Shown: positions 1 through 35,345 of the stretch, in pieces | How positions within the stretch are numbered: position 1 is the first letter of the stretch | Layout of the letters: each line of letters opens with the position of its first letter | NCBI GenBank assembly: GCA_020052615.1 | Contig: JAGVOT010000039.1 | Location: forward strand, 1-35,345 | DNA length: 35,345 nt | From: Nitrospirota bacterium | GTDB taxonomy: Bacteria > Nitrospirota > UBA9217 | Direction of reading: 5' to 3' | Program-made: the position numbers and the translations under genes | Notes under the pieces: generated by a model | Seen by the model: the letters and a program-made list of their open reading frames with translations, nothing else | The model's database searches: none | What the model was told of the DNA's origin: nothing

Positions 1-897
1 ACCCCGCCGTCCCCGCCCGCGGCCACCGTGCCGCCGGTGGATATGGGGCCCGGAGCGAAGCCGGCCCCTCTCATCGTGATCGGGCTTCTCCTGATCATCG
101 TCGCGGCTGCGGCGTGGTGGCTCAATTCCCCCTCCCCGACCGACCTGCTTCCGGACGCCTACGTCAATATCAAGCACCGGTTCGCGCTCGCCCCGCCCCG
201 GGAATGGCTCCAGCTCACGCCGGAGAACTTCAAACAGATCATCGAGGAATACAAGGACCGCTTCCCCAAGGAGCTCCAGGCGATGATCGCGAAGCCGGGC
301 TTCGAGGTCAGCTTCATCAGGATCCCAGGCACACCGGATGAATTCGCACCGTCCTTTAACGTCGTGGTCATGCCCCTGAAGCAGAACCTTCCTCCCCTGA
401 CGGGATCGGAAAAGGATGACGCGGCAAGAACCATAACGACGGAATTTAAGAAGCATATCAAGGATTACACGATGGAATCATCGTCCATCGTCGAGGTGGA
501 CGGCCTTGCCTCCCTTCAGATCACCGGCACAGCGCCCCTGACCGTCGTGCTCGAGCCGTCCAAACCCGTCATGTCCGAGAAAGGCGCATTCGGATTGCAG
601 CACGTGATCGGCCATACGCAGGAAGTTTCGAAGACCTTTCTCCTGAAGACGCACCAGGTCCTCGTCCCGGGCAGGAAACGGGCATATGTGATCAGCTTTA
701 CGGCCGAGGAGGGAGGATTCGCCGAAGTTGCCCCTGTTTTCCGGTCGGTGACCGAGTCTTTCCGGGTCATGGAGCGGCCGCCCCGCTTCGGTCCGATCAT
801 AATGGGGTCCCTGAACGGCGGCCTCATCGGCGCGGGGCTTTACCTTTTCTATGTATTTATCGGCCGCGTCATTATCGCGCTGTCGAGCAGGCCATAA
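1..897 (+). CDS. Membrane-anchored hypothetical protein, 5' partial
   Basis: The frame is open from base 1 through a Pro/Ala-rich stretch, so the gene very probably starts before the window. A GTG at 28 is only an internal candidate. After the proline-rich linker comes a transmembrane helix (about nt 65-120, hydrophobic and ending in WWLN), then a soluble domain of about 200 residues. A second hydrophobic segment lies close to the C-terminus (about nt 795-885). The soluble part (KHRFALAPPREW, later SFTAEEGGF and FRSVTESFRV) resembles PsbP/DUF1795-type folds, where a secreted or anchored domain ends in a 'F..v..SF' helix; this likeness is by eye only. The missing N-terminus could be a zinc ribbon, as is common in such anchored proteins, but nothing here proves it. 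Function unknown. Confidence 0.7.
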   Translation, partial: TPPSPPAATVPPVDMGPGAKPAPLIVIGLLLIIVAAAAWWLNSPSPTDLLPDAYVNIKHRFALAPPREWLQLTPENFKQIIEEYKDRFPKELQAMIAKPGFEVSFIRIPGTPDEFAPSFNVVVMPLKQNLPPLTGSEKDDAARTITTEFKKHIKDYTMESSSIVEVDGLASLQITGTAPLTVVLEPSKPVMSEKGAFGLQHVIGHTQEVSKTFLLKTHQVLVPGRKRAYVISFTAEEGGFAEVAPVFRSVTESFRVMERPPRFGPIIMGSLNGGLIGAGLYLFYVFIGRVIIALSSRP

Positions 898-906
898 CGA
901 AAGGTC

Positions 907-1185
907 ATGAAAGAACGCCGAAAATCACGGCTCACCCGACCAAGACAGAAAATGCCCTCCTTCGTTCGGAAGGCCCTTCTCGAGAACGGCGTCATGGAGG
1001 CCTATCGTCTGCGGCCGGCGTACCAGCAGAACGATTACCTGGGCTGGATCACCCGGGCAAAGCTGGAGCCCACCCGGCAGCGCAGGCTTGCCCAGATGCT
1101 CGACGAGCTTGCCGGCGGCGACCGGTACATGAAAATGACCTGGCGCCCGAAGCGCTCTCCTGGCAGTCCGCTGAAAAAAAAGTAA
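907..1185 (+). CDS. YdeI/OmpD-associated (OmdA-like) small protein
   Basis: A 92-residue basic protein starting with ATG 9 bases after the preceding stop, so probably co-transcribed with it. The middle resembles the C-terminal helical part of the YdeI/OmpD-associated family (OmdA, PF13376): a 'Y..RPAYQQNDYLGWI..AK..ETRQRRLAQMLDEL..G..YM'-like pattern. In that family the helical tail follows a domain of similar size, so this is a short, tail-only version. Members have been linked to bacteriocin and peptide stress in other bacteria, but no activity can be read from this sequence. The C-terminus is a run of Lys/Arg. Family assignment is moderate, function unknown. Confidence 0.6.
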   Translation: MKERRKSRLTRPRQKMPSFVRKALLENGVMEAYRLRPAYQQNDYLGWITRAKLEPTRQRRLAQMLDELAGGDRYMKMTWRPKRSPGSPLKKK

Positions 1186-1193
1186 TTCAGCCG

Positions 1194-1279
1194 TCTTTGC
1201 GAGCGAAGCTGAGTCGGTCCTGAGAATATCAATCACTTCCAGATTGCTGCGTCGCAATAAAGCGCTCCTCGCAATGACA
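1194..1279 (+). repeat. Dispersed palindromic repeat, copy I
   Basis: It begins GTCTTTGCGAGCGAAGC and ends CTCCTCGCAATGAC, with an AGATTGCTGCGTCGC-like middle. Matching copies lie at 20430-20510 (same orientation) and 35253-35339 (opposite orientation). The imperfectly complementary ends would form a long hairpin. There is no ORF, so it is a REP/MITE-like element. It fills most of the gap between the OmdA-like gene and the reductase gene. Confidence 0.75.
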
Positions 1280-1323
1280 GTTTCATACTATTTAATGCAT
1301 GATGGAGCAGACAACGGATCACG

Positions 1324-1860
1324 ATGAAAATATCCGTGTTCATAGCGACCAGCCTCGACGGCTTTATCGCCCGCCTGAACGGCGACATCGACTGGCTCCT
1401 GAATGCCGGAGACACCAATGATCCCGAGGACTACGGGTACTCAAAATTCATAGCGACCGTGGACTGCCTCGTGATGGGCAGAAATTCCTTTGAAAAGGTC
1501 CAGTCGTTCCCCGAATGGCCCTATGCAGGGATGCGGGTCGTGGTGCTCAGCCGCACGCTGAACACAATACCCGACCAGGCCGTGGGAAAGGCGGAACTTT
1601 CAGCCGGCCCTGTCGAAATGCTGGCAGCAAAGCTAAGAGCCGAAGGGCTCGGTCGGATTTACATCGACGGGGGCAAAACCGTTCAGTCCTTCCTGAGGGC
1701 GGGGCTCGTTACCGATATGACGATCACACGCATACCAATTCTGATCGGCAGCGGGCTGCCCCTGTTCGGCGAACTCCCCGGGGACATCGCTCTTGACCAC
1801 ATCGAGACAAAGGCCTTTCCGTCCGGATTCGTCCAATCCCGCTACGAAGTGAGGAAGTGA
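1324..1860 (+). CDS. Dihydrofolate reductase / RibD C-terminal family reductase
   Basis: A 178-residue protein covering the whole DHFR-like RibD_C fold (PF01872). Family marks are the N-terminal 'MKISVFIATSLDGFIA', the 'DWLLN' turn, 'VMGRNSFE', 'VVVLSRTL' and the C-terminal 'IYIDGGKTVQSFL..GLVTDMTITRIPILIGSGLPLFG'. Members are NAD(P)H-dependent reductases related to both folate and riboflavin-pathway enzymes; single-domain YyaP/DfrA-like proteins such as this often have unknown substrates. The ATG start at the conserved N-terminus is clear. The gene is separated from its upstream neighbour by a dispersed repeat, so it is probably transcribed alone. It is the last high-GC gene before the low-GC island. 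Confident in the family, not in the substrate. Confidence 0.88.
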   Translation: MKISVFIATSLDGFIARLNGDIDWLLNAGDTNDPEDYGYSKFIATVDCLVMGRNSFEKVQSFPEWPYAGMRVVVLSRTLNTIPDQAVGKAELSAGPVEMLAAKLRAEGLGRIYIDGGKTVQSFLRAGLVTDMTITRIPILIGSGLPLFGELPGDIALDHIETKAFPSGFVQSRYEVRK

Positions 1861-1937
1861 TCCATGCGGCTCAACAGACGGCTTTCACCCGGACATTATT
1901 GCCCATCGGGATAAATACGGGAAGGCACGGCGGAGTC

Positions 1938-1953
1938 GAGAGAACGTTCTCTC
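1938..1953. promoter_or_regulatory. 16-bp perfect palindrome, possible operator
   Basis: GAGAGAACGTTCTCTC is a perfect palindrome with a GAACGTTC core. It lies 24 bp upstream of a strong sigma70-like -35 box. It has no loop, so it fits a dimeric regulator's operator better than an RNA hairpin. The regulator is unknown. GAAC/GTTC half sites recall some LexA boxes but lack the usual central spacer. Confidence 0.4.
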
Positions 1954-1977
1954 ACGAACCAAGAGCCAAAAGTAACC

Positions 1978-2006
1978 TTGACACACCACAGGCCATAAAA
2001 TATACT
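1978..2006 (+). promoter_or_regulatory. Sigma70-like promoter upstream of the first low-GC island
   Basis: TTGACA at 1978-1983 and TATACT at 2001-2006 are separated by exactly 17 bp, 11 of 12 consensus bases. Transcription would start near 2013 and read into the island genes from 2156. If the island is a cassette array, this promoter is placed as a cassette promoter (Pc) would be. The stretch 1861-2155 holds no convincing gene, only this promoter, the palindrome at 1938 and the inverted repeats at 2047-2132. Confidence 0.55.
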
Positions 2007-2046
2007 CGTTTTCACAAAGAAAGAGTCCCAGGCATCATTCTTGCTA

Positions 2047-2132
2047 AACTGGTAAAGAAAGAAAATCCGTGCTTTACTATGGGTCTGGTTTTTAGGTGTT
2101 TACTATCCCCCATAGTCAACTACTAGTTGATT
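2047..2132 (+). other. Possible left cassette boundary / attC-like fold
   Basis: AACTGGTA (2047-2054) can pair with TACTAGTT (2121-2128) with one G-T wobble, and inside it ACTATGGG (2076-2083) pairs perfectly with CCCATAGT (2109-2116). The right arm ends in GTTGATT (2126-2132), like the GTTRAT-type boxes at other island boundaries. The first island gene starts 24 bases later. The left spacer is much longer than the right, which is unusual for attC, so the call is weak. Confidence 0.3.
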
Positions 2133-2155
2133 CGGATAAAATCAATGGAGAATCT

Positions 2156-3040
2156 ATGATTCGCATTATCATCATGATCGTCTTATTATTGACCCTGCCG
2201 ATGATAGCTTATTCACAAGATCCAGTCCCAACTCCAAGCAAAGTTGGTCAGCCACCACAACAACAACCCAACAAAATAAAGACTGAATCCCCAAATGGCC
2301 CACGCGGTACTAAGGATTCTCCTGTTTTTATCGAGACACTTGAGAGACAGGTGGATAGAGACGATAAAGTTGAAGAGCGTAAATACCGCGAAAATGAAAC
2401 GTCGATCAATAAGCGCCTCGTATTCTTCACTGGTTTGATGCTCCTTGTTGCCCTCGGTCAGGCCGCTCTCTTTTTCTATCAATTGCGTCTGATGCGAAAA
2501 ACCATGATTGATACAGAAAAAGCTGCGTCCGCTGCTCAAAAAAGTGCCGAAGTTGCCGAGAAAACCGTTGAAATTATGTCTGATACGGCTCAAAGACAAT
2601 TGCGGGCGTATATCTTCGTTAAAACCGACGACAAGTCTGTGGTTCTTGATAGCGATAGCGTACTGACCGTTACCACCATCGTAAAGAACTTCGGCCAGAC
2701 CCCTGCGCACAATATCATAACAAGCCAACACATTGGCACCTACGTTCTCCCGATAAGTCCTGATAACCCCCTCGACAATCTTTCCTTCGCTGATAATTCC
2801 TCTACATCGGCTCTTGCGCCTGGAGAGGTCACTTACATAAGAAATAACCCCCAAAAACTTACCGCAAGGCTCATTGCTGATATTGAATCTGGCGTTGTCG
2901 CCCTTTTTGTTCTCGGCGAAATTAAGTACTACGATTCCTTCGGTACGCCACAGAGTACCAAATACCGCATGTTTTCCACTGGCGAGGTCTTCATTCGCAA
3001 GGGTCTCACATATTATTATGACGGCAATGAGGCAACCTGA
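2156..3040 (+). CDS. Exported, membrane-anchored hypothetical protein with coiled coil
   Basis: A 294-residue protein. The chosen ATG follows GGAG at 2147-2150 and begins a clear signal peptide (MIRIIIMIVLLLTLPMIAYS). In order: signal peptide, a Pro/Gln-rich linker of about 35 residues, a charged segment, a transmembrane helix (LVFFTGLMLLVALGQAALFFYQL), an Ala/Lys-rich coiled coil (EKAASAAQKSAEVAEKTVE), then a soluble beta-rich domain starting 'RQLRAYIFV' with 'VKNFGQTPAHNI'. The last two phrases recur in uncharacterised anchored proteins of many environmental bacteria. Codon use and GC are clearly lower than in the flanking genes, which suggests transfer. It lies between two attC-like boundaries, so it could be a cassette gene. 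Function unknown. Confidence 0.75.
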   Translation: MIRIIIMIVLLLTLPMIAYSQDPVPTPSKVGQPPQQQPNKIKTESPNGPRGTKDSPVFIETLERQVDRDDKVEERKYRENETSINKRLVFFTGLMLLVALGQAALFFYQLRLMRKTMIDTEKAASAAQKSAEVAEKTVEIMSDTAQRQLRAYIFVKTDDKSVVLDSDSVLTVTTIVKNFGQTPAHNIITSQHIGTYVLPISPDNPLDNLSFADNSSTSALAPGEVTYIRNNPQKLTARLIADIESGVVALFVLGEIKYYDSFGTPQSTKYRMFSTGEVFIRKGLTYYYDGNEAT

Positions 3041-3065
3041 TATAAGTATGTAGATTAAACGCATA

Positions 3066-3117
3066 TTTCAACCAGAAGATCGAGCCCCACGGAACGGGGC
3101 TCATCTTCGCGTTAATC
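3066..3117 (+). other. attC-like recombination site (best-formed of the set)
   Basis: AAC (3070-3072) and GTT (3111-3113) enclose a nearly perfect stem: GAAGAT pairs with ATCTTC and GAGCCCC with GGGGCTC, around a 7-base loop, with a single unpaired C at 3081 on the left arm. AAC...GTT ends, short mismatched spacers and one extrahelical base on one arm are the architecture of an integron attC. The right end reads GTTAATC. No T-tract follows, which argues against an intrinsic terminator. It lies 26 bases after one gene and about 50 before the next. Confidence 0.55.
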
Positions 3118-3162
3118 AGATAAACCCATGCATAGCCTATGTTGTTTGCCACGGAGTGAAGC

Positions 3163-3948
3163 TTGTCTAGCACAATGAAACGGTTCAAGACCAACGCAAA
3201 CGGAGAGATTCCCGCTGGGTGTAAGCTTGATGCTAACGCAGTTTATGCGCTCGTTCGAGATATGCCCCCTGCTGCCAGTACTTTTAGCGACAAGCAACAA
3301 CTTATCGATTGGATAAATAACTGCATACTTGGCGATCTTCGAACGCTTCGTTTTGGAATTCAGACGTACTTGGCTGACTCAAACCGAGACGTAAAAAATG
3401 GGTTGGGAGGCGGAAACTTCTTACTGGCTTCCGGCTGTTGTTTAGCGCTTGAATACGTAGCTCGTATATTCAACGGGGGCAATAATGCTGAAGTCAATGT
3501 TAAACGTTATACTGAGAAATTCCTTAAGCCAATAAACAATAAGTATGCCGACGTCAGCGGTCTAATGTGGAAAGTATTCAGGAACGGGCTAGTCCACGGC
3601 TCGTGGCCGCAGAGTATTGAGATTGAAGCGGAAAATGGACAAAAAATCCGCGTCGGAGTCGGAGTGGAACCATCTGATCCTCACCTCGCTCCTGAACGGA
3701 AGTGGTCGGGACCCTCCCTTGCCCTCAATGCTATTACCTTTATGGAAGATCTGGAAGCATCTGTTGAACGAGGCTTTGCACAATGGATTCTTGACACTAC
3801 CGATCCTGTACTGGAGCGAGGCGCGCCTCGCCTCCTGATCTTGCACAAAGATGATCAGGTGCAGCTAGAGGTCCAGCGAGTCTTGGAGTGGAATAGCAGC
3901 AGTGCCGACCCATCTGGTGGCAAATCCGACGTGGCCTCGGCGCGTTGA
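3163..3948 (+). CDS. Hypothetical protein in low-GC island
   Basis: A 261-residue protein, no family recognised. TTG at 3163 is preferred because GGAG at 3153-3156 lies 6 bases upstream; ATG at 3175 (MKRFKTNANGEIP) is the alternative. It is predicted soluble, mostly helical, with an 'RTLRFGIQTYLADS' segment and a Gly-rich 'GLGGGNFLLASGCCLALEY'. A later 'DVSGLMWKVFRNGLVHGSWPQ' resembles HEPN-like or nuclease-associated 'R.GLvHg' helices, but this is only a resemblance. The last about 15 codons (SSSADPSGGKSDVASAR) run into a possible recombination site, so the native C-terminus may have been altered. GC and codon use match the neighbouring island genes. Confidence 0.65.
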   Translation: MSSTMKRFKTNANGEIPAGCKLDANAVYALVRDMPPAASTFSDKQQLIDWINNCILGDLRTLRFGIQTYLADSNRDVKNGLGGGNFLLASGCCLALEYVARIFNGGNNAEVNVKRYTEKFLKPINNKYADVSGLMWKVFRNGLVHGSWPQSIEIEAENGQKIRVGVGVEPSDPHLAPERKWSGPSLALNAITFMEDLEASVERGFAQWILDTTDPVLERGAPRLLILHKDDQVQLEVQRVLEWNSSSADPSGGKSDVASAR

Positions 3949-3950
3949 TC
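3902..3950 (+). other. Weak attC-like site overlapping a gene end
   Basis: GTGCCGA (3902-3908) pairs with TCGGCGC (3937-3943), directly followed by GTTGATC (3944-3950), which matches boundary boxes elsewhere. The left AAC is not present (AAT at best) and the inside is only loosely paired. The TGA of the preceding gene is inside the GTTGATC box. The next gene starts 26 bases on, as expected for a cassette. Confidence 0.25.
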
Positions 3951-3975
3951 TACACCAAGCTTTTGATCGCTAAAT

Positions 3976-4407
3976 ATGAACATTCAATATCTCCAAATTA
4001 AAAGACCCTACAGCTTTACCTCACCATTTAAAGGAGCGGAATTTGCTGCTCTTATCTATATCGCTGATGCTAATATTTCGATTAGAGAACAAGAAGTCCT
4101 AAGCGATCAAATTGTGATTTCCGGCTGCCGCTATGCTGTCTGCGCAGGACTTAACTGCTCATCTTGGGATAATTCGATTGATATGGCGGATATTAAGCGT
4201 AATGGTGGCGAGGTCAGTGATGAAAATCTCGTAATGACCACATGGCACGATAACGAAACGCTGGAAGATATCGCCTTCTTCTTTTTGAACAATACTAGCT
4301 TTGGTAGTTTTATTGCGGACCGTCTGGCGGTTCTTGTTATCGGTGCCAACGAATCAATTCTCAACGATATCCAAAATGAAATAAACAAGCGGTTAACGGC
4401 CAACTGA
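3976..4407 (+). CDS. Hypothetical protein in low-GC island
   Basis: A 143-residue soluble protein without recognised motifs. Its C-terminal half (VMTTWHDNETLEDIAFFFLNNTSF, then RLAVLVIGANE) resembles small uncharacterised proteins found singly in environmental genomes. It begins with ATG and no strong ribosome binding site. It starts shortly after a possible boundary box (GTTGATC at 3944) and ends 7 bases before the attC-like site's AAC end at 4415, the compact layout of a gene cassette. Low GC compared with the flanking gspF gene. Function unknown. Confidence 0.65.
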   Translation: MNIQYLQIKRPYSFTSPFKGAEFAALIYIADANISIREQEVLSDQIVISGCRYAVCAGLNCSSWDNSIDMADIKRNGGEVSDENLVMTTWHDNETLEDIAFFFLNNTSFGSFIADRLAVLVIGANESILNDIQNEINKRLTAN

Positions 4408-4410
4408 CAA

Positions 4411-4469
4411 GACCAACCTGGCGCTCGACAGCGACGCGCCAAAGTCGGCGCGTGACGCGCGGGTTCCCC
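4411..4469 (+). other. attC-like site closing the first low-GC island
   Basis: AAC at 4415-4417 and GTT at 4463-4465 frame an imperfect palindrome. Outer AACC pairs with GGTT and the inner ACGCGCC (4434-4440) with GGCGCGT (4447-4453). It is clearly similar to the site at 23499-23559: both share AACnnGGCGC, GCGACGCGCCA, GGCGCGTGAC and end GTTCCCC. High-GC, typical host sequence begins immediately after. Confidence 0.5.
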
Positions 4470-4516
4470 ATCCCTTCATTGACTTCCCGTTCTTTTCTCT
4501 GTATTATTCAGTGCGT

Positions 4517-5707
4517 ATGCCCCTTTTTACCTATAAAGCCGTTCGTGAGGATGGGACCGCGATTACCGACGAGTTGACGGCGGCGAACTCCTCGGAGGTG
4601 CGCCAGGCCCTGGAAGCAAGGGGGTACCTGGTGCTCGACGTCAGGACAAAGCGGGCGGGCATCGGGGGATCCGGCGCGAGCCAGAAGGACTTCCTGATCT
4701 TCAACCAGGAGTTCATGACGCTCGTCAAGGCTGGGCTCCCCATCGTGCAGGCCCTCGAGATCCTTCACAAGCGCATGGTAAAGCCCGGATACCGTACGAC
4801 CCTGGGAAGCATCATCGAAGCCGTCAAGGGCGGCACCGCCCTGTCGGACGCCATGGCGTCCCATCCCGCCTTTTTCCCGCCCCTCTACACGGCGACCGTG
4901 CGGGCAGGCGAGCAGAGCGGCGCCCTGGTGGACGTGCTGAAGCGGTTCATTGATTATCAGAAGCGGATGCTGACGGTCCGGCGCAAGCTCGTCACCGCCC
5001 TGGCCTATCCCGCGTTCCTGGTCCTGGCGCTCGTGGGTGTGATGGCGCTCTTCTTCCTCTATATCATCCCCAACTTCACCCAGATGTACAGTGACCAGTC
5101 CGGCTCCCTGCCCTTCCTGACGTCGCTGCTCATCAGCTTTACGGACATCGTTTCAAAAGGCGCGCCGGTCATTGCCGTGGCCCTGGTCGCCGGGGGGATC
5201 AGCCTGTACCTCGGATACCGGAGCGATACGGGCCGCAAGGCGCTGGACACGATGCTGCTCCGGACCCCGCTGGTGCGGACGCTCATCATCCAGTACATCA
5301 TGGCCCAGCTCACCCGCACCCTGGCGACGGTGCTGCGGGGCGGCATCCCGCTGGTGCAGGCCATGGACACCACGGCCGGGGTCATCGGCAACCGCGTCAT
5401 CGCCCGGCGGCTTCTGGAAAGCCGGGAGCTCCTGACCGAGGGCGTGAGCCTTGCCGACGCCATGGAGCGGACGAAGCTCGCCCCGGACATGACGGTCCGG
5501 ATGATCGAGGTGGGAGAATCCTCCGGAGACCTTCCGCAGATGCTGGAGGACGTCGCCGATTTTTACGAGCAGGAAGTGGAGAACCGGCTCACCGTGCTCA
5601 CCACCATGATCGAGCCGGTGCTCATGCTGACCATGGGCATCGTGATCGCGTTCATCGTTGTGGCGCTGTACCTTCCGATATTCGAAATGGGGGCGAGACT
5701 GAAATGA
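4517..5707 (+). CDS. gspF: Type II secretion / type IV pilus inner-membrane platform protein (GspF/PilC)
   Basis: A 396-residue polytopic platform protein on which the GspE/PilB ATPase works to extrude pseudopilus or pilus subunits. The start MPLFTYKAVREDG is the family's canonical N-terminus; a GTG two codons earlier is less likely. Two T2SSF domains are visible (about residues 65-190 and 265-390). Each carries the F..l..ll.aG.pl...l pattern ('QEFMTLVKAGLPIVQALEIL' and 'TRTLATVLRGGIPLVQAMD') and the G...L...l phrase. Three hydrophobic segments lie near 165-190, 215-235 and at the C-terminus (MIEPVLMLTMGIVIAF). Its TGA overlaps the gspE ATG. It could belong to a pilus, a T2SS or a specialised pseudopilus; the neighbours favour a dedicated small system. 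Confidence 0.93.
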   Translation: MPLFTYKAVREDGTAITDELTAANSSEVRQALEARGYLVLDVRTKRAGIGGSGASQKDFLIFNQEFMTLVKAGLPIVQALEILHKRMVKPGYRTTLGSIIEAVKGGTALSDAMASHPAFFPPLYTATVRAGEQSGALVDVLKRFIDYQKRMLTVRRKLVTALAYPAFLVLALVGVMALFFLYIIPNFTQMYSDQSGSLPFLTSLLISFTDIVSKGAPVIAVALVAGGISLYLGYRSDTGRKALDTMLLRTPLVRTLIIQYIMAQLTRTLATVLRGGIPLVQAMDTTAGVIGNRVIARRLLESRELLTEGVSLADAMERTKLAPDMTVRMIEVGESSGDLPQMLEDVADFYEQEVENRLTVLTTMIEPVLMLTMGIVIAFIVVALYLPIFEMGARLK

Positions 5708-7425
5708 CGTCATTCCGGAGAAAACGGCTCGGCGAGATCCTGGCTGCCAAGGGGATCGTTACGGCGGAGCGGATCAACGAAGCCCTGGCGCGCGGCGACA
5801 ACCGGGCGAAGCGCATCGGCGAGATCCTTCTTGCCGAAGGCGTCATCACCGAGGAGCATGTTGCACAGGCTCTTGCCGAGCAGCGGGACCTCCGCTATGT
5901 GGACCTCACGGACTTCCGCATCGCGCCCGCGCTCGCCGAAGCAACCCCCCTGGAGATCATGCAGCGTTACCAGTTCGTGCCCGTCGAGGATAACGGCGAA
6001 GTGCTGATCGTGGCCATGGCGGACCCCACGAACATCCCGGTCATCGATGAGATGGAACTGCTGCTGCAGCGCCAGATCGAGGTCTGCGTCAGCACGCCCT
6101 CGGGCATCGCGGAGGCGTTGAAACGGAGCGGATCCTCGGAGCGCGCGCTCCAGACGGTGTCCGAGGACTTCAAGTTCTCCATCGTGAAAGAGCAGGACGA
6201 CGGCGGCGAGGAGATCCTCTCCCTCGAAACCATCGAGAAGGACGAGAGCCCCATCATCAAACTGATCCACACGACGGTCTTCGACGCCATCCAGCGGCGC
6301 GCCAGCGACATCCACATCGAGGCCACGGACAGGAACGTGATGATCAAGTATCGCATCGACGGCGTCCTCTATCCCGCCACGGAGCCCATCGACATCAAGT
6401 TCCACAGCGCCATCGTGTCGCGCATCAAGGTCATGAGCGACCTGGACATCGCCGAGCGCCGCGTTCCCCAGGACGGCCGGTTCAAGATCCGCACGAGCAG
6501 CAAGACCATCGACTTCCGCGTCTCCATCATGCCTTCCGCCTTCGGCGAGGACATCGTGATCCGCATCCTCGACAAGGAATCCATCACCGCCGGCGTGAAC
6601 TCGCTGCGGCTCGACAGCCTCGGCTTCGACGAGAATGACCTCAAACGTTTCCGCAGGAGCATCCGCGAACCCTACGGCATGGTGCTGGTCACCGGCCCCA
6701 CGGGCAGCGGCAAGACCACGACCCTCTACGCCGCCTTGACCGAGATCAACACCGGCGAGGACAAGTTCATAACCATCGAGGACCCCGTCGAATACCAGCT
6801 CCGGGGCGTGACACAGATCCCGGTGAACGAGAAAAAGGGGCTCACCTTCGCCCGCGGCCTCCGTTCCATCCTTCGCCACGACCCGGACAAGATCATGGTC
6901 GGCGAGATCCGCGACGCCGAGACCGCCCAGATCGCCGTCCAGTCAGCGCTCACGGGCCACCTCGTATTCACCACCGTGCACGCGAACAACGCCTTCGACG
7001 TGCTTGGACGGTTCCTGAACATGGGGATCGAACCGTACAACTTCGTCTCGGCGCTCAACTGCATCCTGGCCCAGCGTCTGGTGCGCATGCTCTGTCCGAA
7101 ATGCAAGAAGGCGGTGCGGATCTCTCCGAAAGAGCTTGAGGATTCGGCCATGGATGCCGAACGCTACCAGAATTATTCCTTCGCCGACGCGGCGGGATGC
7201 AAGGACTGCAACTACACGGGATTCCGGGGCAGAAAGGCCATCACCGAGTTCCTGGACCTGTCGGACCGCGTCCGCGAGATGATCATCGAGAAGCGGCCGT
7301 CATCGGAGCTGCGGAAGGCCGCCATCTCCGAAGGCATGACCACCCTCCGCCAGTCTGCCCTGGCCAAGGTCCTGGCCGGCGATACCACGCTCAAGGAGAT
7401 CAACCGGGTCACGTTCATCGAATAG
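5704..7425 (+). CDS. gspE: Secretion/pilus assembly ATPase (GspE/PilB)
   Basis: A 573-residue cytoplasmic hexameric ATPase powering pseudopilus assembly. It starts in an ATGA overlap with gspF, so the two are translationally coupled. The N-terminal T2SSE_N domain (about residues 1-150) starts LGEILAAKGIVTAERINEAL. The ATPase core has Walker A GPTGSGKT at 331-338, an Asp box around FITIEDPVEYQL, Walker B IMVGEI at 397-402 and a His box TGHLVFTTVHAN. The four-cysteine zinc motif typical of GspE/PilB is intact: C464 and C467, C499 and C502. Length is normal. All catalytic elements are present, so it should be active. GspE versus PilB cannot be settled from this sequence alone. Confidence 0.94.
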   Translation: MTSFRRKRLGEILAAKGIVTAERINEALARGDNRAKRIGEILLAEGVITEEHVAQALAEQRDLRYVDLTDFRIAPALAEATPLEIMQRYQFVPVEDNGEVLIVAMADPTNIPVIDEMELLLQRQIEVCVSTPSGIAEALKRSGSSERALQTVSEDFKFSIVKEQDDGGEEILSLETIEKDESPIIKLIHTTVFDAIQRRASDIHIEATDRNVMIKYRIDGVLYPATEPIDIKFHSAIVSRIKVMSDLDIAERRVPQDGRFKIRTSSKTIDFRVSIMPSAFGEDIVIRILDKESITAGVNSLRLDSLGFDENDLKRFRRSIREPYGMVLVTGPTGSGKTTTLYAALTEINTGEDKFITIEDPVEYQLRGVTQIPVNEKKGLTFARGLRSILRHDPDKIMVGEIRDAETAQIAVQSALTGHLVFTTVHANNAFDVLGRFLNMGIEPYNFVSALNCILAQRLVRMLCPKCKKAVRISPKELEDSAMDAERYQNYSFADAAGCKDCNYTGFRGRKAITEFLDLSDRVREMIIEKRPSSELRKAAISEGMTTLRQSALAKVLAGDTTLKEINRVTFIE

Positions 7426-7553
7426 CATTAGTCGCAGAACACGGGTCGTCGGTCGGCGGTCAACGGTCGAAGTGCCGCATGCCGGGCGCAACTACTTCGG
7501 AAATCATATCATCCCTTCAAGAAGCATCACCTGCAAGGATAACAATACCTCTT

Positions 7554-10500
7554 ATGAAACGATCGGCACTCACTGTTCTCTGGATACTTTCGCTGTTCGT
7601 CACCGCACCGCAAGCGGCGCCTGAGCCCGTCGCGGCCGACAGCATGTTGACCGGCGGCGATCAGCCCGGCGGCGTCTGGAGCGGCGCCCCGGCGAGACCG
7701 GCCCTCAGGAAACAAGACCCCGGCTGGTCGCTTCGCACGGGTTTCCGGAAAGGGATCACCGACCAGTCGCTGGAGGAAGAGGCCTTTGCCGGTCCTGATG
7801 CGGCCGTACTCCGGGCCGGCGCGGCAGCCGCGTGGACCGGGCTCCTGGCGGAGTATCGCGAATCCTCCGTGCTGGTGGAGCCTGACAACATCGCGGGCCT
7901 GTCCGGGACCAAGCCCCTGCTCATCATCCCGTCGGGCGGCCTTTCGGGGATGTCCTCGTCGAACTTCTTCCGTGCCGGACTCGCCGAATACGTTCGTTCC
8001 GGCGGGATCGTCCTCTGCTTCGCCCAGCAGAAGGGTGACGAGTATGCCGGCCTTCCCCTTCCCGAGGGATCGAAGACCGCCGTCACCGGAGCGGGCTGGG
8101 CCGAGGATTCGGGTCCCCTCTTCCGTGCGTCGTCGCCCCGGAGCGACCACCCCATCCTCGCTGAACTGCGCAAGGCCGCGCCCGCCATCGAAACCGACGG
8201 GTACCTGACGGCCTACCCGGAATCGGGCCGCGTGCTCCTTGCCCGGCAGGACGGTTTTCCCACCCTGGTCCTCTATGCCTTCGGCAAGGGCTGGATCGCG
8301 GTCACGACCCTCATGAGCGATGTATCGTACGCACAGGGACTGCTTGCCGACGACGAACGTGTCCTGCTCCGCGGCATGGTCCTCTGGGCGAAATCAGGGG
8401 GCCGGATCACCCGGTTCAAAGCGGGAGAGCAGTTTACCGCGAACCTCGGGATCAGAGGTCCCGAGGAGGGAAGATCCGCTTCGGTCAAGATCATGATCAT
8501 GGGACCATCCCTGGACAAGCCGAGGCACGAGCAGACCTATCCACTGGACCTCGCGGCCTCCCAGGAGGGGTCCCTTCCGATCACCTATGGGATCCCGGCG
8601 GATATGCCGCCGGGGATATACCATATCGAATACGTCCTGCAGAATGAAAAAAAACGGCCCCTCACATCGCCTGCCGAGAGCGGGGACGCATGGTTCGAGG
8701 TGTTCCCTCAGTCGCCGCCGCCTCCCCCGGTCATGCAAGCGCCTCAACCCTTGGCCGCCGTTCCTGCCGGCTTCTCGGCCTTGCCCTCGTTCGAACACCG
8801 GGGCGACCGGGTCAAGATCGATCTCTCCGTAATGAGAACATCCGGCCCTGCGGGGAAATACGACCTTTTTGCCAGGGTCGCCGGACAGGAAGTTCCTGTC
8901 AGGATCACCCAGGAAAGGGGATCTGCGTCCGTTGAGGTTCCGGCGGGTCGTGCGGGAGACCGGGTCTCCTATGCCCTCTACCATGGAAGCGGCAGGTCCC
9001 TTGCCCGGGGAAGCATGGCCATCGCAGCCTCTCAAAAGAGCGGCATAAGCGTTGACCGGCCATGGTACGTGTCCGGTCAGAAGATCAGGATCTCGGTGAC
9101 GGGAATGGTGGCCGGGGAACTCTCCCTCACCGGTCTCGGATCGGTCAACCGCGATCTGATCAGCAAGAACAGGGTCATCGAAATGCCGGTGCCCGATGCC
9201 CTTCCCGCCGGCGTCTATCCGCTCACCTGGGAGCTCCAGACCACGGCAGGGGCCCGCCAGGAAGGCGAGATCCCCATAGCAGTACAAGGCGCGCGGGTGG
9301 CGTGCAGAGGTGCTTCCATCATACCGCAGTCAACCGGCGGCTCCCCTTCGGTCACGGCATCGTTCCGTTTTTCCTCGAGCCAGGCGCTGCAGTCAGTCCT
9401 GACGGTGCAGCCGGTCGGCCCCGATGGCAGGGTGCTTCCGGGCAAGGAAACGGCTGTTTCGCTCGCGGCGGGCGGCAATGACGTCGTTCTGTCCCTCCCT
9501 TTCAAACCTGATCGCGCGGGCATCTGGTCCTTCCGCTATACGCTCTCGGCCCGCCTGCCTGAAGGGCCCGGCTTCTCCCGCGAGCCGCTCATGCTTCTCT
9601 CAGGCCGGTTCTTCCACGATGCCGGCGACTCCGCGATACTGGCCCTGCAGGCCGACAAGCCGCTGTACTACGAGGCCTCGGGCCCCGTATCGATAACCGC
9701 CGTAACCTACGGAAAAGGTCCGGTGAAGGCAGAGCTGTTCCTCGACGGGAAGCGCCTCCGGAAAGAAAAGGTAAAAACGGCGGGGGTGGCGTCCTTCACA
9801 ATGCCGCTCAAAGACCTCGCTCTCGGCGTCCACACGCTCAAGGCCGTTGCCTCGGGCGATGACCTGGAATACGGCCGCGAGATCAGGATCATCTACGGCG
9901 CCCGCCTTCCCGATCTCGTGGCGTCCGTCAAGACCTCCGATCCGATCGCGCCTGTCCTGGAGATAGGCGTCGGTGTCACGAACCAGGGAAAAGTTGAATC
10001 CCGTCAGACACAGGCTGTGCTGTACGAAGGGGACCCGGCCGCGGGGGGGAAGCTGATCGAGAAGGTCGTTGTTCCGCCCCTGCCCCCGGGCAAGCAGTAT
10101 GTCGTCGTGGTGCAATGGCCCCTGGCCGGCAAGGCCGGCACGCGTGCGCTCTTCGCCGTCGTGGACCGGGACGGTCAGGTCGTGGAAACGAACAAGGGCA
10201 ACAATGCCGCATCGATCGACCTGAGCATACCCGATGTCGTGCTCAGACTCATTCCGGACAAGACCTCCTTCCGGTCCGATGAGGAAGTACGGTACCGGGT
10301 CAACATTGTCAATTTTACCGCCGAGACCTTTGCATCGCTGACCGTGAAGCTCCAGGCCACCGATCCCGAGGGCAGGACGAACACCCTGGACACCCTTACG
10401 CTGCCTGACGTCGCGCCGGGAGACGCACGAACGATCGATCGTGTCCTGGACATGCAGACCCCGCAGGAAGGGACCTACCTCATCTCCGGCCAGGCGGGCT

Positions 10501-11786
10501 CGGCACGACCGATCACCACGGACTCCCTGGGTATTGCGATCCTTCCCACGCTGCTGCTCAAGGGGTCGCTTGAGGGAACGCCCATATCCGCCGCTCCCTG
10601 CCGGTCCTTCCCGGTCAAATACGACGTGCGCAACGCGGGCAATGTCCGGCCCACGAACGGATCGATCAAGCTCGAGGTCCGCTCCTCCGACACGAAGCAG
10701 CTGGTCTACGCCCAGCAGCTCCCGTTCTCGCTTGACGCGAGAACGCACCGGATCGAGAAGGTGGACTTCCCCCGGGGGGCCTACACGGTCAGTCTCCGGG
10801 CATCGGCGGTGAACCAGCCGCGGGGGCTTACGGCCGACCTTCTGCTCGCCGAACAGGCCCTCACGGTATCGGGCCCCGTGGAGATCAAACGGTCCGCAGC
10901 GCTGGTGCCTCGCATCCTCATCCTTGCCGGAGGGGAGAACAGCACCGCGATAGAACAGGCCGTTACGGAAAAGCTCCTCAAGGAATCGCTCGAGCAGGAA
11001 GGGGCTTACGTAAAGACCGTCTCAGCGGCAGAGGACTTTTCAAACCAGGCGCTGACCGGTGTGTTCAACGTCTACGTGCTCTTCGAGATCAACGGCATGC
11101 TGGACACCGTCGAGGCGGCCCGGAGCGGTCTTGCGGCCGGCCACGGTGTTGTCGTGGCCGGTTCAGGAGACCGCAGCCGGTCCGTTGCGGAAGCCCTGGG
11201 CTTCGAATTCGGTGCGGCATTAAGCGGCAAGGCTACCGCCATAACGTTTTCCGGCGACTCGGGTCTCGGCCTGTCAGGCACCGTGCCCATCAGCGGGAAC
11301 GCTCTGCCGCCCCGGAAGCGCGGTGCACAGGCCGTCGCGGTCTTCCCGGACGGCAAGCCGGCGGTCCTGTTGGATGCCGCGGAAAAGGGCAAGACCGTCG
11401 TGATCCCCTTCTCGCTGACGCAGTCCGCCCTGACCGCGGGCACGACGTCGCCATACAGCGTTCTGCTCAGGTCCGCTGTTCTCGCCGTCGTTCCCGCGCA
11501 GGAAGTAGCGGGCAGCGTGGCGTCGGCGCAGCTGCTGGTCTCGTCGCCCACCGGTCCGGTCAAAGCAAAGATCATCGAGACGCTCCCGCCGGGGGCAAAG
11601 GTCCTCTGGACGAGCATCAAGGGCTCGTTCAGGAACGGCGCCCTCACCTTTGAACTGACCGCGAAGCCGGAACCCCAGACGATCGTCCGCCTGTTCCAGC
11701 CGGCGAACCCTGGAGCGGCAGCGACCGCTTTTGAGGTCTTCTCGGAATGCGACGGCAGGTTCGTGAGCCAGGGGAAGGTGGAATGA
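7554..11786 (+). CDS. Large exported CARDB / amidotransferase-like domain protein
   Basis: A 1410-residue protein with a signal peptide at the chosen ATG (MKRSALTVLWILSLFVTAPQAA). An AAGGA 14 bases upstream is a weak ribosome binding site. After the signal peptide comes a class-I-amidotransferase/ThuA-like fold (about residues 115-275: LLIIPSGG, YVRSGGIVLCF, GKGWIAVTTLMSD). A series of Ig-like beta-sandwich repeats follows. A textbook CARDB domain spans about 784-892 (LPDLVASV, GVTNQGKVES, VDRDGQVVETNKGNN), then further beta repeats. A second Rossmann-like domain (about 1120-1315) begins RILILAGGEN. The catalytic Cys of true amidotransferases is not evident, so these domains may be structural or binding. 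It probably works outside the cytoplasmic membrane. It sits inside the gspF-gspE cluster and its TGA overlaps the next gene, so it is likely exported by, or a partner of, that system. Confidence 0.85.
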   Translation: MKRSALTVLWILSLFVTAPQAAPEPVAADSMLTGGDQPGGVWSGAPARPALRKQDPGWSLRTGFRKGITDQSLEEEAFAGPDAAVLRAGAAAAWTGLLAEYRESSVLVEPDNIAGLSGTKPLLIIPSGGLSGMSSSNFFRAGLAEYVRSGGIVLCFAQQKGDEYAGLPLPEGSKTAVTGAGWAEDSGPLFRASSPRSDHPILAELRKAAPAIETDGYLTAYPESGRVLLARQDGFPTLVLYAFGKGWIAVTTLMSDVSYAQGLLADDERVLLRGMVLWAKSGGRITRFKAGEQFTANLGIRGPEEGRSASVKIMIMGPSLDKPRHEQTYPLDLAASQEGSLPITYGIPADMPPGIYHIEYVLQNEKKRPLTSPAESGDAWFEVFPQSPPPPPVMQAPQPLAAVPAGFSALPSFEHRGDRVKIDLSVMRTSGPAGKYDLFARVAGQEVPVRITQERGSASVEVPAGRAGDRVSYALYHGSGRSLARGSMAIAASQKSGISVDRPWYVSGQKIRISVTGMVAGELSLTGLGSVNRDLISKNRVIEMPVPDALPAGVYPLTWELQTTAGARQEGEIPIAVQGARVACRGASIIPQSTGGSPSVTASFRFSSSQALQSVLTVQPVGPDGRVLPGKETAVSLAAGGNDVVLSLPFKPDRAGIWSFRYTLSARLPEGPGFSREPLMLLSGRFFHDAGDSAILALQADKPLYYEASGPVSITAVTYGKGPVKAELFLDGKRLRKEKVKTAGVASFTMPLKDLALGVHTLKAVASGDDLEYGREIRIIYGARLPDLVASVKTSDPIAPVLEIGVGVTNQGKVESRQTQAVLYEGDPAAGGKLIEKVVVPPLPPGKQYVVVVQWPLAGKAGTRALFAVVDRDGQVVETNKGNNAASIDLSIPDVVLRLIPDKTSFRSDEEVRYRVNIVNFTAETFASLTVKLQATDPEGRTNTLDTLTLPDVAPGDARTIDRVLDMQTPQEGTYLISGQAGSARPITTDSLGIAILPTLLLKGSLEGTPISAAPCRSFPVKYDVRNAGNVRPTNGSIKLEVRSSDTKQLVYAQQLPFSLDARTHRIEKVDFPRGAYTVSLRASAVNQPRGLTADLLLAEQALTVSGPVEIKRSAALVPRILILAGGENSTAIEQAVTEKLLKESLEQEGAYVKTVSAAEDFSNQALTGVFNVYVLFEINGMLDTVEAARSGLAAGHGVVVAGSGDRSRSVAEALGFEFGAALSGKATAITFSGDSGLGLSGTVPISGNALPPRKRGAQAVAVFPDGKPAVLLDAAEKGKTVVIPFSLTQSALTAGTTSPYSVLLRSAVLAVVPAQEVAGSVASAQLLVSSPTGPVKAKIIETLPPGAKVLWTSIKGSFRNGALTFELTAKPEPQTIVRLFQPANPGAAATAFEVFSECDGRFVSQGKVE

Positions 11787-12403
11787 CGAATTCAAGATCC
11801 ACTATTCATGATCCAACAAAGGCGACATCCCGAGATCAACAGTCTCTTACTTCGCACTCCGCACTCCGCACTTCGCACTCGTCCCGGGGCTTTACCTACA
11901 TCGCCCTGCTCGCGGCCATCGTCATTATCGGCATATCCCTGGGGTCGGCGGGGAAGTATTGGCAGAACGTGATGATGCGGGAAAAGGAGGAGGAGCTTTT
12001 GTTCCGCGGTGAACAGTACCGGCTCGCCATTGAGCGTTATTACAGCTCCTTCCCCGGCAGGTTCCAGTACCCGCAGAACATCGACGACCTTCTGAAAGAC
12101 GGCCGTTCAGCAGCGGGCAAACGCCACCTCCGCCAGAAGTACAAGGACCCCATAACGGGCGAGGATTTCGAGGTGTTCAGGGACCTGACCAAGGGAAACC
12201 GCATAACCGGCGTGTACAGCAAGAGCGACAAGGAACCGCTCAAGACGAAGGGATTCGAGGATCCCTATAAGGATTTCGAGAACAAGCAAAAATACAGTGA
12301 CTGGAAGTTCATGTTCACCCCGGCCCAAACGCAGCCCCTGCCGGGCCAAGGTCTCCCCGGGAGGCCTCCGACGGGCATCCCCCCCATCCAGCAAGGCCCG
12401 TAA
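11783..12403 (+). CDS. Prepilin-like (pseudopilin) protein
   Basis: A 206-residue protein starting in an ATGA overlap with the large exported protein. An unusually long hydrophilic leader (about 35 residues, Ser/Thr/His-rich) precedes a class III prepilin-peptidase-type site, RG|FTYIALLAAIVIIGISLG. The mature protein begins with Phe and a hydrophobic helix. Position +5, normally Glu in major pilins, is Ala. This is a known minor-pseudopilin variant and suggests a tip or accessory subunit. After the helix come Glu-rich turns (REKEEELLFRGEQYRLAIERYY) and a 'YPQNIDDLLKD..KRHLRQKYKDPITG' region, both standard in GspG-like minor pseudopilins. The C-terminus is Pro/Gln-rich. Part of the leader is encoded by a short direct repeat (a CACTTCGCACTCCG-like unit, about 11850-11880). 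Confidence 0.85.
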   Translation: MTNSRSTIHDPTKATSRDQQSLTSHSALRTSHSSRGFTYIALLAAIVIIGISLGSAGKYWQNVMMREKEEELLFRGEQYRLAIERYYSSFPGRFQYPQNIDDLLKDGRSAAGKRHLRQKYKDPITGEDFEVFRDLTKGNRITGVYSKSDKEPLKTKGFEDPYKDFENKQKYSDWKFMFTPAQTQPLPGQGLPGRPPTGIPPIQQGP

Positions 12404-12415
12404 CGGCACAGCGAA

Positions 12416-13573
12416 CTACAGCGGCAGTCTTGCGATGTGTTCGAGCACCCGCTGCCGTATCAGGGCAGGCGGTTCGGGCGTCATCAGCTGCCGGCCATGG
12501 TCCAGCGCGGGGACGAGCAGATCGTTGAACGCGCCGCCGCAGGAGCAGGTGCTTCCGAAGATATCGTTCGGAATGACCTTGCGCTCGCCGCACAATGAAC
12601 AAGCGATCAGCCGCTTGCTTCCCGACCACTTGCCCCGTTTGGCCAGGGGCTTCCCGTCCATTTCCACGATATCCATGGCGAAATCGATGACCGGGGCGTT
12701 GCTGATGGAGGTGCCGATGCCGTATCCGTCGACGACAGGATTGAGTTCCGGGATGTCCGCTTCGTTGATGCCGCCGCTCACGAAGAATTTGATATTTTTG
12801 AAACCCCGGAGGTCCAGCTCCCAACGCGTTTCCTCGAGTATGCGGAAAAAGTTGCCGCGCCGGGAGCCCGGGGTGTCGAACCGCACGGCATAGAGCTTCT
12901 CCCCCATGGCCCGGGCAACGTTGAGGGTCTCGAACTTCTCGTCCAGGAACGTGTCGATGAGCGCCACGCGCTTGAACGCCGGGTCCAGCACTTCGTCATA
13001 GGCCTTGATGGCATCCACCGTCGAACCCATGCACAAAACAAGCGAGTGCGGCATCGTCCCCAGGGGCGCCTCGCCGATCAGCTCGCCGGACTTGACCACG
13101 GCCACGCCGTCGCATCCGCCGATATAGGCGTTCCGCTCGATCATCGGCGCGAGGATCGGGTGCATCCTCCGCGCCCCGAAGCTCATGACCAGCCGGTCGC
13201 CCGCGAGCTTCTTGACCCGGGCGGCCTTCGTCGCTATGCCCGACGCCTGGCAGATCAGCCCGAGCAGCGCTGTTTCATAGACGATGAAATCCTGGTAGCG
13301 CCCCTCGATCTCCATCACCGGCTCGTAGGGATAGAAGACCGTCCCCTCGTTCAGGGCCCTGACCTTGACGCGAAGATGCTTCAGGAGAGGAAGCGCCTCG
13401 TCGATGCCGGTGAAAAGCGCCCACTTCCATGCCTCGGGAAGGCTCTTGGCGATGAACTCCGCCCGCACGACCGGGTCGATGCCTTTTGCCTTGAGGATCT
13501 TGAGCGCCCGCTCGAAATAGACATCCGTGATCTTGCCGTCGAGAATGTCTTTCGGGTCTGCAGTGAAGAACAT
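12416..13573 (-). CDS. pncB: Nicotinate phosphoribosyltransferase
   Basis: A 385-residue enzyme converting nicotinate and PRPP to nicotinate mononucleotide (Preiss-Handler NAD salvage). The ATG follows a GGAGG at good spacing. Family marks: an N-terminal MFFTADPKDILDGKITDVYFERAL stretch, YETALLGLICQASGIATKAAR, the R-rich MSFGARRMHPILAP, a phosphate-binding FFVSGGINEADI and GYGIGTSIS near the C-terminus. The short NAPRTase type without large insertions fits. A C-terminal zinc-ribbon-like set (CSLCGE, then CSCGG) is present, as in archaeal/deep-branching versions. It lies 115 bp downstream of pncA, same strand, so the two act in sequence: nicotinamide to nicotinate to NaMN. Convergent with the pseudopilin gene (12 bp between stops). 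Confidence 0.93.
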   Translation of the reverse strand: MFFTADPKDILDGKITDVYFERALKILKAKGIDPVVRAEFIAKSLPEAWKWALFTGIDEALPLLKHLRVKVRALNEGTVFYPYEPVMEIEGRYQDFIVYETALLGLICQASGIATKAARVKKLAGDRLVMSFGARRMHPILAPMIERNAYIGGCDGVAVVKSGELIGEAPLGTMPHSLVLCMGSTVDAIKAYDEVLDPAFKRVALIDTFLDEKFETLNVARAMGEKLYAVRFDTPGSRRGNFFRILEETRWELDLRGFKNIKFFVSGGINEADIPELNPVVDGYGIGTSISNAPVIDFAMDIVEMDGKPLAKRGKWSGSKRLIACSLCGERKVIPNDIFGSTCSCGGAFNDLLVPALDHGRQLMTPEPPALIRQRVLEHIARLPL

Positions 13574-13688
13574 GCTAAGAACCTCCGTCGGCAGTCATCA
13601 TTCGAGACACGGCCGGCCGTCGTGTCCGTTCCGATCTTCTTGACCGCCGGTTATCGACTGTTTCTCGACCGTTATTCGTTTTTACAGC

Positions 13689-14249
13689 CTATGCCGCTTT
13701 CCTGACGTCCGCCTCCCTGTCCGCCTTCACGATAGTTACACCCATGACATTCTTCATGATGCGAAGCGCTGCGTCGTGGTCCTCTTTCGTTATGCCGGCC
13801 ACCCCGTCTTCCACCACCGTGACCGCGTAGTCCCGCAGAACTGCGTCCGCGGCGGTGAACAGGATGCAGATATGGGTCACGCAGCCCGTGAGCCTGAGAG
13901 CGTTCACGTTCAGTTTCTTCAGCGTTTCATCGAGCCGCGTGCCGTAGAAGCCGGAGTAGGTGTCCTTGGGGACGATCCGGTCCCCCGCCGCAGGCGCGAG
14001 CTCGTCGACAATATCGGCGCCTCTGGTCCCTTTGACCGCATGAGCAGGCCAGCCGAACTTCCCAAATTCCTTGTCGTCCATGTCATGGTTGTCGCATACA
14101 TAGATCACCGGCCTGCCTGCGGAGTGGGCAGCCCTGATCTCCCCCTGTATACTCTTGATAATATTACGTGTTTCCGGCACCTCCAGGGGCGCGCCGGTCA
14201 GCACGAAGTCGTTCAGCATGTCGATGATCAGCAAAGCCTCTTTTTTCAT
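13689..14249 (-). CDS. pncA: Nicotinamidase / isochorismatase-family hydrolase
   Basis: A 186-residue cysteine hydrolase. The ATG is preceded by AAGGGGGTGA at good spacing; longer upstream extensions overlap the divergent hpt region and were rejected. The catalytic triad is D10 (IIDMLNDF), K95 (PKDTYSGFYGT) and C123 (LTGCVTHIC). The metal-site residues of nicotinamidases (D53, H55, H70 in CDNHD...WPAH) are in place, followed by KGTRGADI. Isochorismatases share the fold, but the neighbouring pncB makes nicotinamide deamidation the best assignment. The product feeds straight into the downstream PncB. The 13574-13688 spacer shows no other gene. Confidence 0.87.
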   Translation of the reverse strand: MKKEALLIIDMLNDFVLTGAPLEVPETRNIIKSIQGEIRAAHSAGRPVIYVCDNHDMDDKEFGKFGWPAHAVKGTRGADIVDELAPAAGDRIVPKDTYSGFYGTRLDETLKKLNVNALRLTGCVTHICILFTAADAVLRDYAVTVVEDGVAGITKEDHDAALRIMKNVMGVTIVKADREADVRKAA

Positions 14250-14274
14250 GACGATCACCCCCTTACATCCTCTC

Positions 14275-14303
14275 TTTACAATTCTAACAGTGTAGGATAT
14301 CTT
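14275..14303 (+). promoter_or_regulatory. Predicted sigma70 promoter of hpt
   Basis: TTTACA (14275-14280) and TATCTT (14298-14303) are separated by 17 bp, about 35 bases upstream of the hpt start. It lies in the divergent pncA-hpt spacer. Matches are 5 of 6 and 4 of 6 to consensus, so it is plausible rather than certain. Confidence 0.4.
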
Positions 14304-14336
14304 TGGCAAGTAAGGGCGCACCAAGAGAGGACCGCT

Positions 14337-14891
14337 TTGGAAGAGAACCTCGAAATACTGTTCGACGCGCAGGCCATTGAGCAGAAGGTTGCCGAGCTTG
14401 CCGGCCGGATATCCCAGGACTACGCGGGGAAGGACCTTGTGCTGATCTGCATCCTGAAGGGTGCTGCGATCTTTGCGGCCGATCTCAGCCGCCATCTGAC
14501 CATCCCCGTAACGCTCGATTTCGTCCATCTGTCCAGCTACGGGAGCGCCATGGTCTCCTCCAGGACCGTAACCGTGAAAAAAGACATCGACATCGATATC
14601 CGCGGGAAGCAGGTGCTGCTCGTGGACGGGATCATCGACACGGGCAACACCGTCACGTTCCTTATTGAACGGTGCCGGGAGCGGGGCTCAGCCGGCATCA
14701 AGGTCGTTACGCTGCTGGACAAGCATTCACGCAGGACAGCTGCTGTACCTGTCGATTACCGGGGTTTCGAGATCCCCGACGTATTCGTAGTGGGCTACGG
14801 AATGGATTGCCGGGAGAAGTACCGGAACCTGCCGTACATCGCAGTATTGAAGAATGACTTTGACACTGATCGAGGCGGATCAATGCCCTGA
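14337..14891 (+). CDS. hpt: Hypoxanthine phosphoribosyltransferase
   Basis: A 184-residue purine salvage enzyme (hypoxanthine/guanine plus PRPP to IMP/GMP). The start is a TTG with AGAGAGG 6 bases upstream; the frame stays open further upstream but without family similarity. Type I phosphoribosyltransferase fold: EILFDAQAIEQKVAELAGRIS N-terminus, LVLICILKGAAIFAADL loop, 'HLSSYG' motif, the PRPP-binding VLLVDGIIDTGNT (usually VEDIIDTG), TLLDKHSRR, and VGYGMDCREKYRNLPYIAVL at the C-terminus, as in HPRTs. The E-to-D change in the PRPP motif is conservative. Monocistronic or divergently transcribed from pncA. Its TGA lies inside an inverted-repeat end. Confidence 0.93.
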   Translation: MEENLEILFDAQAIEQKVAELAGRISQDYAGKDLVLICILKGAAIFAADLSRHLTIPVTLDFVHLSSYGSAMVSSRTVTVKKDIDIDIRGKQVLLVDGIIDTGNTVTFLIERCRERGSAGIKVVTLLDKHSRRTAAVPVDYRGFEIPDVFVVGYGMDCREKYRNLPYIAVLKNDFDTDRGGSMP

Positions 14892-14961
14892 TAAGAGCGG
14901 ATAATTCAAAGTCCTGGTCTGCTTCTTCATAAATCAAATCCGCCGTTAACTGTGTCAAAGG
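14888..14961 (+). repeat. Inverted-repeat element, short relative of the nuo-spacer family
   Basis: CTGATAAGAGCGGAT (14888-14902) is an imperfect inverted repeat of ATCCGCCGTTAACTG (14938-14952), followed by TGTCAAAGG (14953-14961). The same ends occur in the nuo spacers at 28085-28323, 30091-30210 and 32128-32590. The left end covers the hpt stop codon. The following stretch 14962-15259 holds no convincing gene or motif. Confidence 0.6.
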
Positions 14962-15259
14962 CTGTCGCTTTATAACAAAACCGATCATGACTGTGATCAA
15001 AGCCGATCAGGATCCGGATACGCGCGGATATGCATGCGTTTAAGTTTGATACTGACAGCACAAGAAGGGGTAGGTCTTTCCCGGGACGGGCCGGAAGCCA
15101 CAGGGGATGCTCGATCGTCTGCAATGTGAATGCGGTCAGCACGCTCCTGCGGCAGAACAACATCGAACCCTCTATAAGGAAGTGCTCCGCATGCGAAAGC
15201 GGCGGGATAAACCTGACGATGATCTGCGGGAACCGCGGGCAACCGTCAGCCCCATCTGT

Positions 15260-16321
15260 TTATTCGGTGTTCATTCGACGACGCTCCACCAATATCGATG
15301 CTGCCACGCCCGCCGCCAGGATCAAGAGGACTACCGTGAGCAAATAGAGGTTGAAGTGCTTCCCCAGGGCGAGTTTCAGCCATTCGGCAAGCAGCATCTT
15401 CACACCTACCACCATCAGGACCAGTCCAAGCGATACCTTCAGGTATCGGAACTTCTTCACCATCCCTGCCAGGGCGAAATAGAGGGACCGGAGACCCAGG
15501 ATCGCGAATACGTTGCTGGTGAAGACCAGGAACGGGTCGCTCGTAATGGCAAAGATCGCCGGGATCGAGTCTACCGCGAAGATGACATCGGTCGTCTCAA
15601 CCATGACGAGCGCCAGCGCGAGCGGGGTAAGAAGCAGTCTGCCCGGTCGAGCCGCTTCGACGACCTCATCGGGCGCTTGGGGCGCACCGGGGACTTCGCT
15701 CTCGCGTGACGCCGGCGCCCCGGCTCGAACGAAGAAATGCTCGCCATGGAACCGCGCGGTCACCGGGAACAACCGCCGCGTCATCCGGACCACGAGGTTC
15801 TTGTTCGGATCGGTCTGTTCCGTTTTGAGGAAGAGCATCTTGACCGCGGTAAGGATCAGGAAGACCGCAAAGAGGTACAGGACCCAGTGGAACTCGGCGA
15901 TCAGCTTCGCGCCGAGGGCGATCATCGCGCCGCGCATGACCAGAGCGCCCAGGATCCCCCAGAACAACACGCGGTGCTGGTAGAGCGGCGGCACCGAGAA
16001 AAAGCCGAAGACCATGGCGATCACGAAGATGTTGTCCACGCTGAGCGACTTTTCAACGACATAGCCGGTCAGATACTTCTCCGTTGCCGTCGCCCCGTCG
16101 TTCGGCAGGCCGTCAACGGCGTCCGCAACCGAGCCAAGGCCAAACCATTGGCCGTCGTAGGCGAAGTACACGAACACGGCGAAGCCGGTCCCCAATGCAA
16201 ACCACACCGCAGACCAGGCCAGGGCCTCTTTGACGGAAACAACGTGGGCCTTGCGGTGAAAGACCCCCAGGTCCAGCGCCAGCATTAACAGGACAAACGT
16301 GATGAATGCTATCCAGATCAT
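15260..16321 (-). CDS. TerC/Alx-family integral membrane protein
   Basis: A 353-residue polytopic membrane protein. The ATG has AGAAAGG upstream. It shows the TerC family pattern: N-terminal 'FITFVLLMLALDLGVF', a charged 'EALAWSAVWFALGTGFA', 'GYVVEKSLSVDNIFVIAMVFGFF', 'LFWGILGALVMRGAMI', and in the second half 'LALALVMVETTDVIFAVDSIPAIFAITSDPFLVFTSNVFAILGLRSLYF', the family's signature, carrying acidic residues thought to bind metal. Between the halves is a hydrophilic insert (RAGAPASRESEVPGAPQAP). Members export Mn2+ or assist metalation of secreted proteins. The 5' region shows no recognisable yybP-ykoY Mn riboswitch. Confidence 0.92.
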   Translation of the reverse strand: MIWIAFITFVLLMLALDLGVFHRKAHVVSVKEALAWSAVWFALGTGFAVFVYFAYDGQWFGLGSVADAVDGLPNDGATATEKYLTGYVVEKSLSVDNIFVIAMVFGFFSVPPLYQHRVLFWGILGALVMRGAMIALGAKLIAEFHWVLYLFAVFLILTAVKMLFLKTEQTDPNKNLVVRMTRRLFPVTARFHGEHFFVRAGAPASRESEVPGAPQAPDEVVEAARPGRLLLTPLALALVMVETTDVIFAVDSIPAIFAITSDPFLVFTSNVFAILGLRSLYFALAGMVKKFRYLKVSLGLVLMVVGVKMLLAEWLKLALGKHFNLYLLTVVLLILAAGVAASILVERRRMNTE

Positions 16322-16494
16322 AGAGAACCTTTCTCCGTCCCGGGCTGAGATCGCCCAATAGACCGCTCAGCGACTTGTTCGTCCGGCGGGCGCATGGGGT
16401 TGCGATGACGGAACAAGACAACTATACATTATCATAGCATCGTAAACGGTCAGGGTCGAGATCGCCCTGGCACGAAAGATATTGGCCGCAATGG

Positions 16495-17136
16495 TCATCC
16501 TTTTCCGCCTTCCCTCAGTGGTGAAAAGAATCTCGGCACCATCCGCGGCACCTTCTTCATATACTCCCGATATTGATCGCCAAAGATCCTCAGGAACCGC
16601 CGTTCTTCTATGAGCATTCCAAAGAGGAAGTACAGGTCCGCGAGTACGGTGATCGTCAGGCCGTTCACCGTGACAGGGGGGCTGAAAGTAAAGATGATAA
16701 TGCCCGCAACATACAACGGGTGGCGAACGATGCCGTAGACGCCGGTCGTGACCAGTTCCTTCTGCGTCAATCCTTCGCCGTTGCCGGCGACCTCTTTCCT
16801 GGCGAGATACCGCCATACCTGCCGGAATCCCATGAACTCCCATTTATCGAGGTACTGGAAAGCCTGCACGCCGAACAGAGCACCCGCGATCTGGATCGCG
16901 TGCATGATCAGGCGGAACCAGGGCGGCCCCTGCCAGAGCACCCGGTCCTGCACCTGTGCGATGAAGTAGACGGCAATGGCGGCGGTAATGCCGCTCACCA
17001 TGGAGTACAGGAACCGGTACCAGACGCGCATAAAGGTCTCGCCGAGTGCCCGCCGGCACAGGTCCTTGAACCAGCGGGCAACGGTGATGCTGTGGATGAG
17101 GGCGAAGGCGAGGAAGATGAGAATGATAGAGATCAT
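16495..17136 (-). CDS. NnrU / isoprenylcysteine methyltransferase-like membrane protein
   Basis: About 213 residues from the ATG at 17136 (MISIILIFLAFALIHS). An in-frame ATG eight codons earlier (17160) is the alternative and neither has a strong ribosome binding site. Multiple membrane helices. The N-terminal 'ALIHSITVARWF' resembles NnrU-like proteins. The C-terminal part has the PEMT/ICMT motif set: 'GVYGIVRHPLYVAGIIIF' with RHP, and 'EERRFLRIFGDQYREYMKKVPRMVP' with the EE dyad. In related enzymes these bind S-adenosylmethionine and the lipid substrate. Probably a lipid or small-molecule methyltransferase; the substrate is unknown. It follows nagZ on the same strand after a two-hairpin repeat, so co-transcription is possible but may be reduced. 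Confidence 0.8.
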   Translation of the reverse strand: MISIILIFLAFALIHSITVARWFKDLCRRALGETFMRVWYRFLYSMVSGITAAIAVYFIAQVQDRVLWQGPPWFRLIMHAIQIAGALFGVQAFQYLDKWEFMGFRQVWRYLARKEVAGNGEGLTQKELVTTGVYGIVRHPLYVAGIIIFTFSPPVTVNGLTITVLADLYFLFGMLIEERRFLRIFGDQYREYMKKVPRMVPRFFSPLREGGKG

Positions 17137-17170
17137 AGGATGATGCGGATCATGGGGCATTGTGTATTTT

Positions 17171-17228
17171 GTAGGGGCGGCCCTGTGTGGCCGCCCCTTG
17201 AAGGGCAACCACGCAGGGTTGCCCCTAC
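17171..17228. repeat. Two-hairpin palindromic repeat
   Basis: The outer 8-bp ends GTAGGGGC (17171-17178) and GCCCCTAC (17221-17228) are perfect inverted repeats. Inside are two hairpins: GGGGCGGCC/GGCCGCCCC (17174-17182, 17189-17197) and GGGCAACC/GGTTGCCC (17203-17210, 17217-17224). It begins 1 bp after the nagZ stop. This is a cruciform-type dispersed repeat that may also act as an RNA stabiliser or terminator for nagZ. Confidence 0.7.
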
Positions 17229-17229
17229 C

Positions 17230-18789
17230 TCAGACGCTTCCTGCCAGCATCTCCGCAGCCGCCTCCTGGATCGCGTCCATGCGGTCGTAGCCGGCGATCA
17301 GAACGTCGGCGTCCTCGAACTGATCGAGGATATAGGGGCTGTCGAAGGATATGACGGCGGAGCGCTTTCCCGCGGCCTTTGCCCGCCGGAGGATGTCGAA
17401 GGCGGCATCGCGAAGCTTCGGGGAAATGCCTGAACGTCCCTTGGACGCCGATATCCGGGAGAATACGGCGATGACGACAGAGCCGACGCTGCTGAGATCC
17501 AGATGAGATGAAAGATCTGCGGAGCTTACGTCCGGCGTCAGCGTCGTTGTGGTCACTGTTCCGAAGCCTCCCATCAACGCACGGGAGAAGGTCGCACCCA
17601 TCCCCTGACCGTCATCATCGAGAACAAAGCACGCGACGCCCTTCTTTCTGTCGAGAGGAAGCTTCTTTTTATCCCCCCTGAGCAGGGAAACCGCTTTCCT
17701 GCCGAGCTCCCGTGCGATATTCCGGTGCTTTTCGTAGTCGATCTTCCGGGCCGGCTTCTGTTCCTTTTCGTATAGCCCGAGCTGCTTCTTCGCGGCCATG
17801 ATCCGGTCCCCCGACTCACGGATGCGCGTTTCCGTGAGCCGCCCCTGTTCCACGGCCTTTACCACGGCATCAATGGTGGCCCTGGCGTCGACGGGATGGA
17901 GCAGGATATCCATGCCCGCCTCGACGGCCCGGATCGCGATCTCGTCCTGGGGATACTCGCCCGTCAAAGCGCCCATGTCGAGGGCGTCCGAAACGATCAG
18001 CCCGCTGAACTCCATTCCCTCGCGCAGGAGCGCCGTCACGACCTTCTTCGAAAAGGTCACCGGCTTCACCGGGTCCAGCGCGGGGACCAGCAGATGGGCG
18101 ATCATCACCGTGCCCACGCCGTCCTTCACGGCCTCACGGAACGGCGGCAGCTCCACATGGTTGAGCCGTGCCCGATCGGCGCGAATGATCGGCAGGACCG
18201 AGTGAGAATCCTGGTCCGTGTCCCCGTGGCCCGGAAAATGCTTGGCGCAGGCAAGAAGGTCCCGGTGGCCGTCTGACCGCGGTTTCTGAAGACCGCGGAT
18301 GTAATGCCTTCCGAACCACTCCACCGTCTCGGGGTCCTCGCCGAATGACCGGGTGCAGATGATGGGATTGTCGGGATTGTTGTTCACATCCATGACCGGC
18401 GAGAAAACGATGTGAATGCCGGCCGCCCGGCTCTCCACGCGGACCGCGTCGAGCATCCGGTCGAGAAGGTCCAGGTCCTTCTTTGAGCGCCGTCCTATGG
18501 CCGATGCCACGGCCCGCTGGCTCGGGAAATGCGTCCCCCCCTCCAGCTGCTGGCCGAGTCCGCGCTCCACGTCGGAGGAGATCAAAAGGGGGAATTCCGC
18601 CCGGGACTGAAGTTCTGCAAGATAGCGGGGCGTGCTGTCGATATCGCCTCCAAAGAGGATGAACCCGCCGATGCCCTCCTCGGCGAGCGCAGCCATCGCA
18701 CTGCGATACGACGCGTCAGGAAGCTGCTTTCCCTCGATCCGCGGCATCACCATCTGCGCAACCGCTTGTTTCAACGATGGAATTTTCAT
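17230..18789 (-). CDS. nagZ: Glycoside hydrolase family 3 beta-N-acetylhexosaminidase
   Basis: A 519-residue GH3 enzyme. The start ATG (MKIPSLKQAVAQMVMPRIEG) has AGAGAG upstream. The catalytic (beta/alpha)8 domain spans about residues 1-340: 'FPLLISSDVERGLGQQLEGGTHFPSQ', 'HFPGHGDTDQDSH' (the NagZ His/Asp dyad loop), and 'GLIVSDALDMGAL' with the Asp nucleophile. It then continues into a GH3 C-terminal domain (GRKAVSLLRGDKKKLPLD). This makes it longer than the single-domain NagZ of E. coli and more like two-domain versions. It cleaves GlcNAc from muropeptides in cell-wall recycling. No signal peptide is seen, so probably cytoplasmic. Confidence 0.88.
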   Translation of the reverse strand: MKIPSLKQAVAQMVMPRIEGKQLPDASYRSAMAALAEEGIGGFILFGGDIDSTPRYLAELQSRAEFPLLISSDVERGLGQQLEGGTHFPSQRAVASAIGRRSKKDLDLLDRMLDAVRVESRAAGIHIVFSPVMDVNNNPDNPIICTRSFGEDPETVEWFGRHYIRGLQKPRSDGHRDLLACAKHFPGHGDTDQDSHSVLPIIRADRARLNHVELPPFREAVKDGVGTVMIAHLLVPALDPVKPVTFSKKVVTALLREGMEFSGLIVSDALDMGALTGEYPQDEIAIRAVEAGMDILLHPVDARATIDAVVKAVEQGRLTETRIRESGDRIMAAKKQLGLYEKEQKPARKIDYEKHRNIARELGRKAVSLLRGDKKKLPLDRKKGVACFVLDDDGQGMGATFSRALMGGFGTVTTTTLTPDVSSADLSSHLDLSSVGSVVIAVFSRISASKGRSGISPKLRDAAFDILRRAKAAGKRSAVISFDSPYILDQFEDADVLIAGYDRMDAIQEAAAEMLAGSV

Positions 18790-18924
18790 GGCGCCATTCT
18801 CTCTTTTTTTCAAGGTCAATGCAAGTTTTTTTCTCTCCGCTTGACAACATCTAGCAGGAAGGATATGCTTATTGCACTCGATCTGACCGCGGTATAAAAA
18901 ACCCAAGGATTTCACATATATACC

Positions 18925-20409
18925 ATGGCAGTAGACCTGAAAAAGATCAAGTCGATCCTCCTTGCCGGTTCCCTTGCCGTGTCTCTCTCCATGGCCCTTG
19001 TCTCGATCATCCTCCTCTCATACGACCTCGATCTGCCCGCGCCGTTGAACATCTTGACCCTGGTGATCCTGGCGCTCTCGCCATTCCCGGCCGCAAGCAC
19101 GATAGTCCTCATCAAGTCGCTGACCAGGTACGCAAAAGAGGCCGAAACGTTCTCCACGCGGGACCCCCTGACGGGCCTGTATAACCAGCACACCTTCTGG
19201 GACCTGCTCCAGTACGAGACCCAGAGGTCCAAGCGCCAGAAGTATAAGTTTTCCCTCCTCCATATCGACGTCGATAATTTCAAGATCATCAACGATACGT
19301 ACGGTCACGAGGTCGGAGACCGCTTCCTGAAGGATTTCTCCGACATCCTGAGGGCCGCTGTGCGCAAGGGAGACATCCCCGCCCGCTTCGCCGGCGATAA
19401 TTTTACCGCCATCCTTCCCGTATGCGACGAGGAGCAGGCATACGTCGTCGCCAGGAGGCTGATGGACGGCCTCCGGGGCCACGCGATCACGCTTCCGAAC
19501 GGCAGCGTCGTACAGGAAACGATCTCCATCGGCATTGCGGTGTTCCCCAGCCATGCCCAGGACGCGAAAGACCTGTTCCTGCTGGCCGACTGCATGCTGG
19601 GCCAGGCGAAATCGGCGGGAAAGGACAACCTTGCCTTCCCGAGCGACGGCGACAACGTGGAGATGCTCAAGAACCTCAGCGAGAAGAACATCATGATCCT
19701 CGACGCGCTCCAGCACCGGAAAAAAAGGATCGTTCCCTACTTCCAGCCCATCATCGACGTCAAGAACAGGTCCGTCATGGCCTACGAGGTGCTGACGAGG
19801 ATCGTCGCGGACGATCGGGTCATCCCGGCGTCGGATTTCATCGAGGCCGCGGAAAGCATGGGCGCGATCGGCAAGATCGACTACCAGCTCATCGAGCAGA
19901 CGTTCATCATGGTGACGGAAAAGAATTACACCGGCACGCTGTTCCTGAACCTCTCCCCCAAGGCCATGGTGATCAACGACTTCATGCCCACCATTCGCGC
20001 CCTGTTCCGCGATTACGCCATCAAACCGGGAGACATGGTCTTCGAGATCACCGAGCGGGACACGGTCAAGAGCATCCGTCTGTTCGAAAGCTTCGTCCGT
20101 CAGCTGAAGGATGAGGGATTCCGGTTCGCCATCGACGACTTCGGTGCGGGTTATTCCTCGTTCCAGTACCTCAAGAACTTCCCTGTCGACTATCTCAAGG
20201 TGGACGGCGAGTTCATCCGGACCCTGGACGGCAACAGCGCGATGGCGAGGGAGATCGTCACCAGCATAGCGTCCCTCGCCACCCGCCTCAACATCAAGAC
20301 CATTGCCGAGTTTGTGGAGAGCGAATCGATCCTGAACGAGGTGAACACCGCCGGCATTGACTACGCCCAGGGCTATCATATCCAGAGACCTTCCCCGAAC
20401 CTGATATAG
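18925..20409 (+). CDS. Degenerate-GGDEF / EAL cyclic-di-GMP protein
   Basis: A 494-residue inner-membrane protein. Two N-terminal hydrophobic helices (about residues 12-65) are followed by a GGDEF domain (70-230) and an EAL domain (250-490). The GGDEF signature is AGDNF (156-160), so diguanylate cyclase activity is doubtful. The inhibitory RxxD site is intact at R147-D150, suggesting a binding or regulatory role. The EAL domain keeps the main catalytic residues: EVL at 288-290, a 'NLSP' Asn, 'FEITERD', DDFGAGYSS at 404-412, a KVD Lys, and AEFVE and AQGYHIQRP late. It should hydrolyse c-di-GMP. The promoter region is between this gene and the divergent nagZ. Confidence 0.93.
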   Translation: MAVDLKKIKSILLAGSLAVSLSMALVSIILLSYDLDLPAPLNILTLVILALSPFPAASTIVLIKSLTRYAKEAETFSTRDPLTGLYNQHTFWDLLQYETQRSKRQKYKFSLLHIDVDNFKIINDTYGHEVGDRFLKDFSDILRAAVRKGDIPARFAGDNFTAILPVCDEEQAYVVARRLMDGLRGHAITLPNGSVVQETISIGIAVFPSHAQDAKDLFLLADCMLGQAKSAGKDNLAFPSDGDNVEMLKNLSEKNIMILDALQHRKKRIVPYFQPIIDVKNRSVMAYEVLTRIVADDRVIPASDFIEAAESMGAIGKIDYQLIEQTFIMVTEKNYTGTLFLNLSPKAMVINDFMPTIRALFRDYAIKPGDMVFEITERDTVKSIRLFESFVRQLKDEGFRFAIDDFGAGYSSFQYLKNFPVDYLKVDGEFIRTLDGNSAMAREIVTSIASLATRLNIKTIAEFVESESILNEVNTAGIDYAQGYHIQRPSPNLI

Positions 20410-20429
20410 CACTGCCCCTTTCAGCCTTC

Positions 20430-20510
20430 TTTGCGAGCGAAGCGATCTCGCAGTTCGACGAGCCACAAGTTCGAGATTGCCGCGTCGCATATAGCCCTCC
20501 TCGCAATGAC
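20430..20510 (+). repeat. Dispersed palindromic repeat, copy II
   Basis: It starts CTTTGCGAGCGAAGCGATCTCG and ends CCTCCTCGCAATGAC, with GAGATTGCCGCGTCGC in the middle. It matches copies at 1194-1279 and 35253-35339. It lies just after the EAL gene, in the spacer before plsC, where no other gene is seen. Confidence 0.75.
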
Positions 20511-20619
20511 ATAGCCGGGATCTTCAGCCTGACAACCTGATCCTCCTCTTTACCTTCACCCCCGCCGATGCTATACTGTGACCGTCTAGCGCACCGATCT
20601 CACGACCAAGGAGTTCCCG

Positions 20620-21453
20620 TTGGATACGATCACCTACGTTAACGGCTCTTACCGGACCGGAGCCGGCCCGCGTTCACTGTTGGGCAGGTTCCTGCCCGAG
20701 GTCAGGCTCTACTCCCGCCTGTTCTCCACCGTCTGGATGGGGAGCTCGAAGGCGAAGCACGGGCAATACCTCACGGCGGACTGGGTCGCAAACAGCCTGG
20801 AGACGCTGCGCGCGCTCGAGGAGATCGGCGCCACGATCGAGATCAACGGCGTCGACAATTTCAGGAACCTGAGCGGCCCCTGCGTCTTCATCGGCAACCA
20901 CATGAGCACCCTCGAGACCATGGTGCTGCCCTGCATCATCTCGCAATTCAAGGACTCAACCTTCGTGGTGAAGCAGAGCCTCGTTGACTATCCCGTCTTC
21001 AAGCACATCATGCGCGCCCGGAACCCCATCACCGTGGGCCGCACGAACCCCCGCGACGACCTCAAGGCCGTGTTCGAGGGCGGCGAGGAACGGCTGAAGG
21101 CCGGCCGCTCCATCGTCATCTTCCCCCAGACCACGCGCACCGGGGTCTTCGACCCCGCCCAGTTCAACACCATCGGCATCAAGCTGGCAAAAAAAGCGAA
21201 CGTGCCCGTTGTCCCCATCGCCCTCAAGACCGACGCCTGGGGCAATGGGAAGTACCTGAAGGATTACGGCAAAGTGGACGTGTCGAAAAAGGTCTGGTTC
21301 GAGTTCGGCAAGCCCATGACCATCACCGGCCGCGGCGACGCGGAGCACCAGCAGATCATCGACTTCATCAGCGGGAAGCTGAGGGAGTGGGGCGGGAAGG
21401 TTGCGGACGCGGAGACACGGGAAGAAAGCAAAACCGGCACGGGGACACGGTGA
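20620..21453 (+). CDS. PlsC-like 1-acylglycerol-3-phosphate acyltransferase
   Basis: A 277-residue acyltransferase. The start is a TTG with a strong AAGGAG 6 bases upstream (20608-20613). Acyltransferase motifs: 'FIGNHMSTLETM' at the catalytic block, where the usual HX4D reads HX4E; 'PITVGRTNPRDDLKAVFEGGEERL'; a substrate-binding 'FPQTTRTGVFDPAQFNTIGIKLAKKANVPVVPIALKTD', replacing EGTRS with QTTRT. Both deviations occur in a subgroup of PlsC-like enzymes. It acylates lysophosphatidate or a related acceptor in phospholipid synthesis. A Thr/Gly/Glu-rich tail overlaps no gene. The next gene, a FabZ-like hotdog protein, starts 38 bp on, so the pair probably forms a small operon. Confidence 0.88.
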   Translation: MDTITYVNGSYRTGAGPRSLLGRFLPEVRLYSRLFSTVWMGSSKAKHGQYLTADWVANSLETLRALEEIGATIEINGVDNFRNLSGPCVFIGNHMSTLETMVLPCIISQFKDSTFVVKQSLVDYPVFKHIMRARNPITVGRTNPRDDLKAVFEGGEERLKAGRSIVIFPQTTRTGVFDPAQFNTIGIKLAKKANVPVVPIALKTDAWGNGKYLKDYGKVDVSKKVWFEFGKPMTITGRGDAEHQQIIDFISGKLREWGGKVADAETREESKTGTGTR

Positions 21454-21490
21454 CGGGGTGACAGGGAGTGAAAGAACAAGGGAGATATCA

Positions 21491-21937
21491 ATGGCCGCGT
21501 TGTTCACCTGCTACAACAGGAAAAGCCTCGAATCGATCCTGCCGCACCGGGGAGAAGCCCTCAGGAAGATCGACGGAGTTTTCCATCATTCCGAAGATGC
21601 GAGCATGATCAGGGGAATAAAAGAGATCCACGACGATGACCGGGACCTCGAAGGTCATTTTCCCGGCGCCCCCACCTATCCGGGATACGCGCAGGACGAG
21701 TTTGTCTGCCTTGTTGCGGCGGCGCTTATCGCAATTGCGTTCAAAGACATGGACCATGAACCCTATGTTGTACAGAAGGTCGTTCGCTACAAGAGGAATG
21801 CCGTGCCCGGGGACACGTTGACAGCGGAAGTGACGCTCCATGGCAGGAAAGCGAAGTTCTTCATGTTCTCCGCCAGGATCAGCAACCAGCGCAACGAGGT
21901 CATCGCCGAGTTCGAGAAAATCGTCGGCGCGGTCTGA
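21491..21937 (+). CDS. FabZ-like hotdog-fold (3-hydroxyacyl-ACP dehydratase) protein
   Basis: A 148-residue hotdog protein, ATG preceded by GGGAGAT. It matches the FabZ pattern: 'ILPHRGEALRKIDGV' near the N-terminus and 'EGHFPGAPTYPGYAQDEF', which holds the catalytic His and, after a PG turn, the catalytic Glu region (FabZ: GHFPGxPxxPGVLxxE). 'YVVQKVVRYKRNAVPGDTLTAEVTL' is the usual core strand-turn. Substitutions around PGV suggest an acyl substrate differing from housekeeping FabZ. Pairing with plsC implies a role in lipid acyl chain modification or a specialised lipid. Could alternatively be a non-dehydrating hotdog protein. Confidence 0.82.
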   Translation: MAALFTCYNRKSLESILPHRGEALRKIDGVFHHSEDASMIRGIKEIHDDDRDLEGHFPGAPTYPGYAQDEFVCLVAAALIAIAFKDMDHEPYVVQKVVRYKRNAVPGDTLTAEVTLHGRKAKFFMFSARISNQRNEVIAEFEKIVGAV

Positions 21938-22046
21938 CAGCATGGACTAAGCGTGCACAGGACCTGCTTCCTGAAGTAGATGTTTGTATATAAATGTAGA
22001 TGCAGGCTTCCGTCCCATCAATAACTGGTTAACCCCGAGAAAAGAT

Positions 22047-22523
22047 ATGGCAAAAGAAACATTTATCGCAAGCACTTCTCCCTTCAAAATATTTAGCGCG
22101 TTATTTGCGCTGTGCGCCATCCTATTGTTGCTGAAGTATTATGTCGGATGGTTTGTCTATCCGCTCGCATTCATCTGTATTGGTCTGGCATACCTTCTCT
22201 GGAAAATATCCCCACCGATAATCGAAATAGATGAATATGGAATAAGAAGACTTCAACACGGTAGCTCATTGGCCGGAGCTATGTCGCGGCTTCTGCTACC
22301 CGATATCGGGTGCGAATGGGTTTGGGTAAACTCGATTACAACGACACGGCTCAATGCCGGATCCTTTGTAACTTCGATCTCGGTTTCTGACGAAATGCCA
22401 AACAAACCGAAATATCGAGTGACAATTGAATCATCAATTTACAAGAATTACGTTGCCATCCTGAAAGCGATAAAAGCCAAAGCAGTGAAAGCCAACTTCG
22501 ATGAAACGACCGAATCGATATAA
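22047..22523 (+). CDS. Small membrane protein, possible PH-like domain, in second low-GC island
   Basis: A 158-residue protein. The ATG at 22047 follows GAGAAAAG and lies 19 bases after GTTAACC (22028-22034), a candidate cassette start. A TTG at 21984 would add 21 codons before the boundary and is less likely. Two hydrophobic helices come first (FKIFSALFALCAILLLLKYY and WFVYPLAFICIGLAYLLW). A cytoplasmic domain starting 'PPIIEIDEYGIRRL' with 'CEWVWVNSITTTRL' follows, like bacterial PH-like domains where an aromatic patch precedes an I-T strand. GC and codon use are much lower than in the upstream fabZ-like gene. Function unknown. Confidence 0.7.
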   Translation: MAKETFIASTSPFKIFSALFALCAILLLLKYYVGWFVYPLAFICIGLAYLLWKISPPIIEIDEYGIRRLQHGSSLAGAMSRLLLPDIGCEWVWVNSITTTRLNAGSFVTSISVSDEMPNKPKYRVTIESSIYKNYVAILKAIKAKAVKANFDETTESI

Positions 22524-22531
22524 AAGGTGAC

Positions 22532-22622
22532 GTTGATATTCGTCCTGTCAGACTTTATTATTTATGGCTTTTTGTATTCACCGTCATCGCAGCACTTTTA
22601 CATACATATTTCAGAAAAGGCT
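22532..22622 (+). other. Gene remnant or very small membrane peptide between cassette-type borders
   Basis: GTTGATA (22532-22538), a match to other boundary boxes, starts a stretch of about 90 bases open in one frame: VDIRPVRLYYLWLFVFTVIA, then ALLHTYFRKG and stop. It reads as the C-terminal transmembrane helix of a protein but has no good start codon. It could be a truncated cassette whose 5' part was lost, or a gene-less cassette. Confidence 0.25.
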
Positions 22623-22676
22623 AACCAGCGCGTCGAGTGAGTCGCGAAAGCCTCGCTCCTCACGCGCGCGTTGATA
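22619..22676 (+). other. attC-like recombination site
   Basis: AAC (22623-22625) and GTT (22670-22672) enclose GCGCG/CGCGC and inner GTGAG/CTCAC stems separated by unpaired spacers, the layout of an attC. The right box reads GTTGATA. The next ATG (22682) lies 10 bases after the box, the usual tight spacing of a gene cassette. Confidence 0.5.
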
Positions 22677-22681
22677 GCGAT

Positions 22682-22924
22682 ATGCCAGAGAAACATTACA
22701 TAACCTCGATCATTTCAGCCCCGGTCGGCTTGGCCCTATTGATATGGCGGAAGCGTTTTGCCGCTGCTGTCGTCAGAGGGCAAAATAGAATCTGGGGTTT
22801 TCATTTGGGTCAGCGGGAAGAGAAGATCAGCCTTTTCATGGCAGTCCTCACTGGCATCGGTTTCCTGACAATCGGCATCCTTGGCCTCATTGGTTTCATC
22901 CATTGGAAACCAGGCACTTTCTGA
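22682..22924 (+). CDS. Small membrane protein in cassette-like unit
   Basis: An 80-residue protein (MPEKHYITSIISAPVG...). Two hydrophobic segments: ITSIISAPVGLALLIW and, at the C-terminus, LFMAVLTGIGFLTIGILGLIGFIHW, separated by a basic loop (RKRFAAAVVRGQNRIWGF) expected to be cytoplasmic. The frame stays open into the upstream attC-like site (from GTG 22637), but the ATG just downstream of the site is preferred. No family recognised. Low GC, compact flanks. Confidence 0.6.
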   Translation: MPEKHYITSIISAPVGLALLIWRKRFAAAVVRGQNRIWGFHLGQREEKISLFMAVLTGIGFLTIGILGLIGFIHWKPGTF

Positions 22925-22973
22925 TGAAGAATAGCTACTATCTCAAAAAATAGTAGACCTGCCCCTGTTAATA
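22904..22973 (+). other. Possible attC-like site
   Basis: AAC (22908-22910) and GTT (22967-22969) can pair, with AGG/CCT next to them and an inner 7-bp stem CTACTAT (22935-22941) / ATAGTAG (22950-22956). The right end reads GTTAATA, like the other boundary boxes. The stop codon of the preceding gene lies inside it. Spacers are long, so weaker than the other sites. Confidence 0.3.
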
Positions 22974-23005
22974 ATGATAAAATATTTTCAGTGGAGGATA
23001 TAATC

Positions 23006-23209
23006 ATGGGAAGTAAAGTTGAAGCATTGGAAAACGAGATTAAGGACCTTTCTCGCGATGAGCTGGCTTCTTTCCGGAATTGGTTCGTGAAATTCGACGC
23101 CGCCGAATGGGACGGTCAGATCGAAAATGATATTAAAGCCGGAAAGCTCGATCAGTTAGCAGCAAAAGCACTCGCCGCGCACAAACGTAGGAAGAGCCGG
23201 GAACTTTGA
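23006..23209 (+). CDS. Antitoxin of a RelE/ParE-type toxin-antitoxin pair
   Basis: A 67-residue acidic-to-basic helical protein. ATG at 23006 has a perfect GGAGG 8 bases upstream (22993-22997); a GTG at 22991 overlaps that site and is rejected. The sequence (KVEALENEIKDLSRDELASFRNWFVKFDAAEWD, then AGKLDQLAAKALAAHKRRKS) matches small antitoxins found directly before RelE/ParE-like toxins. The C-terminal half would wrap the toxin. Its stop overlaps the toxin's TTG start (TTGA), so translation is coupled. Located in the second low-GC island, between attC-like sites. Confidence 0.8.
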   Translation: MGSKVEALENEIKDLSRDELASFRNWFVKFDAAEWDGQIENDIKAGKLDQLAAKALAAHKRRKSREL

Positions 23210-23460
23210 AACATTATGCCTCACCGGATTTCTGGACATGCTTTGAAGTTCTCCCCGATCCTGTCAAAGAGCTTGCACGCAAAAGCTACGAACTTTTGAA
23301 AGAAAATCCTCATCATCCTTCTCTCCATTTAAAACAAGTCAAAACTTACAGGTCAGTTCGTATCGGCCTTCATTACCGTGCTCTGGGCGTCAACGTCGAA
23401 GATGGCATTCTCTGGTTTTGGATCGGCACGCACACGGATTATGATAAGCTGCTTCGTTAA
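23206..23460 (+). CDS. RelE/ParE-family toxin
   Basis: An 84-residue protein starting with TTG in a TTGA overlap with the antitoxin. It has the compact RelE/ParE fold: 'SPDFWTCFEVLPDPVKELARKSYELLKENPHHPSLHLKQVKTY', then 'SVRIGLHYRALGVNVEDGILWFWIGTHTDYDKLL'. The G-x-HYRALG and W-I-GTH-x-YD strands are typical of the subgroup paired with this antitoxin. Expected to be an mRNA interferase or gyrase poison; which cannot be told here. It ends about 40 bases before an attC-like site. Toxin-antitoxin pairs are common stabilisers of cassette arrays. Confidence 0.85.
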   Translation: MKHYASPDFWTCFEVLPDPVKELARKSYELLKENPHHPSLHLKQVKTYRSVRIGLHYRALGVNVEDGILWFWIGTHTDYDKLLR

Positions 23461-23498
23461 GTGTTATTGGCCTTGCTCGTAATAAAGCAAAAAGAGAA

Positions 23499-23559
23499 TT
23501 TCAACAAGGCGCGTCCACGGCGACGCGCCAGAAGGCGGCGCGTGACCGCCGCGTTCCCC
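23499..23559 (+). other. attC-like site closing the second low-GC island
   Basis: AAC (23503-23505) to GTT (23553-23555), with GGCG arms outside and GCGCC/GGCGC-type arms inside. It is a near copy of the site at 4411-4469 and also ends GTTCCCC. Sequence beyond it is again host-like, with the terminator of the next minus-strand gene. Confidence 0.5.
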
Positions 23560-23582
23560 CTCATAAGCCAACCGGAATAAAA

Positions 23583-23606
23583 ACGGGATGCCTTTCGGCA
23601 TCCCGT
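23583..23606 (-). terminator. Rho-independent terminator of the outer-membrane protein gene
   Basis: ACGGGATGCC (23583-23592) and GGCATCCCGT (23597-23606) form a perfect 10-bp stem with a 4-base loop. On the minus strand it is followed by TTTTTATTCC. It lies 43 bp after the stop of the minus-strand gene at 23649. On the plus strand a weaker ACGTTTTCC follows, so it may act on both strands. Confidence 0.8.
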
Positions 23607-23648
23607 ACGTTTTCCCCTTCATTTCACCACCCCGCCTCTTTGCCGGGA

Positions 23649-24455
23649 TCAGAAATACTTCGCAAGCCCGATGAAGATATCACCCCCGCTCCCGTCGAGG
23701 TTCCGGACATCGTCGCGCAGCGTGGAGACCGGCATCGCCGCGCCGTTTTGCTGCCAGGTATCAACCTTGTATTTCACCGAATACAGGCGCAGCCCGGCGA
23801 CGAAGGTGAAGTCGTTCCGGATCAAGGCTTCGAGCTCGCCCACCAGGTGAACGCCCGTGGCATCGTCGTACTTCACGATGTCGCGGCTGCCGCCGGCGAC
23901 CTGCGTGGTATCGATGTCAAGCTCTCCTCCACTGTACAGCCCCACCCCGCCGCCGAACTTGAACCGGATCCGGTCCCGGACCGGCACGAGAAACTTGAGG
24001 GTCGCCCGGAGAAAGCCGCGGGAAAAGCTTGCATCGGCATTTTCTACCGCCGGCTGTTCGGTGCTGCTCTGGCCGCCCAGGGATACGTCGAAATCCAGGC
24101 TCTCAGACAATCCATACCCCGCGGTGATAGCAAGTCCGGCGCCCCCGCCGCCGCTCACCTTGACCGAGTCGCCGCCGGTCGTTGTCCCCACATCGATGGA
24201 CTTGGACCCGACGCCGATCATGGCGGAGATCTCCAGCTTCAGTTTTCCCGTAGTGTTCAGGACCTCGGCCGCTTCCGGCAAGGCCGCGGGCGGGGACGTC
24301 GCCTGTGATAGTGCCGCCGAGGGCGTCCCGGTCGGCTGGGAAACCGCCTGGGGTTCCGTTCCCTGGGCGTATGAAACGGATCCAGATACCGCGATCGCGG
24401 CCGCCAGGAAAAGTACGAGGTAAAGCGATTGCCTGCTGTTGTCGATGTGCCGCAA
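23649..24455 (-). CDS. Outer-membrane beta-barrel protein
   Basis: A 268-residue secreted protein. TTG at 24455 is chosen: GGAGG lies 8 bases upstream and it gives a clean signal peptide (SLYLVLFLAAAIAVSGSVSYAQG). An Ala/Pro-rich linker follows, then about 200 residues of alternating beta strands: 'KLKLEISAMIGVGSK', 'AGLAITAGYGLSESLDFDVSLGG', 'FLRATLKFLVPVRDRIRFKFGGGVGLYSGG', 'GVHLVGELEALIRNDFTFVAGLRLYSVKYKV'. It ends with Phe (FIGLAKYF), the usual C-terminal signature of BamA substrates. An 8-10 strand barrel of the OmpA/OmpW type is likely. Ligand unknown. Followed by a strong terminator, so monocistronic or the last gene of its unit. Confidence 0.8.
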   Translation of the reverse strand: MRHIDNSRQSLYLVLFLAAAIAVSGSVSYAQGTEPQAVSQPTGTPSAALSQATSPPAALPEAAEVLNTTGKLKLEISAMIGVGSKSIDVGTTTGGDSVKVSGGGGAGLAITAGYGLSESLDFDVSLGGQSSTEQPAVENADASFSRGFLRATLKFLVPVRDRIRFKFGGGVGLYSGGELDIDTTQVAGGSRDIVKYDDATGVHLVGELEALIRNDFTFVAGLRLYSVKYKVDTWQQNGAAMPVSTLRDDVRNLDGSGGDIFIGLAKYF

Positions 24456-24481
24456 TGTTATGTCCTCCGTAAGGAATTTTT

Positions 24482-25057
24482 CTATGCCTGGAGCTTCTTC
24501 ATCAGCCACGCCATGTTCTGGCCGAGCTGCTTCATGGTCTTCATCCCCTCTTCATCCTTCGTCACCTCGCCCGGCAGCCTGCCGTGCGCCAGGTTCCAGT
24601 AGCTCGACCCGGGGATGATCATCTGGCCGATCAGGAAAAAGGCGTTCAGTGAGCTGAACACGTGGTACGCGCCGGCCCGGCGGACCGCCACGACACCTGC
24701 CCCTGCCTTGCGCTGATACAGGTCATTATTGGCGCGCCCGACCATGCCGGCCCGCTCGATCAACGCCTTCATGGACGCCGACAGGTCGGCGAAATAGGTC
24801 GGCGATCCCAGCAGGATGCCGTCGGCCTCGACCATCTTCTGGATGCATTCATTGACGATGTCCTTCTCCACGGCGCAGCGCTTGTCCTTTTTCTCGAAGC
24901 ACTTCATGCAGGCGATGCACCCCTGGATGGGCTTGCCCGAGAGCTGGTACAGCTCCGTCTCGATCCCCGCGGCCTTCATCTCGTCCAGCACCGCGTTGAG
25001 CAGGATGGCGGTGTTCCCGTCCTTCCGTGCGCTTCCGTTGAATGCGATGACCTTCAT
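24482..25057 (-). CDS. Flavodoxin-fold NAD(P)H oxidoreductase / iron-sulfur flavoprotein
   Basis: A 191-residue protein, ATG with a perfect AAGGAGGG upstream. The flavodoxin-like FMN-binding fold starts 'MKVIAFNGSARKDGNTAILLNAVLDEM', with 'GILLGSPTYFADLSASMKALIERAG' as the second FMN contact and 'RKAGAGVVAVRRAG' after it. Cysteines in 'CIACMKCFEKKDKRC' form a C-x2-C-x2-C-x7-C cluster like the compact 4Fe-4S site of iron-sulfur flavoproteins (Isf), so it may carry FMN and an Fe-S cluster. Likely a redox or detoxification enzyme with an unknown partner. It lies 26 bp upstream of the outer-membrane gene's start, so the two could be one transcript. Confidence 0.88.
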   Translation of the reverse strand: MKVIAFNGSARKDGNTAILLNAVLDEMKAAGIETELYQLSGKPIQGCIACMKCFEKKDKRCAVEKDIVNECIQKMVEADGILLGSPTYFADLSASMKALIERAGMVGRANNDLYQRKAGAGVVAVRRAGAYHVFSSLNAFFLIGQMIIPGSSYWNLAHGRLPGEVTKDEEGMKTMKQLGQNMAWLMKKLQA

Positions 25058-25130
25058 GATCCCTCCTTGACAAGGCAAAACAGAATGTCGAAATCTTCTT
25101 TTACCCCAGGACGCAGAGGAAGTCAAAAGA

Positions 25131-25142
25131 GGGTTTAAACCC
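25131..25142. promoter_or_regulatory. 12-bp palindrome upstream of the flavoprotein gene
   Basis: GGGTTTAAACCC is a perfect palindrome 73 bp upstream of the flavoprotein start, nested in a longer imperfect inverted repeat (GGAAGTCAAAAG with CCTTTGACTCC). It could be an operator or a folded end of the upstream transcript. The stretch 25058-25283 holds no gene that I can support. Confidence 0.25.
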
Positions 25143-25283
25143 CGAAGTATGAGGCCTTTGACTCCTCGATTGCCTTTCCCTCGCTTGGAAGCGCCTGCTT
25201 TTGGCAGCGCCCTCTGCGTGAAAACTTTTTGTCAGGTAGTTGCTTTTGACAATAACGTTCAGCTGCAGGCCGCGGTATATATG

Positions 25284-25937
25284 TTACGTCCTCAGTGCCT
25301 TTACGCTTTTGCATCCCGACTCGCTGCCCAGGGAACAGGCCTTTTTAAGATCTGCCGCGGCCTGGTCCGTCCTCCCCAGGGAATGACATGCGCCCCCCCG
25401 CCCCGCGTAGGCATCGGCATTCGCCGGATCGATCCCTATGGCGATCGTATAATCGGCAATCGCCTTCTCGTACTGTTTCATGCCGGCATACGCGGCCGCA
25501 CGGTTCAGATGGTACGTTATCGTATTGGGGCTCCCGGCTATGGCCTTCGAGAAATCCGCGATGGCCCGTTCCAGGTCCTGTTTCTTGAAATAGATCATCC
25601 CGCGATTGTTGTAGGCGGTATGATTTTTCCAGTCCAGGGCAAGGGCCCTGTTGAAGTCCTGGAGCGCCCGCTCGTTCTTCCCCATACGGACATAGACAGT
25701 TCCCCTGGCCGACAACGCTTCTACAAAACCAGGGTTCAGCGCAAGGGCCTTCGTGTATGACTCGATGGCGGATTCATTCTGCTGCCGGCCTGCGTACTGC
25801 GAACCTTTATCGAACCATTCCTTCGCCTGGGAACGAGCGGACCTTGCGGCCGCGCCCGCGTTCTGTTCAGCAAAAAATGCCGGGAAGGATGCCAGGAGCA
25901 GTACGGCCAAAACTGCTGATCGGGTCGGAACCTTCAT
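25284..25937 (-). CDS. Secreted TPR-repeat protein
   Basis: A 217-residue protein with a signal peptide (MKVPTRSAVLAVLLLASFPAFFAEQNAGAA). Five tetratricopeptide repeats follow, each with the W/L-G-Y-A-F-A-P pattern: for example 'AKEWFDKGSQYAGRQQNESAIESYTKALALNP', 'HTAYNNRGMIYFKKQDLERAIADFSKAIAGSP' and 'YAGRGGACHSLGRTDQAAADLKKACSLG'. The last repeat ends 'ACSLGSESGCKSV', where two cysteines may form a disulfide. The ATG overlaps the FKBP stop (ATGA), so the pair is translated together. Protein-protein scaffold in the periplasm, likely assisting or working alongside the FKBP chaperone. Confidence 0.85.
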   Translation of the reverse strand: MKVPTRSAVLAVLLLASFPAFFAEQNAGAAARSARSQAKEWFDKGSQYAGRQQNESAIESYTKALALNPGFVEALSARGTVYVRMGKNERALQDFNRALALDWKNHTAYNNRGMIYFKKQDLERAIADFSKAIAGSPNTITYHLNRAAAYAGMKQYEKAIADYTIAIGIDPANADAYAGRGGACHSLGRTDQAAADLKKACSLGSESGCKSVKALRT

Positions 25938-26671
25938 TTTGCCGTTATCGTCCCCTTGGAGTGGGGCGCAGCCTGCGGGGCCGGCCCGATCAACAGCAGT
26001 TCGACATCGAAAACAAGAACGGCGTTGGGTCCGATCTGCGCCCCGGCGCCGCGTTCGCCATAGGCGAGCTCCGACGGGACGAACAGCCGGATCTTTCCGC
26101 CCTCCTTGATGAGCTGTACACCCTCGGTCCATCCCTTGATCACCTTGTTCAGGGCGAACGTCGCGGGCTGGCCCCGCTTGTAGGAGCTGTCGAATTCGGT
26201 GCCGTCGATCAGCGTGCCGCGGTACTGAACGGTCACGGTATCGATCGCCTTGGGATGTTTGCCCTTGCCCCCGGCCAGGACCACGTACTGGAGACCGCTG
26301 GGAAGCGTTTTCACGCCTTTCTTCTTCGCGTTCTCGGCCAGGAACGCCGCGCCCTCCTTCTTGTTCTTCTCTGCCGTCATCTTCCTGCGTTCCTGCTGCT
26401 TGGCCACCATCTCCTTCTGAAAGGCATTGATGGAGTCACGCATCTCCTCCTCCGTCATCAGGGGCTTCCCTCCCGACAGAGCGTCATTCATCGCCTTCGT
26501 GACGATGTTCGGGTCGACATCGACCTCGTTCCGCTTGATGCTCGTGCCCATATCGAAGCCGATGCTGTAACTGAGCTTGTCCTTCGCGGTCTTCAGCTCG
26601 ACCGGCGTCTCGGCGTGCGCCGTCGTCGCCAGCAGCAGAATGACCAGCATTGTTCCCAACAGGTTGTTCAT
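25934..26671 (-). CDS. FKBP-type peptidyl-prolyl isomerase (FkpA/Mip type)
   Basis: A 245-residue periplasmic foldase. ATG with AAGGAG upstream; signal peptide MNNLLGTMLVILLLATTAHA. The N-terminal dimerisation domain (about residues 25-130: 'KDKLSYSIGFDMGTSIKRNEVDVDPNIVTKAMNDAL', then 'INAFQKEMVAKQQERRKMTAEKNKKEGAAFLAENAKKKG') has the FKBP_N pattern. The catalytic FKBP domain follows from 'LPSGLQYVVLAGGKGKHPKAIDTVTVQYRGTLIDGTEFDSSY', with 'VIKGWTEGVQLIKEGGKIRLFVPSELAYGERG' and 'VLVFDVELL'. Full-length Mip/FkpA organisation. It catalyses prolyl isomerisation and helps fold exported proteins. Coupled to the TPR protein downstream. Confidence 0.94.
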   Translation of the reverse strand: MNNLLGTMLVILLLATTAHAETPVELKTAKDKLSYSIGFDMGTSIKRNEVDVDPNIVTKAMNDALSGGKPLMTEEEMRDSINAFQKEMVAKQQERRKMTAEKNKKEGAAFLAENAKKKGVKTLPSGLQYVVLAGGKGKHPKAIDTVTVQYRGTLIDGTEFDSSYKRGQPATFALNKVIKGWTEGVQLIKEGGKIRLFVPSELAYGERGAGAQIGPNAVLVFDVELLLIGPAPQAAPHSKGTITAK

Positions 26672-26780
26672 GATCTTCTCCTTTTCGATGGAAAAATATG
26701 TTCTGTACATTAGCAATCTTGACCGGCTTTGTCAACGTTGTTCCGTGCGGGGCGCCTGACACGGCGGGATGCCCCGCAGC

Positions 26781-26808
26781 TTGACTTTAACCCCGCCTGT
26801 GGTATTCT
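26781..26808 (+). promoter_or_regulatory. Predicted promoter of the nuo operon
   Basis: TTGACT (26781-26786) and TATTCT (26803-26808) are 16 bp apart, 32 bp before the nuoA ATG. It sits in the divergent space between the FKBP gene and nuoA. Good -35, moderate -10. Confidence 0.5.
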
Positions 26809-26839
26809 CTTAACAGTCCGATTTCACGGGAGTTTTACC

Positions 26840-27232
26840 ATGCCTGTTCCTCCCATCGATAACCAGCCTCTCTGGCCTTTGGCGGTCTATTTCGCGGCCA
26901 TTGTCCTGACCGTTGCGGCAATGATCGGGCTTTCCTATGTACTGGGACAGCGCCACCGCGAGCGTGCCACTGCGGAACCGTACGAATCCGGCATCGTCTC
27001 CACCGGCACTGCGCGGGTGCGTTTCGACATAAAGTTCTACCTTGTCGCGGTGTTCTTCCTGATCTTCGACCTGGAAGCGGCATTTCTCTATGCCTGGGCC
27101 GTGGCCGTCAGGGAGACCGGATGGCCGGGATATGCCGAGGCGCTGGTTTTCATCGGCGTCCTTGCCGCCGCGCTTGTCTACCTCTGGCGCCTCGGCGCGC
27201 TGGACTGGGGGAAGAGAAAACCGACACGGTGA
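26840..27232 (+). CDS. nuoA: NADH-quinone oxidoreductase subunit A
   Basis: A 130-residue membrane subunit of complex I. ATG follows CGGGAG. Three transmembrane helices (LAVYFAAIVLTVAAMIGLSYVL; FYLVAVFFLIFDLEAAFLYAW; YAEALVFIGVLAAALVYLW). The conserved loop 'ERATAEPYESGIVSTGTARVRFDIKFYLVA..F..FDLEAAFLYPWA'-type signature is present, including E-PYESG and DIKFY..A..F..FD.E. It couples quinone reduction to proton translocation together with NuoH/J/K. First gene of the operon; order A-B-CD-E-F-G is standard. Confidence 0.95.
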   Translation: MPVPPIDNQPLWPLAVYFAAIVLTVAAMIGLSYVLGQRHRERATAEPYESGIVSTGTARVRFDIKFYLVAVFFLIFDLEAAFLYAWAVAVRETGWPGYAEALVFIGVLAAALVYLWRLGALDWGKRKPTR

Positions 27233-27298
27233 CACGGTGACATGGAGACACGGGGAATAATCCCAAGGAAAAGAAAACCATAACATCAGAGGATTTTG

Positions 27299-27435
27299 GA
27301 CAGGATGACAGGATAACGTCCGATAAAACCTTGTCACCACAAAGACGCCGGGAACGTCAACATCATATTTTCTTTAATTGGGTTAAAGTTCGTATCTTTT
27401 ATCCGCATTTGTCCTGTCGATCCTGTTATCCTGTC
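27299..27435 (+). repeat. Inverted repeat filling the nuoA-nuoB spacer
   Basis: GACAGGATGACAGGAT (27299-27314) is a 15-of-16 inverted repeat of ATCCTGTTATCCTGTC (27420-27435). Between them are GTCCGATAAAA and TTTTATCCGC parts that also pair loosely. The right arm is followed by AAAG and then the nuoB start. The arms match those in the nuoE-nuoF spacer. No gene in the spacer. Confidence 0.7.
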
Positions 27436-27464
27436 AAAGATCTATTAGAAAGGTTTATTCATCC

Positions 27465-28079
27465 ATGAACTGGTCCCTCACCAAGGCATCCGCACCCACC
27501 CTTGACGACGCCGTCCGGCAGAGCCTCCTCCTGACCCGCCTCCAGGACGTCCTTGCCTGGGGCAGGAAGAACTCCGTCTGGCCCTTCAACTTCGGTCTCT
27601 CCTGCTGCTACGTCGAAATGGCCACGAGCCTCACGAGCAAGTACGACATCGCCCGGTTCGGGGCCGAGGTGATCCGGGGCACGCCCCGCGAAGCGGACCT
27701 CATGATCATTGCCGGCACCGTCTTCATCAAGATGGCCCCGGTCATCAAGCGGCTCTACGAGCAGATGATGGAGCCGCGCTGGGTCATTTCCATGGGGTCC
27801 TGCGCCAATTCCGGCGGCATGTACGATATCTACAGCGTGGTCCAGGGCGTCGACAAGTTCCTTCCGGTGGACGTGTACGTTCCCGGCTGTCCGCCCCGTC
27901 CCGAGGCCTTCATGGAAGGCCTGCTGCTGCTCCGTGAGAAGCTCGGCGAAGAACGCCGTCCGCTCAGCTGGGTCGCCGGCCCGCAGGGCGTGATCCGGCC
28001 GGACCCGCCCTGCATGCGCGACCTGAAGCGGCAGGAGCGCGCGGCAGCGACCGTCCTGCCGTCGCCTGATGAGTTATGA
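27465..28079 (+). CDS. nuoB: NADH-quinone oxidoreductase subunit B
   Basis: A 204-residue subunit holding the terminal N2 4Fe-4S cluster next to the quinone site. The four cysteine ligands are visible: two adjacent in '[11 protein letters not shown]', one in '[12 protein letters not shown]', one in '[17 protein letters not shown]'. '[23 protein letters not shown]' and '[12 protein letters not shown]'-type phrases are canonical. Length slightly above the minimal form because of the tail ([16 protein letters not shown]). Separated from nuoA by 232 bp, unusually large for this operon, taken up by an inverted-repeat element. Confidence 0.96.
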
Positions 28080-28084
28080 TCTTC

Positions 28085-28323
28085 TTTGACACTGAGGACA
28101 CTGTAAAGAACAATAAGAGAACCTCTGACACTGATCAAGTCAGATCAAAAGCTCTGATAAGGGCGGATAAAGCATTATCTTATTGTTCTAATGATTAATC
28201 CGCTGTTATCAGGATGTTCATCCGCATTTATCTGTGTCGAAGGTGTTCTTATATTCTCAGATCAGTTACACTTTCTTTGACTCAGAGATTCTCTTCATAT
28301 TTTTCAGTGTCCTCAGTGTCAAA
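28085..28323 (+). repeat. Nested inverted-repeat element in the nuoB-nuoCD spacer
   Basis: The outer arms TTTGACACTGAGGACACTG (28085-28103) and its exact reverse complement (28305-28323) are a perfect 19-bp inverted repeat. Inside lie CTGATAAGGGCGGAT and ATCCGCTGTTATCAG (13 of 15 paired), the same ends as in the nuoCD-nuoE and nuoF-nuoG spacers. It begins 5 bp after nuoB stops and ends 15 bp before nuoCD. No ORF inside. Confidence 0.8.
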
Positions 28324-28338
28324 TAACATGTCATATTT

Positions 28339-30084
28339 ATGGCGCATTCTACCATCATTGAAGATCTGAGAACCTCGTTCAACGAGGCCATCCTCGCGGT
28401 CCAGCCGACCATGGACAGCATCCCCACGGTCTGGGTGACGCGAGACAAGGCCCGCGACGTCCTGCGCCATCTCAAGTCATCGGTCGAACACCCCTACCGG
28501 ATGCTCTATGACCTCACGGTCATCGACGAACGGGTCCGCGCGAACCGTCAGGACCAGCCGGCGTCCGACTTCACCGTCGTCTACCACCTGCTCTCCTTTG
28601 ACCGGAACGATGACATCCGCATAAAGGTCCCCCTTGTCGGTGCCGACCTTTCTCTGCCATCCATAGCCGGCATCTGGCCGGCTGCGAACTGGTACGAACG
28701 GGAAGCCTGGGACATGTTCGGGGTAAAGTTCGAAGGCCATCCTCATCTCAGCAGGATCCTGATGCCGCCGACCTGGAACGGCCATCCCCTGCGCAAGGAC
28801 CATCCCGCACGCGCCACGGAGATGGGCCCCTTCACCATGCCCGAAGACAGGATGGATGCCGAGCAGGATGCGCTCCGGTTCCGTCCCGAAGACTGGGGCA
28901 TGAAGGACCACGGGGACGGTTCGGATCTCATGTTCCTGAACCTCGGACCCCAGCATCCGGGCACCCACGGCTTGCTGCGCATCATCCTCCAGCTCGACGG
29001 CGAGGAGATCAGGGATTCCGTGCTCGACATCGGCTACCACCACCGGGGAGCGGAAAAGATGGCCGAGCGCCAGACCTGGCACACCTACATCCCCTATACC
29101 GACCGGATCGACTATTTCGGCGGGGTGATGAACAACCTCGCCTATGTCCTTGCGTGCGAAAAGCTCGCCGGCGTCGAGGTCCCGGACCGGGCCAAGGTCA
29201 TCCGCGTGATGATGGCCGAGCTGTTCCGCATCCAGAGCCACCTGGTCTGGTACGGGACCTTTGCCCAGGACGTGGGATCCTTCTCGCCCGTGTTCTACAT
29301 GTTCACCGACCGGGAACGGGTCTTCGACATCGTCGAGGCGGTCTGCGGCGGCCGCATGCACCCCGCCTGGTTCCGCATCGGCGGCCTTGCACAGGACCTG
29401 CCGCGGGGATGGGACCGGCTCATAAGGGACTTCCTGAAATACCTCCCGCCGCGGCTTGCCGATTATGACAAGCTTGTCATGAAGAACGCCATCTTCAAGG
29501 GCCGCACCAAGGGCGTCGGCGCCTACACGCTCGATGAAGCAATCGAATGGGGCGTGACCGGACCTGGTCTCCGCGCCTGCGGCATGGACTGGGACTTCCG
29601 CAAGAAGCGGCCCTATTCGGGCTACGAGAACTTCGACTTCGACATCCCGACCGCGGTGAACGGGGACTGCTATGACCGCGGAGTGGTGCGCGTCGAGGAG
29701 ATCCGCCAGAGCCTTCGCATCGTCGAACAGTGCGTCAGGAACATGCCCGGGGGGCCGTACAAGTCCAGCCACCCTCTTGCAACGCCCCCGGTCAGGGAGC
29801 GCACCATGAAGGACATCGAAACGCTCATCACCCATTTCCTCGGCGTGAGCTGGGGTCCGGTGATCCCCGCCGGCGAGGCGTTCATGGGGATCGAAGCGAC
29901 CAAGGGGAACAACGGGTATTACCTCATCAGCGACGGTGATATCCACTCCTACCGCACCCGTATCCGGACGCCCTCGTTCCCCCACCTGCAGATGGTGCCG
30001 AAGATGGCGAAGGGACTGATGATCGCGGACCTGCTGGCGATCCTGGGGAGCATTGATTTTATTCTGGCGGACCTGGACAGATGA
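28339..30084 (+). CDS. nuoCD: NADH-quinone oxidoreductase fused subunit C/D
   Basis: A 581-residue fusion as in E. coli-type complex I. The N-terminal NuoC domain (about 1-180) has '[17 protein letters not shown]', '[51 protein letters not shown]'. The C-terminal NuoD domain (about 195-581) begins '[26 protein letters not shown]', with '[37 protein letters not shown]' and '[30 protein letters not shown]', carrying the quinone-site His and Tyr. No frameshift or insert is seen. ATG without a strong ribosome binding site, right after an inverted repeat. The C-D fusion with the A-B-CD-E-F-G order marks the gamma-proteobacterial-style cluster. Confidence 0.97.
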
Positions 30085-30090
30085 AATAAC

Positions 30091-30210
30091 CTTTGACACG
30101 GATTTTCACAGATGAAAGGCCTGACAACGGCGGATTATTCCTTATACATAGAAGATTATGCTTTATCCGACTTTATCAGAGTTTTTAATCAGACTTGATC
30201 TGTGTCAAAG
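30091..30210 (+). repeat. Inverted-repeat element in the nuoCD-nuoE spacer
   Basis: Outer CTTTGACACGGAT (30091-30103) and ATCTGTGTCAAAG (30198-30210) pair at 12 of 13. Inner CTGACAACGGCGGAT (30121-30135) and ATCCGACTTTATCAG (30165-30179) pair at 11 of 15. It occupies nearly the whole spacer and ends 11 bp before the nuoE ATG. No ORF. Confidence 0.75.
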
Positions 30211-30221
30211 ATTTTGATCTT

Positions 30222-30686
30222 ATGCTGACCGAAGAAGAAATAAAAGAGATCACTACGGAGCTCGTCCACGCCGAGCGCAAGGAGGCCGCGAGCATCGAGG
30301 CGCTTATGGTCGTCCAGAAGCGCCGCGGATGGGTGTCCGACGAGAGCATCCGGGACATCGCCTCGCTGCTCGACGTGACGCCGGACGAACTGGACGGGGT
30401 GGCGACCTTTTTCAACCACATCTACCGGAAGCCCGTCGGCAGGCACGTGATCGCCCTCTGCGACAGCATGGTCTGCTGGTCCCTGGGATACGACCCGCTG
30501 CTGGACCTGCTGCGGAAAAAGCTCGGCGTCGGTTTCGGAGAGACAACGCAGGACAACCGGTTCACCCTCCTGCCCGCGGCCTGTCTCGGCGCCTGCGACC
30601 GGGCGCCGGCCATGCTGGTGGACGAGGAGCTCCACGGCCCGGTGACGCCGGAGATGGTGGACGGGATACTGCAGAAATACAAGTGA
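30222..30686 (+). CDS. nuoE: NADH-quinone oxidoreductase subunit E
   Basis: A 154-residue thioredoxin-fold subunit carrying the N1a 2Fe-2S cluster. Ligands are C-x4-C in 'CDSMVC' and C-x3-C in 'CLGACD'. N-terminal helical part 'AASIEALMVVQKRRGWVSDESIRDIASLLDVTPDELDGVATFFNHI' is typical. ATG at 30222 chosen because it begins the conserved domain and immediately follows the repeat-derived AAAG; a TTG nine codons upstream is unlikely. Together with NuoF and NuoG it forms the NADH dehydrogenase module. Spacers on both sides contain inverted repeats. Confidence 0.95.
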   Translation: MLTEEEIKEITTELVHAERKEAASIEALMVVQKRRGWVSDESIRDIASLLDVTPDELDGVATFFNHIYRKPVGRHVIALCDSMVCWSLGYDPLLDLLRKKLGVGFGETTQDNRFTLLPAACLGACDRAPAMLVDEELHGPVTPEMVDGILQKYK

Positions 30687-30691
30687 TTTTC

Positions 30692-30836
30692 GACAGGATA
30701 ACAGGATTGACTGGATAAAGACGGATGAAGACCAGATTCTCTTGACTTAGTTTTTAATCAAAGAATGTATCTTCTTCTCGTTCTCTGTGTCATTGTGGTT
30801 ACAAGATGTTATCTGGATTTATCCTGTTATCCTGTC
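30692..30836 (+). repeat. Inverted repeat in the nuoE-nuoF spacer
   Basis: GACAGGATAACAGGAT (30692-30707) has a perfect reverse complement at 30821-30836. The right arm continues AAAGG, then TTTTCTAA and the nuoF ATG, so the repeat end probably supplies the ribosome binding site. The arms match those in the nuoA-nuoB spacer. No gene inside. Confidence 0.75.
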
Positions 30837-30849
30837 AAAGGTTTTCTAA

Positions 30850-32127
30850 ATGGAACGTCCTTTAACTCAACATATCCGTCCCCACGCGGAACCTCTCTCC
30901 CTCGCGGAATACGAGAAGGCCGGGGGCTACCGGTCCCTGCGCAAGGCCTTTGCCCTGACGCCCCAGGACATCGTTGCGATGGTCACGGCCTCCAACCTTC
31001 GCGGCCGGGGCGGTGCAGGCTTTCCCACGGGAATGAAGTGGGGCCTCGTGCCGGCAGTCGGCAGTGTGCCGCAGCCCCGGTACTTCATCGTGAACGCCGA
31101 TGAGATGGAGCCCGGCGCCTTCAAGGACCGGCTGCTGCTCGAAGGCGATCCGAACCAGATCATCGAGGGCATCATCGTGAGCGCCTACGCGGTCCAGACC
31201 GAGAAGGCCTTCATCTTTCTGCGCCGGGAATACTCCCTTGCCGGGAAGCGGCTGAACAAGGCGATCGCCGGGGCGTACGAAAAGAACTATCTCGGGCCGA
31301 ATATCCTCGGTTCGGGATTCAACCTTGATATCCGCATCCATTCCAGTGCGGGCCGGTACATCTGCGGCGAGGAAACAGCGCTGATCAACGCCCTCGAGGG
31401 AAAGCGCGCCGTGCCCCGTGCCAAGCCTCCGTTCCCTCTGGCCTGCGGCCTCTGGGGCCGGCCCACGATCGTCAACAACGTTGAGACGGTCGCGAACATC
31501 CACCATATCGTCAACAACGGGCCGGAATGGTTTAAAGCGCTCGGCGTCGGCCGCGAAAGCGGAACAAAGATCTACGGCGTCTCGGGCAGGGTGAAGTCAC
31601 CCGGCGCCTGGGAGCTGCCCATGGGCACCACGATCGGGGAACTGATCGAGGACCACGGCGGCGGCATGCAGAATGGCTATGCGCTTCGCGGCATGGTCCC
31701 GGGAGGCGCTTCGACCGACTTTCTGCTGCCGAAACATCTGGCCACTCCCATGGATTTCGATTCAGTGGCAAAGGCCGGCAGCCGCATGGGCACCGGCACC
31801 GTGACCGTTCTCGACGACAGGACCTGTCCGGTCGGCTTCGTTCATAACATCGAGCTCTTCTTTGCACGGGAATCCTGCGGGTGGTGTACGCCCTGCCGCG
31901 AAGGCCTTCCATGGATCGTAAAGATCCTCCATGCCATCGAGAACGGCCGGGGCGAGCAGGAAGATCTCTCGATCCTGGAGCAGCAATGCAGGTTCCTGGG
32001 ACCGGGAAACACCTTCTGTGCCTTCGCTCCCGGCGCCGTTGAGCCGCTCCAGAGCGTGCTGAAGTACTTTCGCGAAGACTTTGAGAGGCATATACGGGAA
32101 AAGAAATGCCCGTGGAGAACATCTTAG
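30850..32127 (+). CDS. nuoF: NADH-quinone oxidoreductase subunit F
   Basis: A 425-residue subunit that binds NADH and FMN and carries the N3 4Fe-4S cluster. FMN/NADH loops: 'SNLRGRGGAGFPTGMKWGLVP', 'FIVNADEMEPGAFKDRLLLEGDPNQIIEG', 'SSAGRYICGEETALINALEGKRAVPRAKPPFP'. Cluster ligands in 'ESCGWCTPCREGLPW' plus a Cys in the C-terminal helix (FCAFAPG region). Start ATG with AAAGG upstream. Complete, normal length. Ends 25 bp before the GxxExxY gene. Confidence 0.97.
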   Translation: MERPLTQHIRPHAEPLSLAEYEKAGGYRSLRKAFALTPQDIVAMVTASNLRGRGGAGFPTGMKWGLVPAVGSVPQPRYFIVNADEMEPGAFKDRLLLEGDPNQIIEGIIVSAYAVQTEKAFIFLRREYSLAGKRLNKAIAGAYEKNYLGPNILGSGFNLDIRIHSSAGRYICGEETALINALEGKRAVPRAKPPFPLACGLWGRPTIVNNVETVANIHHIVNNGPEWFKALGVGRESGTKIYGVSGRVKSPGAWELPMGTTIGELIEDHGGGMQNGYALRGMVPGGASTDFLLPKHLATPMDFDSVAKAGSRMGTGTVTVLDDRTCPVGFVHNIELFFARESCGWCTPCREGLPWIVKILHAIENGRGEQEDLSILEQQCRFLGPGNTFCAFAPGAVEPLQSVLKYFREDFERHIREKKCPWRTS

Positions 32128-32590
32128 ACACGGAGAAGGCGGATTTGAAAGATGATAAGGTCGGATAACAAATTACTTCATTCTGAGATTACAGACAAGA
32201 TCATCTCCTGCGCATATGACGTGTATAACCAGCTGGGATTTGGTTTTTCAGAAAAGGTCTACGAAAATGCCATGATGATCAAAACTGCCCAAAGGAATCT
32301 AAAGGCCGTACAACAGGCGCCTATCAGTGTGTATTTTGAATCGAAATTGGTCGGTGAATACTTTGCTGATATTTTCATAGAGGACAAAGTGCTTGTCGAA
32401 TTGAAGGCTGTTTCTATCCTGTCGAAAGCGCATGAGGCACAACTTATGAATTATCTTAAAGCTACAGGCATTAAAGTAGGCCTTCTTATTAACTTTGGTG
32501 ACAAATTGAAAATAGTTCGGCGTGTTTTTTAAATAGTGCACTATCCGCCGTTATCAGGACTTTGACCCGTGAAAATCCGTGGCAAAGGTT
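32128..32590 (+). repeat. Inverted-repeat element carrying a GxxExxY gene, between nuoF and nuoG
   Basis: Inner ends TGATAAGGTCGGAT (32153-32166) and ATCCGCCGTTATCA (32543-32556) pair at 12 of 14. They are the same ends as in the shorter spacer elements. Outside them lie GACACGGA on the left and TTTGACCCGTG...CCGTGGCAAAGG on the right, related to the outer arms of the other copies. The GxxExxY gene starts inside the left arm. The right end AAAGG is the likely ribosome binding site of nuoG. Confidence 0.65.
32152..32532 (+). CDS. GxxExxY (PDDEXK-like) protein
   Basis: A 126-residue protein of the GxxExxY family. The name motif is GFSEKVY, with 'IISCAYDVYNQLGFG' before it. A PDDEXK-like core is visible: 'YFADIFIEDKVLVELKAVSILSKAHEAQLMNYLKATGIKVGLLINFG', where D (ADIF), E and K (VELKAV) match the nuclease triad. 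The family has no demonstrated activity that I know of; nuclease or nucleic acid binding is inferred from the fold. The ORF starts inside an inverted-repeat arm between two complex I genes, and its GC is far lower than nuoF/nuoG, so it is an insertion. It is in frame order with, but unrelated to, complex I. Confidence 0.88.
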   Translation: MIRSDNKLLHSEITDKIISCAYDVYNQLGFGFSEKVYENAMMIKTAQRNLKAVQQAPISVYFESKLVGEYFADIFIEDKVLVELKAVSILSKAHEAQLMNYLKATGIKVGLLINFGDKLKIVRRVF

Positions 32591-32594
32591 TTTT

Positions 32595-35144
32595 ATGATC
32601 ACGATCTACATCGACAACAAGCCCCACCAGGTCAAGTCCGGCCAGAACCTCCTCCAGGCCTGCCTCTCCCTGGGCTTCGACCTGCCTTACTTCTGCTGGC
32701 ACCCGGCGCTGCACGCCATCGGCGCGTGCCGGCAGTGCGCGGTGAAGCAGTTCAAGGACGATAAGGACATGCGGGGCAGGATCATCATGTCCTGCATGAC
32801 GCCGGTTGCCGAAGGTATGCGCATCTCCGTGGACGACGCCGAGGCAACGGCGTTCCGGAAGGGCGTGCTCGAGTGGCTCATGCTGAACCACCCCCACGAC
32901 TGTCCGGTGTGCGATGAAGGCGGCGAATGCCACCTCCAGGACATGACGGTCATGACCGGCCACACCGGGCGCCGGACGCGCTTTAAAAAGCGCACGCACC
33001 GGAACCAGCATCTCGGCCCGTTCATCAACCACGAAATGAACCGCTGCATCCAGTGCTACCGCTGCGTCCGGTACTACCGCGACTATGCCGGCGGCAGGGA
33101 CCTGAACGTGTTCTCCGCCCATGATCACGTCTACTTCGGAAGACATGAGGACGGCGCGCTCGAAAGCGAGTTCAGCGGCAACCTGGTCGAGATCTGCCCC
33201 ACCGGGGTGTTCACCGACAAGACGCTGAAGCAGCACTACGCCCGCAAGTGGGACCTGCAGACTGCCCCTTCGATCTGCGTTCACTGCGGCCTGGGCTGCA
33301 ACACCATTGCCGGAGAGCGGTACGGCACCCTCCGCCGCATCCTGAACCGCTACCATCATGAGGTGAACGGATATTTCCTGTGCGACCGGGGGCGGTTCGG
33401 CTACGAGTTCGTGAACAGCGGGAAACGGATCAGGACGCCCCTTGCCCTGTCACCCCTCTCCCTGTCGGGGAGTGGTCAGGGTGAGGGGGATCTCCAGCCC
33501 GTTGAAAAGGCATCCGCCCTCGGTCATATCGCCGAGGTCCTTTCGTCCAGCAAAGGCGTCATCGGCATAGGCTCTCCGCGGGCATCCCTTGAATCCAACT
33601 ATGCCCTCCGTTCCCTGGTGGGACCGGACAATTTCTATTCAGGCATGTCGGGGCCTGACCATCGTCTGTTGTCCCTGATTATCGATATCCGGCAGAAAGG
33701 CCCCGCCCGTTCGCCTTCCCTGCGCGATGTCCGCATGGCAGATGCGATCGTGGTCCTGGGGGAGGATCTCACCAATACGGCGCCGCTCCTCGCGCTCTCC
33801 CTTCGCCAGGCCGTGCGCGGGAAGGAGTTCGAGGCGGCTGAAAAGCTCAAGATCCCCCAGTGGCATGATGCCGGTGTACGGAACGCGGGACAGGGGGCGC
33901 GATATCCTTTGTACATCGCCTCGCCTGAGCGTACGCGGCTCGACGACATCGCCCTGAAGACGTGGCATGGCTTGCCCGATGATATCGCGCGGCTCGGTTT
34001 TGCCATCGCCCATGAACTGGACCCCTCCGCTCCGGATGCTGACGGACTTGATGAGGAAACCGCCTTGTTTGCCCGGGAGATCGCGTCTTCCCTGAAAGGC
34101 GCCAGGCAGCCGCTCGTCATCTCCGGAACGAGCCTGTTCAATGAGTCTATCATCCAGGCTGCCGCAAACATAGCAACCGCCCTCTGTGCAGGCGGCAGGG
34201 ACGCGGCGCTCTGTTATGCCGTCCCCGAATGCAACAGCATGGGCCTCGGCATCATGGGGGGCAGGAACCTTGATGAAGCGTTCACGGTCATGGACGATGA
34301 CCTTGTGGACACCGTCATCATTCTCGAGAACGATCTGTACCGCAGGGCCGACGGGGGAAAGGTACAGGCTTTCCTGGACAGGGCGCAGCACGTCATCGTC
34401 ATCGACCATATCATGACGCAGACGGCGTCGCGGGCCGGCATTGTCCTTCCCGCGGGCACCTTCGCCGAGTCGAGCGGTACGCTGGTCAATAATGAATCCC
34501 GTGCACAACGGTTCTACCCGGTGTTCGTCCCCCCGGGCGACATTCAGGCCGGCTGGAAGTGGATACATGCTATAATGAGCGCGGCAGGAAGGACGGAAGC
34601 TGATCGGATAAAGTCGTTGGACGGCGTGACGACAGCCATGTCCACTGCTTTGCCGTTGCTTGCTCCGGTGGGGGATATCGCGCCTCCTGCGGACTTCAGG
34701 GTCAAGGGATCGAAGGTGCCCCGCCAGCCTCACCGATACAGCGGCCGCACATCCATGCGCGCCGATGTCTCGGTCAGCGAGGAAAAGCCGCCGGAAGACG
34801 CCGATACTTCCCTCGCCTTCTCCATGGAAGGGTCTGAGGAGCAGCCGCCCGCATCGCTCATTTCACGATACTGGTCTCCCCGATGGAACTCCGTCCAGGC
34901 GCTGAACAAGTACCAGCAGGAGGTCGGCGGGGAGCTGCGGGGCAATGGACCGGGGAAACGTCTGATCGAACCAGAGCCGCACGGAAAGCCCGTCTACTTC
35001 ACGGTCGATCCATCAAGATCATCTCAAGAAATAGACGGTAGTACCGCCCCGATATATCACCTCTTCGGTTCCGAAGAATTGAGCGGTTATTCGCCCGCTA
35101 TCGAGGAACGGGCAAGTACCCGCAACCGTGACAAGCCGGAATAA
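32595..35144 (+). CDS. nuoG: NADH-quinone oxidoreductase subunit G
   Basis: An 849-residue subunit. The N-terminal 2Fe-2S domain (YFCWHPALHAIGACRQC...SCMTP) is followed by the His-Cys cluster motif 'HPHDCPVCDEGGEC' and a 4Fe-4S motif 'CIQCYRCVRYYRDYAGG'. 'SICVHCGLGCNT' plus a later Cys in 'GYFLCDRGRFG' provide the extra N7 cluster ligands, as in E. coli-type NuoG. The rest is a molybdopterin-oxidoreductase-like domain (GIMGGRNLDEAF, VIDHIMTQTASRAGIVLPAGTFAESSGTLVNNESRAQRFYP). The tail has 'SPRWNSVQALNKYQQEVGGELRG', as in the E. coli protein. Odd feature: residues about 286-301 (SPLSLSGSGQGEGDLQ) are encoded by a palindromic repeat read in frame. Confidence 0.96.
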   Translation: MITIYIDNKPHQVKSGQNLLQACLSLGFDLPYFCWHPALHAIGACRQCAVKQFKDDKDMRGRIIMSCMTPVAEGMRISVDDAEATAFRKGVLEWLMLNHPHDCPVCDEGGECHLQDMTVMTGHTGRRTRFKKRTHRNQHLGPFINHEMNRCIQCYRCVRYYRDYAGGRDLNVFSAHDHVYFGRHEDGALESEFSGNLVEICPTGVFTDKTLKQHYARKWDLQTAPSICVHCGLGCNTIAGERYGTLRRILNRYHHEVNGYFLCDRGRFGYEFVNSGKRIRTPLALSPLSLSGSGQGEGDLQPVEKASALGHIAEVLSSSKGVIGIGSPRASLESNYALRSLVGPDNFYSGMSGPDHRLLSLIIDIRQKGPARSPSLRDVRMADAIVVLGEDLTNTAPLLALSLRQAVRGKEFEAAEKLKIPQWHDAGVRNAGQGARYPLYIASPERTRLDDIALKTWHGLPDDIARLGFAIAHELDPSAPDADGLDEETALFAREIASSLKGARQPLVISGTSLFNESIIQAAANIATALCAGGRDAALCYAVPECNSMGLGIMGGRNLDEAFTVMDDDLVDTVIILENDLYRRADGGKVQAFLDRAQHVIVIDHIMTQTASRAGIVLPAGTFAESSGTLVNNESRAQRFYPVFVPPGDIQAGWKWIHAIMSAAGRTEADRIKSLDGVTTAMSTALPLLAPVGDIAPPADFRVKGSKVPRQPHRYSGRTSMRADVSVSEEKPPEDADTSLAFSMEGSEEQPPASLISRYWSPRWNSVQALNKYQQEVGGELRGNGPGKRLIEPEPHGKPVYFTVDPSRSSQEIDGSTAPIYHLFGSEELSGYSPAIEERASTRNRDKPE
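33453..33488. repeat. Palindromic repeat inside nuoG, read in frame
   Basis: CCCCTCTCCCTG (33453-33464) and CAGGGTGAGGGG (33477-33488) are an 11-of-12 inverted repeat around GTCGGGGAGTGG. The encoded SPLSLSGSGQGEG phrase is not typical of NuoG and resembles the translation of a common intergenic palindrome. It falls in a surface-type linker after the N7 region, without breaking the frame. Confidence 0.6.
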
Positions 35145-35252
35145 AAAAGGGCGTCTCTCGCAGCCAAAAGTAGGCGCTTCTAAGCGAGCACGCGGAGGAC
35201 TCAGAGTTAGATCAAGATCATTAATAGGCTGTTGAAAAAGGCCTCTTTATCT

Positions 35253-35339
35253 GTCATTGCGAGGGGCATGAGCGACGAAGCAATCCCGTAGTGCATGAAA
35301 AGATTAACGACGAGATTGCTTCGCTTCGCTCGCAAAGAC
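35253..35339 (-). repeat. Dispersed palindromic repeat, copy III
   Basis: It starts GTCATTGCGAGGGG and ends GCTTCGCTCGCAAAGAC, with AGCAATCC and ACGAGATTGC parts inside. It is the reverse orientation of copies at 1194-1279 and 20430-20510. The preceding stretch 35145-35252 holds no gene; GGCTGTTGAAAAAGGCC (35227-35243) forms a small imperfect hairpin. Confidence 0.75.
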
Positions 35340-35345
35340 CCCGAA

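Follow-up and report, generated by a model that had tools for sequence, protein, structure and literature searches.

An integrase-less two-cassette array behind an attI-like leader in a Nitrospirota genome

What kind of element is a block of low-GC genes that is laid out like integron cassettes on a contig with no integron integrase? The question is raised by contig C54 of the 3.99 Mb draft genome of Nitrospirota bacterium, which, at its full length of 35,345 bases, is the window analysed here; to our knowledge, few integrons have been described in Nitrospirota. A previous sequence-only reading had marked 2126-4465 as a low-GC block of three one-strand genes of unknown function, possibly a CALIN-like array. 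The GC content of the block (island 1, 2126-4463) is indeed 0.466 as against an average of 0.598 in the remaining window, well beyond the spread of same-length stretches outside islands 1 and 2 (standard deviation 0.023, minimum 0.559). The three plus-strand open reading frames (ORFs) are as described, except that 3976-4407 belongs to DUF7684, which is a named family of unknown function. The AAC...GTT imperfect palindromes seen behind genes are present at 3066-3117 and 4411-4469, and high-GC gspF starts right after the last site, in agreement with the statement that the host resumes directly there. All genomes compared are draft assemblies, and the relatives sampled are Nitrospirota metagenome bins, including Hainich isolates labelled Nitrospiria. 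The features of island 1 are as follows.

1978-2006, plus strand: promoter-like site TTGACA-N17-TATACT, sigma70-like (11/12 match), candidate Pc
2031-2126, plus strand: attI-like leader; match to leader model R2 at 2031-2131, E 4.8e-8; compensatory changes across 34 leaders
2127-3111, plus strand: cassette 1, from crossover G2126|TT to G3111|TT, limits set by the leader end and the attC match
2156-3040, plus strand: ORF, 294 aa, without Pfam or PADLOC family
3063-3118, minus strand (bottom strand modelled): attC 1; R1 26.8 bits, E 7.2e-6
3112-4463, plus strand: cassette 2, two genes, no attC between its two ORFs
3175-3948, plus strand: ORF, 257 aa, without family
3976-4407, plus strand: ORF, 143 aa, DUF7684; Pfam PF24733, E 5.4e-31
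4408-4470, minus strand: attC 2, terminal; R1 42.2 bits, E 1.1e-10
4511-5707, plus strand: host gene for type II secretion/pilus assembly protein F (gspF); PF00482, E 2.5e-60

The attC covariance model R1 was built from 10 aligned sites, all of which lie outside the window, and the bulged bases of its bottom-strand consensus are one-sided, as in attC. The sequence-only reading had made its case depend on attC matches at four named sites. A window search with R1, run with the filters off, gave exactly these four (E 7e-6 to 6e-19), so that both palindromes of island 1 and both of island 2 are attC by a model blind to them. This shows that the sites are attC in sequence; as attC, they would be recognised and cut by an integron integrase. 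Rfam gave no relevant match at the island sites. The top-strand box of attC 1 is GTTAATC at 3111-3117, its extrahelical bases number n=1, and its single-stranded DNA fold has a z of -5.1. Attachment site attC 2 has its crossover at G4463|TTCCCC, and since host sequence is expected past the G at the right end of an array, the GTTCCCC end of this site is host DNA after its G, from 4464. A GTTRATY box had been reported in every gap. Those at 2126 and 3111 do mark crossovers, and the one at 3944 is a chance occurrence: such boxes number 14 on both strands of the window, neither attC model R1 nor R3 matches at 3944, no upstream AAC partner with a matching arm is found (best 6/11), and the fold is not above shuffles (z +0.68). 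A third cassette boundary near 3944 is therefore rejected, and so island 1 has two cassettes rather than three, the second with two genes. Island 1 is a genuine two-cassette integron array without its own integrase.

A CALIN is defined in IntegronFinder 2, according to the parts of PMC9024848 used here, as at least two attC with no intI nearby. The two attC of island 1 lie close together (3063-3118 and 4408-4470), and no intI is present on the 35,345-base contig, as had been stated. The left-flank genes are the same in the relative G001, and one is also found in G002; the missing intI is therefore not merely past the contig end. A complete integron, with intI adjoining attI and an array, is not what is found at this locus, the nearest intI being on other contigs. 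The search for intI elsewhere in the genome, which had been recommended, revealed an intact copy and broken ones. Contig C74 encodes the sole intact integron integrase of the genome (442 aa), together with a two-cassette array whose attCs are of the same kind as those of the other arrays. The copies on C101 and C53 are frameshifted, and the end of C34 bears a 53-aa fragment.

To the left of the array on C2 (L111:5567-5635) there is a 23-aa C-terminal intI remnant. The C2 array is an integron caught after loss of its integrase, and some platforms are clearly decayed integrons. The integron integrases of the family are about 440-500 aa long (L009:251-1579; relatives L101-L106), their N-terminal part far exceeding the 315-position TIGR02249 model. 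A GTGAACGTTCGTTCAC-like palindrome (GAACN4GTTC), which resembles one type of LexA box, lies upstream of several intI genes (L010, L011, L102, L106), and C2 retains a decayed version of it; this suggests SOS control of several intI genes.

A search of the whole genome with R1 gives at least 30 attCs on 18 contigs, in groups of mostly one or two; 10 of the 30 are the training sites of R1. A short attC core pattern occurs at 11 places on 10 contigs, the reversed control giving none. R1-type attCs are present in 10/10 family genomes searched and in 0/5 genomes of other families. Wherever the last attC is followed by host DNA, what comes beyond the terminal G|TT differs between loci, as expected if it is part of the insertion site. 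Contig C75 carries a lone attC (L114:8135-8198) between two host genes with no cassette gene adjoining, and a low-GC gene of the PDDEXK_3 nuclease family lies at 32152-32532 of the window with no attC near.

Comparison of the left edges of arrays revealed a common sequence just before the first cassette. In the window, this leader is about 95 nucleotides long (2031-2126) and consists of a GGCAT-N5-TTGCT head, a hairpin CTATGGG (2077-2083)/CCCATAG (2109-2115) and an end ..CTACTAG| at the crossover. With up to 3 mismatches allowed, the head pattern has four occurrences in the genome, all of them at arrays, and its reversed control has none. Model R2, built from eight short leaders excluding that of the window, finds eight leaders in the genome, the window leader included, and all eight are at the left ends of arrays. 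No array of the eight adjoins an intact intI, C2 having only its 23-aa remnant. In G001, cassettes with attC-type sites come after 13/13 leaders; some of these sites belong to a second attC subtype, and a few were read by eye. Among the Nitrospirota sampled, the leader is present in 10/14 family genomes and 0/104 others, and it was not found in plasmids or phages at blastn sensitivity. The leader is called attI-like since in G001:C15 and G002:C81 it separates intI from the array; the other intI copies, including that of C74, have a different attI region. The conservation stops at the left edge of the leader. Most leaders end in (C)ACTGG|TT, and that of the window, which is a long variant and does not fold better than its shuffles, ends in CTACTAG rather than CACTGG. 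The CALIN-like reading is thus supported by the four attC matches, by intI elsewhere in the genome and by other cassettes at the same place in relatives, and it is correct as far as it goes; it is incomplete, since an attI-like leader is common to many integrase-less arrays in one family.

In a set of 34 distinct leaders, 7/8 base pairs of the main hairpin (helix 4) show compensatory changes. The whole structure has 61 double-change cells as against 20.7 in shuffles (0/500 reach it), in an alignment that was fitted to the model and thereby favours a compensatory signal, and at most 17 in a slid-partner control. Some stems are wholly different, as in CTATCC/GGATAG, CTAGCCG/CGGCTAG and CTATGGG/CCCATAG. 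The slid controls and the differing stems argue for real selection on leader pairing.

The remark that integron cassettes have no promoter of their own overlooked the TTGACA-N17-TATACT promoter-like site (1978-2006) and the conserved leader at the left edge. A sigma70-like site (at least 10/12) lies 19-34 bases upstream of 9/33 leaders, as against 0.46 expected from shuffles. The boxes of a sigma54 promoter are GG (-24) and GC (-12), with a spacing of ten bases. They agree with the leader head GGCA-N6-TTGC, both GG and GC being present in 24/34 leaders including that of the window, and RpoN is encoded in the genome; a small GCA/TGC hairpin would yield the same conserved columns.

The place of island 1 upstream of gspF is occupied by other cassettes in relatives. 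There is an attC-like site with a BrnT/BrnA-like pair (by eye) in G001, two other cassettes with attCs in G002, and intI, cassettes and one attC in G005. The cassettes differ among G000, G001 and G002, none of those in relatives matches the window cassette proteins, and the latter were not found at orthologous loci of relatives. The gspF locus is a recurrent cassette site rather than the result of a one-off insertion. A search for relatives lacking 2126-4464, as had been proposed, thus gave other cassettes at the same place and no clean cassette-free copy of the site: in G003 the neighbouring upstream gene stands directly before gspF with no array, in sequence too diverged to place the junction. 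Four leader platforms can be matched in G001 by both host flanks (C110/C78, C50/C1, C36/C57 and C69/C18). Their flanks are mostly 79-93% identical in nucleotide sequence, and each pair has the leader in both species, intI in neither and no similarity in the sequence that separates the leader from the host flank; in C36/C57 the hairpin sequence differs too, with the structure kept. Since the flanks and the leader are kept and the cassettes are unrelated, the cassettes were exchanged after the species split without a local integrase, or intI was later lost in both lines. Action in trans would be the simpler account of the turnover than loss of intI in both lines. Alternatively, whole loci may have been exchanged by homologous recombination or transferred, or a local intI may have been lost after the turnover.

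We estimate a probability of roughly 0.6 that island 1 is an integrase-less platform with a promoter region and an attI-like leader, forming part of a distributed integron. The platform would consist of the promoter region and a leader that bears the hairpin and has ..CTAG| as its end; two mobile cassettes would come next, transcribed from the promoter/leader side. Many such platforms would stand at fixed sites, and IntI encoded elsewhere, probably on C74, would load and unload them by acting in trans on the leader end. The leader may act as the attI core, as a regulatory structure of RNA or DNA, or as both, and the platforms may have descended from complete integrons after loss of intI. More tentatively, and with somewhat more doubt than belief, one integrase may serve about a dozen dedicated attI-like platforms that lack intI and are distributed along the chromosome, each with a promoter and a structured leader as landing site and regulatory 5' element; cassettes could then be loaded and expressed at many loci simultaneously.

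It is unlikely, although less so than the other alternatives, that island 1 is a plain degraded integron, in which a complete integron upstream of gspF has lost intI, leaving leader and cassettes as inert remains, such degradation having been proposed for CALINs in general (PMC9024848, in the parts used). The intI and cassettes of G005 at the gspF locus, the two leaders that adjoin intI and the C-terminal intI remnant of C2 would agree with such decay, whereas the window locus has no trace of intI, the leader structure is maintained by compensatory change, and four intI-less leader platforms differ in cassettes between sister species, indicating that loading or replacement has continued.

It is improbable that IntI put the circular cassettes of island 1 into an ordinary chromosomal G|TT (attG) with no dedicated platform. 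It is established that cassettes can insert into attG (Loot et al. 2024, as cited in PMC12444791 and PMC12901181), junctions past the last attC vary by locus with only G|TT in common, and island 2 and other arrays are without the leader. However, the left junction of island 1 is not arbitrary host sequence, as it would be in attG insertion, but the leader common to seven other arrays and to intI-bearing integrons, and the loci are conserved between species. An attG origin, first considered for all the scattered arrays, was dropped for island 1 once the leader had been found. Island 2 has the following features.

22028-23553, plus strand: island 2, integrase-less array of two cassettes with attCs at 22616-22677 and 23496-23560
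22616-22677, minus strand: attC; R1 42.9 bits, E 6.5e-11
23006-23460, plus strand: putative toxin-antitoxin pair, cassette 2; ParE-like toxin 23206-23460, PF24732, E 1e-7
23496-23560, minus strand: terminal attC; R1 68.4 bits, E 6.5e-19; crossover G23553|TTCCCC

The attC at 22616-22677 is near-identical to an attC adjoining the C74 integrase, and the antitoxin is assigned by position only. Island 2 starts with ..ATAACTG|GTTAACC and has no R2 leader match, as is the case for about half of the arrays in the genome; by eye, its left edge is similar to the attI end found in several relatives that have intI. Island 2 may have arisen by insertion of the attG type, or it may be a different type of platform. 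An ordinary operon or acquired genomic island with merely attC-like hairpins, such as terminators, would explain the low GC, the unknown genes and one strongly folding hairpin, but has almost no probability left, being refuted by attC matches in window, genome and family (four model matches with E down to 6e-19, near-identical sites beside intI and none in five other-family genomes) and by hairpins with no T-run after them.

As an integrase-less platform, island 1 resembles known systems in part. According to the sections of each source used, it is like a CALIN (PMC9024848) in being small and chromosomal, with two attC in one orientation about 1.3 kb apart on an intI-less contig, and differs in the conserved attI-like left leader at many orthologous loci with content varying between sister species. 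The Xanthomonas chromosomal integron with remote CALINs (PMC12444791) likewise has conserved intI-less array positions in a genus that also has intI, whereas here the arrays are numerous and very short, and the content varies at one locus; the parts of that source used report no leader in common. Cassette insertion at attG (Loot et al. 2024, Nat Microbiol 9:228, as cited) likewise gives arrays outside attI, with crossover G|TT and a right-hand host sequence that varies; island 1 is set apart by having a conserved leader, and not an arbitrary site, at its left junction, whereas island 2 may itself be a case of attG insertion. In class 1 integrons, the attI1 leader, for which a riboswitch role was once claimed (Roth and Breaker 2013, cited in the review PMC8876359), is also conserved DNA from promoter to first cassette that is both recombination site and 5' leader; in the present leader, the hairpin sequence varies and the pairing is kept, pointing to selection on structure. 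What is new here is that integrase-less platforms with a common structured leader form a set across the family, the CALIN kind being already known.

The usual view of CALINs is that they are dead integrons or the result of off-target insertion, and existing finders require intI or a minimum of two attC. Should cassettes continue to be exchanged at integrase-less platforms that have an attI-like leader of their own, a single array at a single place would no longer be a necessary feature of an integron. Since many arrays here have one attC, finders would miss much of such a distributed integron. The structured leader would be a specific DNA or RNA element.

No cassette protein matches PADLOC or NCBIfam above cut-off, and the DUF7684 gene has no plasmid matches. 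In the 257-aa ORF, FRNGLVHG resembles, by eye only, the RxxxxH of HEPN, and the predicted structure of this protein (mean pLDDT 43) is too poor to judge the HEPN reading. The cassette of G001:C78 (L213), on the platform equivalent to C110, encodes a TIR-like protein with VFYSWQSD by eye, and platforms may thus carry defence genes. In G001, C79 and C53 (L233, L094) have the same cassette start, GGCTCGCAAAGGACAGAAACC..., which is either one cassette at two platforms or an assembly overlap. In G009:C440 (L149), the leader is followed by a tyrosine recombinase gene of a non-intI kind, by eye. A protein near the C61 array (L124 cassette ORF) is 97% identical to one just upstream of the leader in G003:C66 (L144), in another genus, which suggests recent transfer.

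What the first reader, a model, noticed from the sequence alone, without database searches (positions are those of the whole stretch)
22028..23555. Low-GC island 2: second cassette-like array with a toxin-antitoxin pair
From GTTAACC at 22028 to GTTCCCC at 23553 the sequence is low in GC, all on one strand, and holds two small membrane proteins, a gene remnant and a RelE/ParE-type pair. AAC...GTT palindromes or GTTGATA/GTTAATA boxes lie at 22532, 22619-22676, 22904-22973 and 23499-23559. Small membrane proteins and TA pairs are frequent cassette cargo. Two arrays 18 kb apart in one window would be unusual.
Basis: partly seen in the sequence, partly recalled or inferred. Interest (0 to 1): 0.72.

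Follow-up and report, generated by a model that had tools for sequence, protein, structure and literature searches.

The report
Integron cassette array without its integrase
This 1.5-kb stretch is a pair of integron gene cassettes parked at a site with its own docking sequence but no integrase gene, one of about twenty such parking places scattered over this bacterium's genome, where related species hold different cargo at the same spots.

Summary
The stretch is low in G+C (46% against 58%) and holds two cassettes cut at G|TT: 22029-22670 (a membrane-type protein with an early stop) and 22671-23553 (an 80-aa protein and a ParE-like toxin with its partner). Cassette 1 recurs in another genus behind a different attC, homology beginning exactly at 22028. 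The left edge ends in an attI-like sequence (iterons plus ...ACTGG|TT) also seen at other cassette loci of the family; such iterons lie beside an integrase gene in a Geobacter. No integrase is near. The genome has 36 attC at 21 loci, two of them next to an integrase gene. At orthologous loci of congeners the edges are conserved to within a few bases while the cassettes between are unrelated. Best reading: an integrase-less integron (a CALIN that kept attI), one of many dispersed docking sites served in trans. CALINs, CALINs at conserved loci and one attI-headed CALIN are in print; about 20 such loci per genome was not found in my searches. No empty site was found; no activity was tested.

The parts
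21976..22028 (+). attI-like docking site of island 2: iterons GTAGATG...TGTAGATGCAG (21976-22006), core CTTCCGTCCCATCAATAACTGG ending at the G of G|TT (22028)
   Evidence: Iteron pattern found in only 4 of 41 genomes, 5 places (G000, G002 twice, G003, G012); backward control pattern 0 of 41. Core matches G003:C27, G001:C32 and G001:C34 ends; 13-mer TCAATAACTGGTT also lies between IntI and cassettes at C101. Iterons of the same kind lie beside an IntI match in Geobacter sp. H2geo. Not detected by the type-A attI model R3.
22029..22670 (+). cassette 1, from G|TTAACC to G|TTGATA
   Evidence: Homology to G004:C26 starts exactly at 22028 (80% over 22028-22609), where an attC precedes it
22047..22523 (+). 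cassette 1 gene: 158-aa membrane-type protein, no family; stops 36 residues before its homologue in G004
22619..22676 (+). attC 1
   Evidence: R1 55.3 bits, R2 57.3 bits; leave-out E 3.2e-7; 88% to an attC at C74 beside IntI
22671..23553 (+). cassette 2, from G|TTGATA to G|TTCCCC
   Evidence: cut points from the attC R' boxes; 22940-23486 is 87% to G004:C143
22682..22924 (+). 80-aa small protein, no family
23006..23209 (+). 67-aa putative antitoxin
   Evidence: overlaps the toxin start; no family; pair conserved in G004
23206..23460 (+). 84-aa ParE-like toxin
   Evidence: PF24732 E 1e-7
23499..23559 (+). attC 2, last site; its R' box is G plus flanking TTCCCC
   Evidence: R1 66.9 bits; leave-out E 1.1e-14; about 85% to sites at C66 and C2
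20620..21453 (+). left flank: acyltransferase; downstream of it G001 has an attI, another cassette and an attC
   Evidence: PF01553
21491..21937 (+). left flank: FabZ-like dehydratase, not next to the acyltransferase in G001 or G002
   Evidence: PF07977
23577..24509 (-). right flank: terminator-like hairpin and outer-membrane beta-barrel gene; G001 homology begins at 23577
2029..2128 (+). island 1 attI-like site (type A)
   Evidence: profile 53 bits, R3 52 bits
3066..3117 (+). island 1 first attC
   Evidence: R2 36.9 bits
4411..4469 (+). island 1 last attC; right-flank homology with G001 begins at 4467

Best explanation
Island 2 is an integron that has no integrase gene of its own: an attI-like docking site (left edge, cut at 22028|22029), two gene cassettes and their attC sites. 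It is one of about 20 such loci dispersed over the chromosome of a Nitrospirota bacterium. An integrase made elsewhere in the genome (intact gene at contig C74, another match at C101) most likely inserts cassettes at the dispersed attI sites and removes them at attC, so that each fixed locus keeps its edges while its cargo turns over. Shown: attC hairpins, cassette edges at G|TT, attI-like left edge, absence of a local integrase, integrase genes elsewhere in the genome, unrelated cargo between conserved edges at orthologous integrase-less loci, the same cassettes at other loci of another genus. Inferred: that the integrase acts in trans, that the attI-like site is active, that the toxin-antitoxin pair stabilises the locus.
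For: attC: covariation on 77 sites, 92.3% of cells paired, 12 of 14 pairs with changes on both sides, covariation score 0.496 against 0.132 shuffled and at most 0.102 slid. Family-specific: 14 of 14 genomes of the family have R2 matches (1 to 35 each); of 27 genomes outside it 21 or so have none: by the table 20 have none and 7 have 1-3. Integrase: C74 442 aa, TIGR02249 371.5 bits, cut-off 265; C101 338.5 bits. 36 attC at 21 loci on 19 contigs, 10 loci at least 4 kb from both contig ends, 2 loci with intI within 5 kb. attI type A: 9 distinct places in this genome, 9 of 9 lying 0.4-4.2 kb upstream of an attC on the same strand; next to an intI gene in G001:C15 and G002:C81. Conserved edges, changed cargo: at C50/G001:C1 left homology (669 bp, 93%) ends at the attI G|TT and right homology (2.5 kb, 89%) starts in the attC; C110/G001:C78 and C36/G001:C57 alike. 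13 cargo comparisons at orthologous loci: 11 without any similarity, 2 with only 59-79 bp. No IntI trace by tblastn at those loci. Same cassettes elsewhere.
Against: No recombination or expression was measured. Island 2's attI is recognised from iterons and a core of about 22 bp shared with a few loci, not by model R3, which misses it. Of 20 further regions fetched around R3 hits, only 7 have an R2 attC downstream on the same strand, 13 do not (in some the contig ends soon after). The genomes of the family that were compared are draft assemblies. The FabZ gene and the contig breaks in G001 leave the right edge of island 2 without an orthologous comparison. G008 and G010 carry 24 and 20 attC matches but no IntI above cut-off, so in them the system may be idle.
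Confidence: 0.72

Rival explanations
1. Ordinary decay: island 2 is the frozen rest of a once complete integron; the integrase was deleted, and the differences between species date from before that deletion or come from homologous recombination with other strains across the flanks.
For: The C2 locus keeps only the last residues of IntI beside its attI, and G003:C66 shows the same remnant, so integrase deletion in place did happen. C53 has a broken intI. At the island-1 locus G005 has an integron with intI next to the same flanking gene.
Against: At orthologous loci lacking intI in both congeners (C36, C50, C110, C76b, C41, islands 1 and 2) the cargo still differs completely but for short repeats at C41, which needs turnover after the loss, or repeated parallel losses. 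Only 2 of the examined intI-less attI loci show a clear IntI remnant. The integrase-loss part is not in conflict with the best explanation; only the 'frozen' part is.
Confidence: 0.2
2. The cassettes were inserted by an integrase into ordinary chromosomal G|TT sites (attG-type insertion), not into an attI.
For: Insertion outside integrons at such sites is described (Loot et al. 2024, known to me from recall and its citation in PMC12901181). The island lies between chromosomal genes.
Against: The left edge carries attI-like iterons and core shared with other cassette loci and, for the iterons, with an integrase-bearing Geobacter integron. Positions are conserved between species, whereas attG insertions are reported to scatter (PMC12444791 passage).
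Confidence: 0.05
3. Assembly artefact: pieces of one large integron scattered over contigs of a draft genome.
For: 11 of 21 attC loci lie within 4 kb of a contig end; repeats like attC break assemblies, as noted in PMC9024848 (passages).
Against: 10 loci, island 2 among them, lie inside contigs with chromosomal genes on both sides, and many have the same neighbours in an independent genome, G001.
Confidence: 0.03

Closest known systems
[quoted passage not shown]
   Same: two attC sites, cassettes on one strand, no integrase nearby
   Different: an attI-like site heads the array; CALIN as defined there counts attC sites only
Xanthomonas CALINs at conserved loci away from ilvD, PMC12444791
   Same: integrase-less arrays at loci conserved between species; mobilisation in trans is stated as possible
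   Different: seven loci over the genus there; about 19 loci without intI within 5 kb in one genome here, attI-headed where that was found, with cargo swapped between congeners
CALIN with its own attI in Shewanella prophage M16-3, PMC9892861
   Different: one such array, in a prophage; here many, at chromosomal sites with conserved neighbours
attG insertions (Loot et al. 2024, recalled and cited in PMC12901181; not read)
   Same: cassettes outside the integron, cut at G|TT
   Different: here the left edge is attI-like
Sedentary chromosomal integron (Vibrio superintegron; recalled)
   Same: similar attC sites within one genome, mostly unknown cargo, toxin-antitoxin cassettes
   Different: one long array beside intI in Vibrio; many short arrays apart from intI here

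Membership tests
integron gene cassette array (CALIN) | at least two attC sites close together with a conserved hairpin | tested here: met
   22619-22676 and 23499-23559
integron gene cassette array (CALIN) | no integron integrase nearby | tested here: met
   no TIGR02249 or PF00589 hit listed on the whole 35-kb contig; no tblastn trace in the window at E 1
integron gene cassette array (CALIN) | cassette boundaries at G|TT, shown by the same cassette in another context | tested here: met
   cassette 1 in G004:C26 behind another attC, homology starting at 22028
complete integron | intI gene next to the array | tested here: not met
complete integron | attI site at the left end | tested here: inconclusive
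   attI-like by sequence and place; model R3 does not detect it; activity not testable
attG insertion | left edge is ordinary chromosomal sequence unlike attI or attC | tested here: not met
   attI-like sequence shared with other loci
type II toxin-antitoxin, ParE-like | toxin matches the family above its cut-off and has an overlapping upstream partner gene | tested here: met
   PF24732 32.3 bits, cut-off 24.4; partner 23006-23209
type II toxin-antitoxin, ParE-like | toxicity neutralised by the partner | not testable with these tools
   no experiment

The most novel reading that the evidence does not exclude
A distributed integron: in this Nitrospirota family the docking site attI itself has been multiplied over the chromosome (9 distinct type-A copies here, 13 in a congener, plus other types), each copy heading its own short, exchangeable cassette array at a fixed neighbourhood, with a few integrase genes serving all of them in trans. 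Non-orthologous copies share only the attI and up to about 90 bp, so attI may travel as a unit of its own.
Probability: 0.45. Interest if true: 0.8.

Novelty: new variant of a known kind. Interest (0 to 1): 0.6.

Why it matters
Integrons are described as one array beside one integrase. If attI-headed arrays sit at about twenty fixed chromosomal places and are refilled in trans, cassettes can be placed in many neighbourhoods at once, and integrase-less arrays are working parts, not ruins. It would also pose a testable question: how attI sites multiply.

Tried and rejected
Rfam at gathering score finds nothing in the window and ARAGORN no tRNA, so no tRNA-targeted island. PADLOC finds no defence family among seven cassette proteins. 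No solved structure resembles the toxin by sequence. The boxes at 22532 and 22904-22973 as attC: rejected, no model hit. An exact empty site for island 2: not found; G001 and G002 have other content there, G004 and G010 have other genes after the acyltransferase and are too diverged. A single fragmented integron: rejected for interior loci. A composite element with common right ends: only three loci share about 60-75 bp beyond the attC, the rest do not, so not general. Whether more than the attI is copied between non-orthologous loci: only up to about 90 bp left of it. Rows dropped before counts: alignments under 150 bp; opposite-strand palindromic R3 hits when counting distinct attI places (one search lists 10 for this genome, 9 distinct, that at C76 partial).

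Full report
What is there. The window is contig C54 of a draft genome, G000 (3.99 Mb, 135 contigs). Between a FabZ-like gene and an outer-membrane gene lies a low-G+C stretch, 45.9% against 58.3%, with four genes on the plus strand. Two attC sites lie in it, at 22619-22676 and 23499-23559. They were first noticed because pieces of the stretch match other places in the same genome: 22622-22672 matches contig C74, and the stretch around 23496-23562 matches eleven places. Sixteen such sites align and fold into one hairpin; 8 of 14 pairs have changes on both sides. With 77 sites the support is strong: 92.3% of cells paired, covariation 0.496 against 0.132 for shuffles and at most 0.102 for slid partners (the alignment was fitted to a model, which leans towards its structure).

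Cassette edges. The R' boxes place the cuts at 22028|22029, 22670|22671 and 23553|23554. An outside test agrees: in G004, of another genus, cassette 1 (80% identity over 22028-22609) lies right behind a different attC, and the homology starts at the G of G|TT. The toxin-antitoxin part (22940-23486) is 87% identical in G004:C143, at another place, where model R1 finds an attC about 0.9 kb before it and none after it; a fragment of the toxin at G004:C93 is followed about 20 bp later by an attC. Cassette 1's gene ends 36 residues earlier than its G004 homologue. The toxin is PF24732 ParE_like; three cyanobacterial plasmid records hold relatives at 38-58% identity.

The integrase and the other loci. 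C74 carries an integron: integrase (442 aa; TIGR02249 371.5 bits, cut-off 265), two cassettes with attC, then a long ORF that I take for mfd (recalled, no family search). C101 carries a second integrase match of 338.5 bits, its N-terminal extension in another frame. C53 has a broken integrase gene, and C34 a partial one at the contig end. Model R2 finds 36 attC in 21 loci on 19 contigs; 10 loci lie at least 4 kb from both contig ends; 2 have an integrase gene within 5 kb. In the family, 14 of 14 genomes have R2 matches at E 1e-4; outside it 20 of 27 have none and 7 have one to three (my count from its table).

attI-like left ends. Comparing left edges showed a recurring element of 80-100 bp ending in ...CACTGG|TT, after which the sequences diverge into the cassette. 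A profile finds it at eight own loci besides partial hits, and in relatives. In G001:C15 and G002:C81 it lies 0.1-0.4 kb upstream of an integrase gene that scores above the cut-off, pointing away from it: the place of attI. Genome-wide, model R3 gives 9 distinct places in G000, all 9 upstream of an attC on the same strand, 13 in G001, and none in 27 of 27 genomes outside the family. The co-location in G000 is partly built in, since most of those sites went into R3. In 20 further regions around R3 hits, 7 have an R2 attC downstream and 13 do not. Island 1 has this type at 2029-2128. Island 2 has another: iterons at 21976-22006 and the core TTCCGTCCCATCAATAACTGG|TT. The iteron pattern occurs at five places in 4 of 41 genomes, never in the backward control. 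attC sites downstream of it were found at G002:C412, G003:C27 and G012:C108, not at G002:C446. The core is nearly repeated at G003:C27, G001:C32 and G001:C34, and its last 13 bases lie between integrase and cassettes at C101. In Geobacter sp. H2geo the same kind of iterons lie between an integrase gene and a G|TT. I therefore call 21976-22028 attI-like, with less certainty than for type A.

Same places, other cargo. Many attC loci have the same neighbours in G001 or G002. Right-flank homology begins within 0-25 bases of the attC G|TT at C66, C50, C36, C76b, C41 and island 1. At C50/G001:C1, C110/G001:C78 and C36/G001:C57 both edges are conserved: left homology runs into the attI, right homology starts in or next to the attC. 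Between the edges the cargo is unrelated: 13 comparisons, 11 without any blastn or tblastx match at 1e-3, and two with 59-79-bp stretches (one is an attC, the other an unexplained repeat). Two of the 13 use short intervals at contig ends. For island 2, G001 has, after the same acyltransferase gene, a type-A attI, a DUF7079 gene and an attC. No integrase trace was found at these loci. At the island-1 site G001 has a BrnT/CopG-type pair with attC, and G005 an integron with an integrase gene.

How it most likely works. Integrase supplied in trans recombines incoming cassettes at each attI and removes them at attC; the locus keeps its edges. Loss of a local integrase is documented at C2 and G003:C66, where only its last residues remain beside attI. 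Turnover after that loss is the inference that separates this reading from plain decay.

What is known. CALINs are defined in PMC9024848 (passages seen), which mentions two CALINs in Nitrospira. Conserved CALIN loci and mobilisation in trans are in PMC12444791 (passages); an attI-headed CALIN in PMC9892861 (passages); archaeal CALINs in PMC9668308 (passages). attG insertion: cited in PMC12901181 (passages); the original is not held. My searches listed no report of many attI-headed, integrase-less loci in one genome; most subscription papers are not in that library.

Noticed in passing
L069:13361-13696 (G000:C101) and L177 (Geobacter sp. H2geo): A small protein (weak DUF5710 similarity at C101) is encoded between the integrase and the cassettes; the end of its gene overlaps the iterons of the attI, so the iterons may derive from or be read by it.
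   Followed up: partly
L010:8567-8665 (G000:C2) and L252 (G003:C66): The same C-terminal integrase remnant stands beside an attI in two genera: an old in-place deletion of intI.
   Followed up: partly
L064 (G004:C26): Beside the relative of cassette 1 lies what looks like an IS91-type transposase with a tyrosine recombinase (read from its ORFs, no family search), a possible carrier of integron pieces.
   Followed up: no
window 17169-17230 and 20419-20515: Short repeats with many copies (75-95% identity) in congeners, REP-like.
   Followed up: no
window 1324-1860: A RibD_C/dihydrofolate-reductase-like gene between the conserved left flank and the attI of island 1, not at this place in G001.
   Followed up: no
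L076:6860-6890 (G000:C76) against L208:8149-8225 (G001:C32): At this orthologous locus G000 lacks the second half of the attI, up to the cassette start.
   Followed up: partly
L077:8320-8403 and L212:5725-5788, 7426-7503: A repeat of 64-79 bp shared by cassette regions, not an R2 attC; unexplained.
   Followed up: no
G008 and G010: 24 and 20 attC matches but no integron integrase above the cut-off.
   Followed up: no

Follow-up and report, generated by a model that had tools for sequence, protein, structure and literature searches.

The GxxExxY gene between nuoF and nuoG in a 35,345-nucleotide stretch of a Nitrospirota draft genome of 3.99 Mb (the window, hereafter) is enclosed by an inverted frame of short repeated units at about 32123 to 32588, and the same layout recurs around GxxExxY genes from about 30 phyla. 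The layout exists, is widespread and, to the extent of the searched literature, is undescribed: a literature search that covered articles without their supplements found no description of such a frame, and of two papers that use the name GxxExxY, one does so once and has nothing on the frame. We give a probability of roughly one half to the reading that the element is a REP-RAYT-like pairing, in which a dispersed repeat and a PD-(D/E)XK nuclease that acts as its keeper are combined in a compact one-gene element. The frame, its generality, its match to protein subtype, the purifying selection on the gene, its presence and absence, and the reuse of sites can be read from sequence comparison, and the frames may be maintained or mobilised by cutting.

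The nuoF-nuoG element and its protein

The arms, the enclosed gene and the neighboring host genes are arranged as follows.

30850-32127, plus strand: nuoF, upstream host gene
32123-32134, plus strand: outer left arm CTTAGACACGGA, with the nuoF stop codon TAG (32125-32127) inside it
32152-32532, plus strand: GxxExxY gene, 126 aa, PD-(D/E)XK fold, with E34, D73, E83-x-K85 and Q97xxxY101
32153-32167, plus strand: inner left arm TGATAAGGTCGGATA, overlapping the GxxExxY start codon
32542-32556, minus strand: inner right arm TATCCGCCGTTATCA, starting about 10 bp past the GxxExxY stop
32576-32588, minus strand: outer right arm TCCGTGGCAAAGG, ending 6 bp short of the nuoG start (32595)
32595-35144, plus strand: nuoG, downstream host gene

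A preliminary description made from the letters of the window had placed the ATG in the left arm and the right arm 10 bp after the stop, and both placements are borne out by the inner arms at 32153-32167 and 32542-32556; it had missed the outer arms, CTTAGACACGGA and TCCGTGGCAAAGG, and the frame is longer than was then supposed. The inner arms are complementary at 13 of 15 bases. By simple local alignment the window frame scores 20, which is not significant alone (p=0.14), and over its entire length it lies above all 2000 shuffles (p=0.0005); the orthologous frame at the nuoF-nuoG junction of genome G004 is perfect. The G+C content of the element is 40%, compared to 62% for the operon.

The window protein clearly belongs to the GxxExxY family, with profile scores of 132.6 bits against TIGR04256 (cut-off 35) and 133.7 bits against PF13366 (PDDEXK_3; cut-off 22). 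These two were its only profile matches, with none to a HUH/Y1 (IS200/IS605 type) tyrosine transposase, and a search of viral contigs with the protein gave no match. Across 111 proteins, E34 and D73 are invariant (111/111), K85 is present in 110, and E83 and Q97 in 109 each. The AlphaFold model (pLDDT 94) finds its best PDB matches in SSO0001 (Cas4) and lambda exonuclease, with a weaker match to Hjc, and it is the near-invariant E34, D73, E83xK85 and Q97 together with this fold that uphold the PDDEXK-like residues named in the preliminary description. Estimates of dN/dS are 0.03-0.05 in three orthologue or near-orthologue pairs, compared to 0.13 for nuoF, with a fourth pair (G012/G013) too close for information; by these ratios the gene is under purifying selection. 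Its distribution is patchy, with GxxExxY genes in 18 of 41 relatives.

Generality of the frame and the grammar of its arms

The preliminary description had supposed that GxxExxY genes at large share inverted ends, and in many genomes they do: significant inverted flanks (p<0.01) were found at 64 of 79 GxxExxY loci from about 30 phyla and at 30 of 35 GxxExxY loci of relatives, compared to 7 of 99 control ORFs from the same loci. The 79-locus set was picked by the pattern GPGLLES and is skewed to one part of the family, a biased sample that results from using a narrower protein alignment as query, the broad one being too diverse. The flanks were compared with control ORFs, distant windows and dinucleotide shuffles; swapping flanks between loci was too stringent a control, since different phyla have arms in common, and was dropped.

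The typical arm, TTCACCACAGAGACACAGAGACACAGAG, consists of tandem units of the form C[AG]CN[AG]AG (CRCNRAG) separated by spacers of 1-3 bases, with unit plus spacer spanning 8-11 bp. Each genome harbors many arm types, paired to GxxExxY subtypes, and thus the expected sharing of inverted ends with ORF-less copies holds in many genomes but not as a single set of ends. The frames fit closely between host genes, with about 9-13 bases from the upstream stop to the left arm and about 22 bases from the end of the right arm to the next gene. Where both neighbors share a strand, the GxxExxY gene lies on that strand in 45 cases and on the opposite one in 3 (ORF calls being heuristic), an orientation from which the gene is probably transcribed from the host operon. 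At three loci (L010, L030 and L053) the GxxExxY reading frames begin within the arm, and N-termini such as PPQRHRDTE are translated arm.

Mismatches between the two arms of a frame are unevenly spread over the unit, reaching 23.5% at position 4 and 18.8% in the spacers, 8% at the A/G position 2, and 1-4% at C1, C3, R5, A6 and G7. That mismatches avoid the fixed bases argues that the sequence of the unit is kept, and not pairing alone. Furthermore, changes between arms that would be G.U-compatible on the transcribed strand show no excess (155 vs 160, p=0.82), which favors DNA over an RNA hairpin, and an Rfam search of the window gave no match. Arm type is correlated with protein subtype among relatives of one phylum (Mantel r=0.48, p=2e-4) and across all loci (r=0.36), with a weak correlation within the 79-locus set alone (0.15, p=0.01); part of this correlation may be due to joint inheritance. 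By their pattern of conservation the arms resemble a sequence-specific DNA site for the encoded protein, and recognition of frames by their own encoded protein is supported, indirectly.

Gene-less frames, loss and movement

Four ORF-less frames, one of them nested within a further frame, lie upstream of the GxxExxY gene in the window.

14858-14961, unstranded: ORF-less copy with ends TTTGACAC / GTGTCAAAG
28084-28325, unstranded: second, outer frame of CACTGAGGA units (TTTGACACTGAGGACACTG / CAGTGTCCTCAGTGTCAAA)
28123-28243, unstranded: ORF-less copy in the nuoB-nuoCD gap, nested in the frame 28084-28325
30090-30211, unstranded: ORF-less copy in the nuoCD-nuoE gap, with outer and inner ends as in the GxxExxY frame 32123-32588
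30687-30841, unstranded: ORF-less frame of another unit type (GACAGGATAACAGGAT; GACAGGAT units), filling the nuoE-nuoF gap

The short copies first noticed at 14888, 28085 and 30091 are confirmed as those at 14858-14961, 28123-28243 (inside 28084-28325) and 30090-30211, and with the frame of the window gene they have in common the outer (CTTTGACAC) and inner (TGATAA..CGGAT) ends. Matches to CTTTGACACNGAT number 14, compared to 2.3 expected, and those to TGATAANGNCGGAT 13, compared to 3.0, with no shuffle as high in either case; about a dozen further copies of the window arm type are found elsewhere in the genome. The unit of the frame at 30687-30841 also frames a GxxExxY gene at the nuoH-nuoI junction (L008). 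There are eight GxxExxY places in the window genome, two of them broken, and all eight lie in inverted frames built from mostly different units: GACAGGAT, CACAGAGA (twice), CGCGAAGG, CACGAATG, CACAGATGAA, CGCAAAGG and, in the window, GACACGGAT. The nuo operons of G000, G001, G002, G004, G005 and G008 have an inverted spacer in most gene junctions, the unit type at a given junction varying by species, and a minimal inverted spacer, TTTTGACAGGTAATCCTGTCTAAAAGG, occupies nuoE-nuoF in G005.

The nuoF-nuoG copies of G000, G001, G004 and G009 form one old clade in the family, which implies that movement of the element is rare. The gene at the same junction in G008 has lost its middle, aa 1-52 being joined to aa 91-126 with the arms intact, and this internal deletion is the proposed miniature in the making; in G028, a remnant with three stops persists between arms. 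One near-precise empty site was found, where a 450-bp element in G012 corresponds to 17 bp in G009 between flanks that are 96% identical. Its borders coincide with the arm ends, as the preliminary description had anticipated of empty sites, and yet it reads as a loss by parsimony, because the element is also present in outgroups, with G000, G008 and G011 among its carriers. Elements nevertheless change place over evolutionary time, if rarely, since L011 (G000) and L051 (G008) occupy one site and each groups with an element elsewhere at 100% bootstrap, the closest relatives of both being at another site in another genome.

Target-site duplications were not seen by eye at the frames, nor consistently at the dispersed copies of G008, with the one empty site reading as loss, and no fresh or dated insertion by GxxExxY was found. 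These dispersed copies of G008 are 15 ORF-less, near-identical (~95%) sequences of 228 bp (L273-L288) that have a CGCAGAG frame inside and ends, ACTAACAAATC...CCGGGTTAGG, that differ from those of the gene-bearing frame. The proposal that the gene-bearing element is parent to the miniatures thus stands as a relationship, on shared ends and degraded intermediates, but not as transposition by GxxExxY.

Arms of the CCACRRAG type number 19-190 per genome in all 14 genomes of family f1, compared to 0-3 for the reversed pattern, and all 14 carry GxxExxY and S23 genes. Outside the family, 15 arms occur in G033 in the absence of both genes, S23 occurs without GxxExxY in G027 and G036, and the GxxExxY gene of G034 goes with another unit. 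The suggestion that genomes with many short copies always carry a GxxExxY gene is therefore correct usually but not always, G033, G027 and G036 being the exceptions. Two gene-less frames of G033 (L302 and L303) hold other inserted repeats, like tolerated landing sites.

Candidate explanations and proposed partner genes of other repeats

In the REP-RAYT-like reading, a GxxExxY nuclease gene has on either side an array of short recognition units, the two arrays being inverted relative to each other, and the encoded PD-(D/E)XK protein, with its E/D/ExK/Q active site, would bind as DNA the units of its own frame and, in trans, those of gene-less copies. Cutting at bound units would engage repair or recombination that keeps, repairs and occasionally copies frames into other intergenic gaps. 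Deletion of the gene would generate gene-less frames, which could persist or spread by means of nuclease supplied in trans.

The closest layout is that of RAYT genes, which are flanked by two inverted REPs, co-evolve with them and are accompanied by many gene-less REPs (PMC2817692, PMC3116915). As in REP/REPIN-RAYT systems, one nuclease gene lies between inverted copies of a genome-abundant repeat, many repeats are gene-less, the repeat class is matched to the protein lineage, and inheritance is mostly vertical. The GxxExxY frame matches REP-RAYT in layout and is not a member, because nuclease and repeat form differ: GxxExxY is a PD-(D/E)XK protein and RAYT (REP-associated tyrosine transposase) a HUH tyrosine nuclease, and the arms consist of tandem CRCNRAG-type units where REPs are GT(A/G)G-headed palindromes. 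Furthermore, GxxExxY has several lineages per genome under strong purifying selection, unlike the fast-evolving RAYTs.

An RNA-level element is unlikely, if the strongest of the alternatives; here the arms would base-pair within the operon transcript, RNase III would cut out the resulting long hairpin, the protein would bind its own RNA, and the DNA arms would matter through pairing only. The precedent is the 23S rRNA intervening sequence of Coxiella, an S23 gene in an inverted stem, with 28-bp inverted ends and heptamer repeats (GACAGAT), that is excised by RNase III (PMC4990558). The intervening sequences of Coxiella and Leptospira likewise place a short ORF, commonly degraded, in an inverted stem, and the heptamers of Coxiella have the make-up of the S23 frames of relatives, which are similar frames with 7-bp units. 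The elements are also co-directional with operons (45 vs 3) and take up the space between one stop codon and the start that follows. However, the frames occupy operon spacers, such as nuoF-nuoG in the window, and not rRNA, GxxExxY is unrelated to S23, and the evidence is for DNA rather than RNA constraint: the transcribed strand shows no G.U bias between arms, the fixed unit bases are kept as spacer mismatches are tolerated, the protein retains the active site of a metal nuclease, of a kind typical for enzymes that act on DNA, and the window has no Rfam match.

It is less probable still that the frames are host elements for mRNA stability or regulation, with the enclosed genes as passengers. 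Gene-less frames do occupy most nuo junctions in this family, and other repeats lie inside L302 and L303. In cyanobacteria, repeats known as STRR are dispersed between genes and built of tandem units of 7-8 bp. Repeats of similar make-up, some of them present on both strands, were described in Geobacter (PMC2700814, PMC2996986), where multicopy heptamer/octamer repeats were read as putative regulatory elements (PMC2700814) and, unlike here, the main-text passages name no partner gene. Against host hairpins stand the unit grammar peculiar to each gene family, the tracking of protein subtype by the arms, and the rarity of such flanks among control ORFs (7%). A transposon with its MITEs is a comparably doubtful account; GxxExxY would here be the transposase and the arms its terminal inverted repeats, and the short copies would be derivatives with internal deletions, mobilized in trans. 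ORF-less copies that share ends with a gene-bearing copy are what MITEs of bacterial insertion sequences look like, and the deletion intermediates in G008 and G028, the 15 near-identical 228-bp ORF-less copies of G008 with CGCAGAG arms inside, and similar genes at unrelated sites all fit. The system nonetheless differs from MITEs in that it has no DDE transposase, no target duplication was found and a single genome holds many families of units; the 228-bp family has outer ends (ACTAACAAATC...CCGGGTTAGG) unlike those of the gene-bearing frame, genes keep to one site through a family under strong purifying selection, and their orientation is far from random. That GxxExxY is a host repair or defense nuclease, with the arms a mere operator or terminator, is very improbable: low dN/dS and residues and fold like those of Cas4, lambda exonuclease and Hjc would suit such an enzyme, but not its patchy presence in 18 of 41 relatives, its frequent broken copies, the dozens of gene-less arms per genome, or the symmetry of arms on both sides of the gene.

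Other gene families lie in like frames. Genes for S23/four-helix proteins (TIGR02436) have inverted frames at 23 of 26 loci, mainly of 7-bp units, as seen among L217-L245 and L058-L063, and their arm type follows protein similarity (Mantel r=0.58). DUF559 nuclease genes of relatives lie between inverted C-rich/G-rich palindromes of the CCCTCCCCTTGnnnGGGGAGGG type at 10 of 11 loci (L310-L321), a small sample, and several stand-alone GIY-YIG genes, also a small sample, lie between GTCATTCCCGCG- or GTCATTCTGAGCG-type repeats. A CCCTCCCCTTGnnnGGGGAGGG-type repeat without a gene is present at nuoH-nuoI of G001 (L094, 6930-7150), and at L322, L331 and L332 a stand-alone GIY-YIG gene lies between inverted GTCATTCCCGCGAAAGCGGGAATCCAG or GTCATTCTGAGCGCAGCGAAGAATC, repeats that resemble widely seen dispersed repeats. 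Three near-identical S23 copies in G026 (C1; L291, L292 and L296) have the same stop codon, at least one of them beside CRISPR-like repeats, and an almost unchanged gene with arm units that differ at many positions; these copies, which at first sight resemble recent transposition, were not counted as such, as the shared sequence extends past the arms into CRISPR-like repeats.

Mirrored frames and the match to subtype suggest that, for many unexplained dispersed repeats of bacteria, there is a partner gene by which they are kept or spread. In a broader form, held tentatively and at somewhat less than even odds, bacterial dispersed repeats would commonly have a partner gene that lies between inverted copies and acts on the repeat, as in GxxExxY with CRCNRAG, S23 with heptamers (the 23S rRNA intervening sequence being one case), DUF559 with CCCTCCCCTTGnnnGGGGAGGG, and GIY-YIG with GTCATTCCCGCGAAAGCGGGAATCC or similar repeats. 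REP-RAYT-like systems would then exist in several independent forms whose nucleases are unrelated, and would account for much of the palindromic repeat content of bacterial genomes that lacks an explanation. We know of no established role for the widespread GxxExxY and S23 proteins, nor for heptamer/octamer and CACAGAG-type repeats. The matching of protein to repeat gives both a testable role, in which each protein would bind, and the nucleases cut, the repeat type of its own frame. If this is true, REP-RAYT would be one of several partnerships whose nucleases are unrelated to one another, and a wider group would include the 23S rRNA intervening sequences as a special case.
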